Shown here: positions 1-64,000 of the stretch, in pieces
How positions within the stretch are numbered: position 1 is the stretch's first letter
How the letters are laid out: each line of letters begins with the position of its first letter
Assembly: GCF_001652265.1 (NCBI RefSeq)
Contig: NZ_LWBS01000198.1
Coordinates: 1 to 64,000, forward strand
Reading direction: 5' to 3'
Origin: Rhizobium leguminosarum
GTDB taxonomy: Bacteria > Pseudomonadota > Alphaproteobacteria > Rhizobiales > Rhizobiaceae
Length of the DNA stretch: 64,000 bases
Notes under the pieces: generated by a model
Database searches by the model: none
Seen by the model: only the letters and a program-made list of their open reading frames with translations
Told to the model about the DNA's origin: nothing
Made by a program: the position numbers and the translations under genes

Positions 1-426
1 CAGCCTCAAAAGCCGTCGACAAAACCCGTTCCAAACTCGCGCCCAGAACACAAACCAGCAATCCGCCAATCCGCTTGAGTTTCTTTAGAACGAAAGACTT
101 CGTCGCCAGCAGCGCCGCCGCCCTCGTTCAGTGAGTGGGCTTATAGAACTAACCAATCTCATCCGTCAACACACCCAACCAAAGTTTTTTGACATTTTTG
201 TAACAGGTTGAAAATGAAGGGCTTTTGGCGCTCATCTCCAGAAACCAACAAATTCGCCGCCCGAATGGGTGGTTTTTGAGATTCGTTTTCGCCGAATCCC
301 GAAGAACGGCTTCGGCGAGGGAGACAAGGCTTATATGGGGCGCCCGGCGCAGAATTCCAGGGTGCTTGCCTATGCCGCGCCTCACTCGCTAGTTTGGCGA
401 TGAAGAAAGATCCGGCGGAGTGAAGA
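1..426. other. Left-edge region with no called gene
   Basis: No convincing gene was found here. On the minus strand a frame without an obvious start stays open from about position 117 to the left edge and would encode a basic then hydrophobic peptide (..VLKKLKRIGG.. followed by a Leu/Val-rich stretch). It may be the 5' part of a gene or leader that continues outside the window. The right part must hold the promoter of the cyclodeaminase-like gene, whose ribosome site GGAG (416-419) lies 6 bases before its ATG. Confidence 0.4.
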
Positions 427-1374
427 ATGCTTGTCCTCGATGAAGAACAGACGCGCGCGGCCTTGCCCTGGCCGGAACTGATCGAGGCGATCGCCCGCAT
501 GTTCCAGAGCGAATGCGTGATGCCGGTGCGTCATCACCATGAAATGGAGGTGCCGGATGAGGAGAGCGCCACACTGCTCCTGATGCCGGCCTGGGTTCCC
601 GGACGTTATGCCGGGGTAAAGACGGTCTCGGTCTTTCCAGGCAATGTGCGGCGGGGCCTGCCGGCAATCTTCGGAACCTATCTTCTTTCCTCCGGCGCCA
701 CCGGGGAAATGCTTGCCGCAATCGACGGCGGCGAGTTGACCGCGCGGCGGACGGCGGCGGCGTCAGCGCTGGCGGCCCGTCATCTCGCCCGTGCTGATGC
801 GGAGGAGATGCTCGTCTGTGGAACCGGACGGTTGTCGCTCAACCTGATGCTTGCCCATGGCACGATCCGGCCGATCAAGAGGTACCGGGTCTGGGGCCGT
901 AACGGGCAAGCGGCGGAAAAGATCGCAGCCGAAGCCCGGGCGCTCGGGCTCAATGCCGAAGCGGTCGCGGATGCTGAAGCCGCAGTGCGGACAGCCGATA
1001 TCATTTCCTGCGCCACGCTTTCCAGCGCGCCGCTGATATCAGGCGAATGGCTAAAGCCCGGCGCCCATCTCGATCTCGTCGGCGCCTTCAAGCCGAGCAT
1101 GCGCGAAAGCGACGACGAAGCCATCCGCCGTGCTTCGGTCTTTGTCGATACCCGCGCCGGCGCCATCAGCGAGGCGGGCGATATCGTCCAGCCGCTGAAA
1201 AGCGGTGTGCTGAAAGAAGGGGACATCAGGGCAGAACTTGCGGAACTCGTCAGCGGCGCCCATGGCGGACGAAGCCATGACGCTGAGATCACGCTGTTCA
1301 AGTCGGTCGGGGCGGCTTTGGAGGATCTCGCCGGGGCGATTCTTGCCCATGAGACAGTGACGGGCCGAAAGTGA
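427..1374 (+). CDS. Ornithine cyclodeaminase / mu-crystallin family protein
   Basis: A 315-residue NAD(P)-dependent enzyme of the ornithine cyclodeaminase / mu-crystallin fold. Family signatures are the substrate-side GVKTVSVFPGN segment (about residues 68-78), the ELTARRTAAAS helix (about 103-113), a Rossmann CGTGR loop (about 131-135) and KSVGAALEDLA near the C-terminus. Members convert ornithine to proline plus ammonia or reduce cyclic imino acids such as delta1-pyrroline-2-carboxylate. The GAFKPSMRE loop differs from the GGDCPGKTEL-type loop of true ornithine cyclodeaminases, so the reductase activity is at least as likely; substrate is unresolved. ATG has a good GGAG. Its stop overlaps the hrpB start (GTGA), suggesting translational coupling without an evident functional link. 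Confidence 0.85.
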   Translation: MLVLDEEQTRAALPWPELIEAIARMFQSECVMPVRHHHEMEVPDEESATLLLMPAWVPGRYAGVKTVSVFPGNVRRGLPAIFGTYLLSSGATGEMLAAIDGGELTARRTAAASALAARHLARADAEEMLVCGTGRLSLNLMLAHGTIRPIKRYRVWGRNGQAAEKIAAEARALGLNAEAVADAEAAVRTADIISCATLSSAPLISGEWLKPGAHLDLVGAFKPSMRESDDEAIRRASVFVDTRAGAISEAGDIVQPLKSGVLKEGDIRAELAELVSGAHGGRSHDAEITLFKSVGAALEDLAGAILAHETVTGRK

Positions 1375-3836
1375 CAATCAGTGCCTCCTTGCCGGATCTT
1401 CCGGTTTCAGATGTCCTGCCGGCCGTCGGTGCCGCGTTGGCCGAGCAGCGACGCGCCGTTCTTTCCGCACCGCCCGGCGCCGGCAAGACGACGCTGGTAC
1501 CACTTTACCTGCTTGGCCAGGGCTGGCGCGGCGACGGCAAGATCATCCTGCTGGAGCCGCGGCGGCTGGCGGCGCGGGCGGCAGCAAGCCGGATGGCATC
1601 GCTGATCGGCGAACAGGTCGGCGGGACGGTCGGCTACCGCATGCGCCTTGACAACAGGATATCGAGAGCGACACGGATCGAGGTGGTGACCGAAGGGGTT
1701 TTTGCCCGGATGATCCTCGACGATCCGGAACTGACCGGTGTCTCGACGGTGATCTTCGACGAATTCCATGAGCGTTCGCTGGACGCAGACTTCGGACTCG
1801 CTTTGGCGCTCGACGTCCAGTCGGCGCTGCGCGAGGATCTGCGCATCCTGGTGATGTCGGCGACCCTCGACGTCGAACGCGTGGCCGCCCTGCTCGACCA
1901 CCCACCGGTGATCGAAAGCCTCGGGCGCAGCTTTCCGATCGATATCCGTTACCAGGACCGGCCGGGCGGTGAACGCATCGAGGATGTTGTCACGCGGGCG
2001 ATACTCGATGCCCATGCCAATGAGGCGGGCTCGATCCTCGCTTTCCTGCCTGGCCAGGCGGAAATCACCCGGACCGTGGAACGCCTGCAGGGGCGATTCG
2101 GAGCCGAGACGCTGATTGCGCCGCTCTACGGCAATCTCAGCCAGAAGGAGCAGGATGCGGCGATCCGGCCGGCATCCCAGGGGACACGCAAGATCGTGCT
2201 TGCGACATCGATCGCCGAAACGTCGATTACCATCGACGGCGTCAGGATCGTAATCGACAGCGGGCTTCAGCGGCTGCCGGTGTTCGAGGCCTCGACTGGA
2301 ATCACACGGCTGGAGACGGTGCGCGTGTCGCGGGCCTCCGCCGATCAGCGGGCGGGCCGCGCCGGGAGAACGGAACCGGGCATCGCCGTCAGGCTGTGGC
2401 ACCAGGGACAGACGGCAGCGCTACCAGCCTTCACCCCGCCGCAGATCCTATCCAGCGATCTCTCGGGATTGGTGCTCGACCTCGCGCATTGGGGCGTTCA
2501 AGATCCGGCATCCCTCGCCTTCGTCGATCAGCCGCCGGAAACGACGCTGAGGGAAGCGCGGGTTCTGCTTGGCCAGCTCGGCGCCCTCGACAAGGACGGA
2601 GCGCTGACACCGCGCGGCAAGGTGATGCGCGATCTCGCTTTGCCGCCGCGGCTTGCCGCCATGGTCGTCTCGGCAGGGGAAGCGGGACACGCCCGGGATG
2701 CGGCGATGATCGCCGTGCTTCTCACCGAACAGGGGCTCGGCGGAACGAGTATCGATATCGAGGAGCGGCTGCGACGCTTCAAGGCCGAGCGGGGCGAAAG
2801 AGCGGAGGCCTCGCGGCGGCTAGCGGGACGGCTGGCAAGTGGCCTCGACAGGGTTTCCTCAACGGCGCCGGCGCTTGCCGGCCAGCTTCTGCTGCACGCA
2901 TTTCCGGATCGAATCGCACTTCAGCGCGGCGGGCGCGGCCGATTCGTGATGGCGAGCGGGCGCGGAGCGGAGCTGCCGGAAACCGAGAGGCTGGCCGGCA
3001 GCCAGATGCTGGTGATTGCCGATCTGACCGGACGGGCGGCGCAGGCGCGGGTTCTGGCGGCAGCTGAGGTGACGCGTGGCGACGTCGAAGCCGAGCTTCC
3101 CGGCGAGATCAAAACCGGCGACCAGATATTCTTCGACCGGCAAAGCCGGCAAGTCAGGGCGCGGCGGGCAACCCGGCTCGGCGCGATCGTCTTCGAAGAG
3201 ACGCCGTTGCCGCGACCTTCCGGGCCGGCAGTCACCCAGGCACTGGTGGAGGGGGTGCGCGAGCTGGGGCTCGATCAGCTTGCCTTCTCGAAGGAGGCCA
3301 TGCAGCTTCGCGAGCGGATCGGATTCCTTCACCGGATGATCGGCGAGCCCTGGCCTGATGTCAGCGACAGCGCCCTGCTTTCCCGGCTGGACGAGTGGTT
3401 CGGCCCCTTTCAGACCGAAGCCCGCGGCCTTTCCGAGATTTCCACAGCCGGGCTTTCGAACGGGCTGATATCGCTGGTGCCGCACGAATTGCAGCGTGAC
3501 CTTAGCCGGCTTGCGCCAACCCATTTCGAAGCGCCGACCGGCCAAAGGCATCCGATCCAATATGAGGGCGAGGAGCCGGTGCTGACCATCCGCGTGCAAG
3601 AGCTGTTTGGACTGAAGCAGCATCCAACCATTGCCGGTGGGCGCCTGCCACTGCTGCTCGAGCTCACCTCGCCGGCGCACCGGCCGATCCAGACGACACG
3701 CGACCTGCCGGGCTTCTGGGCCGGCTCGTGGAGGGATGTGCGTGCAGATATGCGCGGCCGCTATCCCCGGCATCCCTGGCCGGAGCGACCGGAGGATGCG
3801 TTGCCGACGACACGGGCAAAACCGCGTGGTACATGA
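1371..3836 (+). CDS. hrpB: ATP-dependent RNA helicase HrpB
   Basis: An 821-residue DEAH-type helicase, the usual HrpB length. Visible motifs in order: Walker A PPGAGKTT (about 33-41), DEFHE box II (about 130), SATLD motif III, TSIAETSITI, and QRAGRAGR motif VI, followed by the long HrpB-specific C-terminal region ending near WPERPEDALP. It is a superfamily 2 helicase expected to remodel RNA in the cytoplasm; its precise substrate in bacteria is poorly defined. It starts at GTG 1371, overlapping the stop of the upstream cyclodeaminase-like gene by four bases. Its own stop overlaps or abuts the actS start region, so the three genes may be one transcript. Confidence 0.95.
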   Translation: MTISASLPDLPVSDVLPAVGAALAEQRRAVLSAPPGAGKTTLVPLYLLGQGWRGDGKIILLEPRRLAARAAASRMASLIGEQVGGTVGYRMRLDNRISRATRIEVVTEGVFARMILDDPELTGVSTVIFDEFHERSLDADFGLALALDVQSALREDLRILVMSATLDVERVAALLDHPPVIESLGRSFPIDIRYQDRPGGERIEDVVTRAILDAHANEAGSILAFLPGQAEITRTVERLQGRFGAETLIAPLYGNLSQKEQDAAIRPASQGTRKIVLATSIAETSITIDGVRIVIDSGLQRLPVFEASTGITRLETVRVSRASADQRAGRAGRTEPGIAVRLWHQGQTAALPAFTPPQILSSDLSGLVLDLAHWGVQDPASLAFVDQPPETTLREARVLLGQLGALDKDGALTPRGKVMRDLALPPRLAAMVVSAGEAGHARDAAMIAVLLTEQGLGGTSIDIEERLRRFKAERGERAEASRRLAGRLASGLDRVSSTAPALAGQLLLHAFPDRIALQRGGRGRFVMASGRGAELPETERLAGSQMLVIADLTGRAAQARVLAAAEVTRGDVEAELPGEIKTGDQIFFDRQSRQVRARRATRLGAIVFEETPLPRPSGPAVTQALVEGVRELGLDQLAFSKEAMQLRERIGFLHRMIGEPWPDVSDSALLSRLDEWFGPFQTEARGLSEISTAGLSNGLISLVPHELQRDLSRLAPTHFEAPTGQRHPIQYEGEEPVLTIRVQELFGLKQHPTIAGGRLPLLLELTSPAHRPIQTTRDLPGFWAGSWRDVRADMRGRYPRHPWPERPEDALPTTRAKPRGT

Positions 3837-3859
3837 GGGCCATTCAAGGAGCCCTCGGC

Positions 3860-5188
3860 ATGATCGACAAGCCTGGCATGATCGACAAGACGGAAGGCTA
3901 TACGTTGGAGGACCGGCACAACAGCCGCAGGCTGCGCCTGCAGACACTGGTGCGGCTGCGCTGGCTTGCCGTCGGCGGACAGGCGCTGACGGTTTTCATC
4001 GTTGCCTTCTGGCTGAAATTTCCCTTGCCGCTGATTGCCAGCTCTTCGCTGATCGCCGCGCTTGCCTGGGTGAATTTTTACCTGACGATCCGCTATCCAC
4101 CGACGCATCGGCTGGAACCGCCAGCCGCCTTTGCCCTGCTCGGCTTCGACCTTTTGCAGCTCTGCGCGCTGCTCTTCATCACCGGCGGCCTTGCCAATCC
4201 TTTCGCAGCGCTTGTCTGCGTGCCCGTCATCATTTCCTTTGCCTCGCAGCCGATCCGCTACAGCACCGCGCTGATCGGCTTTGCGATGGTCTGCATCACG
4301 GTGCTTGCCTTTTCGCCCTTCCCGCTGCCCTGGTTCGACGGGGTCGAGATCAATGTGCACAACGTTATGCAGTTCGGTGTCTGGTGCTCGATCGCCTCGA
4401 CTATGGCGTTTGCCGCCTTCTATGCCTATCGAGTCTCGATGGAAGCGAGCCAGCTTGCCGATGCGCTGGCGGCGACCGAACTGGTGCTGCAGCGGGAAAA
4501 GCACCTATCCCAACTCGATGGGCTGGCGGCTGCGGCCGCCCATGAGCTCGGTACGCCACTTGCGACGATCAGCGTCGTCGCCAAGGAAATGGAGCGGGAG
4601 CTCAAGGACGACGATCGTTTCCGCGAGGACGTGATGCTGCTGCGCAGCCAGAGCGAACGCTGCCGCGACATCCTGCGGCGGCTGACGACGCTTTCCTCCG
4701 AAGGCGAGGCGCATATGCGCCGGCTGCCGCTTTCCTCGATGATCGAGGAGATCGTCGCGCCGCACCGGGAATTCGGTATCGCTCTCGAGCTCATCGAAAA
4801 GAGCCCGCGCAAGGGTGAGCCGGTCACCGACCGCAATGCCGGCATCATGTACGGGCTCGGCAATCTGATCGAAAACGCCGTCGATTACGCGCGGGAGAAA
4901 GTGACCGTCACAGTCGAGCACGATCACGACAAAGTGCTGATCGTCATCGAGGACGACGGTAACGGTTATGCGCCTGATATTCTGACGCGGATCGGCGAGC
5001 CCTATGTGACCAAGCGGCAGAAGGAGGATACGGCCGGTGGCCTCGGGCTCGGGCTTTTCATCGCCAAAACCCTGCTGGAGCGCTCGGGGGCGTCGCTGGT
5101 TTTCGAGAACCGCGATCCGGAAAGTGCGGGCGCGCGTATTCGAATCGAATGGCCGCGCATGCTGATCGACGCAAATTCGACAAAATGA
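3860..5188 (+). CDS. actS: Redox sensor histidine kinase ActS/RegB
   Basis: Sensor kinase of the RegB/PrrB/ActS family, 442 residues from ATG 3860, which has AAGGAG eight bases upstream; an ATG at 3833 overlapping hrpB is the alternative. The N-terminal half has about six hydrophobic segments, including the quinone-binding GGLANPF box. The H-box AAAHELGTPLAT carries the phospho-His at about residue 228. The conserved redox cysteine (SERCRDIL, about Cys268) follows, matching RegB His225 and Cys265. N, G1 and G2 boxes (NLIENA, EDDGNGY, GGLGLGLF) complete the ATPase. Together with ActR it should control redox-, CO2-, nitrogen- or acid-responsive genes. ActR lies 67 bases downstream. Confidence 0.95.
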   Translation: MIDKPGMIDKTEGYTLEDRHNSRRLRLQTLVRLRWLAVGGQALTVFIVAFWLKFPLPLIASSSLIAALAWVNFYLTIRYPPTHRLEPPAAFALLGFDLLQLCALLFITGGLANPFAALVCVPVIISFASQPIRYSTALIGFAMVCITVLAFSPFPLPWFDGVEINVHNVMQFGVWCSIASTMAFAAFYAYRVSMEASQLADALAATELVLQREKHLSQLDGLAAAAAHELGTPLATISVVAKEMERELKDDDRFREDVMLLRSQSERCRDILRRLTTLSSEGEAHMRRLPLSSMIEEIVAPHREFGIALELIEKSPRKGEPVTDRNAGIMYGLGNLIENAVDYAREKVTVTVEHDHDKVLIVIEDDGNGYAPDILTRIGEPYVTKRQKEDTAGGLGLGLFIAKTLLERSGASLVFENRDPESAGARIRIEWPRMLIDANSTK

Positions 5189-5255
5189 CTTTGTCGGCAT
5201 AAACAGGATATAGCGGTTAACGCAGATCGGGCGCTCAATCGCCGGGACCGAGACG

Positions 5256-5834
5256 ATGACAGAACAGAATCATGACAATTTCGCCGCGTCGGACGAGGAT
5301 CATATCGGTCCCGACGCCAGCCTGCTGATCGTCGACGACGACGGGCCGTTCCTGCGCCGCCTGGCGCGGGCGATGGAGACGCGCGGCTTCCAGGTGGAGA
5401 CGGCCGAATCAGTGGCGGAAGGCGTTGCGAAGTCGAGAGGCCGGCCGCCGAAATATGCGGTGGTCGATCTTCGGCTCGGCGACGGCAATGGGCTCGACGT
5501 CATCGAGGCGATCCGCCAGCGACGTGACGACACCAGGATCATCGTGCTGACCGGCTATGGCAATATCGCAACGGCGGTGACGGCCGTGAAGCTTGGCGCT
5601 GTCGACTACCTCGCAAAGCCTGCGGATGCCGACGACGTGTTTTCGGCGCTGACGCAGCGGCCGGGCGAAAAGGCCGAGCTTCCCGAAAATCCGATGTCGG
5701 CCGACCGGGTGCGCTGGGAGCATATCCAGCGGGTCTATGAAATGTGCGAGCGCAATGTTTCCGAAACGGCGCGCCGGCTCAACATGCACCGGCGGACGCT
5801 GCAGCGTATCCTTGCCAAACGCGCGCCGAAATAG
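5256..5834 (+). CDS. actR: Response regulator ActR/RegA
   Basis: A 192-residue response regulator of the RegA/PrrA/ActR family. It has an N-terminal receiver domain (acidic pocket DDD near 27-29, phospho-acceptor Asp about 71 in VVDLRLGDG, Lys in LAKPAD), a proline-containing linker and a C-terminal Fis-type helix-turn-helix (SETARRLNMHRRTLQRIL, about 168-185). RegA homologues are unusually conserved across alphaproteobacteria and bind DNA as the partner of the kinase encoded just upstream. It ends 16 bases from the convergent mmcB stop; no strong terminator is visible between the two. Confidence 0.95.
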   Translation: MTEQNHDNFAASDEDHIGPDASLLIVDDDGPFLRRLARAMETRGFQVETAESVAEGVAKSRGRPPKYAVVDLRLGDGNGLDVIEAIRQRRDDTRIIVLTGYGNIATAVTAVKLGAVDYLAKPADADDVFSALTQRPGEKAELPENPMSADRVRWEHIQRVYEMCERNVSETARRLNMHRRTLQRILAKRAPK

Positions 5835-5850
5835 ACAGCATAGCGCGGCA

Positions 5851-6345
5851 TCAGACATCATCCACGTTGAACGGTTTTCCGTTCGCCCATTCGGCCATCA
5901 GCAGCCTCTGTGCGGCGGCGCGCGAGAAACTGAGCGTGACCGACTTACGCGTTGCGGGCGCCATGCGGTGCTCCGGCGCCTCGCGAATCATATGCGCGCC
6001 ATAACCATCCGACAGGAACAGCCCGCATTCCTCGGGAAAGATCTCGATCGGCACGTCCTTGTGAGTCGCAAAGAACAGGCGGTCGCAATGCAGCCTGTAT
6101 TCCGGCCATTTGCGATCCACCCTGAAATCTTCGATCGACGTCTTGATTTCGATGATCCAGACTTCGCCCTTTTCCGAAAGAGTGATCAGATCGGCGCGGC
6201 GGCCGCTGGCCAGCGGCAGCTCGGGCAGCACGGCGTGACGCATTTCATGCAGCAATATCTGCGTTCCGCGCCGCACCATCATGGCCCTGTCCGATTGCCG
6301 GCCATCGATTAACGGATTGTTATTGTAAACGCTCAAAATCGTCAT
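5851..6345 (-). CDS. mmcB: MmcB family DNA repair protein
   Basis: A 164-residue protein of the MmcB (DUF1052) family, found mainly in alphaproteobacteria. The pattern RRADLITL..EVWIIEIKTS is a PD-(D/E)XK nuclease-like core (Asp, then Glu-x-Lys). In Caulobacter mmcB loss sensitises cells to mitomycin C and alters damage-induced mutagenesis, hence the repair assignment. The gene converges on actR and is divergent from the L,D-transpeptidase gene; promoters for both must lie in 6346-6525. I did not see the alphaproteobacterial LexA motif GTTC-N7-GTTC there. Confidence 0.88.
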   Translation of the reverse strand: MTILSVYNNNPLIDGRQSDRAMMVRRGTQILLHEMRHAVLPELPLASGRRADLITLSEKGEVWIIEIKTSIEDFRVDRKWPEYRLHCDRLFFATHKDVPIEIFPEECGLFLSDGYGAHMIREAPEHRMAPATRKSVTLSFSRAAAQRLLMAEWANGKPFNVDDV

Positions 6346-6525
6346 GGATAACCATCAGAGGGGCTGGCGCGTTGTTGCAAAAAAACCATGCGCTTCTAAT
6401 TTGCGCAGCAGACGGATTTGTCGCGCTGCAGTAGCCTTGCAAAGCGCAAGTTAATCGAAAATAAACCATAATCAACGATGGTCGAAAGACCATTCTCCCT
6501 TGCCCCAAAACTTCAAGAGTCATCA

Positions 6526-7209
6526 ATGCGCATCTGCAATGCATTCCCTGTATTTGGCCTGCTGGCGACGCTCGCTCTGGCCGGTTGCTCAACGACATCA
6601 GACAGCGCATCCGTCGACGACAAGGGCGCAGGCCCGACGGTACAGACAGCACAGATCTTCAACGAGGCCTACGGCGTGACGAAAGATGCCGGATACTCTC
6701 TGCCGGCGATACCGATCGACAGGGTCAAGCCGCAGTTCCGCCGCCAGGTCGTCAGCTACCAGACCACCGAGCGCCCCGGTACGATCATCGTTAACACGCG
6801 CGAGCGCTTCCTCTACTACATCCTGGCCAACGGCAAGGCGATGCGCTACGGCATCGGCGTCGGCAAGCAGGGCTTCGCATGGGCCGGCACCGCCTACGTC
6901 GCCTGGAAGCAGGAATGGCCGAACTGGCACCCGCCAAAGGAAATGGCCGTCCGCCGGCCCGATCTCGCCAAGTACGTCGAAGACGGTATGGGCCCGGGCC
7001 TCACCAATCCTCTCGGCGCACGCGCCATGTATCTCTTCAACGAGGACGGCAAGGACACGCTCTTCCGCCTGCACGGCACGCCGGAATGGGCCTCGATCGG
7101 CACCGCCGCTTCCTCGGGCTGCATTCGCCTGATGAACCAGGATGTCATCGACCTGTACAGCCGCGTCCGTCCCGGCAAAGGCACGTCCAAGGTCGTCGTC
7201 ATTCAGTAA
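6526..7209 (+). CDS. L,D-transpeptidase (YkuD domain) lipoprotein
   Basis: A 227-residue exported enzyme of the ErfK/YbiS/YcfS/YnhG type. ATG 6526 is chosen because it gives a clean lipoprotein signal peptide ending LALAGC, with Cys about 22 as lipid anchor; an in-frame ATG at 6478 would put 16 extra residues before it. The YkuD domain shows the HGTPEWASIG motif and the catalytic SSGCIRLMNQD motif with Cys and Arg. Such enzymes form 3-3 peptidoglycan cross-links or attach lipoproteins to peptidoglycan in the periplasm; Rhizobiales depend heavily on them for unipolar growth. A strong hairpin terminator follows 23 bases after the stop. Confidence 0.93.
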   Translation: MRICNAFPVFGLLATLALAGCSTTSDSASVDDKGAGPTVQTAQIFNEAYGVTKDAGYSLPAIPIDRVKPQFRRQVVSYQTTERPGTIIVNTRERFLYYILANGKAMRYGIGVGKQGFAWAGTAYVAWKQEWPNWHPPKEMAVRRPDLAKYVEDGMGPGLTNPLGARAMYLFNEDGKDTLFRLHGTPEWASIGTAASSGCIRLMNQDVIDLYSRVRPGKGTSKVVVIQ

Positions 7210-7232
7210 GATAATTATCGAATTCGGTATAA

Positions 7233-7267
7233 AAAAGGCCGCCGGACTGTCGTCCCGGCGGCCTTTT
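7233..7267. terminator. Bidirectional intrinsic terminator between ldt and glcB
   Basis: Perfect 13-bp inverted repeat (7233-7245 and 7255-7267) with a 9-nt loop. It has A residues before and T residues after the GC-rich stem, so it can terminate both converging genes. Confidence 0.9.
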
Positions 7268-7286
7268 CGCATTCTCCGTCAAGCCG

Positions 7287-9458
7287 TCACGCGGCCTGTT
7301 TCGCCTTGAGTTCGAGACGGCGGCGGTGAAGCACCGGCTCGGTGTAGCCGTTCGGCTGTTCCCTACCCTTCAAGACGAGATCGAGGGCGGCCTGGAAGGC
7401 GATCGAATCATCGAAATTGCCGGCCATCGGCTGATAGGCGGGATCCGACGCATTCTGCCGATCGACGACGGCGGCCATACGCTTCATCGTCTCGACGATC
7501 TGAGCTTCGGTGACAACCTTGTGGTGCAGCCAGTTCGCCATATGCTGGGCCGAAATGCGCAAAGTAGCGCGATCTTCCATCAGGCCGACATTGTTGATGT
7601 CAGGCACCTTTGAGCAACCGACGCCCTGATCGACCCAGCGCACAACATAACCAAGAATGCCTTGGGCATTGTTATCGAGCTCGCGTTGGATTTCCTCCGG
7701 CGTCCAGTTCGGCCGCACCGCGACCGGCACGGAGAGAATGTCGGACAGCTTGGCGCGGGCGCGGTCCTTCAGTCCCTGTTGGACACGAGCGACATTGACC
7801 CGGTGGTAATGGGTGGCGTGCAGGGTTGCAGCCGTCGGCGACGGAACCCAGGCGGTGTTGGCGCCGGCCTTCGGGTGGGCGATCTTCTGTTCGAGCATCG
7901 CCGCCATCAGATCCGGCATCGCCCACATGCCCTTGCCGATCTGGGCGTGGCCGGAAAGGCCGCATTCGAGGCCGATGTCGACATTCCAGTTCTCATAGGC
8001 GGAAATCCACGCCGCCTGGCGCATGTCGCCCTTGCGAATCATCGGGCCGGCTTCCATCGAGGTGTGGATCTCATCTCCGGTGCGATCAAGGAAGCCGGTA
8101 TTGATGAAGACGACGCGCTCGCGGGCAGCGCGGATACATTCCTTGAGGTTGACGGTCGTGCGGCGCTCCTCATCCATGATGCCCATCTTAATGGTGTTGC
8201 GCGGTAGGCCAAGCGCATCTTCGACCCGCGAGAAGATTTCGACGGCGAAGGCGACTTCCTCGGGGCCGTGCATCTTCGGCTTGACCACATACATGGAGCC
8301 GGTGCGGGAATTCTTCCGCCGCCCGGATGGGCCGATATCGTAAAGCGCGATCAGGCCGGTGATCACAGCATCCATGATGCCTTCAGGCACCTCGTTGCCG
8401 TCGCGGTCGAGGATCGCCGGATTGGTCATGAGGTGGCCGACATTGCGCACCAGCATCAGCGAGCGGCGATGCACCTCGAAGGAGGTGCCGTCCGGACCGG
8501 AATATTGCAGATCCGGATTGAGTCTGCGGATGAAGCTCGCTCCGCCCTTTGCCACCTCTTCCTGCAGGTCGCCTTTCATCAGACCGAGCCAATTGCGATA
8601 GACGACGACCTTGTCCTCGGCATCGACAGCGGCAATCGAATCCTCGCAGTCCATGATTGTCGTGATTGCCGATTCCAGCCTGACATCGGAAATATGAGCC
8701 GGATCGGCTTTCCCGATCGTTGTCGCCGCATCGATGACGATTTCGATGTGAATGCCGTTGTTCTTCAGGAGAATATGCGTTGGAGCGGTCGGATCTCCGC
8801 GGTAGCCGGCAAAATGGCTGCCGTCCGTCAGCATTGCCTGCTCGCCGTCGATCGATCTGACGACCAGCGCTCCATCCTTGACGGCAAAGCTTCCGACGTC
8901 CTTCCAGCGGCAGTCCTGCAGCGGCGCTGACGTATCGAGGAAATCGCGGACCCAGGCGATGACCTTCTCGCCGCGCTTCGGATTGTAGCCCTTACCCTTC
9001 TCGGCGCCGTCGCTCTCGGGAATCGCGTCCGTACCGTAGAGCGCATCATAGAGCGAGCCCCAGCGAGCATTGGCGGCGTTCAAGGCGTAACGGGCGTTCA
9101 TGACGGGAACGACGAGCTGCGGGCCGGCGATCGAGGCGATCTCCGGATCGACATTGTCGGTCGAAACCTGGAAGTCCGAGCCTTCGGGCAGGAGATAGCC
9201 GATTTCGCGGAGGAAGGACTGGTAGTCGTCCATATCCGCCGGGGCGCCGTGCCTGCGATACCAGTCGTCGATCTTTACCTGCAGCTCGTCGCGTTTTGCC
9301 AGCAATGCACGATTTTTCGGGGCGAGATCGTGGACTACAGCCGAAAAATCGGCAAAGAACTTGTCCGCATCGACAGCCAGACCCGGCAGCACCTCCTTGA
9401 CGAGGAAATCATGAAGGACGGTTTCGATGGCAAGACCGTTCTTATCAACGCGGCTCAT
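7287..9458 (-). CDS. glcB: Malate synthase G
   Basis: Malate synthase isoform G, which condenses glyoxylate with acetyl-CoA to malate in the glyoxylate or glycolate pathway. From ATG 9458 it has 723 residues, the classic length for monomeric isoform G (about 720-730). AGGGAG lies 8 bases upstream of this start; starting further upstream would add 18 atypical residues. Characteristic segments are [13 protein letters not shown] (metal and substrate site), [35 protein letters not shown] and a C-terminal [15 protein letters not shown]. It lies downstream of the P450 and DUF1402 genes on the same strand with an 85-base gap, so it probably has its own promoter. Confidence 0.97.
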
Positions 9459-9543
9459 GCGGCATTCTCCCTGGCAACGACTTTGAATGCTGCCACTTTG
9501 CCCGGCTTTCATTCATAGTCAATTCTGCAATAATTCGAAAGAT

Positions 9544-10956
9544 TTATGCCTTCGTGGAAATTATGCGCGGCGTCACGCGCATCGGCAGTCCGTTCTGCGG
9601 CTGCGTCGTCAGTTTCTGCACCGGCCAGGGATTGGTCTGGGCGGTGGAATCGAAGCGATAGCGATGCATCAGGACGGCAAGGGCAATCACCGCCTCCTGG
9701 AGCGCAAAGGTTGCGCCGATGCAGACACGCGGACCGGCGCCGAAAGGCAGGAACTGGAAGCGGCCGATAGAGCCGCGATTTTCCGGCAGGAAGCGCTCGG
9801 GCATATAGGCGCGCGGCCTGTCCCAGTGAAGTTCGTGGCGATGCAGCGTCCAGGGCATGACGAGCACCGTGACATCAGCCTCGATCTCGACCCGCTCGCC
9901 CTTGGCGCTCGTCCAGGAATCATCCGATATGGCGGCGCGATTGATCGATGGTGCCGGCGGGTAGAGGCGCAATGCCTCCTCGAAGGCGGCGCGCGTCTGC
10001 GGCATCATATCCAGCCATTCCACAGGTTCGGCCTCCGTGGCGAGCACCGCGTCGATTTCTTGTTCCATCGCCTCGCGGATATGCGGGCTGTTCGATACGC
10101 AATAGAGCGTCCAGGCCAAAGCCCGCGCCGTGGTCTCATGCCCCGCACCGATGAAGGTCAGAATATTGTCTTCGATCTCCTCCTTCGTCAGCCCGTCGGG
10201 GCCAGCCTGCTCCAGCAGGAGCGTTAGGAAATCCTCGGGCGCGGTGCCACGATCCGTCTTCATCTTTGCGAGCCGCATATCCATCGTGTCACGCACGATG
10301 GCGCGAAATTTCTCCAGCACTTTCTGACCGCCGATGCGTGTCACACGTGGAACCCAGGACGGAGCGCGCATCAGATCCATCGGATCGATGCGGCCCATGC
10401 GATGCAGGAGTTCATTGACATCGTCGGCGAAATGGCCGCTCGAGGTGACGATTTCACCTGAAAATAGCGTATCCGCGAGGATAGCGAAGGTCAGCTCGGT
10501 CATGTCGGTGCTGATATCGAAAATATCGCCTGTCTCGCCTGCGCTCTCATATTTGCGGACATAGGCTTCGGACTGGCGCAGCATCTGCCCGGCGAAACCT
10601 TGGGCATGGCGGGGCGTAAAAATAGGCGCCACCGCCCTGCGTGATCTCTTCCAGACCGGGCCTTCGGCGGTCAGAAGGCCGTCGCGCAGGATCGGACGCA
10701 GGACGAGCTGGCGAATGTCCGACATGCGGTAATTATTGGCATTGTCGACCAGCACATGCTTGATCAGGCCGGGATCGTTGACGATCAGGGTATGTTGGCC
10801 GAAGAAACTCGTCTTGATCCAGGGCAGCGTGTAGGACGGTTCGCCCCAGAGTTCGAGCGGATTGCGCAGGATGATTCTGATGATTTCCAGCCGGCTCGGC
10901 GGCACGGTGCGCGGCAGCGGTGCTGGCGGAACGAAGGGGTCCGGACGCATGTCCAT
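9544..10956 (-). CDS. Cytochrome P450
   Basis: A 470-residue heme monooxygenase. Visible P450 signatures: I-helix oxygen-activation motif FIGAGHETTARA, K-helix ExxR (EEALRLYPPAP) and the heme-ligand loop FGAGPRVCIGA with Cys about 412. The ALRLYPP segment and FGxGPRxCIG loop resemble CYP4/CYP102-type fatty-acid or lipid hydroxylases more than camphor-type P450s, but the substrate cannot be read from sequence. No fused reductase and no neighbouring ferredoxin gene are present, so electrons must come from elsewhere. ATG 10956 with GAAAGG eight bases upstream is preferred over an upstream TTG. The 48-base gap to the upstream DUF1402 gene allows co-transcription. Confidence 0.93.
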   Translation of the reverse strand: MDMRPDPFVPPAPLPRTVPPSRLEIIRIILRNPLELWGEPSYTLPWIKTSFFGQHTLIVNDPGLIKHVLVDNANNYRMSDIRQLVLRPILRDGLLTAEGPVWKRSRRAVAPIFTPRHAQGFAGQMLRQSEAYVRKYESAGETGDIFDISTDMTELTFAILADTLFSGEIVTSSGHFADDVNELLHRMGRIDPMDLMRAPSWVPRVTRIGGQKVLEKFRAIVRDTMDMRLAKMKTDRGTAPEDFLTLLLEQAGPDGLTKEEIEDNILTFIGAGHETTARALAWTLYCVSNSPHIREAMEQEIDAVLATEAEPVEWLDMMPQTRAAFEEALRLYPPAPSINRAAISDDSWTSAKGERVEIEADVTVLVMPWTLHRHELHWDRPRAYMPERFLPENRGSIGRFQFLPFGAGPRVCIGATFALQEAVIALAVLMHRYRFDSTAQTNPWPVQKLTTQPQNGLPMRVTPRIISTKA

Positions 10957-11004
10957 CGTCAAAGCCTTTCGGGGAAGATCTAGGCCTTCCCGGCAAGCTT
11001 GAAG

Positions 11005-11952
11005 CTAGAGCAGGCTCTTGAGTTCGTCCAGCTTGTCGTTGATCAGCCAGCCGTAATAATTCTCTTCCGGCCAGACGGTCGCGCCGCCGCCGCGGTTCTT
11101 CGCAGCAAGAGCTGCGGCGCGCTGGCGCGAATTGCCGACATTATAAAGCGTCGCCGTCAGGCCGGGATTGCCTGAGATATCCATGCCGGCGATCTCCTTG
11201 TAATCGTCGATCGATCTGCGGATCGAGGCCGCGACGAAGGCAAGCGAGATGTCGGGATCCATGATGGCCTTGTAGACGCCGCCGGCATTCTTTTCGTTCA
11301 GCTTCGGATAATTCGACACGCGGGTCACGAGATCGGAGAGCATCAGCGCCGTCAGCGGATTGACCTGACCGAGGCCGAAGGTCTGACCGGCATAGAAGGG
11401 CTGGAAAAAGACCGCGCTGAAGCGGTTGTTGGGGAAGCTTGTGCCGCCCACCGTCTTGCCGCGGAAATCGCTTTCCCAGACATCTTCGCGGCAGGACCAG
11501 AGCGTGTAGGAATCGCTCTTGCCCTTGCAGTCGGAAAATTGCGGCCGCGCCACAAATTCGTCGACGCTTTCGCCATCATAGGCGAAGCGGAAGCTTTCTC
11601 CGGCGTAGGAGGCAGCCTTGACATAATAGGCCTGCAGCCGGTCATAGGCGTCGACATTATAGGTGTGTTCGCCGACGATCGCGCCGACGACATGGATCGG
11701 ATTAATGCCGTAAGCGCTGGAGACCTTGCGGATCTTGCCCATCAGCTCGCGATCGGTCGCCAGAAGCTCGTGAACCTTTTCGTATTTCAGATCGAAGCTG
11801 CTCTTGGTGCCCTTGGTGCGCCGCACCGAAGCGCCGGGAATATCCGGCTGCTCGGCATGACGGTTGCCCGCCGGCACCGTCTGCATGGCGAAGGCGGGCG
11901 CCGAATTCACCAGGGCAACGGCAATCAAAAGGCTTGTCAAAAGGCGTCGCAC
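11005..11952 (-). CDS. DUF1402 family exported protein
   Basis: A 315-residue protein of the DUF1402 family. The start appears to be GTG 11952; a stop codon three codons upstream excludes a longer frame. The N-terminus is a typical Sec signal peptide with cleavage near SAPAFA. The segment FGLGQVNPLTAL resembles the GxxQ-containing motif of lysozyme-like lytic transglycosylases, and IVGEHTYN could supply an acidic residue, so a peptidoglycan role is possible but unproven. It heads a minus-strand run that continues into the P450 gene. Confidence 0.85.
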   Translation of the reverse strand: MRRLLTSLLIAVALVNSAPAFAMQTVPAGNRHAEQPDIPGASVRRTKGTKSSFDLKYEKVHELLATDRELMGKIRKVSSAYGINPIHVVGAIVGEHTYNVDAYDRLQAYYVKAASYAGESFRFAYDGESVDEFVARPQFSDCKGKSDSYTLWSCREDVWESDFRGKTVGGTSFPNNRFSAVFFQPFYAGQTFGLGQVNPLTALMLSDLVTRVSNYPKLNEKNAGGVYKAIMDPDISLAFVAASIRRSIDDYKEIAGMDISGNPGLTATLYNVGNSRQRAAALAAKNRGGGATVWPEENYYGWLINDKLDELKSLL

Positions 11953-12043
11953 GATGCGTTATCCCGTCCCTTCCATCGTCCTGTTTGCGATGCGGCTGCC
12001 TGGACCAGAATCTTGGCCGAATAAAGCCGGAGCAGCAACAAAA

Positions 12044-12072
12044 CGGGCCTTCACTAGAAAGTAAAAGGCCCG
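12044..12072 (-). terminator. Terminator of the hslV-GNAT-hslU operon
   Basis: Inverted repeat 12044-12051 / 12065-12072 (CGGGCCTT / AAGGCCCG). On the minus strand the stem is followed by a T-rich run, and it lies 68 bases after the hslU stop. Confidence 0.75.
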
Positions 12073-12139
12073 CTGTCGAGCGTTGCGTTCGCCACAACCG
12101 GTCTTTGCATCGGTAAAGACATGGACCGATGCGCCGATA

Positions 12140-13447
12140 TCACAGAATGAAGCGCGAGAGATCGGTATTCTGTGCGAGATCGCCGACATGTTCGCGCACA
12201 TAGGCGGCATCGATCGTCACCGCCGTCCCGCCCCGATCCGGCGCGTTGTAGGAAATATCGTCGAGCACCCGCTCCATCACCGTCTGCAGACGGCGTGCGC
12301 CGATATTTTCGACGGAGGAGTTCAGATGCACGGCGACATCGGCAAGTGCGTCGATCGCGTCGTCGGTGAATTCGAGGCTCAGGCTTTCCGTCTCCATCAG
12401 CGCGCGGTACTGGCGGATGAGACTTGCTTCCGTCTCGGTCAGGATCCGGCGGAAATCATCCTTGTTCAGCGGACGCAATTCGACACGGATCGGCAAGCGG
12501 CCCTGCAGTTCCGGCAGAAGATCCGACGGCTTGGAAACATGGAAGGCGCCGGAGGCGATGAACAGGATATGGTCCGTCTTGACAGGACCGTACTTGGTCG
12601 AAACCGTCGTGCCTTCGACGAGCGGCAAGAGGTCGCGCTGGACGCCTTCGCGCGAAACACCGGCGCCCATGCCGCCGTCACGAGCGGCGATCTTGTCGAT
12701 TTCGTCGAGGAAGACGATACCGTCGTTCTCGGTGGAGCGAACGGCCTCGCGCTGGATCACTTCGTTGTCGATCAGCTTGTCGGATTCGTCGCGGATCAGG
12801 TCACTATACGAGGCCTTGACTGTCGTGCGAACCTTCTTGGTGCGGCCGCCCATCGCCTTGCCGAACATTTCCGACAGGTTCAGCACGCCGATATTGGCGC
12901 CCGGCATGCCGGGAATTTCGAAGCCGCCCATGCCGGAACCGGCATCGGCCACCTCGATATCGATTTCCTTATCGTCAAGTTCGCCGTCCCGGAGCTTCTT
13001 GCGGAAGTTTTCGCGGGTGGCAGGCGATGCTGTCGTGCCGACCAGCGCATCGAGCACACGCTCCTCGGCACTCACATGCGCCTTGGCCTGCACTTCGGCC
13101 CGCTTCTTCTCGCGCACCAGGCCGATGCCGACCTCGACGAGGTCACGGATGATCTGTTCGACATCACGGCCGACATAGCCGACTTCGGTGAACTTGGTGG
13201 CTTCCACCTTGATGAAGGGTGCGCCGGCGAGTTTTGCCAGGCGGCGAGAGATCTCCGTCTTGCCGACGCCGGTCGGGCCGATCATCAGGATGTTCTTCGG
13301 CATGACTTCGTCGCGCAGGCTCGGATCGAGCTGCTGGCGGCGCCAGCGGTTGCGCAGCGCAATCGCGACGGCGCGTTTGGCATCATGCTGGCCGATGATG
13401 TAGCGATCGAGCTCGGAAACGATCTCGCGGGGGGAAAAAGTGGTCAT
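12140..13447 (-). CDS. hslU: ATP-dependent protease ATPase subunit HslU (ClpY)
   Basis: The 435-residue AAA+ unfoldase of the HslUV protease, which unfolds substrates and feeds them into the HslV peptidase chamber in the cytoplasm. Motifs: N-terminal [16 protein letters not shown], Walker [10 protein letters not shown], pore loop VGYVGRDVE, Walker [13 protein letters not shown], sensor 2 GARRLQT, and the C-terminal DLSRFIL that docks into HslV. Its length equals other alphaproteobacterial HslU proteins. It is the last gene of the operon; its ATG overlaps the stop of the GNAT gene. Confidence 0.98.
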
Positions 13448-13956
13448 TGCGTATCATTCTCCTGGCGGTCCAGGGCCATCAACAGCGCCCGGCCGTAATT
13501 AGTCGTTGTTTCGCCAAGTCCTTGAAAGCCTGCCTTGGTATAGGCTCTGATTGCGAATGCATTGTCAGGATGCGGATCGACGAGGATCCGCTGCGCGCCC
13601 TTTGCGAAGAGCATATCGCAAAACCCTATCATAAAGGCCGGTCCGTGACCTTTGCCCGCGAATTCCTCGATGCCGATGAACTGGTCGATGCCGTAGGTGC
13701 CCTTCGGCTGATCGGCGAGCGCTTCATCGTCCTCGTCGTCGAGATCGGCGGCCTGGATAAAAGCGAAGTCCCTTCCATTCAGCGTGACGATGAAGCACGA
13801 GACGGAGGCCGCATCGATATGCTTTTCCATCGAAGCCAGCGCCTTGGCCGGATCGCCCCACCAGCGCCTGACATGCCGACTTTCCAGCCATTCGGCGAGG
13901 AGCGGCAGATCAGTCGCGGCAAGCGGCCGGAAGGCATAGGGTTCAGCCTTCGGCAT
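13444..13956 (-). CDS. GNAT acetyltransferase, AAC(6')-like
   Basis: A 170-residue acetyltransferase. The N-terminal [26 protein letters not shown] pattern and the [15 protein letters not shown] acetyl-CoA site are typical of AAC(6')/RimL-like GNAT proteins. The acceptor is unknown: small amines, siderophore precursors or N-termini are all possible. ATG 13956 lies inside the 3' end of hslV (14-base overlap), and its stop overlaps the hslU start, so this gene is wedged between the two protease subunits and is translationally coupled to both. Confidence 0.87.
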
Positions 13957-14470
13957 CCAGCGATTCCACCACGACGTTGTGGTTCGTGTAGACGCAGATG
14001 TCGGCGGCGATATCGAGAGCGCGGCGGGCGATCTCTTCGGCCGATTTGTCGGTATCCATGAGTGCGAGGGCGGCGGCGAGGGCAAAATTGCCGCCGGAAC
14101 CGATCGCCGTCGTGCCATGCTCCGGTTCCAGAACGTCGCCGTTGCCGGTGATCGCCAGCGTGATCGACTTGTCGGCGACGAGCATCATGGCTTCGAGATT
14201 GCGCAGGTATTTGTCGGTGCGCCAGTCCTTGGCGAGCTCGACGGCGGCACGCATCAATTGACCGGGATATTGCTCCAGCTTCTTCTCAAGCCTTTCGAGC
14301 AGAGTAAAAGCATCGGCAGTGGCGCCGGCGAAACCGGCGACGACTTCGCCCTTGCCGATGCGGCGCACCTTGCGGGCATTGCCCTTCATGACGGTCTGGC
14401 CGAGGCTCACCTGGCCATCGCCCGCCATCACTACCTTGCCGTCTTTTCGAACTGTAATAATTGTTGTCAT
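13943..14470 (-). CDS. hslV: ATP-dependent protease peptidase subunit HslV
   Basis: The 175-residue threonine peptidase of HslUV, related to proteasome beta subunits. After Met removal Thr2 ([11 protein letters not shown]) is the nucleophile; conserved [16 protein letters not shown] and [11 protein letters not shown] segments are present. It is the first gene of the hslV-GNAT-hslU set and divergent from hisB. In other bacteria the pair is heat-shock controlled; the 165-base divergent spacer 14471-14635 must contain its promoter. Confidence 0.97.
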
Positions 14471-14635
14471 TAAACACCTGTCTACTTATTGCGCCGGGCC
14501 GCATGCCGGCCCTGTTGAGCCCTATGTAAGTGGGTCTGAGCCGATTGCAAATGGGCCGGCTTTTCTCTTGCCCGGCTTCTGGATATTTCCCGATGCGCCT
14601 GATAAGGAACGGCCTTATTCCCGATGGAGGGCCAT

Positions 14636-15244
14636 ATGGCCGAGACCGCAGCAAGCCGCACGGGCAGCGTTTCCCGCAAGACCAACGAAACCTCGATTTC
14701 CGTTTCCGTCAATCTCGACGGCACCGGCAAATCGACGATCTCGACGGGCGTCGGCTTCTTCGACCACATGCTCGACCAGCTTTCGCGACATTCCCTCATC
14801 GACATGGAGATCGATGCCAAGGGCGACCTGCATATCGACGACCATCATACGGTCGAAGATACCGGCATCGCCATCGGCCAGGCGATCTCCAAGGCACTCG
14901 GCGACCGGCGCGGCATCACCCGATACGCGTCGATCGATCTCGCCATGGACGAGACGATGACCAAGGCTGCGGTCGATCTTTCCGGCCGGCCGTTCCTCGT
15001 CTGGAATGTCGCCTTCAGCGCGCCGAAGATCGGCACTTTCGACACGGAACTCGTTCGTGAATTCTTCCATGCCCTCGCCCAGAATGCCGGCATCACCTTG
15101 CATATTCTCAACCATTATGGCGCCAACAATCACCATATTGCCGAGACATGCTTCAAGGCCGTTGCCCGCGCGTTGCGCACGGCAACAGAGATCGATCCGA
15201 GACAGGCGGGCCGTGTTCCCTCGACCAAGGGCACGCTCGTCTGA
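14636..15244 (+). CDS. hisB: Imidazoleglycerol-phosphate dehydratase
   Basis: Monofunctional IGP dehydratase, 202 residues from ATG 14636, which has GGAGG five bases upstream. It carries the manganese-binding motifs [29 protein letters not shown], and the C-terminal [17 protein letters not shown]. It catalyses dehydration of imidazole glycerol phosphate to imidazole acetol phosphate (histidine step 7). There is no fused phosphatase domain as in E. coli HisB, so a separate HolPase must be encoded elsewhere. It opens the histidine cluster that runs to 19264. Confidence 0.97.
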
Positions 15245-15266
15245 GCCCTTCAAGGGAGCGGCGGCA

Positions 15267-15752
15267 ATGACATCCAGCTATATCTTCCTGACACCACCCG
15301 GCAGCACGAGCGCTACGGCCGATGAGACCCGAACCATCCGCGACGGCTTCACGCTGCTCGGCTTTCTGTTTCCATGGGCTTGGCTGCTAGTACATCGGCT
15401 TTGGCTGCATGCGGCTGCGGCCTTTCTGCTGCAGGGGATCGGTGGCACGCTGATGGACGAACCGGGTCTCGGGGCGGCGGGGACGGCAATCCTCTTGGGC
15501 GTGAATATTCTGGTCGGTCTCGAGGGCCAGAATTTCCGTGTCCGCAACCTTGCCGCCAAGGGTTGGAACGAAGACGAACTCATTGCAGCCGATACGATCG
15601 GCATTGCCGAGCAGGTCTATTTCTCGAACAGGGCTGTCATCGCGGATAGCGACGACGCCGCGGCACCGGACTGGCAGAACAGGGGCCGTCCGAACAGTCC
15701 GCACGGCCATGCAACGTCGCTTGGTCTCTTTGGTTTTGATGGAGGACGCTGA
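15267..15752 (+). CDS. DUF2628 membrane protein in the his cluster
   Basis: A 161-residue protein with one or two hydrophobic segments (about residues 30-65, rich in Leu, Trp and Ala) and a C-terminal acidic, flexible tail. It matches the DUF2628 family (small membrane proteins whose middle part covers a [21 protein letters not shown] stretch). No catalytic motif is visible. It sits 22 bases after hisB and one codon before hisH, so it is almost certainly transcribed with the histidine genes although no biosynthetic step is missing for it to fill. Confidence 0.82.
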
Positions 15753-15754
15753 CG

Positions 15755-16405
15755 ATGCGCGTCGCGATTATCGACTATGGCTCCGGTAACCTGCGCTCGG
15801 CGACCAAAGCTTTCGAGCGTGCCGCCCGCGAAGCTGGCATCGATGCGCATATCGATCTCACCGACAGGGCGGAGGATGTTGCCGCGGCCGATCGTATCGT
15901 GCTTCCCGGTGTCGGCGCCTATGCCGATTGCCGGCGCGGCCTCGATGCCGTGCCCGGGATGGCCGAGGTGCTGATCGAGGCTGTCGAAAAGAAGGGGCGG
16001 CCGTTCCTCGGCATTTGCGTCGGCATGCAGCTCATGTCCTCGCGCGGCCTCGAGAAGACCGTGACGCACGGTTTCGGCTGGATTCCCGGCAGTGTCGTCG
16101 AGATGGCGCCGGATGATCCGGCGCTGAAGATCCCGCAGATCGGCTGGAACACGCTCGACCTGAAGCGCGAACATCCGCTCTTCGAAGGAATTCCGACGGG
16201 GTCGCAGGGACTGCACGCCTATTTCGTGCATTCCTACCATCTTGCCGCCGAAAACGCCGAGGATGTTATTGCGACGGCCGACTATGGCGGTCCGATGACC
16301 GCTTTCGTCGGGCGCGACAACATGGTCGGAGCACAGTTTCACCCGGAAAAGAGCCAAAAGCTCGGCCTGGCCCTGATCGCCAATTTCCTGCGCTGGAATC
16401 CGTAG
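15755..16405 (+). CDS. hisH: Imidazole glycerol phosphate synthase, glutaminase subunit HisH
   Basis: A 216-residue class I glutamine amidotransferase. The nucleophile elbow is [11 protein letters not shown] (Cys about 88), and the His/Glu of the triad lie in AQFHPEKSQ near the C-terminus. It supplies ammonia to HisF (encoded at 18135) for formation of IGP and AICAR. It ends with a standard stop; a block of palindromic repeats follows (16406-16612). Confidence 0.97.
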
Positions 16406-16465
16406 AGCATTATTCACGCAATCCTGAAGCAAAACGGCTACACGCTTTTGCTGGAATTGCTCCAA
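16406..16465. repeat. Dispersed hairpin repeat, family A copy 1
   Basis: Imperfect palindrome: arm 16418-16434 pairs with 16446-16460. Sixteen bases (TTTTGCTGGAATTGCT) are identical to a second copy at 21477-21525, and the loop side (CACGCAAT..GCAAAAC) is also shared. Confidence 0.8.
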
Positions 16466-16499
16466 GGGCTGGCTTTTAATACAGCCGCCTTATTTCCCT

Positions 16500-16612
16500 A
16501 GAGCATGATGCCGAAAAGTGTGAGCGGTTTTCGGACGACATCATGCTCTGACTGTATAATGTAGAACAGGATTCAGATTTTAGGCCGACCCGGCCTAAAA
16601 TCATCCTGTTCT
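16500..16612. repeat. Composite double palindrome downstream of hisH
   Basis: Two adjacent stem-loops. The first has outer arms AGAGCATGATG / CATCATGCTCT (16500-16510, 16539-16549) and an inner CCGAAAA / TTTTCGG pair. The second has AGAACAGGAT / ATCCTGTTCT (16563-16572, 16603-16612) and an inner ATTTTAGGCCG / CGGCCTAAAAT pair. It resembles the intergenic mosaic repeats common in Rhizobium chromosomes. Confidence 0.85.
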
Positions 16613-16644
16613 AGTAAGGAAATGGCGGAACAGGAGTGCGCTCG

Positions 16645-16827
16645 ATGCCGGCTTCACGGAAATCAGGCAAGGTGTTCTACACATTGCGGCCCTCCAGGGA
16701 AGGCTTGCCTCCCTTTTCCGATATCAAGCTTCCCGGCGGCACGATCATCCGCCGCGTCGACGAAGCCATCCACAGGAAGGCGCTTTCCAATGCAGCCAAG
16801 GCGCTGAAAGAAAGGCTGGATCGATGA
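16645..16827 (+). CDS. Small hypothetical protein
   Basis: A 60-residue basic protein with no recognised domain; the sequence SDIKLPGGTIIRRVDEAIHRKAL dominates it. AGGAG is eight bases before ATG 16645. Its stop overlaps the start of the next gene (ATGATGA), which supports a real coupled gene. It probably belongs to the his transcript, after the repeat block. Confidence 0.6.
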   Translation: MPASRKSGKVFYTLRPSREGLPPFSDIKLPGGTIIRRVDEAIHRKALSNAAKALKERLDR

Positions 16828-17381
16828 TCCCTGAATCTTTCCCCGCAAACGACGGGTCGAGCCGGCGGCAAAACGGGGTCAGCGCCGGCGACATCGCCGA
16901 GGCCGTGCTGGAATTTTATATCGAAGGTGAGGACGATCTGATCGGCCTGCTCGCCTACGCACTCTACGAGCGGCAAAAGCGCGATTTCGTTCTCAGCCAC
17001 CGCAAGCGAAATGCCGGCCGTTCACCCGATGATGCCGAACTTGCCGCCGTCAACAGCAATTATCTATCGACCGACCTGCGCAATACGTTGCGCGACCGCG
17101 CCTCGCAGATCCTGTCGAGCTATGCCGAAACCTATGTCGAGGCGATGGAGCCGCAGATCCGGCTGTCCGCCGTCAACAGCGATGCGTTGCGCCAGGTGCG
17201 AAACATCGAGAAAGCAATGAAGAGGCGCCTGGGCTTCTGGCGTCAGGTTCGTGCCGGCTTTGCCGTCACCCTGCTGCTGCTTCTGCTTTTCGGCGCGGCT
17301 ACCATTGCCGCTGTCTTTTTCCGCTCGGATATCGTAGATGCGTGGAATGCGCTGATAGTATCGACCACTCTACGGACGTAA
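16824..17381 (+). CDS. Hypothetical protein with C-terminal membrane anchor
   Basis: A 185-residue protein I do not recognise by name. The first 135 residues are soluble and charged, with helical stretches such as EGEDDLIGLLAYALYERQKRDF. A single strong transmembrane segment (AVTLLLLLLFGAATIAAVFF, about 149-168) follows near the C-terminus, giving a tail-anchored topology with the bulk in the cytoplasm. It overlaps the upstream small gene by four bases and ends six bases before hisA, so it is embedded in the histidine cluster. A regulatory or scaffolding role is only speculation. Confidence 0.75.
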   Translation: MIPESFPANDGSSRRQNGVSAGDIAEAVLEFYIEGEDDLIGLLAYALYERQKRDFVLSHRKRNAGRSPDDAELAAVNSNYLSTDLRNTLRDRASQILSSYAETYVEAMEPQIRLSAVNSDALRQVRNIEKAMKRRLGFWRQVRAGFAVTLLLLLLFGAATIAAVFFRSDIVDAWNALIVSTTLRT

Positions 17382-17387
17382 GACGAC

Positions 17388-18134
17388 ATGATCCTTTTTC
17401 CCGCGATTGATCTGAAAGGCGGCCAATGCGTCCGCCTGAAGCTCGGCGACATGCAGCAGGCGACGGTCTACAACACCGATCCGGCCGCCCAGGCGAGATC
17501 CTTCGAAGACCAGGGTTTCGAATGGCTGCATGTGGTCGATCTCGACGGCGCCTTTGCGGGACATTCGGCCAATGGCGATGCCGTCGAAGCGATCTTGAAG
17601 GCAACTGACAATCCCGTGCAGCTCGGCGGCGGCATTCGCACGCTCGATCATATCGAGGCCTGGCTGTCACGCGGGCTGCGGCGCGTCATTCTCGGCACCG
17701 TCGCGGTCAGAAATCCGGCGCTGGTCATCGATGCCTGCCGGAAATTTCCCGGTCATGTCGCCGTCGGCATCGATGCCAAGGGCGGCAAGGTGGCCGTCGA
17801 GGGTTGGGCGGAGGCCTCCGAACTCGGGATCATCGAGCTCGCCAGGAAATTCGAGGGCGCCGGCGTCGCCGCGATCATCTACACCGATATCGACCGTGAC
17901 GGCATTCTTGCCGGGATCAATTGGACCTCGACGCTGGAACTTGCCGACGCCGTCTCCATTCCCGTCATCGCCTCGGGTGGCCTTGCCTCTCTCGACGATG
18001 TTAGACGCATGCTGCAGCCCGATGCGAGGAAATTGGAAGGAGCGATTTCAGGCCGTGCGCTTTACGACGGCCGTATCGATCCCACGGAAGCGCTGGCGCT
18101 GATCAAGGCGGCCCGGACAAAGGAGACTGCGTAA
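17388..18134 (+). CDS. hisA: ProFAR isomerase HisA
   Basis: A 248-residue TIM barrel, 1-(5-phosphoribosyl)-5-[(5-phosphoribosylamino)methylideneamino]imidazole-4-carboxamide isomerase. The two catalytic aspartates lie in [14 protein letters not shown] (Asp about 7) and [10 protein letters not shown] (second half barrel). LGGGIRTL and [10 protein letters not shown] are the phosphate-binding loops. It directly abuts hisF. Confidence 0.97.
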
Positions 18135-18923
18135 ATGACCCTCAAGGCCCGTGTCATCCCCTGCCTCGACGTCAAGGACGGCCGTGTTGTCAAGGGCGTC
18201 AACTTCCTCAATCTCGTCGATGCCGGCGATCCCGTCGAAGCCGCGAAGGCCTATGATGCGGCAGGCGCCGATGAACTCTGCTTCCTCGACATCACCGCTT
18301 CCTCGGACAATCGCGAGACGATCTTCAATGTCGTGTCGCGCACGGCCGACCAATGCTTCATGCCGCTGACGGTCGGCGGCGGGGTGCGTACCATCGCCGA
18401 TATCCGCAGACTGCTGCTGTGCGGCGCCGACAAGGTCTCGATCAATTCGGCAGCCGTCAGCAATCCCGACTTCGTTGCCGAGGCGGCCGACAAGTTCGGC
18501 GACCAGTGCATCGTCGTGTCGATCGATGCCAAGCGCAGGCGCACCCAGGCGGTCGGCGGCGACAATCTTAGCGCCTGGGAAATCTATACCCATGGCGGCC
18601 GCAACGCGACCGGCATCGATGCCATCGAATTCGCCCAGAAGATGGTGGCGCGCGGCGCTGGCGAGCTCTTGGTCACCTCGATGGACCGTGACGGCACCAA
18701 GGTCGGATACGATCTGGAACTGACGCGAGCGATCGCCGATGCGGTGCGTGTGCCGGTGATAGCCTCCGGCGGCGTCGGCGATCTCGACGATCTCGTCGCC
18801 GGGGTGAAGGAGGGCCATGCCAATGCCGTCCTCGCCGCGTCGATCTTCCACTTCGGCACCTATTCCGTCAGCGAGGCGAAGCACTATATGTCGAAGTGCG
18901 GCATCGACATGCGTCTCGACTGA
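18135..18923 (+). CDS. hisF: Imidazole glycerol phosphate synthase cyclase HisF
   Basis: A 262-residue TIM-barrel cyclase that accepts ammonia from HisH and forms IGP and AICAR. Motifs: [17 protein letters not shown] (catalytic Asp11 type), [32 protein letters not shown] (catalytic Asp) and [10 protein letters not shown]. The ATG immediately follows the hisA stop, with AGGAG inside the 3' end of hisA. Confidence 0.98.
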
Positions 18924-18940
18924 ACCTTGAAAGCGGACAT

Positions 18941-19264
18941 ATGAGCGGATTTTCCCTTTCCGATCTCGAAAGCATCGTCGAAGAGCGATCGAAAGCCTCG
19001 CCGGAGCAATCCTGGACAGCCAAGCTCGTGGCCGCCGGTCAGCCGAAAGCGGCAAAGAAACTCGGCGAAGAGGCGATCGAAGCCGTGATGGCGGCGGTAA
19101 CCGGCGACCGCGACAATCTGACCTACGAGGCCGCCGATGTGCTCTATCACCTATTGGTCGTATTGAAGATTGCTGAAATACCGTTAGAGAATGTCATGGC
19201 CGAACTCGAGCGCAGAACCGCGCAGTCCGGCCTCAAGGAAAAGGCCGGCCGGCAGAGTTCATGA
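18941..19264 (+). CDS. hisE: Phosphoribosyl-ATP pyrophosphatase HisE
   Basis: A 107-residue all-alpha NTP pyrophosphohydrolase of the MazG/HisE class. [14 protein letters not shown] and [14 protein letters not shown] contain the EExxE and ExxD metal ligands. It hydrolyses PR-ATP to PR-AMP in histidine step 2; HisI is separate and not in this window. Its stop overlaps the coaA start (ATGA). Confidence 0.96.
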
Positions 19265-20256
19265 GTATCGCGACTGAGATTATCGGGGTGCCGGAAACGT
19301 TGGATCATTTCCAGTCGGAATCCTATTCGCCCTACCACTTCTTCTCTTCCGAGCAATGGGCGAAATTCCGCGCCGACACGCCGTTGACGCTGACGAGCGA
19401 TGAGGTCAAACGGCTGCGTTCGATGGGCGACCCGATTGATCTCGACGAGGTCCGGCGCATCTATCTGTCGCTGTCGCGCCTGCTCTCGGCACATGTCGAA
19501 TCCTCGCAGATGCTGTTTGAACAGCGCAACCGCTTCCTCAGCCTGTCTGATGTGACGAAGACGCCCTTCGTCATTGGCATCGCCGGCTCGGTCGCTGTGG
19601 GAAAATCGACCACCGCCCGTATCCTCAAGGAGCTCCTGGGGCGCTGGCCTTCCAGTCCGAAGGTCGATCTCGTCACCACCGACGGCTTCCTGCATCCGAA
19701 CGCCGTGCTGCAGCGGGAAAAGCTGATGCAGCGCAAGGGTTTTCCGGAAAGCTACGACACGGCTGCGATCCTGCGCTTCCTCTCGGCGATCAAGGCCGGA
19801 CAGCCCGATGTGCAGGCGCCCAGCTATTCGCACCTCGTCTACGACGTGCTGCCGGACGAATACAAGATCGTCGACCGGCCGGACATCCTGATCTTCGAGG
19901 GCATCAACGTGCTGCAATCGCGCGACCTGCCGGCCGGCGGCAGGATCGTGCCGATGGTCTCCGACTTCTTCGACTTTTCGATCTATATCGATGCCGCCGA
20001 AGACGAGATCCACAACTGGTATGTCACGCGCTTCATGCGGCTGCGCGAGACCGCCTTCCGCGATCCGAATTCCTATTTCCATCGCTATGCCTCGATCAGT
20101 GACGCGGAAGCGCTCCAAATCGCCGAGGATCTCTGGGCCAACATCAACCTGAAGAACCTGCGGCAGAACATTCTGCCGACGCGTCCACGCGCCGATCTCA
20201 TCCTGAAAAAGGGCAAGGATCACCTGATCGAACAGGTCGCGCTGCGAAAACTGTAG
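19261..20256 (+). CDS. coaA: Pantothenate kinase type I (CoaA)
   Basis: A 331-residue prokaryotic type I pantothenate kinase catalysing the first committed CoA step. Walker A is [15 protein letters not shown] (about 101-115); TTDGFLHPN and FEGINVLQ are family signatures. Its length matches E. coli CoaA (316) with a short N-terminal extension. It is translationally coupled to hisE, an arrangement seen in many rhizobia. The convergent alkB stop lies 13 bases away with no clear terminator. Confidence 0.97.
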
Positions 20257-20269
20257 CAGCGATTGTGTT

Positions 20270-20881
20270 TTAGGAATTGACGCGGCGGAGCGTCAGATTG
20301 ATGCGGCCGCCATTCTTCAGCAGCGTCGAAGTCGCCGGATGAATACGGTCGACGCCATGGAAACACAGCCTCCCCTCGCCGCCCAGTACGACCAGATCAC
20401 CGCTCGAAAGCTTGAAAGATAGCGTGCGATCATTGCGATTGAGGCCGCCGACGCGAAAGAGGCAGCTGTTACCGAGCGAGATCGAGACCACCGGGGCCTT
20501 GAGATCCTGCTCATCCTTGTCCTGATGCAGGCCCATGCGCGCTTCGTCGGAGTAGAAATTGACGAGGCAGGCCTCCGGCGGCTTGTCGTAACCCGAAACG
20601 TCATTCCAGATTTCGAGCAATTGCTGCGGCATATCAGGCCAGGGCCTGCCGGTTGCCGGATGCATCGGCTGGTAGCGATAGCCGCGTTCTTTGTCCGTCA
20701 CCCAGCCGAGCGGCCCGCAATTGGTCATGCGCACGGACATCGGCTTGCCGGTGCCGGGCATGGCGGGCACATAAAGCGGCGCTTCGGCAACGACAATGCG
20801 GATAATCTCGACCAATGCCTGCTGACGCGCGCGGTCGAGATAGCCCGGGAGATGGCGAATGCCGTTCAAGAGCTCGGCCAT
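20270..20881 (-). CDS. alkB: Alkylated DNA repair dioxygenase AlkB
   Basis: A 203-residue Fe(II)/2-oxoglutarate dioxygenase that demethylates N1-methyladenine and N3-methylcytosine. Iron ligands are visible as HxD in GLHQDKDE and His in CFHGVDRIHP; the 2-oxoglutarate-binding arginines are in RINLTLRRV at the C-terminus. The NFYSDEARMG segment is typical. ATG 20881 is separated by one base from the arfB stop; in-frame GTG codons at 20890/20893 overlapping arfB are alternatives. Co-transcription with arfB is likely. Confidence 0.96.
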   Translation of the reverse strand: MAELLNGIRHLPGYLDRARQQALVEIIRIVVAEAPLYVPAMPGTGKPMSVRMTNCGPLGWVTDKERGYRYQPMHPATGRPWPDMPQQLLEIWNDVSGYDKPPEACLVNFYSDEARMGLHQDKDEQDLKAPVVSISLGNSCLFRVGGLNRNDRTLSFKLSSGDLVVLGGEGRLCFHGVDRIHPATSTLLKNGGRINLTLRRVNS

Positions 20882-20882
20882 G

Positions 20883-21326
20883 TCATTCACCACTGCTGCC
20901 GCCGGGGCGGCCGCGCATTTTCTTGACTTCGGAGCGACCGGATTTTTCTTTCAGGCGGCGTTCGACCGAACCCTTGGTCGGCTTGGTCTTCTTGCGTGGC
21001 GGCGGCGGCGGCTTGGCGGCCTCCAGGATCAGTTCCTTCAGCCGCTCGCGCGCATCCTCGCGGTTGCGGTCCTGGCTGCGAAACCGGCTCGCCTCAATCA
21101 TCAACACGCCGTCCTTCGACAAACGCCGGCCGGCGAGCTTGATCGCATTGGTTTTGACACGATCATTCAGGGACGGCGAATTCGGGATGTTGAAGAAAAG
21201 TTGGACGGCGGTCGAGACCTTGTTGACATTCTGCCCGCCGGGGCCGCCCGCCAGAACGAACTGTTCCGTCAGCTCCCATCCCGCGATGGTGATCCTGTCA
21301 TCGATATAGAGAGCGTCGCTGGCCAT
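20883..21326 (-). CDS. arfB: Ribosome rescue peptidyl-tRNA hydrolase ArfB (YaeJ)
   Basis: A 147-residue release-factor-like protein with the catalytic GGQ motif (AGGPGGQNVNKVST, about 26-39) and a long basic, proline-rich C-terminal tail (PPPPPRKKTKPTK..). That tail inserts into the empty mRNA channel of stalled ribosomes. It hydrolyses peptidyl-tRNA on non-stop complexes as a backup to trans-translation. It lacks the codon-recognition domain of RF1/RF2. Upstream of it is the pckA terminator, so its promoter lies in about 21327-21381. Confidence 0.95.
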   Translation of the reverse strand: MASDALYIDDRITIAGWELTEQFVLAGGPGGQNVNKVSTAVQLFFNIPNSPSLNDRVKTNAIKLAGRRLSKDGVLMIEASRFRSQDRNREDARERLKELILEAAKPPPPPRKKTKPTKGSVERRLKEKSGRSEVKKMRGRPGGSSGE

Positions 21327-21381
21327 GCGGCGTTCTATCTCACATCAGCGGCGAATTGAAAATATCGGCCGTCATCAAGAA

Positions 21382-21409
21382 AAACCCGGCATCCTGCGAT
21401 GCCGGGTTT
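21382..21409 (-). terminator. Terminator of pckA
   Basis: Perfect 12-bp inverted repeat 21382-21393 / 21398-21409 with a 4-nt loop, followed on the minus strand by a T-rich run. It ends pckA transcription after the family A repeat. Confidence 0.88.
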
Positions 21410-21476
21410 CACGTGAGTCAGAGACTGGAGCATCCAGTTTCTTCGTGCAAGTGCGGATCGCTCGATCCTTTTGTTT

Positions 21477-21525
21477 TCACGCAATTCCAGACGCAAAACC
21501 GCTGCGCAGTTTTGCTGGAATTGCT
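21477..21525. repeat. Dispersed hairpin repeat, family A copy 2
   Basis: Arms 21481-21498 and 21510-21524 (GCAATTCCAG..GCAAAA / TTTTGCTGGAATTGC) around a GC-rich loop. It is homologous to 16406-16465 downstream of hisH and lies in the 3' untranslated part of pckA. Confidence 0.82.
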
Positions 21526-21533
21526 TGTTCGCC

Positions 21534-23144
<1,611 letters not shown>

Positions 23145-23482
23145 GGCTAGTTCCCTTCGCTCAGGCTCGTTGCCGTTAAAACTGAGCGTGAAAATACGGG
23201 CAGAAATTTTAAAACACAAGATGAAAAACTTGAGAAAGTTCAGTGATATCAAACAATTAATCGATTTAAATTTACCCGCTCAATTTTAAATCGTTTGAAA
23301 AGGCTACGTTTAAACATTTCGACGCACTACTTAAGATTGATGGCAAATTTTACGGCAATCATCCTCTTTATCTTTGCCACAATTTGTTCCACCTTTATCC
23401 TCCATAAGCGCATCCGGTCACTGAGACCGCCTGGGGAGACCAAAATCCGGGAGAATGCGCACTGATGACGGAGACCAATACC
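23145..23482. promoter_or_regulatory. Divergent pckA / chvI promoter region
   Basis: 338 bases, markedly AT-rich compared with its neighbours. It contains a 9-bp inverted repeat CGATTTAAA / TTTAAATCG (23262-23270, 23285-23293). Each arm is itself centred on a CG dinucleotide in a near-palindrome (TTAATCGATTTAA and TTTAAATCGTTTGAAA), the layout of LacI/GalR operators. No gene was found here. Confidence 0.6.
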
Positions 23483-24217
23483 ATGCCGACAATCGCGCTC
23501 GTTGATGACGACCGCAACATCCTTACCTCGGTGTCGATCGCACTGGAGGCCGAAGGATATAAGGTCGAGACGTATACGGACGGTGCCTCGGCGCTCGACG
23601 GCCTTCTGGCGCGACCGCCGCAGCTGGCGATCTTCGACATCAAGATGCCGCGTATGGACGGCATGGAACTGCTGCGCCGCCTGCGGCAGAAGTCGGATAT
23701 TCCCGTCATCTTCCTCACCTCCAAGGATGAAGAGATCGACGAGCTCTTCGGCTTGAAGATGGGCGCCGACGATTTCATCACCAAGCCTTTTTCGCAGCGT
23801 TTGCTGGTGGAGCGCGTGCGCGCTGTCCTGCGCCGCGCGTCAAGCCGTGAAGCCGCCGCCGCCGGCACCAGCCCCACTGGCGCGCCGAAGACCGGCGCGG
23901 TGCAGCAGGCCCGCTCGCTGGAGCGCGGGCAGCTGGTCATGGACCAGGAACGCCATACCTGCACCTGGAAGGGTGAAGCCGTGACGCTGACGGTGACCGA
24001 GTTCTTGATCCTGCATTCGCTGGCGCAGCGCCCCGGCGTCGTCAAGAGCCGCGACGCACTGATGGACGCAGCCTATGACGAGCAAGTCTATGTCGACGAC
24101 CGAACCATCGACAGCCACATCAAGCGGCTGCGCAAGAAATTCAAGATGGTCGATACCGACTTTGATATGATTGAAACACTCTACGGAGTGGGATACCGCT
24201 TCCGCGAAGCAGCCTGA
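23483..24217 (+). CDS. chvI: Response regulator ChvI
   Basis: OmpR-type regulator of the ExoR-ChvG-ChvI envelope/acid/symbiosis system. The receiver domain starts [15 protein letters not shown], the phospho-acceptor lies in [10 protein letters not shown] and the C-terminal winged helix includes [16 protein letters not shown]. With ATG 23483 the acceptor is Asp52, the number known for Sinorhizobium ChvI; ATG 23465 would add six residues. An insert ([17 protein letters not shown]) forms the interdomain linker. The protein controls exopolysaccharide, motility and acid-response genes. The kinase gene follows after a 183-base gap filled by a repeat. Confidence 0.97.
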
Positions 24218-24235
24218 GCGCGAGCGGCGCAGCGC

Positions 24236-24341
24236 GCTCCTGCATAATTTCCTAAATCGGGATCGATTTAAGGATTAGATTATGCAGCAGTTGAAATGTC
24301 ACAGCGTCCTTTGCGCGTCTGAAAAGACGCGCGGCGCTGTG
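24236..24341. repeat. Composite palindromic repeat between chvI and chvG
   Basis: Two stem-loops: CTGCATAAT / ATTATGCAG (24240-24248, 24279-24287), then CACAGCG / CGCTGTG (24300-24306, 24335-24341) with an inner GCGCGTCT / AGACGCGC pair (24313-24320, 24325-24332). It lies inside the presumed chvI-chvG transcript. Confidence 0.85.
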
Positions 24342-24400
24342 AGAAATGTTGAGGGCTGCGGGCTGGTCCATCCGGCCCCGCCCTTCGAAAGGGCCTGTCA

Positions 24401-26191
24401 TTGGCACAGTTGGTGCAGGAAAGGGATCTGGACGACGCGGAGGGCGTGAGCACCCGTCGCGTCCGAGGCCGCCGTTGGTCGCATCCCTTCACACTGATCC
24501 GCCGGATTTTCGGCAATGCCGTCTTTTCGAGCCTGACGCGGCGCATCCTGTTCTTCAATCTCGTCGCACTGGTGGTGCTCGTCGGCGGCATCCTTTATCT
24601 CAACCAGTTTCGCGAGGGATTGATCGACGCCCGCGCCGAAAGCCTGTTGACGCAGGGCGAAATCATCGCCGGCGCCGTTTCGGCCTCCGCCTCGGTCGAT
24701 ACCAACTCGATCACCATCGATCCGCAGAAGCTGCTCGAGCTACAGGCCGGCCAGAGCATCACCCCGGTGCCGAACGACGAGGACCTCGAATTCCCGATCG
24801 ATCCTGAAAAGGTCGCGCCGGTGCTGCGCCGGCTGATCTCTCCGACGCGCACACGCGCCCGCATCTTCGATGCCGACGCCAATCTGCTGCTCGATTCGCG
24901 CCATCTCTATTCGCGCGGCCAGGTGCTGCGCTTCGACCTGCCGCCTGTTGAAGAGGAGAAACAAACCTGGAGCGAGTGGTTCGCCACTCTGTTCAACAAG
25001 GCACTGCAGCCCGGCAATCTGCCGCTCTACAAGGAAGCGCCGGGCGGTGATGGCTCGATCTATCCCGAAGTGATGAACGCGCTGACCGGCGTGCGCGGTG
25101 CGGTCGTGCGCACCACCGAGAAAGGCGAACTCATCGTTTCCGTCGCCGTGCCGATCCAGCGTTTCCGCGCCGTGCTCGGGGTGCTGCTGCTGTCGACGCA
25201 GGCGGGCGACATCGACAATATCGTTCATGCCGAGCGGCTTGCCATCATGCGCGTCTTCGGCGTCGCGACGCTCGTCAACGTACTGCTGTCGCTGGTGCTT
25301 TCATCGACGATCGCCAATCCGCTGCGCCGACTTTCGGCGGCTGCCATCCGCGTCCGGCGTGGGGCCAAGGCGCGTGAAGAGATCCCCGACTTCTCCGCCC
25401 GCCAGGATGAAATCGGTAATCTTTCCATCGCATTGCGCGAGATGACGACGGCGCTCTACGACCGCATCGATGCGATCGAGAGTTTCGCGGCCGATGTCAG
25501 CCACGAGCTCAAGAATCCGCTGACCTCGCTGCGCAGCGCCGTCGAAACGCTGCCGCTTGCCAAATCCGACGATTCCAAGAAACGGCTGATGGACGTCATC
25601 CAGCATGACGTCCGCCGCCTCGACCGGCTGATCAGCGATATCTCCGACGCTTCGCGCCTTGATGCCGAACTCGCACGCGTCGATGCCGGCTCGATCGACA
25701 TGGAGGTGCTGCTGCGCGACCTCATCGAGGTGTCACGACAGGTCAGGAGCAGCAAGAAGCAGGTGCAGATCGAATATGCCGTCGAACGCAAACCGAACGT
25801 CAAGACGCGCTTTGTCGTCAACGGCCACGATCTGCGCATCGGCCAGATCATCGCCAACCTGATCGAGAATGCCCGCTCGTTCGTGCCCGAGCAAGGCGGC
25901 AAGATTACCGTGCGGCTGGTGCGGACACGTTCGCGCTGCGTCACCACGATCGAAGACAACGGTCCCGGCATCCAGGCGGAAAATATCGATCGAATCTTCG
26001 AGCGCTTCTATACGGACCGGCCTGAATCGGAAGGCTTCGGCCAGAATTCAGGCCTCGGCCTTTCCATCAGCCGGCAGATCGCCGAAGCCCACGGCGGTTC
26101 GCTGAGAGCAGAGAACATTACCGATGCCGAAAGCGGACATGTCCTCGGCGCTCGCTTTATCCTCGCTCTGCCAGTCGGCGCCACAGCATGA
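24401..26191 (+). CDS. chvG: Sensor histidine kinase ChvG (ExoS)
   Basis: A 596-residue transmembrane kinase of the ExoS/ChvG family. Order: cytoplasmic N-tail, TM1 (LFFNLVALVVLVGGILYL), a periplasmic sensor of about 220 residues that in rhizobia is inhibited by ExoR, TM2 (FGVATLVNVLLSLVL), HAMP, H-box FAADVSHELKNPLTSLR with phospho-His about 368, then NLIENAR, EDNGPGI and GLGLSI ATPase boxes. The start is TTG 24401, preceded seven bases upstream by AAAGGG; no in-frame ATG fits. Its stop overlaps the hprK ATG. Confidence 0.96.
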   Translation: MAQLVQERDLDDAEGVSTRRVRGRRWSHPFTLIRRIFGNAVFSSLTRRILFFNLVALVVLVGGILYLNQFREGLIDARAESLLTQGEIIAGAVSASASVDTNSITIDPQKLLELQAGQSITPVPNDEDLEFPIDPEKVAPVLRRLISPTRTRARIFDADANLLLDSRHLYSRGQVLRFDLPPVEEEKQTWSEWFATLFNKALQPGNLPLYKEAPGGDGSIYPEVMNALTGVRGAVVRTTEKGELIVSVAVPIQRFRAVLGVLLLSTQAGDIDNIVHAERLAIMRVFGVATLVNVLLSLVLSSTIANPLRRLSAAAIRVRRGAKAREEIPDFSARQDEIGNLSIALREMTTALYDRIDAIESFAADVSHELKNPLTSLRSAVETLPLAKSDDSKKRLMDVIQHDVRRLDRLISDISDASRLDAELARVDAGSIDMEVLLRDLIEVSRQVRSSKKQVQIEYAVERKPNVKTRFVVNGHDLRIGQIIANLIENARSFVPEQGGKITVRLVRTRSRCVTTIEDNGPGIQAENIDRIFERFYTDRPESEGFGQNSGLGLSISRQIAEAHGGSLRAENITDAESGHVLGARFILALPVGATA

Positions 26192-26640
26192 GCGAGGCAG
26201 CTTTCAACATCCATGCGACCGCGATCGTCGTCGGCAAGACGGGACTGCTGTTCAGCGGGCCTTCCGGCTGGGGCAAATCGATGCTGGCCTTCACCTGCAT
26301 GACGGAAGCGCGCCGCCTCGGATTGTTCACGGCGCTGGTCGCCGACGACCAGGTCCTTTTGTCAGGAGGGGCCGGTACGGTCATCGCCACATGCCCGCCG
26401 TCGATCGCCGGACTGATCGAGCTTCGCGGCACCGGTATTGTTCATCAGGACCATGTTCCCCAGGCGGCCATGCATTATGCCGTGCTTCCGGGCTGCGCTG
26501 CCGGTGAAAACCGGGTGCCCCCTGAAGGCGAAATCGTCAGCCTTGCCACCGGATTTTCGCTTCCCGCATTGCGGTTGCTCACGGGCGTTTCCTCACCCCT
26601 TGCTATCTTGATGGCAAAAGTGCCGGATATCGGGCGCTGA
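26188..26640 (+). CDS. hprK: Minimal HPr kinase/phosphorylase
   Basis: A 150-residue protein comprising only the C-terminal catalytic domain of HprK (Firmicute enzymes are about 310). Walker A is GPSGWGKSMLAF (about 29-40), followed by VADDQVLLSGG and IELRGTGIVH, the latter akin to the HprK signature. It phosphorylates or dephosphorylates a seryl residue of HPr; the HPr gene lies 560 bases downstream. It overlaps chvG by four bases, linking envelope sensing to PTS state. Such short forms are characteristic of alphaproteobacteria. Confidence 0.93.
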   Translation: MSEAAFNIHATAIVVGKTGLLFSGPSGWGKSMLAFTCMTEARRLGLFTALVADDQVLLSGGAGTVIATCPPSIAGLIELRGTGIVHQDHVPQAAMHYAVLPGCAAGENRVPPEGEIVSLATGFSLPALRLLTGVSSPLAILMAKVPDIGR

Positions 26641-26724
26641 GGCCTTCCGGATTGGTCAATCTGCCTTATATAATCGCATTTTTATCTTGCACTTCGGCTT
26701 TTCATAGCCAAGATGTGCCCCCAC

Positions 26725-26764
26725 CGGTGGACGTAATTGCTGCATTGCGATATTGGGTCCACCG
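26725..26764 (+). other. Potential stem-loop in the EIIA leader
   Basis: Perfect 8-bp inverted repeat CGGTGGAC / GTCCACCG (26725-26732, 26757-26764) with a 24-nt loop, starting 66 bases before the EIIA start codon. It has no T-run, so it is not a terminator. Function unknown. Confidence 0.4.
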
Positions 26765-26790
26765 TTTGCGTCTATGGGAGCAGTAATATC

Positions 26791-27192
26791 ATGATCGGAC
26801 TTGTGCTTGTCACTCATGGCAAGCTGGCTGAAGAGTTTCGTCATGCTGTCGAGCACGTCGTCGGTCCTCAGAAATTCATCGAGACGGTCTGTATTGGCCC
26901 CGAAGACGACATGGACCAGAGACGGCAGGACATTCTGGAAGCTGTTTCCGGTGCCGATGATGGCCATGGCGTCGTCATCCTGACCGACATGTTCGGCGGC
27001 ACGCCGTCCAATCTTGCCATATCGGTCATGAGCAGCGGCCATACCGAAGTCATTGCCGGCGTCAATCTGCCGATGTTGATCAAGCTTGCCGGCGTGCGCG
27101 GCGAGAACAACATGGAGAAGGCGCTGGTGGAAGCTTCCGAAGCCGGGCGGAAATATATCAATGTCGCGAGCCGTGTGCTTAGCGGAAAATAA
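26791..27192 (+). CDS. PTS EIIA component, mannose family (EIIA-Man-like)
   Basis: A 133-residue EIIA of the mannose/fructose/sorbose superfamily, starting MIGLVLVTHGKLAEEF with the phospho-accepting His at residue 9; DMFGGTPSNLA is the second family signature. No EIIB, EIIC or EIID genes are present, so it cannot serve sugar uptake here and should act as a regulatory phosphate acceptor in the incomplete alphaproteobacterial PTS. ATG 26791 has GGGAG ten bases upstream. It is often annotated manX in rhizobia. Confidence 0.94.
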   Translation: MIGLVLVTHGKLAEEFRHAVEHVVGPQKFIETVCIGPEDDMDQRRQDILEAVSGADDGHGVVILTDMFGGTPSNLAISVMSSGHTEVIAGVNLPMLIKLAGVRGENNMEKALVEASEAGRKYINVASRVLSGK

Positions 27193-27201
27193 CGAGCATT
27201 C

Positions 27202-27477
27202 ATGACATCGCTCTCCCGGGAACTCCTCATCATCAACAAGCGCGGTCTTCACGCGCGCGCTTCCGCCAAATTCGTACAGATGGTCGAGACCTTCGATGCC
27301 GCCATCACCGTTTCCAAGGACGGGATGACGGTCGGCGGCACCTCCATCATGGGGCTGATGATGCTTGCGGCAAGCCCCGGCTCGAGCGTCATGGTCTCGG
27401 CGAGCGGCAGCCAGGCCGAGGAAGCGCTGAATGCGCTGGATCAGCTGATCCAGAACAGGTTCGGCGAAGAAATATGA
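27202..27477 (+). CDS. ptsH: HPr family phosphocarrier protein
   Basis: A 91-residue HPr. His17 in the RGLHARASAKF motif is the EI-dependent phosphorylation site. Ser48 in GGTSIMGLMML corresponds to the regulatory Ser46 that HprK modifies; its presence fits the hprK gene upstream. It starts nine bases after EIIA. The partner EI (ptsP type) is not in this window. Confidence 0.96.
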   Translation: MTSLSRELLIINKRGLHARASAKFVQMVETFDAAITVSKDGMTVGGTSIMGLMMLAASPGSSVMVSASGSQAEEALNALDQLIQNRFGEEI

Positions 27478-27499
27478 GTGCCGGCGGGCTCATATAAAC

Positions 27500-27519
27500 A
27501 TATAAAGACTTCTTTATAT
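27500..27519. promoter_or_regulatory. Perfect inverted repeat upstream of ahcY (candidate operator)
   Basis: ATATAAAGA-CT-TCTTTATAT: two 9-bp arms and a 2-bp spacer, 233 bases upstream of ahcY and 23 bases after the HPr stop. It looks like a dimeric ArsR-type operator. SahR-type ArsR regulators of S-adenosylhomocysteine recycling are known in Proteobacteria; assignment to SahR is inference. Confidence 0.55.
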
Positions 27520-27569
27520 CCTTATTGCCATCCCGGGCGAAGCCTGCTAAACGGCGGACATGCCGTGCG

Positions 27570-27675
27570 CTAAAGCACGTCGCATCGAACTTGATTCATG
27601 CAATGCGCTTTAGCTCTTGTTGTTATGCATGTCGTTGTCCCGGAACCGCTGCACATTTTCCGGCGAGATGCATGA
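27570..27675. repeat. Dispersed double-hairpin repeat, family B copy 1
   Basis: First unit CTAAAGC..GCTTTAG; second unit GCATGTCGTTG..CCGCTGCACATTTTCCGGCGAGATGC. It aligns along its length with 43716-43815 upstream of accD. It sits in the ahcY leader region. Confidence 0.82.
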
Positions 27676-27751
27676 GCACGCGGCCCATCCGTCGCGCGAT
27701 CATCGTCGCGCCTGCGCCAATTTTGAGACGTTTTTCAGCCTGGAGGCCTCT

Positions 27752-29152
<1,401 letters not shown>

Positions 29153-29180
29153 TCTGATTGTTAATATCCACAAGATGTAG

Positions 29181-29217
29181 AAGCCGCGGCATTGACAAAT
29201 GCCGCGGCTTATTTTTT
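29181..29217 (+). terminator. Terminator of ahcY
   Basis: Perfect 12-bp inverted repeat 29181-29192 / 29199-29210 with a 6-nt loop, followed by ATTTTTT. Confidence 0.92.
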
Positions 29218-29355
29218 AGACGCTCCCTTCCCGCCGATTCCCTTCCGAAGTATTGTTTTAAGACTTGATTCGTGGCGCTGGACCCTGTCCGGCCGTGGCG
29301 AAAATGGGATGTCTTGTCGTAATGCGGCACATTGAAGGACGGAGACATACCGCGG

Positions 29356-31941
29356 ATGTCGGAAATGAAAAGCAGCCTGCCCGGTCAGGCGGATGATGGC
29401 GCTCGCGCCCATCGCCGCCCGCTGATGGCAGGTCAAGGATATAAATCTGCAACGGCACACGAGGCCGTAAAGCAAGAGCACGGACCATTGGCGCGCTTCC
29501 TGAAAAGCTGCGCGGCCGGTACGGCGCTCGCCGCGCTGGCGCGGCCGGTTCTGGCACAGGGGGAGCAGCAGGCGGCTGCCTCGGCCCACCTCTTCACATC
29601 CTCGCAGGTGATCGGTGTTTCCGTCGTCATCGGCGTCATATCTGCAGCTCTGCTTTCGACGCTGTGGCTCGTGCGCCAGCGTGGCAACCTGGAAAACGAG
29701 AGCCGGGAAATCCGCTCGGCACTCTCCGATGCCCAGCAGCGCATTTCGCAATACCAGGCTCTGATCGCCGACAAAAACCGGCGGATCGTCATCTGGGACG
29801 GCAATGCGCGTCCCGAACTGCTCGGCCAGCTTCCGCCTGAAACCGGCGCGCCGCAGGACGGCGAATTCCTGGCCTTCGGCCTGTGGCTGAAATCACGCTC
29901 GGCTTCCGAGCTGGAAAAGGCGATCGATCGGTTGCGCGACGAGGCGCAGAGTTTCGATATGGTGGTCGAAACCATCCGCGACGAAATCCTCGAGGCGCAA
30001 GGCCGGGTTTCCGGCGGGCGTGCTTTCGTCCGTTTCGTGGCGCTCAACAATCTCCGCGCCGAACTCGCAGAGCTCAGGATCGAGCGCGACCGGCTGATGA
30101 CCTCGATCTCGGCCTTCCAGACCATGCTCGACGCGATCGACATGCCCGCCTGGCAGCGCGACCCGGTGGGCCGCCTCACCTGGGTCAATCAGGCCTATGG
30201 CGACGCAGTCGAGGCGCGATCGCCGCAGCAGGCGATCAATGAAGGCCGTGAGATGCTGACGACCGTCGCGCGCGAACGCATTCGCGCGACGACGACGCCG
30301 GAATCGCCCTTCCACGACAAGATTTCGACGGTCGTGCACGGCAACCGCACATTCTTCCACGTCGTCGACGTCAGGGTTCCCGGCGGCTCGGCCGGCATCG
30401 CGATCGATGTGTCCGACATAGAGGCCGTGCGCGCCGAGCTGGAACGGACGCTGAAGAGCCATGCCGAAACGCTCGATCATCTTGCCACGCCGGTTGCCAT
30501 CTTCGACGGCGACCGCCGCCTGCAATTCTACAATCAGGCTTTCGTCGCGCTCTGGCAGCTGGATATCGCCTTCCTCGAAGGCCGGCCTGACAATAGCGAG
30601 CTGCTCGAGCGGCTGCGGGCAGCCAAGAAGCTGCCGGACCAGCTCAACTGGAAAAGCTGGAAGGAAGCCGCGCTTTCCGTCTATCGCGCTCTCGACACGC
30701 AATCCGATCTCTGGCACCTGCCGAACGGGCAGACGCTACGCGTTTTTGCGACCGCGCATCCGCAGGGCGGCGCCACCTGGGTGTTTGAGAACCTGACCGA
30801 GCAGGTCGATCTAGAAACGCGCTACAACACGCTGGTCAAGGTGCAGGGCGAAACGATCGACCATCTTTCCGAAGGTGTGGCGGTGTTCGGTCCTGATGGA
30901 CGCATTCGTCTTTCCAACCCGGCCTTCCGCGCGCTCTGGGGGATCACCGAAACCGAAGCCAAGCCCGGCACCCACATCCGTGCGCTGGGCGAGGCCTGCG
31001 CGCCGTCCTATGACCGGCCGGACGGCTGGAAGACCTTCGCGGAACTGATCACCAGCTTCGACGACGAACGCCGCTCGGGCCAGGGAACGCTGGAACTCTT
31101 CTCCGGCCTGGTGCTCGACTACGCAGTCATGCCGCTGCCGAACGCGCAGAGTATGCTGACCTTCGTCAACATGACCGACAGCGTCCGGGCCGAGCGCGCG
31201 CTGACCGAGAAGAACGAAGCGCTGCGCAAAGCCGACGAGCTGAAGAACGACTTCGTCCAGCATGTGTCCTACGAGTTGCGCTCGCCGTTGACCAACATCA
31301 TCGGCTTTACCGATCTCCTGCGTACGCCGGGCGTCGGGCCCTTGAGCGAACGGCAGGCCGAATATATCGACCATATCTCGACCTCGTCCTCGGTTCTGTT
31401 GACGCTCGTCAACGACATTCTCGACCTCGCGACCGTCGACGCCGGCATCATGCGCCTCAATTATGCGGATATCGATCTCAACGACCTGCTCGACGACGTC
31501 TCGATGCAGATCGCCGATCGCCTCCACGAAAGCGGCGTGGCGCTTGAAATCACCGCACCCGCCTATCTCGGCTCGATCGTTGCCGATCCGCAGCGGCTGA
31601 AGCAGATCCTCCTGAAGCTTCTTTCCAATGCGGCGAATTTCTCGCCCGAAGGCACGTCGATCTCGCTGGAATGCCATCGCGAAGGCACGGATTTCGTTTT
31701 CTCCGTCAGCGATCGCGGCCCCGGCATCTCACCTGATATGATCGCGAACGTCTTCGACCGTTTTGCCACGGGGGCGAAAAGCGGCAAACGCGGCGGCGCC
31801 GGCCTCGGCCTCTCGATCGTCGACAGCTTCGTCAGTCTGCATCATGGCGATGTGACGATCGACAGCGAGCCGGGCAAGGGCACGACGGTCATCTGCCGTA
31901 TCCCCTCGGTCAATGTACCGCATTCCGCCGCCGCCGAATGA
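29356..31941 (+). CDS. divL: Cell-cycle pseudo-kinase DivL
   Basis: An 861-residue protein (869 if it starts at TTG 29332) with a transmembrane segment near residues 83-104, a coiled-coil region, several PAS-like repeats (each with WVNQAYGDAV / FYNQAFVALW / LSNPAFRALW-type cores) and a histidine-kinase core. In the H-box the phospho-His is replaced by Tyr: HVSYELRSPL, Tyr about 639. This is the hallmark of DivL. The ATPase boxes (LLSNAANF, DRGPGISPDM, GGAGLGLSIV) are intact. In Caulobacter DivL is bound by phospho-free DivK and tunes CckA and hence CtrA. The stop overlaps the tsaE-amgK start. Confidence 0.93.
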   Translation: MSEMKSSLPGQADDGARAHRRPLMAGQGYKSATAHEAVKQEHGPLARFLKSCAAGTALAALARPVLAQGEQQAAASAHLFTSSQVIGVSVVIGVISAALLSTLWLVRQRGNLENESREIRSALSDAQQRISQYQALIADKNRRIVIWDGNARPELLGQLPPETGAPQDGEFLAFGLWLKSRSASELEKAIDRLRDEAQSFDMVVETIRDEILEAQGRVSGGRAFVRFVALNNLRAELAELRIERDRLMTSISAFQTMLDAIDMPAWQRDPVGRLTWVNQAYGDAVEARSPQQAINEGREMLTTVARERIRATTTPESPFHDKISTVVHGNRTFFHVVDVRVPGGSAGIAIDVSDIEAVRAELERTLKSHAETLDHLATPVAIFDGDRRLQFYNQAFVALWQLDIAFLEGRPDNSELLERLRAAKKLPDQLNWKSWKEAALSVYRALDTQSDLWHLPNGQTLRVFATAHPQGGATWVFENLTEQVDLETRYNTLVKVQGETIDHLSEGVAVFGPDGRIRLSNPAFRALWGITETEAKPGTHIRALGEACAPSYDRPDGWKTFAELITSFDDERRSGQGTLELFSGLVLDYAVMPLPNAQSMLTFVNMTDSVRAERALTEKNEALRKADELKNDFVQHVSYELRSPLTNIIGFTDLLRTPGVGPLSERQAEYIDHISTSSSVLLTLVNDILDLATVDAGIMRLNYADIDLNDLLDDVSMQIADRLHESGVALEITAPAYLGSIVADPQRLKQILLKLLSNAANFSPEGTSISLECHREGTDFVFSVSDRGPGISPDMIANVFDRFATGAKSGKRGGAGLGLSIVDSFVSLHHGDVTIDSEPGKGTTVICRIPSVNVPHSAAAE

Positions 31942-33455
31942 CGACCAGTGATGCGATCTCGCTGTTCCTGAAGGACGAGGCAGCCACCATCCGCCTCGGT
32001 GAAGACCTGGCACTGGCCCTGAAAGCCGGTGATTGCCTCGTCCTTTCCGGCGATCTCGGCGCGGGGAAATCCTCGCTCGCCCGGGCGATCCTGCGCGCCA
32101 TGGCCGATGACGAGGGGCTCGAGGTCCCGAGTCCGACCTTCACGCTGGTGCAATCCTACGATCTGCGCATCCCGGTTTCGCACTTCGATCTCTATCGGCT
32201 CGGCGACCCCGCCGAACTGGCGGAACTCGGCTTCGACGAGGCCCTGCAGAACGGTATCTGTCTCGTCGAATGGCCTGAGATGGCGGGGAGCGAATTGCCC
32301 GCAGAGCGCATCACTCTGACGCTGGCGCATGAGGGCAATGGTCGCCGGGCGACAGTCAAAGCCGCTGGCGCGCAAAATACGCGCATCCGCCGCGTCCTGG
32401 CGATCCGCGATTTCCTTGATGACGCAGGTTACCCCGCGGCGAAACGCCGATTTCTGACCGGCGATGCATCGCTGCGCGCCTATGAGGCGATCTATCCGCA
32501 ACCCGGGAACCGACGCATCATTCTGATGGACTGGCCGCCGCTTGCTGAAGGCCCGCCGGTTTTCGACGGCAAACCCTATCCCAAAGTCGCGCATCTTGCC
32601 GAAAACGCCTATCCCTTCGTGGCGATCGCCGATGCGCTGCGCAAGGACGGTTTTGCGGCGCCCGAAGTCTATAAGGTGGATTATAACAAGGGTATCCTGC
32701 TGATCGAAGATCTCGGCAGCGAGGGCGTGCTGGATGCCAAGGGACAGCCGGTTATCGAACGCTATCGCGAAAGCGTTGCCTGCTTGGCCAGGCTGCACGC
32801 CTTGAAATTTCCGCAGGACATCCCCGTTGGAAAGAGCCATATCCACCATATTCCTGATTTCGACCGCACGGCAATGAAGATGGAGGCGCGGTTGGTACTC
32901 GACTGGCACCTGCCCTGGAAGCGCCAGGGCGCTCCTGCAACGGAAGCCGAAGGGGCGGAATATCTGGCGATCTGGGATGCGCTCATCGACGAGCTCGCAA
33001 CGGCAGAGAAGAACCTGCTGCTGCGCGACTTCCACTCGCCCAATATCATCTGGAGACCGCACGCGAAGGGCATCGAACGGATCGGCCTCATCGATTTCCA
33101 GGACGCGATGATCGGCCCGACGGCTTATGACCTTGCCTCGATCGTCCAGGATGCGCGCGTAACGATCGAGCCGGACCTCTTCCGGCAGCTGATGGACGAT
33201 TATCTGGCGCTTCGCCGCGCGGAGCGCGGTTTCGACGAAGCCGGATTTATGAAGGCCTGGGCGATCATGTCGGCGCAGCGCAATTGCAAGCTTGCCGGTC
33301 TTTGGGTGCGCCTGTTGCAGCGCGACGGCAAGCCAGGCTATCTGAAACATATGCCACGCACGCTCGCCTATCTGAACGTTGCGCTCGAGCATGGTACGCT
33401 TGCCCCCTTGCGCGATTGGTGCGCAAGGGCTGGAATAGGCCAGAGCGAATCATAA
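31938..33455 (+). CDS. Fusion of TsaE tRNA-modification ATPase and AmgK-like sugar kinase
   Basis: A 505-residue two-domain protein. Residues 1 to about 150 are TsaE: Walker A SGDLGAGKSSLARA (about 36-49), VPSPTFTLVQSY, and HFDLYRL..ELGFDEAL. TsaE is the ATPase needed for threonylcarbamoyl-A37 synthesis with TsaB and TsaD. Residues about 165-505 are an aminoglycoside-phosphotransferase-fold kinase (GDASLRAYEAI, catalytic LLRDFHSPN about 360, metal-binding LIDFQDA) matching AmgK, the anomeric kinase of N-acetylmuramate. The MurU gene follows 13 bases later, supporting the sugar-kinase role. The fusion is common in alphaproteobacteria. Confidence 0.93.
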   Translation: MTTSDAISLFLKDEAATIRLGEDLALALKAGDCLVLSGDLGAGKSSLARAILRAMADDEGLEVPSPTFTLVQSYDLRIPVSHFDLYRLGDPAELAELGFDEALQNGICLVEWPEMAGSELPAERITLTLAHEGNGRRATVKAAGAQNTRIRRVLAIRDFLDDAGYPAAKRRFLTGDASLRAYEAIYPQPGNRRIILMDWPPLAEGPPVFDGKPYPKVAHLAENAYPFVAIADALRKDGFAAPEVYKVDYNKGILLIEDLGSEGVLDAKGQPVIERYRESVACLARLHALKFPQDIPVGKSHIHHIPDFDRTAMKMEARLVLDWHLPWKRQGAPATEAEGAEYLAIWDALIDELATAEKNLLLRDFHSPNIIWRPHAKGIERIGLIDFQDAMIGPTAYDLASIVQDARVTIEPDLFRQLMDDYLALRRAERGFDEAGFMKAWAIMSAQRNCKLAGLWVRLLQRDGKPGYLKHMPRTLAYLNVALEHGTLAPLRDWCARAGIGQSES

Positions 33456-33468
33456 GTTTCGGATCAGA

Positions 33469-34200
33469 ATGACCATCAGACAAGCCATGGTACTGGCCGC
33501 GGGTCTCGGAACCCGCATGCGCCCGATCACCGACACGATCCCGAAGCCGCTGGTGAAGATCGACGGCAAGCCGATGATCGACTACGCGCTGGATTGCCTG
33601 GTAGCGGCAGGCATCGAACGCGCCGTCGTCAACGTTCACCACCACGCCGACCAGATGCTCGAACATCTCGGGAATTATCACGGCCTCGATATCGTTATAT
33701 CAGACGAGCGGGACGCACTGATGAATTCCGGCGGCGGCCTGGCGAAGGGGCTGAGGCTGCTTAGCCGCGACAATATCTTCGTCATGAACGCCGATCTCTT
33801 CTGGATCGGCGAACAGCCGGGGCGGCCGACGAACCTGAAACGCTTAGCCGGATTCTTCGATGCTGAACGCATGGATATGGCGCTGCTTTGCGTCGGGATC
33901 GAGGATACGACGGGTCACAATGGCAAAAACGACTTCAGTCTTGCGGCCGATGGTCGGCTGACGCGTTATCGCGGCGATCCGTCCAATCCCGTCGTCTATG
34001 CCGGCGCGATCGCCATGAACCCGTCGCTGTTCGACGATGCGCCGAAGGATGCCTTCAACCTCAATATCTATTTCGACAAGGCGATCGCGCGCGGACGGCT
34101 TTTCGGCATGGTGCTTGAAGGCCACTGGCTGACTGTGGGAACGCCGGAGGCAATCGGTGAGGCGGAGGAAACGATCCGCAGGTTGCGGGCGTTTGCCTGA
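33469..34200 (+). CDS. murU: N-acetylmuramate alpha-1-phosphate uridylyltransferase (MurU-like)
   Basis: A 243-residue nucleotidyltransferase with the signature MVLAAGLGTRMRPITDTIPKPLV and the metal/sugar site NADLFW. Position right after the AmgK domain argues for MurU: AmgK makes MurNAc-1-P and MurU turns it into UDP-MurNAc, bypassing the fosfomycin-sensitive MurA/MurB steps. From sequence alone a mannose- or glucose-1-phosphate nucleotidyltransferase could not be excluded. Confidence 0.88.
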   Translation: MTIRQAMVLAAGLGTRMRPITDTIPKPLVKIDGKPMIDYALDCLVAAGIERAVVNVHHHADQMLEHLGNYHGLDIVISDERDALMNSGGGLAKGLRLLSRDNIFVMNADLFWIGEQPGRPTNLKRLAGFFDAERMDMALLCVGIEDTTGHNGKNDFSLAADGRLTRYRGDPSNPVVYAGAIAMNPSLFDDAPKDAFNLNIYFDKAIARGRLFGMVLEGHWLTVGTPEAIGEAEETIRRLRAFA

Positions 34201-34203
34201 GCC

Positions 34204-37200
34204 ATGGCGGAGCGGCACCAGCCACGCATCCTGACGATCCCGGCGGGCCTCCCCTTCCTGAAAACGCTGGCGACGACGCTTTGCGATGGCCGGTTGACGC
34301 CGCTTTTCCGGCACGAGGCCGATGATCCGCTGTCGCTCGCCAAGGTGACGATCTACCTGCCGACCCGGCGCGCCGTGCGTGTGCTGCGCTCGGAATTCGT
34401 CGACCTGCTCGGCGGCCGCTCGGCGATCCTGCCGGTCATCCGTCCGCTCGGCGAAACCGACGACGACAGCGGTTATTTCTACGAGGCGCTGCCGGCAACG
34501 ATCGATCTCGCCCAGCCGCTGTCGAATACCGCCCGTCTGCTGGAGCTTGCGCGTCTGATCCTCGCCTGGCGAAACAAACTGCCGGAGATCGTCCGCCATA
34601 TTCACTCGGACTCGCCGCTGGTTGCGCCCGCAAGTCCGGCGGATGCGATCTGGCTCGCCCGCAATCTTGCCGAGCTGATCGATTCCATCGAGACCGAGGA
34701 TCTCGACTGGTCGGAGCTGTCGAAACTCGATACTGGCGATTATGCCGCCTGGTGGCAGTTGACGGCGGAGTTCCTGCAGATCGCCAGCGCCTTCTGGCCC
34801 GAGCGGCTGTCCGAACTCGGCAAATCCTCGCCGGCGCGGCACAGAAACGCCGTTCTCCGAGCCGAAGCAAGCCGGCTTTCGGCGACGAAACCGGCTGGAC
34901 CGATCATCATCGCCGGTTCGACAGGTTCCGTTCCCGCCACTGCCGATCTCATTGCCGCTGTCGCTCATCTGCCGGAAGGCGTGATCGTGCTTCCGGGCCT
35001 TGATCTCTCCATGCCCGAGAAGCACTGGCAAATGGTCGCGCCGGAACCGGCGCCAGGCCAACATGCCAATCCAGCAAGCCGGAGCCATCCGCAGTATGGC
35101 CTGTCGGTGCTGCTCAAGCGGCTGAAGCTGACACGGGCCGACGTCACGCTTCTCGACAGACCGGAGGCCGATCTTGACCGGCGCGCCGAAATCCTGTCGC
35201 GGGCCCTTGCCCCGGCGGAGGCGACCAGCGACTGGGGGGCGTGGAAGAACGATCTCCCGGCCGGCGCACTGACTTCGGCCTTCTCTGATATCTCGCTAAT
35301 CGAAGCCGCCAATGAGCGCGAGGAAGCAACCGCGATTGCCATCGCGCTCCGGCTGGCGCTGGAAAGACCGGGACAGGACAGCGAGAGCCGGGCAGCACTC
35401 GTCACGCCGGACCGCAAGCTTGCGCGGCGGGTGATGGCCGAGCTTTCCCGCTTCGGCATCGTTGCCGACGATTCGGCAGGTACGCCGCTTTCGGCCATGC
35501 CGCAGGGCACCTTGCTGCAATTGCTGCTGGAGGCAGCGCTGCGGCCGGGCGATCCGGTGGCGATCGTCTCGCTACTCAAACATCCGCTTGCCCGCTTCGG
35601 CCTGGAGCGCGGCGCCTTGATTTCCGCTACCGAGGCGCTCGAGCTGCTGGCATTGCGCGGTGGTGTGGCAGAGGTGGATATCAGCACGCTGGAACCGCTG
35701 CTCGCCCACCAACTTGCCGAACAGGCCCTGGACAGGCACGCGCCACAATGGCGACAAGCGCTTTCGCCCGATGCCGCCGACGCCGCATACGACCTTGCCC
35801 GGCGGGTCACACAAGCGACCGAGCCTCTGGCTTCGGCGCTGATGCGGCACCGGCCGGAAGATCGCGGAAGAACCGCGAGCTTCACATTGTCCGCATGGGC
35901 AGAGCGCACCGGCCGTTCGCTGGAAGCGGTCGCGGTCGATCCGCACGGCAATCTCGCCGATCTCTGGTCGAACGAAGCGGGAGATGCCCTCGCCGCCCTG
36001 CTCAGTGAAGTGATCGACACGGACGGCCAGATGGAGGCCGACGGACCGCAATGGATCGACATCATGGCAGCCCTTGCCGCCGGTCATGCGGTGAAGCCAC
36101 GGGCGCTCAGCCATCCCCGTCTCTTCATCTTCGGCACGCTGGAAGCCCGCCTGCAGAGCGTCGATACGCTGATCCTCGGCGGACTGAACGAGGGCACCTG
36201 GCCAGGGCAGACCGCCAACAATCCCTTCATTCCGCGCATGATGAAGACGGAGATCGGCCTCGAGCCGCCGGAACGGCGCATCGGCCAGCTAGCGCATGAT
36301 TTCGAGATGGCGAACGGCACGCGCCACCTGATCTATTCGCGCGCACTGCGTCAGGGCTCAACCCCGACTGTCGCCTCGCGTTGGCTGCAGCGGCTGCTGG
36401 CGCTCGGCGGAGAGGCGTTCGAGGCGGAATTGAAGGGACGCGGCAACCGGTTTCTGCAGTGGGCCGGTCTCATCGATCGGGGAGATGGTCAGACGCCGGC
36501 GCAGCGACCCTCGCCGAAACCGCCGCTGGCGCTGCAGCCGAAATCCTATTCCTTCAGCGAAGTCGGCCGGCTGCGCCGTGATCCCTATGCCATCTATGCC
36601 CGCCGTATCCTGCGGCTCGATCCGGTCGATGCGTTCAACCGCGATCCAGGGGCGGCCGAACGCGGAACGCTCTACCACGAGATCATCGACCGGTTCATCC
36701 GCGAGGCTCACATAGCCGGCACGCCGGATGCGGCAGCGGCGATGGAGCGCATCCTTTCCGAGCTTTTCGACATGGAAAAGTTGCCGCCGCATATCGACGC
36801 GGTGTGGCGGCCGCGCTTTCGCGCGGTGGCCCGCGCCTTCCTCGAATGGGAGGCTGGACGCCGACATGGCATCCTGAAAACGCTGACGGAAGTACGGGGC
36901 GGCATGGAATTGGAGCCGATCAATATCCGGCTCACTGGCGTCGCAGACCGGATCGACGTCACGGGACCAAACTCGGCAGACATCATCGACTACAAGACCG
37001 GCTACAATCCCTCGCCGGCGCAGGCACGCGTGCTTCTCGATCCGCAGCTTGCGCTCGAAGCGGCGGCCTTGAGCGCCGGTGCCTTCCGCGATGCCGGCAG
37101 CCTCGTGCCGCAGGATCTTCTCTATGTGCGTCTGCGACCCGGAAGCCGCTTCCAGGTCGATACCGTCAACAACGAGAGCTCTGCCCGGAGCGACAAGGCG

Positions 37201-37398
37201 AAATCGGCGATGGATCTCGCCGCCGAATCGATCGATCAGCTGGTCAAGTTCGTGGGATTGCTGCAATCCAACGAAAGGGGCTTTACCTCGCGGCTAATCC
37301 CGGCCCAGCAATTCGATTTCGGCGGCGACTACGATCATCTCGCCCGCGTCTCCGAATGGTCGACGGCCGAAACCGAAGAGGGCGGCGGCGATGAGTGA
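34204..37398 (+). CDS. addB: Double-strand break repair protein AddB
   Basis: A 1064-residue subunit of the AddAB helicase-nuclease, alphaproteobacterial type. It is UvrD-like but degenerate in helicase motifs, as expected for AddB. The C-terminal PD-(D/E)XK nuclease domain shows GVADRIDVTG and DIIDYKTGYNP (about 926-936). AddAB resects double-strand ends and generates 3' tails for RecA, substituting for RecBCD. It starts three bases after the murU stop and overlaps addA by eight bases. Confidence 0.95.
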   Translation: MAERHQPRILTIPAGLPFLKTLATTLCDGRLTPLFRHEADDPLSLAKVTIYLPTRRAVRVLRSEFVDLLGGRSAILPVIRPLGETDDDSGYFYEALPATIDLAQPLSNTARLLELARLILAWRNKLPEIVRHIHSDSPLVAPASPADAIWLARNLAELIDSIETEDLDWSELSKLDTGDYAAWWQLTAEFLQIASAFWPERLSELGKSSPARHRNAVLRAEASRLSATKPAGPIIIAGSTGSVPATADLIAAVAHLPEGVIVLPGLDLSMPEKHWQMVAPEPAPGQHANPASRSHPQYGLSVLLKRLKLTRADVTLLDRPEADLDRRAEILSRALAPAEATSDWGAWKNDLPAGALTSAFSDISLIEAANEREEATAIAIALRLALERPGQDSESRAALVTPDRKLARRVMAELSRFGIVADDSAGTPLSAMPQGTLLQLLLEAALRPGDPVAIVSLLKHPLARFGLERGALISATEALELLALRGGVAEVDISTLEPLLAHQLAEQALDRHAPQWRQALSPDAADAAYDLARRVTQATEPLASALMRHRPEDRGRTASFTLSAWAERTGRSLEAVAVDPHGNLADLWSNEAGDALAALLSEVIDTDGQMEADGPQWIDIMAALAAGHAVKPRALSHPRLFIFGTLEARLQSVDTLILGGLNEGTWPGQTANNPFIPRMMKTEIGLEPPERRIGQLAHDFEMANGTRHLIYSRALRQGSTPTVASRWLQRLLALGGEAFEAELKGRGNRFLQWAGLIDRGDGQTPAQRPSPKPPLALQPKSYSFSEVGRLRRDPYAIYARRILRLDPVDAFNRDPGAAERGTLYHEIIDRFIREAHIAGTPDAAAAMERILSELFDMEKLPPHIDAVWRPRFRAVARAFLEWEAGRRHGILKTLTEVRGGMELEPINIRLTGVADRIDVTGPNSADIIDYKTGYNPSPAQARVLLDPQLALEAAALSAGAFRDAGSLVPQDLLYVRLRPGSRFQVDTVNNESSARSDKAKSAMDLAAESIDQLVKFVGLLQSNERGFTSRLIPAQQFDFGGDYDHLARVSEWSTAETEEGGGDE

Positions 37399-40300
37399 TG
37401 TGACCGCCCTTCCGAACGACGACGATCCGGGCGCCTGGATCGGCTGGACGACGATCCAGCAGGCGATTGCCTCCGATCCGCTACGTTCGGCATGGGTCTC
37501 GGCCAATGCCGGGTCCGGCAAGACGCATGTGCTGACACAGCGCGTTATCCGGCTGCTGCTATCAGGTGCGCGGCCTTCCGCCATTTTATGCCTCACCTAT
37601 ACCAAGGCTGCCGCCTCCGAAATGTCGAACCGCGTCTTCGAACGGCTGGCGGAGTGGGTGGTGCTTGACGATGAAGACCTCAGCCGGCGGATCGCGCAGA
37701 TCGAGGGTACGGTTCCCGACGGACTGAAGCTTGCCGAGGCCCGCCGGCTGTTTGCCAAGGCGCTGGAGACACCCGGCGGATTGAAGATCCAGACGATTCA
37801 TGCCTTTTGCGAAGCGCTGCTGCATCAGTTCCCGCTGGAGGCCAACGTTGCCGGACATTTCTCGGTTCTCGACGATCGCGCGGCGGTGGCGCTGCTTTCC
37901 GATGCGCGCCGCGCGCTACTGGCCGCGACGGCGCCGGAGGGAGACAGCACCCTTGCCGAGGCATTCACCTACGTGCTCAATCTCGGCGACGAATCCGGAC
38001 TGGAGAACCTGCTCGGCGACATCGTCGCCAACCGCAACGCCATTCGTCGTTTCACGGCGACGGCCGAACAGCAGGGCGGTGTGGAGAAGGTCCTGCGCAA
38101 AAGGCTCGGCCTTGCAGCCGGCGATACGGAAAGCCGGATCGCGGCGCAATATTGGCCTTTGCCGGGGCTTTCGGGCGGCACGCTGGAGCTTTATCTCTCG
38201 CTGGCCGACCAGAAGGGCGGTGCGAAGGCGCAGGAGGTCGCCTACGGCCTCAGGCTCGCCGGGCGGGAGCGCGATGACGCAAGGCGCGCTGAGTTCCTCG
38301 AGAAAATCTTTCTGACAATGAAGGGCGATCCCAAGGCGGACTCGCAATTCTTCGTCAAGGCCATGCTTGCCGAGGCACCGCAGCTGGCGGACGCCATCGC
38401 CATTGCCCGCACGCATGTCGCAGCAAGCCGCGACCGGCTGAAACTGATGCGGATGTACGGCGCCACGCATGCAGCACTCGCGCTCGCCGATCGGCTGAAT
38501 CACGACTATGAGGAGTTGAAGAGGCAACGCAGCCAGCTCGATTTCGAGGATCTGATCACCCGCACCGCCGACCTGCTCATGAAAAGTGGCGTCGGTCCCT
38601 GGATCCACTACAAGCTCGATCGCGGCATCGACCATATCCTCGTCGACGAGGCGCAGGATACCAGCCCGATCCAGTGGAGTGTCATCCAGTCGCTCGCCGA
38701 GGATTTCTTCGCCGGCGAAAGTGCCCGGCCGATCGTGCGCACGCTCTTTGCCGTCGGCGACGAAAAGCAGTCGATCTATTCCTTCCAGGGCGCGCGGCCA
38801 GAGCGTTTTTCCGAGGAAAGCGACCGAACGCGGCGGCGTGTTTCCGATAGCGGGCAGAGCTTTTCCTCCGTGCGGCTACCGCTGTCGTTCCGTTCGACTG
38901 CCGATGTGCTCGAGGCCGTCGACCATATTTTCAAGGCGCCCGAGAACGCGCGCGGCCTCAGCGCGCTTGGCGAACCGGTCGTGCATCGCTCCAGCCGCAT
39001 CGGACATCCCGGCGCCGTCGATCTCTGGGAGATGGTTGCGCCGGAAGCGGTGGTGAAGGAAGAGGACTGGACGGCGCCCTTCGACGCGACGCCGGAAAGC
39101 GCGCCGGCCGCAATCCTCGCGCGGCGGATCGCCCATTCGATCGGCACGCTTGTTGGCCGCGAGACGATCGTCGACAGAGGCAAGGAGCGCCTGATCGAGG
39201 CCGGCGACATCCTGGTGCTGGTGCGCAAGCGCGACGCCTTCGTCAATGCGTTGACACGGGCGTTGAAACGCCGCGGCGATATTCCGGTCGCCGGCGCGGA
39301 CAGGCTGGTGCTGACCAGCCATATCGCCGTGCAGGATCTGCTGGCGCTTGGCCGTTTCCTGCTTCTGCCGGAAGACGACCTTTCGCTCGCCGCCGTGCTC
39401 AAGAGCCCGCTTTTCAATCTCTCCGAGGACGACATCTTTGCGGTTGCCGCGCTACGCCGCGACAATGAGAGCGTCTGGAGCCATCTGAAAAGCTTCGCCG
39501 CCGACGGCACCGAGCGTTTCCGTGCAGCCGTCGAGAGGCTGGAGCTGTTTCTCCGGCAGTCCAGGAGCCTGTCGGTTCATGATTTCTATGCGCGTGTGCT
39601 GAGCAGTCATGGCGGGCGGCGGCAATTCCTTGCCCGTCTCGGCACCGAAGTCAGCGATATTCTCGACGAATTCCTGACCTTCACGCTCGAGCACGAAAGC
39701 TCCGGCCTTCCCGGGCTGCAATCCTTCATCTCGACGCTGGAGCTCGAGGCGCCCGTGGTGAAACGCGAGCAGGACAAGGGACGCAACGAGGTGCGGATCA
39801 TGACGGTGCATGCCTCCAAGGGTCTCGAAGCGCCGATCGTTTTCCTCGTCGACGGCGGTTCGAAGGCCTTTACGCATACGCATCTGCCGAAGCTTCGCCT
39901 GATCGAGACCGGTCCCGACGAGCCGCCGATGCCCGTCTGGGTTCCTGTCTCCGATCTCGCCAATTCGCTGACGCAGGACGATGCGACGCGTATCCAGATA
40001 CTGGCGGAAGAGGAATATCGCCGATTGCTCTATGTCGCCATGACGCGCGCCGCCGACCGGCTGGTCGTCTGCGGCTATCGTGGCGTGCGTGTGAACAACG
40101 ACACCTGGCATATGATGATTTCGACGGCACTGCGCGACGACCATCCGCATGTGGAGGCGACCACATTCTCCGGTCCTGATGGGGAATGGCCGGGCATCAA
40201 GTGGCGCGTGCCGCGGGTGGAACGAACTTTCGAGCGTCTCGATCGCAGTGAAGAGCGCGGCAGCGAGGAGACCTTGCCCGACGGCCTGTTGCGGCCATTA

Positions 40301-40942
40301 CCGCCGCAGGCTGAGCTGCCCCGGCCGCTCAGCCCGTCCGGCGCCGGGACGATCATCGATGAGGACGAAGGCGGCCTGCTGGTCGTTTCGCCGCTGTTCG
40401 GCGAGAAGGAGCGCAGCGATCGTTCGCTGGAGAAGGGCAGGCTGATCCATCGCATGCTGCAGGCGCTTCCCGAAATTCCACTTGGCGAACGACCTGATGC
40501 GGCGAGCCGTTATGCTGAACGGGCGGCTCGATTCTGGCCGGAAGCCGAACGGCGCAAGCTTGTCGATTCGGTTCTGAAACTATTGAACGAGGAAGGTCTT
40601 CAGGCTGTCCTCGGTGTTGAGGCCCAGCCCGAGGTCTCGATCATGGGAACATTGACGCTCGAAGACCGGCGTTATGCCGTCTCCGGCCGTATCGACCGAC
40701 TTGCCGTCCTTGCCGATCGCGTCGTCATTCTCGACTACAAGACCAACCGGGTGCCGCCGGTAACAGAGGAGGCCATCCCCTTCGCGCACCGGGCGCAGCT
40801 GGCGATCTATCGCGAGATCCTGGCGCCGCTCTATCCTGATAAACATATCGATTGCATGCTTGTCTATACCGAGAACGCTTCGCTCTACACGTTGAGCGAT
40901 AAGACGCTCGGTTTGGCGCTTGCAGCGGTCAAGACAAAGTGA
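37391..40942 (+). CDS. addA: Double-strand break repair helicase AddA
   Basis: An 1183-residue UvrD/Rep superfamily 1 helicase and nuclease. Motifs: Walker A SANAGSGKTHVLTQRV (about 36-50), Walker B VDEAQDTSPIQW, GDEKQSIYSFQGA (motif III), TVHASKGLEAPIVFL, YVAMTRAADRL (motif VI), and C-terminal nuclease VILDYKTNR (about 1112-1120). It forms the active motor of AddAB. ATG 37391 overlaps addB, ensuring paired translation. Confidence 0.97.
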   Translation: MSDVTALPNDDDPGAWIGWTTIQQAIASDPLRSAWVSANAGSGKTHVLTQRVIRLLLSGARPSAILCLTYTKAAASEMSNRVFERLAEWVVLDDEDLSRRIAQIEGTVPDGLKLAEARRLFAKALETPGGLKIQTIHAFCEALLHQFPLEANVAGHFSVLDDRAAVALLSDARRALLAATAPEGDSTLAEAFTYVLNLGDESGLENLLGDIVANRNAIRRFTATAEQQGGVEKVLRKRLGLAAGDTESRIAAQYWPLPGLSGGTLELYLSLADQKGGAKAQEVAYGLRLAGRERDDARRAEFLEKIFLTMKGDPKADSQFFVKAMLAEAPQLADAIAIARTHVAASRDRLKLMRMYGATHAALALADRLNHDYEELKRQRSQLDFEDLITRTADLLMKSGVGPWIHYKLDRGIDHILVDEAQDTSPIQWSVIQSLAEDFFAGESARPIVRTLFAVGDEKQSIYSFQGARPERFSEESDRTRRRVSDSGQSFSSVRLPLSFRSTADVLEAVDHIFKAPENARGLSALGEPVVHRSSRIGHPGAVDLWEMVAPEAVVKEEDWTAPFDATPESAPAAILARRIAHSIGTLVGRETIVDRGKERLIEAGDILVLVRKRDAFVNALTRALKRRGDIPVAGADRLVLTSHIAVQDLLALGRFLLLPEDDLSLAAVLKSPLFNLSEDDIFAVAALRRDNESVWSHLKSFAADGTERFRAAVERLELFLRQSRSLSVHDFYARVLSSHGGRRQFLARLGTEVSDILDEFLTFTLEHESSGLPGLQSFISTLELEAPVVKREQDKGRNEVRIMTVHASKGLEAPIVFLVDGGSKAFTHTHLPKLRLIETGPDEPPMPVWVPVSDLANSLTQDDATRIQILAEEEYRRLLYVAMTRAADRLVVCGYRGVRVNNDTWHMMISTALRDDHPHVEATTFSGPDGEWPGIKWRVPRVERTFERLDRSEERGSEETLPDGLLRPLPPQAELPRPLSPSGAGTIIDEDEGGLLVVSPLFGEKERSDRSLEKGRLIHRMLQALPEIPLGERPDAASRYAERAARFWPEAERRKLVDSVLKLLNEEGLQAVLGVEAQPEVSIMGTLTLEDRRYAVSGRIDRLAVLADRVVILDYKTNRVPPVTEEAIPFAHRAQLAIYREILAPLYPDKHIDCMLVYTENASLYTLSDKTLGLALAAVKTK

Positions 40943-41017
40943 AATACCGGACATTGAAAATTCGGCACCGCACCATCACATGTGGTTCAACACCCAATTC
41001 CGTTAAAGGAGCAGCCC

Positions 41018-41338
41018 ATGGCTACCGTGAAAGTCGATATTAATAACTTCCAGTCGGAAGTTCTGGAATCCGCAGAACCCGTCGTCGTCGATTTCTGGGC
41101 CGAATGGTGCGGCCCGTGCAAGATGATTGCTCCGAGCCTCGAAGAAATCGCCGTCGAGATGGAAGGCAAGGTCAAGGTCGCCAAGCTGAATATCGATGAG
41201 AACCCGGAACTCGCCGCACAGTTCGGTGTGCGCTCCATTCCGACCCTTGCAATCTTCAAGGGCGGCGAAGTCGCCGATATTTCTGTCGGTGCGAAGCCGA
41301 AGACTGCTCTTTCGAACTGGATTTCGAGCGCTGCCTGA
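41018..41338 (+). CDS. trxA: Thioredoxin
   Basis: A 106-residue thioredoxin 1. Active site [14 protein letters not shown] with the two cysteines of [17 protein letters not shown] holds the conserved cis-Pro. It is a general cytoplasmic disulfide reductant for ribonucleotide reductase and methionine sulfoxide reductase. ATG 41018 has AAAGGAG six bases upstream. It is 75 bases after addA and ended by a strong terminator. Confidence 0.97.
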
Positions 41339-41369
41339 TTGATATCGACGAATTTATATCACATTGACG

Positions 41370-41396
41370 AAAAAGCCCGGCTCGACCGGGCTTTTT
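41370..41396. terminator. Bidirectional terminator between trxA and folC
   Basis: 11-bp inverted repeat AAAAAGCCCGG / CCGGGCTTTTT (41370-41380, 41386-41396) with a 5-nt loop. A and T runs flank the stem on both sides. Confidence 0.92.
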
Positions 41397-41410
41397 TCAT
41401 TTCGCAGCTT

Positions 41411-42739
41411 TCATTTTGGGGGCGTGCCGTTGTCGGCAAGCACGTCGCCGACGAGATAGAGAGAGCCGCCGACCAGGATGCGCGGCGGCAATGCCTCCGG
41501 ATCGGCGACGGCTTTTATCGCTTCCAGCGCATCGCCGACCGTCGACATCGGTTCGGCAACCAAGCCGGCATCATAAGCGGCATTCGACAATATCACCGGG
41601 TCGACCATCGCTTCGCTGCCGCGGATCGGCACGCAGAAAACCTTCTCGACCAAGCCGGCAAAGGCCTTGAAATAACCGACCGGATCCTTGGTGTTGATCA
41701 TGCCGATAATTAGAAAAAGCGGCCGAGACTGGCGCTCCTCGAAAGTGGCCATGGCTTCGGCGATCACTTCGCCGGCACCGGGATTATGCCCGCCATCGAT
41801 CCAGATCTCGGCGCCGGCGGGTGCATGCGGCAGTAGCCGGCCCTCGCTCAGGCGCTGCAGCCGGCCCGGCCATTCGACCGAACTCATCGCCTTTTCCATC
41901 ATCGTCTCGGTGACGGTGAAACCCGCAGCCTTGACGGCACGAATGGCGGCGGCGGCATTGGCATATTGATGGCGGCCGGGAAGGCGCGGCAGCGGCAGGT
42001 CGGCAAGCCCGAACTCGTCCTGGTAGACGAGCCGACCATATTCCTCATGCGCCATGAAATCCTGCCCGAAGACGGCACTCGGGCAATGCAGCCGTTCGGC
42101 CGTGGACATCAGCACGTCGAGCGCTGCGTCATATTCCTGATGACCGATGACAACGGGAAATCCCGGCTTCATGATGCCGGCCTTTTCGGCCGCGATCAGC
42201 TCGACCCTGTCGCCGAGATAGGGCTGGTGATCCAGCGAAATCGGCATGATCACCGAAACGGCCGGATCGGAAATGACATTGGTGGCGTCGAACCGGCCGC
42301 CGAGACCGACTTCGATGATCGCGGCATCGGCCGGATGTTCGGAAAACAGGATGAAGGTGACCGCCGTCAGAATTTCGAAGACGGTGATGTGCTGTCCTGC
42401 ATTGGCATCGGCCACGCGACGCACGGCCTCGGCAAAGACGGCGTCGTCGACAAGCTGTCCGCGTCCGCCCTTGACGCCAATGCGGTAGCGCTCGTGCCAA
42501 TTGACGAGATGCGGGGAGGTGTGGACGTGAGCGCTGTAGCCGCCGGCTTCGAGCAAAGCGCGGCAGAAGGCGGTGACCGACCCCTTGCCATTGGTGCCGG
42601 CGACATGGATCACCGGCGGCAGTTTCCTATGCGGATTGCCGAGTTGATCGAGAAGACGGGTGATGCGATCGAGAGACAGATCAAAACCCTTGGGATGCAA
42701 TCCCATGAGCTTGTCGATCTCCTGTGCTGCCTCACTCAC
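41411..42739 (-). CDS. folC: Folylpolyglutamate / dihydrofolate synthase
   Basis: A 442-residue Mur-ligase-like enzyme from GTG 42739 (450 from TTG 42763; the start is uncertain). The P-loop is HVAGTNGKGSVTAF, FEILTAVTF.. and EVGLGGRFDATN are FolC signatures, and WIDGGHNPGAG lies in the C-terminal domain. It attaches glutamate to dihydropteroate and extends folylpolyglutamates. It is the last gene of trpFBA-accD-folC. Confidence 0.96.
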   Translation of the reverse strand: MSEAAQEIDKLMGLHPKGFDLSLDRITRLLDQLGNPHRKLPPVIHVAGTNGKGSVTAFCRALLEAGGYSAHVHTSPHLVNWHERYRIGVKGGRGQLVDDAVFAEAVRRVADANAGQHITVFEILTAVTFILFSEHPADAAIIEVGLGGRFDATNVISDPAVSVIMPISLDHQPYLGDRVELIAAEKAGIMKPGFPVVIGHQEYDAALDVLMSTAERLHCPSAVFGQDFMAHEEYGRLVYQDEFGLADLPLPRLPGRHQYANAAAAIRAVKAAGFTVTETMMEKAMSSVEWPGRLQRLSEGRLLPHAPAGAEIWIDGGHNPGAGEVIAEAMATFEERQSRPLFLIIGMINTKDPVGYFKAFAGLVEKVFCVPIRGSEAMVDPVILSNAAYDAGLVAEPMSTVGDALEAIKAVADPEALPPRILVGGSLYLVGDVLADNGTPPK

Positions 42740-42790
42740 CGCGGTTTGGCCTCTGGGTATCAATTCGGCACCCCGCCTGCTTGTCGGTTA

Positions 42791-43696
42791 TCAGGCGCTC
42801 GCCGCCAGAGCGATCGCGCCGCCATTGATGTCGTTCGCCGCAGAAACCGGCTTCTTCGTCAGGATCTTCAAGAGGCGCGCCAGCGTTTCCGGAATATCGT
42901 GACGCTTGACGACCATATCGACCATACCATGCTCCAGCAGGTATTCGGCGGTCTGGAAGCCTTCGGGCAGTTTTTCACGCAACGTCTGCTCGATCACGCG
43001 CTTGCCGGCAAAGCCGATTTCGGCGCCGGGCTCGGCCAGATGAATATCGCCAAGCATGGCATAGGAGGCCGTGACTCCACCCGTCGTCGGGTTGGTCAGC
43101 ACGACGATATAGGGCTGGCCGGATTCCTTGAGCATGTCGACGGCAACCGTCGTGCGCGGCAGCTGCATCAGCGACAGGATGCCTTCCTGCATGCGCGCAC
43201 CGCCGGAAGCGGGGAACATCACCAGCGGGCACTTTTCAGACGTCGCACGCTCGAAAGCCTTGACGATCGCCTCGCCGGCGGCCATGCCGAGCGACCCGCC
43301 GATAAAGTTGAATTCGTGCACAACGGCCACGAGTCTCAGTCCCTGCACCTTTCCGACACCGGCGAGGATCGTATCCTCCTGTTCGGTCTTTAGGCGGCTG
43401 TCGCGCAGGCGATCGCTATATTTCTTCGAATCGCGGAACTTCAGCGGGTCCTGCGCGACCTTCGGCTGCGGCAGCGATTCGAACTCGCCATTGTCGAAAA
43501 GATCGGTCAGGCGGGCCTTGGCCGGCATCTTCATGTGATAACCGGACGCCGGAATGACCCATTTGTTTCCTTCCAGGTCCTTGTGGAAGACCATCTCGCC
43601 CGTTTCCGGGCACTTGATCCAGAGGTTCTCCGGCACTTCGCGACGGCCCAGCATGGAATTGATCCGCGGGCGAACGTAGTTGGTGATCCAGTTCAA
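42791..43696 (-). CDS. accD: Acetyl-CoA carboxylase carboxyltransferase subunit beta
   Basis: A 301-residue AccD, which with AccA transfers CO2 from carboxybiotin to acetyl-CoA. The crotonase-fold core is intact ([40 protein letters not shown]). The N-terminal zinc ribbon is degenerate: of four expected cysteines only Cys29 is present (IKCPETGE), the others being Thr32, Ile48 and Ser51. Upstream are 141 bases containing a family B repeat, then trpA; folC follows. Confidence 0.97.
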
Positions 43697-43715
43697 CTCG
43701 AATACTCCTGATAGT

Positions 43716-43815
43716 CTAAAGCGCGTCGCGATCTTTCAGATTCGCTGCCACGCTTTAAGTCCTAGTTTCCCGCATGTCGTTGCCGCAAAACCGCGGCACA
43801 CTTTTGCGCGACATG
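43716..43815. repeat. Dispersed double-hairpin repeat, family B copy 2
   Basis: CTAAAGCGCGTCGCGATC..CACGCTTTAAG, then GCATGTCGTTGCCGCAAAAC..TTTTGCGCGACATG. It aligns with 27570-27675. It lies between trpA and accD inside the operon. Confidence 0.85.
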
Positions 43816-43837
43816 GTTTTTTGCCAATGTGGGCAAA

Positions 43838-44677
43838 CTATTCGGCAGCAACAAGGCGCGCCGAACGTGTTCCCGTGGAAAGACCGCGCACCAGCGTGGC
43901 AACCGCCTGAACGGTGTCCGCCGTTGCCTTTCCGTCATGCGTCAAGCTGGTCGCGACCTGATTGACGATCGCGGTGCCGACGACGACGCCGTCGGCCGAA
44001 CCGCCGATGACCTTTGCATGTTCCGCCGTCTTGACGCCGAAGCCGACGCAGACAGGCAGCTTGGTATGCTGCTTGATGCGCTCGACCGCGCCGGACACCA
44101 GCGACGGATCGGGCAGCGCCGAACCGGTGATACCGTTCATGGAGACGTAGTAGACGAAGCCGGAGGTGTTCTTCAGTACCTTCGGCAAGCGCTTCTCATC
44201 GGTCGTCGGCGTCGCCAGGCGGATGAAATTGATGCCTTTGCGGATCGCCGGAATGCAGAGCTCGTCATCCATCTCGGGCGGCAGGTCGACGACGATCAGG
44301 CCGTCGATGCCGGCGGCGAGCGCGTCGTCGAGGAATTTCTCGACGCCGTAAATATAGATCGGGTTGTAGTAACCCATCATCACGATCGGCGTCGCATCAT
44401 TCGTCTTGCGGAAATCGGCCGCCAGCTTCAGCGTCTTCTTCAGCGTCTGGCCGCCTTTCAGGGCGCGCTGGCCGGCCAGCTGGATCGCCGGGCCATCGGC
44501 CATCGGGTCGGAAAAGGGCATGCCGAGCTCGATAATGTCGGAGCCTGCCTCCGGCAGCGCCTTCATGATGCCGAGCGAGGTGTCGTAGTCGGGATCGCCG
44601 CCCATGAAATAGGTCACAAGCGCCGGACGGCCCTCGGCCTTCAGCTCGGCAAAGCGTTTGTCCATGCGTGCGGTCAT
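43838..44677 (-). CDS. trpA: Tryptophan synthase alpha subunit
   Basis: A 279-residue TIM barrel splitting indole-3-glycerol phosphate to indole and GAP. Catalytic Glu lies in [17 protein letters not shown] together with the second acid of that motif; [11 protein letters not shown] and [10 protein letters not shown] are conserved. It begins three bases after trpB; indole is channelled to TrpB. Confidence 0.98.
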
Positions 44678-44680
44678 GTC

Positions 44681-45907
44681 TTACAGCCCCATTCCCAGAA
44701 TCTTGCCGACGGTGAAGATATCCTTGTCGCCGCGGCCGGAGAGGTTCATCAGGATGATCTCGTCCTTGCCCATCGTCGGTGCGCGCTTGATGACCTCGGC
44801 AATCGCATGCGAAGGCTCGAGCGCCGGGATGATGCCTTCGAGGCGAGTCAGGGTCTGGAAAGCCTCGAGCGCTTCGTGATCCATGATCGGCACATAGTCG
44901 ACGCGGCCGGTATCGTTCAGCCAGGAATGTTCGGGGCCGATGCCGGGATAATCGAGGCCGGCCGAAATCGAATGGCCTTCCTTGATCTGGCCGTCACCAT
45001 CCTGCAACAGATAGGTGCGATTGCCGTGCAGCACGCCCGGCGAACCGGCGGTGATCGAGGCGCAATGTTCGTCGCCCTGCAGACCCTTGCCGCCGGCTTC
45101 GACGCCGACGATCTTGACAGAGGGATCATCCAGGAAAGGATGGAAAATGCCGATGGCGTTCGAGCCGCCGCCGACGGCAGCGATGACCAGATCCGGAAGA
45201 CGGCCTTCGGCTGCCAGCATCTGCTCCTTCGCTTCGATGCCGATCACCGATTGGAAATCGCGGACCATCTCAGGATAGGGATGCGGGCCGGCTGCCGTTC
45301 CAATCAGGTAATAGGTATCCTCGACATTGGTGACCCAGTCGCGAAGCGCTTCGTTCATGGCGTCCTTCAGCGTGCCGCTGCCTGCCGTGACCGGTTTGAC
45401 TTCCGCGCCGAGCAGCTTCATGCGGAAAACATTCGGGGCCTGACGCTCGACGTCGGTGGCGCCCATATAGACGACGCAGGGAAGGCCAAAGCGCGCGGCA
45501 ACGGTCGCGGAGGCGACGCCGTGCTGGCCGGCGCCGGTTTCGGCGATGATGCGGGTCTTGCCCATGCGCTTGGCGAGCAGGATCTGGCCGATGCAGTTGT
45601 TGATCTTGTGCGAGCCGGTGTGGTTCAGCTCCTCGCGCTTGAAATAGATCTTTGCGCCACCGAGTTCGGCCGTCAGCCGCTCGGCGAAATAGAGCGGGCT
45701 CGGGCGGCCGATATAATGCGCGCCGAGATGCTTCAATTCGGCCTGGAATGCCGGATCGTTCTTTGCCCTGTTCCACTCGTCCTGCAGGTCGAGGATCAGC
45801 GGCATCAGCGTTTCGGCCACGAAACGACCGCCATAAATGCCGAAACGGCCATCTTCATCGGGGCCGGAACGGAAGGAATTCGGTTTAGGCGTCTCGTTCA
45901 CTCTCAA
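44681..45907 (-). CDS. trpB: Tryptophan synthase beta subunit
   Basis: A 408-residue PLP enzyme condensing indole with serine. The PLP lysine is in [11 protein letters not shown], the phosphate loop is [10 protein letters not shown], and [11 protein letters not shown] carries the catalytic Glu. Its ATG overlaps the trpF stop (ATGA). Confidence 0.99.
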
Positions 45908-46572
45908 CTCCCTGAGGCCATGACAGGCGCATTCGCCTTTTCGACCGCGTCAAAAAATTCATCGATCTTCGCGACGCTCTTCACGCCAGGCGCAGTTTCG
46001 ACTCCCGAGGAGACGTCGATACCCGGTGCCTTGGTGATGAAAAGCGCCTCGGCGACATTGTCCTTGTTCAGCCCGCCGGAAAGCATGTAGTCGACGCTGC
46101 CGTCAAGCCAGCTGAGAAGGCTCCAATCGAAGGAAATACCGTTGCCGCCAGGCAGTTCCGAACCCTTCGGCGCTTTGGCGTCGAAAAGAAAACGGTCGGC
46201 GATGCCGATATAGGCCTCGACGCGCTTCAGGTCGTCTGCCGTGCGTACCGAAAAGGCCTTCATCACAGGCAGACCATAGAGCGCCTTTATGGTCAGCACA
46301 TGTTCGGGGCTCTCATTGCCGTGAAGCTGGAGCATATCCGGCTTCAACAACGATACGATCTCATCGAGTTCGTCATTGGTCGGATCGACGACGACGGCGA
46401 CGATTTTGGCCTTGCCACGCGCAGGTTCGGCAAGTTTTGCCGCCAGGTCAGGCTCGATATAGCGTGGGCTCTTTTCGAAGAAGATGAAACCGATATGGGT
46501 CGCGCCGCGCTTCAGCGCGCGATCGACAGCGTCAGGCGTCTTCAAGCCACAGATCTTGATATCCGGTCTCAT
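45904..46572 (-). CDS. trpF: Phosphoribosylanthranilate isomerase
   Basis: A 222-residue TIM barrel starting [16 protein letters not shown] with the catalytic Cys of [16 protein letters not shown] and [11 protein letters not shown] are family motifs. ATG 46572 is preferred because the family begins at this point; an upstream start would add 18 residues. It is the first gene of trpF-trpB-trpA-accD-folC. The promoter should lie in 46573-46648, before the repeat element. Confidence 0.97.
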
Positions 46573-46648
46573 GGCAGCGAAGTGACACGAAATGCGGAAA
46601 GAGTCGAGCCAATTTGCGACGGACACTGAATTTAGCGCGGCTCTCGGC

Positions 46649-46754
46649 TAGAGCGCTGCACGTCCAAAGGAGGCGCCAAGGACGCTCTATCACTTTAAAT
46701 CTGCGCATAATGCTTTTCCGAAAAATCGATTCCGATTTTCGGGGTTACGCGCTA
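46649..46754. repeat. Composite palindromic repeat overlapping a stop codon
   Basis: TAGAGCG / CGCTCTA arms (46649-46655, 46683-46689) and a second unit with CCGAAAA / TTTTCGG (46718-46724, 46736-46742). That pair also occurs in the repeat at 16500-16549. The distal end CGCTAG provides the stop codon of the metallopeptidase gene. Confidence 0.8.
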
Positions 46755-47510
46755 GTCGAAATCGATGGCATGCAACTGGCTGCCATGCCGCTTGAGCCAG
46801 GACTTCGCTTCCTCCATACCGGGGCAAAGCTTACGGCAGAGGGCCCAGAAGTGCGGGCCGTGGTTCATTTCCTTGAGGTGTGCGACCTCATGGGCGGCGA
46901 GATAATCGATCACCGACGGCGGCGCCATGACGATACGCCAGGAAAAGCTCAGATTTCCCTCAGACGAACAGGAGCCCCAGCGGCTACGGGTATCCTTCAT
47001 CGAGATCGAACGGATCGGCGCCCGGATCGTTGCGGCATGCATCGTCGCCAGTCTTGCGAGATCGGCGCGCGCCTCCTTCTTGAGAAAGGCCGCAATGCGC
47101 CGTCCGACATGTTCCGGCATGCCGCTGACGCGCAACACCGGGATGCCGTCCATGGAAACCGCCTCCGTCAGCCCGCGCAAGCTGCCGCTATGCTGGATGC
47201 GATGGGAAACGCCGCGAAGGAGGATTTCGCCGCCGTCACGCAGACCGGTATCGGTCGAAAACTTGGCAAGCTTGGTGAGCAGCCACCTCTGGTGACGATC
47301 GAGAAAGGCATTGACCTCACGCGCCGCAAGGCCTTTCGGCACCGTCATCTTCAAGGCGCGGCCACCCGGTTCGATACGCAGCGTGATGCGTGTCGCCCGG
47401 TCATGCTGCTTGATCGTCAGCGGCATGAGCCGGCCGGCGACATCGAGCGTCCGCATTTCGGGCGGAGCCGGCTTTCGCGCCTTCGACCTTGTTTTCAGAA
47501 GCGAGAACAT
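46752..47510 (-). CDS. YgjP/SprT-like zinc metallopeptidase (DUF45)
   Basis: A 252-residue protein with the zinc signature AAHEVAHLKEMNHGPHFW (HExxH plus a downstream His) near residues 205-222 and SMKDTRSRWGSCSS, characteristic of the YgjP/DUF45 M48-like group. No signal peptide, so it is probably cytoplasmic; the substrate is unknown. Its last codons and stop lie in a dispersed repeat. It is on the same strand as trpF but separated from it by about 180 bases. Confidence 0.88.
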   Translation of the reverse strand: MFSLLKTRSKARKPAPPEMRTLDVAGRLMPLTIKQHDRATRITLRIEPGGRALKMTVPKGLAAREVNAFLDRHQRWLLTKLAKFSTDTGLRDGGEILLRGVSHRIQHSGSLRGLTEAVSMDGIPVLRVSGMPEHVGRRIAAFLKKEARADLARLATMHAATIRAPIRSISMKDTRSRWGSCSSEGNLSFSWRIVMAPPSVIDYLAAHEVAHLKEMNHGPHFWALCRKLCPGMEEAKSWLKRHGSQLHAIDFD

Positions 47511-47573
47511 GCGTGTTTTCTATACGATTCGCCGGCAAATCTAAATGATCGCCAGAAGGGCAGACATGGAAAA

Positions 47574-47595
47574 ACCGGCATCGCGAGATGCCGGT
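47574..47595 (-). terminator. Terminator downstream of the DUF2852 gene
   Basis: 9-bp inverted repeat 47574-47582 / 47587-47595 (ACCGGCATC / GATGCCGGT) with a tetraloop; the minus strand continues with a T-run. Confidence 0.85.
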
Positions 47596-47617
47596 CATCA
47601 ATTCATCGTTCAGGCGT

Positions 47618-48052
47618 TTACGGCGTCTGGTATTCAGCGACCGGGCCGTTGTCATCGCGCTTGGCGTTCCTGCGGTCACGCATGAAGCGGTCGAACTCTT
47701 CCTGATCCTTGGCGCGGCGGAGCTCGCGCAGATAGGAGTCGAATTCCTCGCGCATTTCGTCAAGCTTGCGGCGCTCTTCCTCCATCCGGTCGAGTTCGGC
47801 CTTGCGCCAGTCGTCGAAGGCGACGTTGCCGGTCGAGAAGTGCGGGCGGTGACGGCCATGCGGGCGGCGGCAGGAGGCAAAGAAGCCATCGGTCGCCTGG
47901 TTGACGTCACGCTTGAAGCCGCGCAGACGCTCGCCGAAGATGATGTAGGCAAGCATGGCAAGACCCAGAGGCCAGAAAACCATGAAGCCGAGAATCATCA
48001 GGGCAATGGTAGCCGGAGTCCAATCCGGTCGAAGCAATGCTGACTGGTTCAT
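47618..48052 (-). CDS. DUF2852 family membrane protein
   Basis: A 144-residue protein with one strong N-terminal transmembrane segment (IALMILGFMVFWPLGLAMLAYII, about 16-38), then a basic stretch and a long charged coiled-coil (MEEERRKLDEMREEFDSYLRELRRAKDQEEFDRFM, in two parts). This layout defines the DUF2852 family, which is restricted mainly to alphaproteobacteria. No enzymatic motif. It is monocistronic, with its own terminator. Confidence 0.85.
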   Translation of the reverse strand: MNQSALLRPDWTPATIALMILGFMVFWPLGLAMLAYIIFGERLRGFKRDVNQATDGFFASCRRPHGRHRPHFSTGNVAFDDWRKAELDRMEEERRKLDEMREEFDSYLRELRRAKDQEEFDRFMRDRRNAKRDDNGPVAEYQTP

Positions 48053-48197
48053 CGTGCGGGTATCCCTCGCTTTCCGCGCCCGGCAGGATACCGAACGCTG
48101 AAATCGATGTGGTTACCGCAATAACCGCCTTCAAGACGATTGCCCGCGAAATCGGACAAGACCTTGAATCCGTTTTGCTAATTCAGCTATCCCTGAT

Positions 48198-49475
48198 TTA
48201 GCCTGCCCGGCCGCCCTTGATGACACGCGGGAGCGGAGGCTTGACGGCAGAACGGGAATGCCGGTGGACGAAATTGATGATGCGCGGCGCGATCTCGCGG
48301 CGGAAACGCGAGCCGTTGAAAACACCATAATGGCCGACATCCGGCTGAAGATAATGCATGCGCATGTCTCCGGGAATGTTCACGCAGATGGTCTGCGCCG
48401 CCATTGTCTGGCCGACCCCTGAGATATCGTCATTCTCGCCTTCGACGGTCAGCAGCGCCACATTGCGAATTGCCGCCGGATCGACGCGTTTGCCGCGATG
48501 CATCAGTTCGCCCTTCGGCAGCGAATGCTTGATGAAGACCTCCTCCACCGTCTGCAAATAGAATTCGGCGGTCAGATCCATGACGGCGAGATATTCGTCG
48601 TAGAAATCGCGATGTCTTTCCGGCTCGCCGTCGTTCTTCACGAGATGCATGAAGAATTCCTTGTGCGCGACGAGGTGGCGATCAAGATTCATCGACATGA
48701 AGCCCGAAAGCTGCAGAAACCCTGGGTAGACCGGGCGCATGAAACCCGGCTGCGGCCAGGGCACGTTCATGATGACATTGTCGGAGAACCACTGCAGCGA
48801 CCGCTCCTGGGCGAGCTTGTTGACCGCCGTCGGGTTGATGCGCGTATCGATCGGGCCGCCCATCAGCGTCATCGACGCCGGCGAAAGCGGATCCCTGGCC
48901 TCTTCCATCACCGCAGCGGCTGCCAGCACCGGAACGGAAGGCTGACAGACGGCGATGACATGGGTGTCGTGACCGAGGAAATGCAGCATCTCGATGACGT
49001 AGTCGACGTAGTCGTCGAAATCGAACGTGCCTTCCGTCATCGGCACCATGCGGGCGTCGATCCAGTCGGTGATGTAGATATCGGCACTCGGCAGCAGCGC
49101 CTCTACCGTGCCGCGCAGCAGCGTGGCATAGTGGCCGGACATCGGCGCGACGATCAGAATGCGCGGATCATTGCCGCGGGCGGCTGGAACACTGCGGGCG
49201 AAATGCAGGAGATTGCAGAAGGGTCGCGACCAGACAACCTCTTCGCGGACGGACACCGTCCGGTCACCGATCGTCGTCTGCTTCAGTCCGAATTCCGGTT
49301 TGCCGTAGCGGCGCGTCGTGCGTTCGAACATTTCGAGGCTTGCCGCCATCGTTCGGCCGAACGGTGTGTGGGAGAAGGGGTTCAGCGGATTGGCATAGGC
49401 AAATCGCATGATATCGGCCGCGGCGCGAAACGGCGCCATGGCGGCATGGTTCAATTCATAAAGCTGATAAAACAT
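48198..49475 (-). CDS. phaZ: Intracellular polyhydroxyalkanoate depolymerase
   Basis: A 425-residue intracellular PHB depolymerase of the PhaZ1 type. It begins MFYQLYELNHAAMAPFR, the conserved family N-terminus, which supports ATG 49475. The nucleophile elbow is VCQPSVP, where Cys replaces the Ser of classic lipase boxes, as in Ralstonia PhaZ1. A C-terminal DVGHYGVFNGSRFR provides the His. It mobilises granule PHB to hydroxybutyrate during starvation and bacteroid metabolism. No PHB synthesis genes lie nearby. Confidence 0.95.
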   Translation of the reverse strand: MFYQLYELNHAAMAPFRAAADIMRFAYANPLNPFSHTPFGRTMAASLEMFERTTRRYGKPEFGLKQTTIGDRTVSVREEVVWSRPFCNLLHFARSVPAARGNDPRILIVAPMSGHYATLLRGTVEALLPSADIYITDWIDARMVPMTEGTFDFDDYVDYVIEMLHFLGHDTHVIAVCQPSVPVLAAAAVMEEARDPLSPASMTLMGGPIDTRINPTAVNKLAQERSLQWFSDNVIMNVPWPQPGFMRPVYPGFLQLSGFMSMNLDRHLVAHKEFFMHLVKNDGEPERHRDFYDEYLAVMDLTAEFYLQTVEEVFIKHSLPKGELMHRGKRVDPAAIRNVALLTVEGENDDISGVGQTMAAQTICVNIPGDMRMHYLQPDVGHYGVFNGSRFRREIAPRIINFVHRHSRSAVKPPLPRVIKGGRAG

Positions 49476-49611
49476 GGAAGGCGCCACCTTTCTCTATCGA
49501 AAAGATGACACCGATTGAGAAGTATCGACTCTTTTCGTAACGCGGGCACGTAACTCAGACTAACAGGTTTTTGTTGCACAGCAACATTGACGCACCAAAC
49601 CCACACAAGAA

Positions 49612-49637
49612 ATGCCGGAGAATTGATCTCCGGCATC
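49612..49637 (-). terminator. Terminator of the fumarylacetoacetase-family gene
   Basis: 9-bp inverted repeat ATGCCGGAG / CTCCGGCAT (49612-49620, 49629-49637), 43 bases after the stop of the minus-strand gene; only a short T-rich tail. Confidence 0.65.
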
Positions 49638-49679
49638 ATAATCGACCTGAAAACTTAAGTTTCTCAACAGGAAGCGTCG

Positions 49680-50522
49680 TTAACGATCCGTTACAAAGGT
49701 CTGCTTCTGCGTGCCGAGACCTTCGATGCCGAGCTCGACCATGTCGCCGTTCTTGAGATAGCGCGGCGGCATGAGGCCCATGCCGACGCCCGGAGGCGTG
49801 CCGGTGGAGATCACGTCGCCGGGATGCAGCGACATGAACTGGCTGAGGTAGGAGACGAGGAAGGCAACCCCGTAAACCATCGTTTTCGACGAGCCGTTCT
49901 GCATCTTCTGGCCGTTGACCGTCAGCCACATGCCGAGGTTCTGCGGTTCGGGAATTTCATCCCTGGTCACGAGCCAGGGGCCGATCGGGCCAAAAGTGTC
50001 GCAGGATTTGCCCTTGGTCCACTGACCGGACCGCTCGGTCTGGAAAGCGCGCTCGGAAACGTCATTGGAGACGCAATAACCGGCGACATAATCCAGCGCT
50101 TCGGCTTCCGTCACATATTTGGCAGTTTTGCCGATGACGACGCCGAGTTCGACTTCCCAATCGGTCTTTTCCGAACCGCGGGGAATGACGACATTGTCGT
50201 TCGGCCCGACGATTGCGGATGTTGCTTTCATGAAGATGATCGGCTCGGGCGGCACGGTCGCACCGGTTTCGGCAGCATGATCCGAAAAATTCAAGCCGAT
50301 GCAGATGAACTTGCCAGTGCCCGCGACGCAGGCGCCAATGCGGCCGGGTGCGATTTCCGGAAGGCTCTTCGGATCGATTGCCGCTATCTTTGCAAGGCCT
50401 GTCGGTGTGATCGCTTCACCGCCGATATCGGCGACATGACCGGAGAGATCGCGGATCTTGCCGTCGGCATCGAGAAGTGCGGGTTTTTCACTGCCTGCTT
50501 CGCCAACACGCATCAGCTTCAT
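49680..50522 (-). CDS. Fumarylacetoacetate hydrolase family protein
   Basis: A 280-residue FAH-family enzyme. Core metal-binding pattern: ICIGLNFSDHAAETG, EPIIFMKATSAI, DWEVELGVVIGKTA (acidic ligands), and the C-terminal HPGDVISTGTPPGVGMG. ATG 50522 has a strong GAGGAGGAA. Members include 2-keto-3-deoxy acid dehydratases/hydrolases, acylpyruvases and oxaloacetate decarboxylases; the substrate is not determinable. Upstream and downstream genes give no pathway context. Confidence 0.93.
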   Translation of the reverse strand: MKLMRVGEAGSEKPALLDADGKIRDLSGHVADIGGEAITPTGLAKIAAIDPKSLPEIAPGRIGACVAGTGKFICIGLNFSDHAAETGATVPPEPIIFMKATSAIVGPNDNVVIPRGSEKTDWEVELGVVIGKTAKYVTEAEALDYVAGYCVSNDVSERAFQTERSGQWTKGKSCDTFGPIGPWLVTRDEIPEPQNLGMWLTVNGQKMQNGSSKTMVYGVAFLVSYLSQFMSLHPGDVISTGTPPGVGMGLMPPRYLKNGDMVELGIEGLGTQKQTFVTDR

Positions 50523-50665
50523 GGAATTCCTCCTCATCGAAAACGGATTTGCAACCACCTATGAACGAATTATTCATCGGTGTCATTACGGCATTGCCGG
50601 GAAGCGGTACGGCTTTTCTGCGATCTGGGTGATTTCTGCCGAAAACTGCCCCGTATCTTTCGGCA

Positions 50666-51625
50666 TCATGCTCCGAAAATTTCCGCTAGATCAGGGCCGA
50701 CGGGAACGATCTTCGTCGGATTGAGACTTTCGATCGAATAGTAGCCGCGCTTGATGTGATCGAGGTTCACCGTTTCACCGATGCCCGGCCAATCCAGCAT
50801 GCGACGGCAGAAGGCGCGCAGATTGGCATAGTCGGAAAGCCGGCGCAGATTGCATTTGAAGATGCCATGATAGGCGACGTCGAAGCGCACCAGCGTTACA
50901 AAAAGCCGGATATCGCTCTCGGTGGGATGATCGGCGAAGAGAAAAGACCGGCCCTCGAACTGCTGCTCGACCCAGTCGAGGCAGGAAAAGACATCGGCAA
51001 AGGCTTCTTCGTAGGCGATCTGCGTGGTGGCGAAACCGGCGCGATAGACACCGTTGTTGAGATCAGGATAAATGCGATCGTTGAAAGCATCGATCTCGGT
51101 GCGTCTCTGCGCCGGGTAAAGATCGATCGGATTTTTTGCCAGACCGCCGAAGCCGCTGTTCAGCATACGCAGGATATCGGCGGATTCATTGTTGACGACG
51201 GTCTTTCTCTGCTTGTCCCAGAGAACCGGCACGGTGGCCCGGCCGGTGAAATCCGGCGCCGCCCCGGTATAGATTTCATGCATATAGGTCACGCCGTTGA
51301 CGTGATCCTCCGTCGCGCCGGGATAATCACCGAAGCGCCAGCCCTGCTTGCTCAGCAGCGGTTCGACGACCGAGACGGAGATGACGTCTTCCAGGCCCTT
51401 GAGCTTGCGGCCGATCAGGGTGCGCGAGGCCCAAGGGCAGATATAGGCTACATAGAGATGGTAACGGCCGGCGTTGGCTTCAAAGCCGGCTTCGCCGGTC
51501 GGCCCGGCGCTGCCATCCGGGGTCACCCAATTGCGGAAACTCGACGTCTGGCGGACGAAGCCGCCCTTTTCGTCCTTTGCCTGAACGGGCTGCCAGTCTT
51601 CCGTCCATTTTCCGTTCACCAGCAT
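50666..51625 (-). CDS. Glutathionyl-hydroquinone reductase
   Basis: A 319-residue xi-class glutathione transferase of the YqjG/ECM4 type. The N-terminal WVTPDGSAGPTGEAGFEANAGRYHLYVAY segment (quoted in two parts) and active-site YICPWASRT (Cys nucleophile) define the family; the thioredoxin fold is followed by an all-helical domain. It reduces glutathionyl-hydroquinones to hydroquinones. ATG 51625 is chosen because upstream residues do not fit the family. It is divergent from the DUF2218 gene. Confidence 0.94.
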   Translation of the reverse strand: MLVNGKWTEDWQPVQAKDEKGGFVRQTSSFRNWVTPDGSAGPTGEAGFEANAGRYHLYVAYICPWASRTLIGRKLKGLEDVISVSVVEPLLSKQGWRFGDYPGATEDHVNGVTYMHEIYTGAAPDFTGRATVPVLWDKQRKTVVNNESADILRMLNSGFGGLAKNPIDLYPAQRRTEIDAFNDRIYPDLNNGVYRAGFATTQIAYEEAFADVFSCLDWVEQQFEGRSFLFADHPTESDIRLFVTLVRFDVAYHGIFKCNLRRLSDYANLRAFCRRMLDWPGIGETVNLDHIKRGYYSIESLNPTKIVPVGPDLAEIFGA

Positions 51626-51795
51626 GCGCAACTCCCCGATCGATTGACTAAACGGTTTATTATCCTGCTTCGACGCCAACGTGAGGCCGCTTTTATGGAG
51701 ACAGTCTGTACACCCCAACTGCGACGATGCTGCGCTTGCCAAGCCGGTGAAGCAGGAAATATGTCTTTGCTATACAAAATGACGTGGAGTTCGAA

Positions 51796-52080
51796 ATGCA
51801 TCTCTCGAAAGCCGTCGTGCCGACCGAACATGCAAGCCGCTACCTGCAGCAGCTCTGCAAACACTGGAGCCACAAGTTCAGCGTCGATTTTGATCCTCTG
51901 AAGGGCCGGGTGCCGTTCAGCGATACGGCCGAGGTGACGTTTGCGGCCGACGATGCGACGCTGACCATGACACTTTCCGTCGCGGATCCCTCGCAAGAGG
52001 AAAGGATGCAGCACGTCATCGACGATCATCTGAAGCGCTTCGCCTTCCGCGAAGAACTCGACATCGTCTGGACGGACTGA
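51796..52080 (+). CDS. DUF2218 family protein
   Basis: A 94-residue protein matching DUF2218, with HASRYLQQLCKHWSHKF and RFAFREEL typical of the family. It has no signal peptide or catalytic motif. GGAG lies six bases before ATG 51796. It is followed 45 bases later by the nitroreductase gene, probably in one transcript. In other bacteria DUF2218 genes sit beside siderophore or iron genes; no such genes are here. Confidence 0.88.
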   Translation: MHLSKAVVPTEHASRYLQQLCKHWSHKFSVDFDPLKGRVPFSDTAEVTFAADDATLTMTLSVADPSQEERMQHVIDDHLKRFAFREELDIVWTD

Positions 52081-52125
52081 GCCCATCCCCGATCCAAATA
52101 TTCTGCCCCGAACCCTGGAACAAGC

Positions 52126-52725
52126 ATGACGAAGAGCAATAACCGCGAATCCGACTATCCGATCGATCCGATGTTTCTCGATCGCTGGTCGCCCCGCGCC
52201 TTCACCGGCGAAATCATCGAGGAAGCACAGCTGCTCAGCCTGCTCGACGCCGCCCATTGGGCACCGTCCTCTTCCAACCAGCAGCCCTGGCGCTTCATCT
52301 ATGCGCTCAAGGGCTCGGAGCATTGGGAGAAATTCGTCGCGTTGCTCGTCGACGCCAACCAGGAATGGGCAAAGAACGCATCGGCGCTGATCTTCGTCGT
52401 ATCGCGGGCCTTCACCGGGACTGCCGGCTCGGCTGAGGAAAAGCCGAGCTACACCCATTCCTTCGATGCCGGTGCGGCATGGGGGTATCTGGCGCTGCAG
52501 GCGCGCCTCTCCGGCCTTTACGCCCATGGCATGGGCGGCATCAAGCATGAGGAGATCAGGACGGCGTTCGCTATTCCGGAGGGTTACCGTGTCGAAGCCG
52601 GCATCGCCGTCGGTCATCTGGCCGACAAGAGCGTCCTTTCCGAGCGCTATCAGGCGCGCGAATTCCCGAGCCAGCGAAAACCGCTCTCCGAGCTCGCCTT
52701 TAACGGCCGTTTCGTCGTGAACTGA
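52126..52725 (+). CDS. Nitroreductase family protein
   Basis: A 199-residue FMN-dependent nitroreductase-like protein. The FMN-binding segments RWSPRAFTGE and HWAPSSSNQQPWRFIY are clear, and AGAAWGYLALQARLSGL is the dimer helix. It probably reduces quinones, nitro compounds or enoates with NAD(P)H. The neighbouring hydroquinone reductase suggests quinone detoxification, an inference. Confidence 0.92.
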   Translation: MTKSNNRESDYPIDPMFLDRWSPRAFTGEIIEEAQLLSLLDAAHWAPSSSNQQPWRFIYALKGSEHWEKFVALLVDANQEWAKNASALIFVVSRAFTGTAGSAEEKPSYTHSFDAGAAWGYLALQARLSGLYAHGMGGIKHEEIRTAFAIPEGYRVEAGIAVGHLADKSVLSERYQAREFPSQRKPLSELAFNGRFVVN

Positions 52726-52747
52726 GCAAATATCAAAACAGCGAAAA

Positions 52748-52775
52748 CCCCGCCATCCTGCGACCGCGGGGCTTT
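52748..52775. terminator. Weak bidirectional terminator between nitroreductase and gyrB
   Basis: CCCCGC / GCGGGG stem (52748-52753, 52766-52771) with A-rich and T-rich flanks. It is short with a 12-nt loop, so of moderate confidence. Confidence 0.55.
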
Positions 52776-52793
52776 CTATTGAAGAGATATCGA

Positions 52794-55364
<2,571 letters not shown>

Positions 55365-55742
55365 TTATGACGCTTTTCCGTCGCCTTTGCCGTCATTTTC
55401 GAGAAGAGCCGATAGCCGGCCTATCTCGGCGCTGTCAAGGCTGCGGATTCGCCGCGCCAGCCGGTTGGCAAATTCGGTATATTCGGGGGGCAGGCCGGAG
55501 GTGTCGATCACGACGCGTGGGTCGGACGAACGGGCGAGCAGGAACAATTCCTCGGCCTCGTCCCAGATGATGTTGAAATAACCGGCGATGCGCTGCAGCA
55601 GATCAAATGTCGGCAGCCCACGCTTTCCATGTTCGAGCGCCGAGAGATAGGCAGGAGAGACATTCAGGGCCTCCGCCATCTCCTTCTGCGAGACACCCTT
55701 GCGCGCTCTCAGCCTGCGAACCGCCTCTCCGAAGGGTGTCAT
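55365..55742 (-). CDS. XRE family transcriptional regulator
   Basis: A 125-residue helix-turn-helix protein. The Cro/cI domain occupies residues 1-65 (LRARKGVSQKEMAEALNVSPAYLSALE), with a helical C-terminus of unknown role. ATG 55742 overlaps the stop of the smr gene by four bases. It is the last gene of the tim44-mltA-smr-xre set, a conserved alphaproteobacterial neighbourhood. Targets are unknown; autoregulation or control of gyrB is speculation. Confidence 0.92.
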   Translation of the reverse strand: MTPFGEAVRRLRARKGVSQKEMAEALNVSPAYLSALEHGKRGLPTFDLLQRIAGYFNIIWDEAEELFLLARSSDPRVVIDTSGLPPEYTEFANRLARRIRSLDSAEIGRLSALLENDGKGDGKAS

Positions 55743-56305
55743 GGCCTTTCCCCATGCCGCCGCGACAGGCGAATGTAGAGCGCGCCTTCACCGCCATGAT
55801 GCTGTGCGGCCGACTCATAGGAGGAGATCAGGTAGCGGAATTCCGGCTTCGAGAACCAGAGAGGCACGGCCCGCTTCAGCGCGCCCTCGCTGCCCATAGA
55901 ACTGCCCTTGCCCGTAATGACCAGCACATGGCGCATGCCGCGCTCATGGGCGCGGATCAGGAAATCGAGAAGGATGGCATGGGCCTCGCTCTGCACCAGC
56001 CCGTGCAGGTCGATCCGCGCTTCGAGCGCCAGCCGGCCCTTGGCGATCTTACGCTTGACCGGCTTTTCCAGCGGATGATGCACCCCGGCCGATGGCTTCG
56101 CCGTTGACGGTGCTGTCGGCTGCAGCGGCGTGGGCGTGGCGGGCGTCTGCTTTTCCTGCTCCCGTTCGGCCGCCGCTTCGGCTTCGGCAAGAAAGGCATC
56201 GAGTTCGGTCAACGCCCCCGCCTTACCGGGCATCGGCCGCGTGCTGCGGGCAACCTTGCCCCAGAGGATCCTCTCATCCGCGCTCAACTTGCGATCCCTG
56301 GCCAT
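55739..56305 (-). CDS. Smr/MutS2-domain protein
   Basis: A 188-residue protein: a charged, Pro-rich N-terminal half and a C-terminal Smr domain with DLHGLVQSEA, the VLVITGKGSS motif and GEGALYIRLSR. Stand-alone Smr domains act as nicking endonucleases or on ribosome/mRNA quality control. Coupled by overlap to mltA upstream and the XRE gene downstream. Confidence 0.92.
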   Translation of the reverse strand: MARDRKLSADERILWGKVARSTRPMPGKAGALTELDAFLAEAEAAAEREQEKQTPATPTPLQPTAPSTAKPSAGVHHPLEKPVKRKIAKGRLALEARIDLHGLVQSEAHAILLDFLIRAHERGMRHVLVITGKGSSMGSEGALKRAVPLWFSKPEFRYLISSYESAAQHHGGEGALYIRLSRRHGERP

Positions 56306-57423
56306 CAGTCGAATCTTCCGGCGGCGGCATTGGGAACGAGGATGACGAAATCGGCGTCGTTGCGGACGGTGCCGGCACGTTCCCCGGCCATGTTCCCCGA
56401 GCCGGTGAAGATATCACCCCGCGCCGGCCCGACGATCGCCGAACCGGTATCGAGCGCCAGCATCAGCCGGCGGAACGGCCGGCCCTGGTCGAGATGGGTC
56501 AGGCTTTCGGCGCGAATGAAAAACGGAAAGCCGAAGGTATGGATCATCCGGTCGACCGCAAGCGCGCGCCCGGCGAGAAGCGGCACCTTGGCGGCCGCGA
56601 TCGGACCTGCCTTCGGATCGGAAACCGGTGCATCACGGAAGAAAATATAAGAGCGGTTGTGCCATAACACTTCGTCGACGCGCTCGGGATTGCGCGCCAG
56701 CCAGGCACGGATCGCCTGCATCGAAATCTCCGCCTGATCGATCTCGCCGCGCTCGATCAGCAGTTTGCCGATCGCCGAGAAGGGATGGCCGGCTTTCGCC
56801 GCATAGGTGATGCGGCCGATACGACCATCCTCATAACGCAGGCGGGCAGCACCTTGCACATGCACGAAGAAGACATCCACCTTCGACTTCGCCCAGGCGA
56901 TTTCGAGGCCGCGGCCTTCGAGAAAACCCTGATCGATGGCGCGGCGGTCCGGATAGGCAGCGACGCGGCCATCATGCAGACGGCCGAAAGCATAGGCCTT
57001 GTCGAGCTCGGCGGGGCGATTGGCATCGTCGAGATCGATCAGATCGTCCGGACGCCGGTAGAAAGGAAAACGGAAAATTTCGTCCGGCCGCTCCGACACG
57101 TCGATATCGGGTTCGTAGAAGGCGGTGACGAAGCCGGAATTGCCGTCCTTGCGGCGGATCAGAAAGGGCCGACAGTGCGTCTCGAAAAAGCTTCGCGCCG
57201 ATGCCGGAGATGACGGCGTGAAATCTTCGGCGGCAGCGAGAAGCGGAAGCAGGTCTTCCGAGCTCAGGCCCAGCGATCCGGTGCGGTACGGTTTGACATC
57301 GGTGATCTGCCGGCAGCAGCTTCGCATGACTTCAAAAAGGCCGGAGGGATCATCATCCTTCCAGCCTTCCAGAGTTTCGAAGCTTATGGCCTGCAGGACG
57401 AAGTCCGATGCGTGGTCACTCAT
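56305..57423 (-). CDS. mltA: Membrane-bound lytic murein transglycosylase A
   Basis: A 372-residue MltA-family lytic transglycosylase. 3D-domain features at the C-terminus: LALDTGSAIVGPARGDIFTGSG (catalytic-type Asp; quoted in two parts), plus FVTAFYEPDIDVSE and FVHVQGAARL. It cleaves MurNAc-GlcNAc bonds to 1,6-anhydro-MurNAc. Unusually, the N-terminus (MSDHASDFVLQAISFE) is neither a signal peptide nor a lipobox. It overlaps the upstream tim44 gene by eight bases. Confidence 0.93.
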   Translation of the reverse strand: MSDHASDFVLQAISFETLEGWKDDDPSGLFEVMRSCCRQITDVKPYRTGSLGLSSEDLLPLLAAAEDFTPSSPASARSFFETHCRPFLIRRKDGNSGFVTAFYEPDIDVSERPDEIFRFPFYRRPDDLIDLDDANRPAELDKAYAFGRLHDGRVAAYPDRRAIDQGFLEGRGLEIAWAKSKVDVFFVHVQGAARLRYEDGRIGRITYAAKAGHPFSAIGKLLIERGEIDQAEISMQAIRAWLARNPERVDEVLWHNRSYIFFRDAPVSDPKAGPIAAAKVPLLAGRALAVDRMIHTFGFPFFIRAESLTHLDQGRPFRRLMLALDTGSAIVGPARGDIFTGSGNMAGERAGTVRNDADFVILVPNAAAGRFD

Positions 57424-58120
57424 GTTCCGATTCGGTCGCCACGAGTTTCCAGTTCGGATCGCGCGAGCGGGTGTCGCGGGCGTAGGTCCAGAGGTCGTTG
57501 ACCTCGGCGACGTTTTCGGCGTCGCCTTCGATCAGCACATCCGCCTTGTCGTAGGTGGCCGATATCAGCTGGCTGACGATACGCACGGTGATCTGCGCTT
57601 CGCTGCCCTTCGTTTCCGCATGGGTGATTTCGGCCTTGTCGATGCCGACGAAAGTAGACTTCACTTTCTCGCCCCGGGCTTCGCGCTCGCCGATCGCCGC
57701 ATCGAACCCGTCGTAGACTTCGCGCGACAGCAAGTTCTTCAGGGTTTTCCGGTCGCCATCGGCATAGGCCATGACGATCATCTCGTAAGCCATGCGGGCG
57801 CCGTTCAGAAACTCCTTCGGGCTGAAGGCGGGATCGGCCTTGTTCAGCGCGCGCAGCGATTCGTTGAGCGGCGTTCCGGGTGCCGCGAAAGCATCGATGG
57901 CAGCGAAGCGATCCTCATCCTCCGTCGTCGCATCGCGGCGCGGCAGCGTCACGACCTTGCCGGCATCGGCGGCTTCGGCCGGAGCCGCATCCCGCGGCGT
58001 ATAGAGATCGCGCGGCGGCTTCTCATTTCCTGTGCGGCGTCCGAGCACGGAGCGGAGCTGAAAGAAAATCAGCACAGCCGCCACCAGGAAAAACAATGTG
58101 ATGAAGTCGTTCGAACTCAT
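57416..58120 (-). CDS. Tim44-like (TimA family) membrane-anchored protein
   Basis: A 234-residue protein with one N-terminal transmembrane segment (NDFITLFFLVAAVLIFFQL, about 4-22) and a C-terminal Tim44-like domain (ISQLISATYDKADVL, FVGIDKAEITHAET). It is the bacterial homologue of the mitochondrial import motor adaptor; in bacteria its role is uncertain. It heads the minus-strand operon with mltA, smr and xre and is divergent from fxsA-secB, next to the export chaperone gene. Confidence 0.88.
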   Translation of the reverse strand: MSSNDFITLFFLVAAVLIFFQLRSVLGRRTGNEKPPRDLYTPRDAAPAEAADAGKVVTLPRRDATTEDEDRFAAIDAFAAPGTPLNESLRALNKADPAFSPKEFLNGARMAYEMIVMAYADGDRKTLKNLLSREVYDGFDAAIGEREARGEKVKSTFVGIDKAEITHAETKGSEAQITVRIVSQLISATYDKADVLIEGDAENVAEVNDLWTYARDTRSRDPNWKLVATESEHE

Positions 58121-58242
58121 ATCGTATCGCAGCCGCCGTTAACATCTCTGATTTGTACTCCCATATAGTCTGCCTATACAGATGATTCAAATGATGGCTG
58201 GCATCTTCGCCGGCGCCAAGAGGAGACCGGTGAGCCCGGGAC

Positions 58243-58758
58243 ATGACCGACATGCGTTTTTCGATCCTGCCAGCTTTCATTCTGCTGTTGCCGCTCGCCG
58301 AAATTGCCGGTTTCGTCGTCGTCGGCCGGGCGATCGGATTGTGGTTGACGCTCGCGCTCGTCATGCTGGGTTTCGTTCTCGGCGTGGTTCTGCTGCGCCG
58401 GCAGGGCATTGGCATTTTGCGCCAAATGTCGAGCGAAGGACGAAATGGGGTGATGCCGGGCCGCGATCTGCTGCGGCCGGCGATGAACGTCATTGCCTCG
58501 CTGCTCCTGATCATTCCCGGCTTCCTCACAGATGTCATCGCGATCCTCATTCTCATTCCGCCGGTGCGCGATCTCGTCTGGCGGGCGATCGCCAAACGCT
58601 TCGTCGTCGTCAATGCCAAGGGCAGCTCTTCCTCTGGCCCGCAGCCCGATTTCCGCGACCGCAAGCCGAACTCGAAGGTGGTCGATCTCGACGAGGAGGA
58701 CTATCATAGAGAGCCGGATCGCAACTCGCCGTGGTCCGGCAAGCATCTCGGCAACTAG
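58243..58758 (+). CDS. fxsA: FxsA family membrane protein
   Basis: A 171-residue inner-membrane protein with the FxsA pattern: N-terminal ILPAFILLLPLAEIAGFVVVG helix pair, GVVLLRRQGIGILRQ, RPAMNVIASLLLIIPGFLTDVIAI and a cytoplasmic charged tail. E. coli FxsA relieves F-factor exclusion of phage T7, but its normal role is unclear. The ribosome site before ATG 58243 is weak; ATG 58252 is an alternative. It precedes secB. Confidence 0.9.
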   Translation: MTDMRFSILPAFILLLPLAEIAGFVVVGRAIGLWLTLALVMLGFVLGVVLLRRQGIGILRQMSSEGRNGVMPGRDLLRPAMNVIASLLLIIPGFLTDVIAILILIPPVRDLVWRAIAKRFVVVNAKGSSSSGPQPDFRDRKPNSKVVDLDEEDYHREPDRNSPWSGKHLGN

Positions 58759-58859
58759 GGCACTGCGGCTGATCAACCGCGCCAATCGCCCAGGGTTGTA
58801 AGCCCTTCCCTGAAATGTTAGATGGCGGCACCATTCCCATGCCCCTCGAGGAAAAGCCA

Positions 58860-59342
58860 ATGGCAGACGATAACAACACCAACGGTGCGGCCAACCCCAC
58901 CCTTTCGATCCTTGCGCAATATACCAAGGATCTGTCCTTCGAAAATCCGGGTGCGCCGCGTTCGCTGCAGGCCCGCGACAAGGCGCCGACGATCAACATC
59001 AATGTGAACGTCAACGCCAACCCGCTTTCCGATACGGATTTCGATGTCGTGCTGTCGCTGAATGCCGAAGCCAAGGACGGCGACAAGACGGTTTTCCATG
59101 CCGAACTCACCTATGGCGGCGTCTTCCGCGTTGCCGGTTTCCCGCAGGAACACATGCTGCCGGTTCTCTTCATCGAATGCCCGCGCATGCTCTTCCCCTT
59201 CGCTCGTCAGATCATCGCCGACGTCACCCGCAACGGCGGTTTCCCGCCGCTGATGATCGACCCGATCGACTTCACGCAGATGTTCGCTCAGCGCGTTGCC
59301 GAAGAACAGGCCCGCGCCAAGGTTCAGGCCGTTCCGAACTGA
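58860..59342 (+). CDS. secB: Protein-export chaperone SecB
   Basis: A 160-residue cytoplasmic tetrameric chaperone that keeps preproteins unfolded and hands them to SecA. Conserved segments: [50 protein letters not shown] (quoted in two parts). The acidic, Asn-rich N-terminus is usual in alphaproteobacteria. GAGGA is seven bases before ATG 58860. A clear terminator follows. Confidence 0.97.
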
Positions 59343-59368
59343 CCGGATCTTTCTTGGCTGAAATGCGG

Positions 59369-59394
59369 ATGCCCGGGCTGGTCCCGGGCATTTT
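59369..59394 (+). terminator. Terminator of secB
   Basis: Stem ATGCCCGGG / CCCGGGCAT (59369-59377, 59383-59391) with a 5-nt loop, then TTTT. Confidence 0.88.
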
Positions 59395-59409
59395 CTATTG
59401 AGGGCCGCT

Positions 59410-60132
59410 TTAATCGAGGTTGGCGTATTTCGCCCAGACGCTTTTTTCACCGAGCTTGGCGACGAGCGCCTCATGCGCCTGCTCCTCGGTTTGGCTGAGG
59501 CGCGGGGCGAGCGGCCGGGGCCGCTCGAGCACGGCGGCAATTACCACATCGTCTTCCATCGCCATGTCACCGCGATCTGCCCGGTTGGACTTGCCGACCA
59601 TGCCGAGGCCGAGGGCTGCCTGTCTACCGCCGATCATCTCGATATAAACTTCGGCAAGCAGTTCGGAGTCGAGCAGCGCGCCGTGTTTGGTACGGTGCGA
59701 ATTATCGATGCCGTAGCGCCGGCAAAGCGCATCGAGCGAATTTGGTCCCATCGGGTGTTTGCGCCGCGCCATCGACAGCGTGTCGAGCACCCGTTCCGGC
59801 AGGATCGGCGGTAAACCGATCCGCGCGAATTCCGCGTTGATGAAGCCCATATCGAAGGTGGCGTTATGGGCAATCCACTTCGCATCGCCGAAGAAGGTAA
59901 GGATTCGTTCGGCAACCTCGGCGAAAGGCTGCTTGTCCTTCAGGAATTCATCGGTGATGCCGTGCACGGCGAGCGCATCCGGATGAACCTTCTGGTCTCC
60001 AGGATTGATGAAGATATGGATCGTATTGCCCGTGGGGAAATGATTGAAGAGCTCGATGCCGCCGATTTCGATGATGCGGTCGGCGCGGTTGTCGAGGCCG
60101 GTTGTTTCCGTATCGAAGATGATCTCACGCAT
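59410..60132 (-). CDS. dnaQ: DNA polymerase III epsilon subunit (3'-5' exonuclease)
   Basis: A 240-residue DEDDh proofreading exonuclease. Exo I: IIFDTETTGLDN; Exo II: AHNATFDMGFINAEF; Exo III: RTKHGALLDSELLAEVY. It is bound to the polymerase alpha subunit and beta clamp; a Gln-rich or clamp-binding tail is not obvious. ATG 60132 gives MREIIFDTETTG; it overlaps coaE by eight bases. It is part of maf-aroE-coaE-dnaQ near oriC. Confidence 0.97.
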   Translation of the reverse strand: MREIIFDTETTGLDNRADRIIEIGGIELFNHFPTGNTIHIFINPGDQKVHPDALAVHGITDEFLKDKQPFAEVAERILTFFGDAKWIAHNATFDMGFINAEFARIGLPPILPERVLDTLSMARRKHPMGPNSLDALCRRYGIDNSHRTKHGALLDSELLAEVYIEMIGGRQAALGLGMVGKSNRADRGDMAMEDDVVIAAVLERPRPLAPRLSQTEEQAHEALVAKLGEKSVWAKYANLD

Positions 60133-60736
60133 TCCGGAAATCTCCCTTGGCAATCCGCGTTTTCAGGTCGGCGACGATCTCAAGCACTCGTTCCCTCGTC
60201 GCCGCGATACTGTGACTAGTGTCGACCAGATAATCGGCCCGCCGCCGTTTTTCGGCGTCCGGCGTCTGGCGGGCGAGAATCATGTCGAATTTTTCCTCGG
60301 TCATGTCTTCGCGCGCAAGCACCCTTTGGCGCTGAATCTGTGGATCAGTGCTGACGACGACGATCACATCCACTCTTGCCTCGGCGCCGGTTTCGAAAAG
60401 TAATGGAATATCGAGCAGTACCATATCGGCGCCGGCGGCGCGTTGTCGCTCCAGAAATTCCGTCTCGCGTTTGCGAACCAGCGGATGGACGATCGCTTCC
60501 AGGCGTTTGAAGCCGTCAGGATCAAGAGCGAGCTGGCGACCGAGTTCATGCCGGTCGACTGCTCCATCTTTCATCGTGCCGGGGAAGGCAGCATTCACCA
60601 GGGGTGCAGCCTCGCCGGCATAGAGATCGTGGACCACGGCATCCGAATCATTCGCCGGGATTCCTGTATCGGCGAAGAGCTTTGCCGCCGTCGATTTTCC
60701 CATTCCGATGGAGCCGGTGAGACCAATCTTCAGCAT
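60125..60736 (-). CDS. coaE: Dephospho-CoA kinase
   Basis: A 203-residue P-loop kinase for the last CoA step. Walker A is GLTGSIGMGKSTAAKLF at the N-terminus; DSDAVVHDLY, IHPLVR and DIPLLFETGAE are family motifs. It starts one base into the aroE stop region (ATGA-type overlap), so it is coupled to aroE. With coaA (19261) both ends of CoA synthesis are in this window but not linked. Confidence 0.97.
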   Translation of the reverse strand: MLKIGLTGSIGMGKSTAAKLFADTGIPANDSDAVVHDLYAGEAAPLVNAAFPGTMKDGAVDRHELGRQLALDPDGFKRLEAIVHPLVRKRETEFLERQRAAGADMVLLDIPLLFETGAEARVDVIVVVSTDPQIQRQRVLAREDMTEEKFDMILARQTPDAEKRRRADYLVDTSHSIAATRERVLEIVADLKTRIAKGDFRNA

Positions 60737-61593
60737 CAGTGTGCTTCCATATCCGCGATGATGAGCGCGCGTAGCGCCGCGTCGACGATGGGACGCTGGC
60801 CGAACCATTTCTCGAATCCGGGCACGGCCTGGTGCAAGAGCATGCCGAGACCATCGACGATGGGAAATCCTTGCTCTTCCGCCTGTGCCAGGATCGGCGT
60901 CTTCAACGGCACGTAAACGATATCGGTGACGACGGCATCGGCTGCAAGAGGCGAGAAATCGAGTTGCGGCGCCGCCTCGCCGTCCATGCCGAGCGAGGTG
61001 GTGTTGATGAAGAGGCCGGCGCCTTTCATCACTTCGGCAAGCGCACCGGCCGGATGGGCCCAAACACGCGGGCCAAAACGATCCGCGAGTTCGCGCGCGC
61101 GTTCGACGGTGCGATTGACGACATGGATCTCCTTGAAATCGCGATCACGGACCGCCTGGATGATCGCGCGGCTGGCGCCACCGGCGCCGAAGACGACGGC
61201 CGTGCCATGCCGGTCCCAGCCGGGATGGCGTTCGTCGAGATTGGCGATGAAGCCGCGACCGTCGGTATTCGTCGCATGCAGGGCGCCATCCTCCAGCCAG
61301 AGCGTATTCGAGGCGCCGAGTTCGCGCGACAGTGCGTCCGGCTTGTCAGCGAGCCGGAACGCCAATTCCTTGTGGGGAATGGTCACATTACCTCCGGTAA
61401 AGCCGGAACTGCCATCCTTTAACGAGTGAATGAAATCGGGAAAGGCCTCGGGTGCCACTTCATGAGCGCGATAACTGCCTGGCAGGCCAAGCGTCTTCAA
61501 CCAATATCGGTGGATCAATGGCGAGCGCGAATGCTTGATGGGAAAGCCCGTGACAAACGCTTTCGGCCCGAATGTTTCACGTGAATCACCCAT
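60736..61593 (-). CDS. aroE: Shikimate dehydrogenase
   Basis: A 285-residue NADPH-dependent shikimate dehydrogenase. Shikimate-binding KHSRSPLIH and [11 protein letters not shown] (catalytic Lys), Rossmann [10 protein letters not shown], and [10 protein letters not shown] are present. Its first codons (ATG 61593 and following) overlap the maf stop and contain a near-perfect parS sequence (61573-61588), so the peptide SRET is encoded by a segregation site. Confidence 0.97.
61573..61588. other. Candidate chromosomal parS (ParB-binding) site
   Basis: TGTTTCACGTGAATCA: 15 of 16 bases match the conserved bacterial parS consensus TGTTTCACGTGAAACA, the one mismatch being in the right arm. It lies 1.45 kb from the oriC region, where chromosomal parS sites cluster. 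Confidence 0.85.
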
Positions 61594-62185
61594 CGATTGC
61601 TCCCAGTTCTCGCAGTTTTTTTAAGAGCGGCAGCATCGGCAGGCCGAGAATGGTGAAATAGTCACCCTGGATCTCTTCGAAAAGCTGGATGCCCTCCCCC
61701 TCCAATTGATAGGCGCCGACGCTGGAAAGCGCCCGTTCGCCAACCCGGGTCAGATGCCTGGCGATGAACTCCGCCGTCAGCGGCCGCATCGTCAGCTCGG
61801 CATGGGCGAGATGTTCCCACAAGACCACGCCATCGCTGACGATGGCGACGGCGCTGTTCAATCGGTGGCTTACGCCCGAAAGGGCTTGAAGATGACTAGC
61901 CGCGTCGGCCAGGTCTTTCGGCTTATGGAAGACGCTGTCGCCGAGCGACATCGTTTGATCCGAACCGATGACCAGGCCACCCGGAAAACGGCTGCTGACT
62001 TCCTCGGCCTTGGCCCTGGCCAGGACGAGGGCCACGGCATCAGGCTTAGCGCCAGCTTTCTCCAGCGGCGCTCCTACCGCCCGTTCATCGATCCTTGCGG
62101 CATGTGCCTCGAAGGCCAGACCGGCATTTTCCATCAGCATCCGGCGAAAGGGACTCGACGATGCAAGGATGAGTTTCGGCGTCAT
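61586..62185 (-). CDS. maf: Maf family nucleotide pyrophosphatase
   Basis: A 199-residue Maf/HAM1-fold protein. [18 protein letters not shown] and GSDQTMSLG with [12 protein letters not shown] are family signatures. Maf proteins hydrolyse dTTP/UTP or modified nucleotides and were linked to septum arrest. It precedes aroE with an eight-base overlap and follows the DUF299 gene by 33 bases. Confidence 0.95.
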
Positions 62186-62218
62186 GGGTTCCTCGGCGTG
62201 CGGGCTTTCCGTCAGCGC

Positions 62219-63040
62219 TTAGCGCAGCTTCGGCCGCAGGGCAACGATTGCCGCGGCCGTTTCCTCGATTGAGCGGCGGGTGACGTCGATCAGCGGCCAG
62301 TTATGGCGGGCGCAAAGCGAGCGGGCATATTTCAGCTCCTCCGAAATCGCGGCGCGATCAGTGTAGTGTTCGCGATCGAAGCCCTGCGTCACGCCGAGCA
62401 CACGATTTTCCCGCACCTGGGAAATACGGTCGGTGGTGGCGATCAGGCAGACGATCAGCGGTTTGCTCGCGACGAAGAGGCTCTCCGGCAATGGCACACC
62501 ATAGACGATCGGAATGTTCGCCGTCTTGATGCCGCGGTTGGCGAGGTAGATGCTGGTCGGTGTTTTCGACGTACGGCTGATACCGATGATCACGACATCG
62601 GCGTCGTTGTAGTCGTCAGGCATCTGGCCGTCATCGTGATCCATGGTGAAATTCAGCGCTTCGATGCGCGCGAAATAGCCGGCATTCATCACATGCTGGG
62701 CCCCGACCCGACGGCGCAACGGAGCGCCGAGATAGATCTGGAAGGCATTCATCACCGGCTCCAGCACATTCACCGAGGCGACGCCCATCTCGATGCAACG
62801 CTCATCGATCAGGCTTGCAAGCTCCCGGTCGACAATGGTGTAGAGCACGATGCCGGGGGCGTCATCGATCGCCTGCAGAACCGGCAGCAGCTGCTTGCGA
62901 TTGCGGATCAACGGATAGACATGTTCGATCGGCTGCGCTGATCTGAATTGCGCCGACGCGGCGCGCCCGGCCGAGATCAGAGTCTCTCCCGTTGAGTCAG
63001 AAATCAGATGCAGATGGAAGAAGTTCGTTCTGTTCTCCAC
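62219..63040 (-). CDS. DUF299 pyruvate,phosphate dikinase / PEP synthetase regulatory protein
   Basis: A 273-residue bifunctional kinase/pyrophosphorylase of the PDRP/PSRP (DUF299) family, which uses ADP to phosphorylate a Thr on PEP synthase or pyruvate,phosphate dikinase and reverses it by phosphorolysis. P-loop [15 protein letters not shown] (about 154-168) and N-terminal [13 protein letters not shown] are typical. As rhizobia use PPDK, the target is probably PpdK. Homologues of this gene (RP001/CC0001 type) mark one side of oriC in Caulobacter and Rickettsia. Confidence 0.95.
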
Positions 63041-63125
63041 GCTATTTTCCGCTGCCTGTTGAAAAGACTGGATGAAACAGAGCTACGGCGGCGAGGCAGT
63101 CTCCGGCAAGGGAAAACATGCCTCC

Positions 63126-63134
63126 TTATCCACA
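63126..63134 (+). promoter_or_regulatory. DnaA box, perfect consensus
   Basis: TTATCCACA equals the DnaA-box consensus TTATNCACA. It lies in the candidate oriC. Confidence 0.85.
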
Positions 63135-63203
63135 TTTCGGATTTTGCGGGTCGGTTTTGATTGGCCCTGTGGACGATGGGGAAGAGATCTATTTGTCGAA
63201 AGC

Positions 63204-63223
63204 CTATCCACAGCCTATCCACA
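63204..63223 (+). promoter_or_regulatory. Tandem DnaA-box pair
   Basis: Two CTATCCACA copies (63204-63212, 63215-63223), each one base off consensus, on an 11-base period (GCCTATCCACA repeated), so both face the same side of the helix. Confidence 0.8.
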
Positions 63224-63441
63224 GCTATAAGAAAAATTGCCGATCCGGAAGGATTTGGAATCATTTTCAGATTCGGCTTCTCCCCGAGATTCGGACGAGA
63301 TGGACAAATCTTTCGGATGTTGTTTTGCAGGCGCGCGACAAATGGCGACGGCAGTGGATGGATTTTAATCCTTGATAGTCACCGACTCTAAGAAATAGAA
63401 ACCTTTTAAAATATCTTTGATTTTTTATAGGGAAGAAGCGC

Positions 63442-64000
63442 TTGAGCGATACGCGCCGAAAGATCATGAGGGTTTTGAGCGGCGAGAGCCTCTCCCCTCC
63501 TCCTCTCTGGCTGATGAGACAGGCAGGACGTTATCTCCCGGAATATAGGGAGACGCGGGCAAAGGCAGGGAGTTTTCTCGATCTCTGCTACACGCCTGAG
63601 TACGCCGTCGAAGTGACATTGCAGCCGATCCGCCGCTATGGCTTCGATGCGGCCATACTGTTTTCCGATATCTTGGTCATTCCCGATGCAATGAAACGGA
63701 ATGTGCGGTTCACCGAGGGCCATGGCCCGGAGATGGATCCGATCGATGAAGCCGGGATCGGCAGATTGAATGGCGAAGAGGTTGTCGATTATCTCAGGCC
63801 GGTTCTGGAGACGGTGCGGCGGCTGCGGGAGGAGTTGCCAGTCGAGACGACGCTGCTCGGCTTCTGCGGCGCGCCCTGGACGGTTGCGACCTACATGATT
63901 GCCGGGCACGGCACGCCGGATCAGGCTCCTGCGCGTCTCTTCGCCTACAGGCATCCCCGCGCGTTCGAGCATCTGCTGATGCTGCTTGCCGACGTATCAG
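63442..64000 (+). CDS. hemE: Uroporphyrinogen decarboxylase (partial)
   Basis: The first 186 codons of HemE, cut by the right edge; the frame is open throughout. The start is apparently TTG 63442 ([14 protein letters not shown]), with GGAAGAAG just upstream; ATG 63466 is the alternative. The signature [21 protein letters not shown] (two parts) and [25 protein letters not shown] are unmistakable. HemE decarboxylates uroporphyrinogen III to coproporphyrinogen III in heme synthesis. The promoter must lie within the origin region. Confidence 0.97.

Follow-up and report, generated by a model that had tools for sequence, protein, structure and literature searches.

The window, meaning the whole stretch of 64,000 bp that was analysed, comprises bases 1-64000 of contig C198 of a genome of 8.18 Mb in 472 contigs. 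The ORF list and family profiles show that a PPPase gene with a GTG start and hemE with a TTG start point away from each other across 401 bp:

62219..63040, minus strand: PPPase gene (PF03618, DUF299/COG1806), left flank, assigned by family profile; GTG start
63041..63441, no strand: PPPase-hemE gap, almost certainly the chromosomal oriC (divergent flanks, DnaA-box cluster, unstable tract, parS-like sites)
63442..63999, plus strand: hemE (PF01208), right flank, assigned by family profile; TTG start, gene continuing beyond the window end

To the left of the gap, PPPase is accompanied by maf, aroE, coaE, dnaQ, secB, fxsA and a Tim44-like gene, with gyrB further out. Past hemE, from a reading of the ORFs, lie genes that we take to be hemJ, rho, trmE, mnmG, rsmG, parA and parB. 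The nearest named relatives of the PPPase protein, at 99%, belong to Rhizobium leguminosarum-complex genomes among the best 80 of 103 matches. These matches, picked by PPPase similarity, define the named loci used below, of which 79 were testable once L008, whose record begins inside hemE, had been left out. The term Rhizobium-type denotes the 64 loci L002-L066 minus L008, some of which are titled only Rhizobiales or Rhizobiaceae.

The initial annotation described a gene-free gap of 401 bp with divergent flanks, and with the GTG and TTG starts placed this description holds. Two ORFs of 85-86 aa listed across the gap look fortuitous because their frames are open in just 18 and 19 of the 64 Rhizobium-type relatives, and we rejected them as coding genes. 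An Rfam search of 62950-63600 gave no RNA gene match, and a promoter and terminator scan at the gap found nothing, with no sigma-70-type match. The AT content of the gap is 54%. Weak start codons persist in both flanking genes across the 79 loci (hemE TTG in 55 and GTG in 13, PPPase GTG in 74). Odd start triplets in 9/79 hemE rows and 1/79 PPPase rows are probably extrapolation errors in distant loci, where the gap ends may consequently be off by some bases.

Five DnaA-box matches were located in the gap, their conservation being scored in 80 aligned sequences:

63057..63065, minus strand: weak DnaA box TTTTCAACA, two mismatches; identical letters in 60/80
63126..63134, plus strand: exact DnaA box TTATCCACA; core TCCACA in 76/80
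63168..63176, minus strand: weak DnaA box TCGTCCACA, two mismatches; poorly conserved
63204..63212, plus strand: DnaA box CTATCCACA, first member of a tandem pair; near-private to the source genome
63215..63223, plus strand: DnaA box CTATCCACA, second member of the pair; core TCCACA in 64/80

One consensus box and one weaker reverse box had been proposed, and these correspond to the exact match at 63126 and the reverse match at 63168. Two tandem one-off boxes at 11-base spacing had also been proposed; they are present in the window, at 63204 and 63215 and 11 bp apart, but the doublet is a strain-level trait, since position 63204 carries CTATCCACA in 1/80 aligned sequences (the window itself), TTATCCACA in 1/80 and the core TCCACA in 31/80. 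Judged by the alignment, the conserved boxes are those at 63126 and 63215, the doublet being nearly private. The second weak reverse box, at 63057, is absent from the initial annotation.

Single boxes say little, because the 64 kb contain 7 with no more than one mismatch, against a mean of 4.5 in shuffles. Three such boxes are nevertheless packed into 98 bp of the gap, and not one simulated 64-kb sequence out of 300 (first-order Markov) contained three boxes within 100 bp. A rival reading takes the gap for a divergent promoter region only, its boxes and GANTC site regulating hemE and PPPase and the replication start lying elsewhere, perhaps 60-200 kb away on the hemE side; we consider this reading very improbable. 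In the complete chromosome of R. johnstonii 3841 (G002), the gap cluster stands alone, no other group of at least two boxes within 250 bp occurring in the 400 kb around the gap (200 kb to either side), and in the examined stretches of a further relative, G003, the biggest cluster also sits at the gap. Both results speak against the promoter-only reading.

The hemE end of the gap is distinguished by its instability and its conservation:

63361..63430, no strand: AT-rich, very unstable tract by nearest-neighbour energy, overlapping the hemE leader and probably its promoter
63368..63400, plus strand: near-invariant block of the Rhizobium-type loci, ATCCTTGATAG..AC.GACTCT.AGAAATAGAA

No 40-step stretch of the window is less stable than the one from 63389, in agreement with the AT-rich tract that the initial annotation had placed next to hemE, and the tract is probably the DNA unwinding element. 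For 70 and 100 steps it ranks second in the window, behind stretches from 23204 and 23202. Bases 23202-23302, away from the origin gap, hold the least stable stretch at both of these lengths. Conservation within the gap is best at the PPPase end with its weak box, at 63101-63140 with the exact box and above all at 63361-63441, whereas 63141-63340 retains 50-68% identity to the window per 20 bp. The block at 63368-63400 is the most strongly conserved part of the gap. It occurs as a single copy in the source genome, allowing up to three mismatches, and the possibility that it is a repeated genome motif was rejected on that ground. By eye, this block can be read from 63372 as a promoter-like TTGATA, 18 bp, TAGAAA, which would place a GANTC site within the promoter spacer. 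Such a reading speaks for the promoter-only alternative, against which stands the failure of the promoter scan to return any sigma-70-type match.

Divergent, back-to-back hemE and PPPase genes were found in 79/79 testable named loci (from the best 80 of 103). Across the 64 Rhizobium-type loci the gap between them measures 398-405 bp (401.2 ± 1.3), and pairwise identity averages 0.667. Two control gaps from the same neighbourhood gave 195.8 ± 3.8 bp and 0.778 identity (hemJ-rho, 63 loci), and 117.6 ± 36.7 bp and 0.437 identity (rho-trmE, 62 loci). The sequence of the origin gap therefore changes while its length barely does, in a comparison with control gaps that are few. The near-constant length suggests that the spacing from boxes to unwinding tract matters, and it counts against the promoter-only reading; a fast-changing origin of near-fixed length also lends itself to a simple spacing test.

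The arrangement extends across the order. Among 121 genomes sampled evenly from it, 100 have PPPase at E ≤ 1e-20 and 21 are without a match. Six of the 100 were left out as they had no hemE match in reach (L204, L207, L212, L239, L263 and L269), and in all 94 testable genomes the two genes are back to back. The median gap is 421 bp, and 71/94 fall in the 350-450 bp range. For boxes with no more than one mismatch, the mean is 1.54 per gap, against 0.09 in shuffles; at least one occurs in 74/94 gaps and two or more in 37/94, while 20/94 have none of that strictness.

Evidence from beyond the gap came from the source genome (G000) and three complete relatives (G001, G002 and G003). Sites resembling parS with at most one mismatch number three each in G000, G001 and G002 and four in G003, against none for a reversed control pattern, and in the complete relatives every one of them lies within about 47 kb of the gap. 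Two of the three source-genome sites are on contig C198 and the third is on C358:

61573..61588, no strand: parS-like site, one mismatch, at the maf/aroE overlap
C198:69908-69923, beyond the window: perfect parS-like site near the rsmG start

Both C198 sites fall inside coding sequence. The clustering of parS-like sites at the gap argues against a promoter region and nothing more. In G002 the gap occupies bases 73-473 of the record, so that base 1 adjoins it, a choice of the depositors rather than an experimental result; dnaA lies 411 kb from the gap in the same genome.

Strand composition gives a less sharp picture. A GC-skew minimum elsewhere had been named as grounds for refuting the origin; this check was only weakly passed, and in a relative, all skew figures here being those of relatives as the source genome is split into 472 contigs. 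In G002 the skew is negative in 17/20 left-arm stretches and positive in 7/20 right-arm stretches (means -0.024 and 0.0006), and the arms differ (Mann-Whitney p 1.4e-4); in G003 it is negative in 17/20 stretches on the left and positive in 9/16 on the right, sums from which L159, the stretch reaching the gap, was left out. Against these arm differences, the raw cumulative minimum of G002 between -600 and +220 kb is 18 kb off, at +18 kb, and the detrended curve has a flat bottom from about -375 to +20 kb. The skew is weak, and the relatives place the switch only to within hundreds of kilobases; a detrended curve that is flat over about 400 kb leaves room for a start elsewhere, as the promoter-only reading would have it.

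The same reading is also favoured by KOPS (GGGNAGGG). In the right arm of G002 there are 44 forward and 1 reverse copies. On the left, the ten stretches beyond -530 kb hold 0 forward and 34 reverse, and -600 to -200 kb holds 4 and 26, one empty stretch being counted in both sums. From -200 to 0 kb the count is 18 forward and 7 reverse, where reverse copies would be expected if the left arm starts at the gap. In G003, -80 to 0 kb has 9 forward and 2 reverse, and polarity switches at about -60 to -100 kb. The polarity switch is therefore displaced from the gap by 60-200 kb on the hemE side in both chromosomes (G002:C1 and G003:C1), and this offset favours a start elsewhere; its weight is reduced by the low numbers of KOPS close to the gap and by the relatedness of the two genomes. 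Our guess at its cause is weak selection on KOPS in the vicinity of an origin. We rejected KOPS as a fine locator of the origin in view of the offset, and retain it as counter-evidence. As for other arm-biased motifs, GGGCAGGG and GGNAGGG are biased in both arms and AGGGNAGG in the right arm only.

Taken together, these data make it nearly certain that the main chromosome has its DnaA-dependent origin in this gap, because DnaA boxes, an unstable tract, parS-like sites and the flanking genes coincide there. Gap length and arm skew converge on the same conclusion, and the chromosomal oriC of the initial annotation is supported. In the mechanism that we envisage, DnaA would bind the boxes seen at 63126 and 63204/63215, aided by the weak sites at 63057 and 63168, and the resulting complex would open the AT-rich tract at 63361-63430, whose instability is computed. 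Helicase would then load at the opened tract and two forks would leave, after which ParB, acting on the flanking parS sites in the manner of known ParABS systems, would separate the copies.

The unwinding tract contains a site for the methyltransferase CcrM, and three more such sites lie further from hemE:

63384..63388, no strand: GANTC (CcrM) site; GANTC at this column in 72/80 aligned sequences
63258..63292, no strand: three GANTC sites (63258, 63270 and 63288); GANTC at the same column in 40/80, 35/80 and 3/80

The initial annotation was silent on the GANTC site at 63384, as it was on the constancy of the gap length. A GANTC 25-75 bp before hemE is present in 79/79 named loci (from the best 80 of 103) and in 66/94 order genomes. 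Its density in this zone across the 94 genomes is 20.0 per kb, against 4.7 in the remaining gap, and the mirror zone on the PPPase side has a GANTC in 17/94. AT-rich composition together with shared ancestry could alone account for an excess of this kind, the tract being AT-rich, the genomes related and the counts blind to phylogeny, and yet we think this account quite unlikely. Seven control palindromes of the same make-up occur in 5, 9, 9, 10, 20, 21 and 30 of the 94 genomes, and in a slightly wider zone GANTC is found in 68/94 against 25.3 ± 4.0 in dinucleotide shuffles, the largest of 500 reaching 47. Moreover, 32/42 families have a zone GANTC at least once (22 in every sampled genome, often a single one), and its distance from hemE varies between families from 25 to 75 bp.

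Upstream GANTC is rare before other genes of the named loci (rho 7/77, hemJ 6/67, secB 3/37, dnaQ 4/76, PPPase 1/80), the hemJ and dnaQ zones being weaker controls that lie largely in neighbouring coding sequence. Yet trmE has one 25-75 bp upstream in 57/72 loci (in the rho-trmE gap, for example L082:11491-11593), so that such a placement is neither usual upstream of genes nor confined to the origin. The trmE sites raise the possibility that CcrM-timed promoters cluster near the origin. The source genome has profile matches for a CcrM-type protein (RAMA) and for GcrA. Searches of 80/94 order genomes, namely all 28 with an empty zone and 52/66 with the site, found RAMA in 77/80 and GcrA in 77/80, the GcrA model also matching one unexpected control, Sulfolobus. 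The proposal that genomes without a zone GANTC lack CcrM was rejected, as 26/28 of them have a RAMA-domain match.

The GANTC at 63384 is most likely part of a hemE promoter that is timed by the cell cycle and read by CcrM and GcrA; a role in initiation itself is possible but less likely. In its strict form, in which the site is a GcrA/CcrM-timed hemE promoter feature only and takes no part in initiation, the promoter explanation seems to us rather probable. In Caulobacter, promoters of one cell-cycle class are distinguished by a GANTC located between -10 and -35 (PMC4287350, excerpt), and transcription of hemE is described there as important for replication (PMC8959179, excerpt); trmE shares the upstream site and both proteins have matches in the source genome. 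Conversely, the promoter scan found none at this site, and because the site is embedded in the origin's least stable tract, promoter and unwinding roles are inseparable by sequence.

Data on CcrM from other species make a direct role in initiation less likely. In Agrobacterium, a member of the same family, ori1 numbers were not significantly changed by CcrM depletion or excess (PMC11514494, excerpt), a comparison that takes the presence of the site in Agrobacterium for granted, and in Caulobacter a ccrM deletion left the DNA content profile normal in minimal medium (PMC3973325, excerpt). By analogy with ori1, whose numbers did not change significantly, the GANTC site cannot be an all-or-none initiation switch. 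On the other hand, Caulobacter over-expressing CcrM is said in the PMC3973325 excerpt to gather extra chromosomes. We also weighed an order-wide model in which a positioned GANTC at the hemE-side unwinding tract would allow methylation to tune initiation, via DNA opening or a GcrA-dependent hemE transcript; we hold this to be unlikely. If true, it would be an alphaproteobacterial counterpart of the E. coli system, where Dam marks the origin, and in Rhizobiaceae it would work without CtrA at the origin. A single GANTC within the origin allows a direct test of how the cell cycle controls initiation in Rhizobiaceae.

The literature searches on GANTC and origins, with the excerpts read, brought up no description of a GANTC conserved at the hemE end of these origins. 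A 2009 comparative study of Caulobacter origins by Shaheen reportedly found CcrM sites kept only among close relatives; that paper is cited in PMC3973325 (excerpt).

CtrA sites follow a different pattern. The motif TTAA-N7-TTAA occurs 0 times in the window and in 0/79 named loci, and the IHF site WATCAN5WTR 0 times on either strand at the gap. Full CtrA sites are found in 34/94 order gaps, whereas four other TTAA spacings give 0-4 and three other tetramers 1-5; among the Rhizobiaceae, 0/4 order-sample genomes have one, as in the named loci. In agreement with this, for S. meliloti an excerpt of PMC4433202 describes the origin as not CtrA-bound and any CtrA effect on initiation as indirect and unknown. 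Having a GANTC in the zone shows no association with having CtrA sites (Fisher p = 1.0), and the idea that CcrM replaced CtrA at the origin was rejected for this reason. The presence of CtrA sites in many families and their absence from the sampled Rhizobiaceae hint at a possible repeated gain or loss of CtrA use at origins.

The closest known system is the chromosomal oriC of S. meliloti. Sibley, MacLellan and Finan reportedly showed in 2006 that it adjoins hemE, has DnaA boxes and replicates. The traits of this type, a hemE-adjacent position, several DnaA boxes and no CtrA motif, are all found here; replication is reportedly shown for S. meliloti, whereas the source gap is known from sequence. 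The two species share a family, and the S. meliloti origin is likewise without a CtrA motif (PMC4433202, excerpt). More distant origins agree in their surroundings: an excerpt of PMC1914354 bears out the claim that hemE and the DUF299 homologue flank oriC in Caulobacter and Rickettsia. Cori of Caulobacter crescentus lies between hemE and COG1806/DUF299, measures 404 bp and has DnaA boxes and an AT-rich element, but it carries five CtrA sites and an IHF site (PMC1914354, excerpt), none of which was found in the source gap, and also the CcnA RNA (PMC8959179, excerpt), where the source gap is without an Rfam match. The 384-bp origin of Rickettsia prowazekii has the same flanks and is about 83% AT (PMC1914354, excerpt), well above the source gap, and CcrM is reported absent from Rickettsiales (PMC3973325, excerpt), unlike the source genome with its CcrM-type match. 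An origin of this hemE-adjacent type is thus expected for the group and already known; the less expected trait is a GANTC at nearly the same place in most of the relatives examined.
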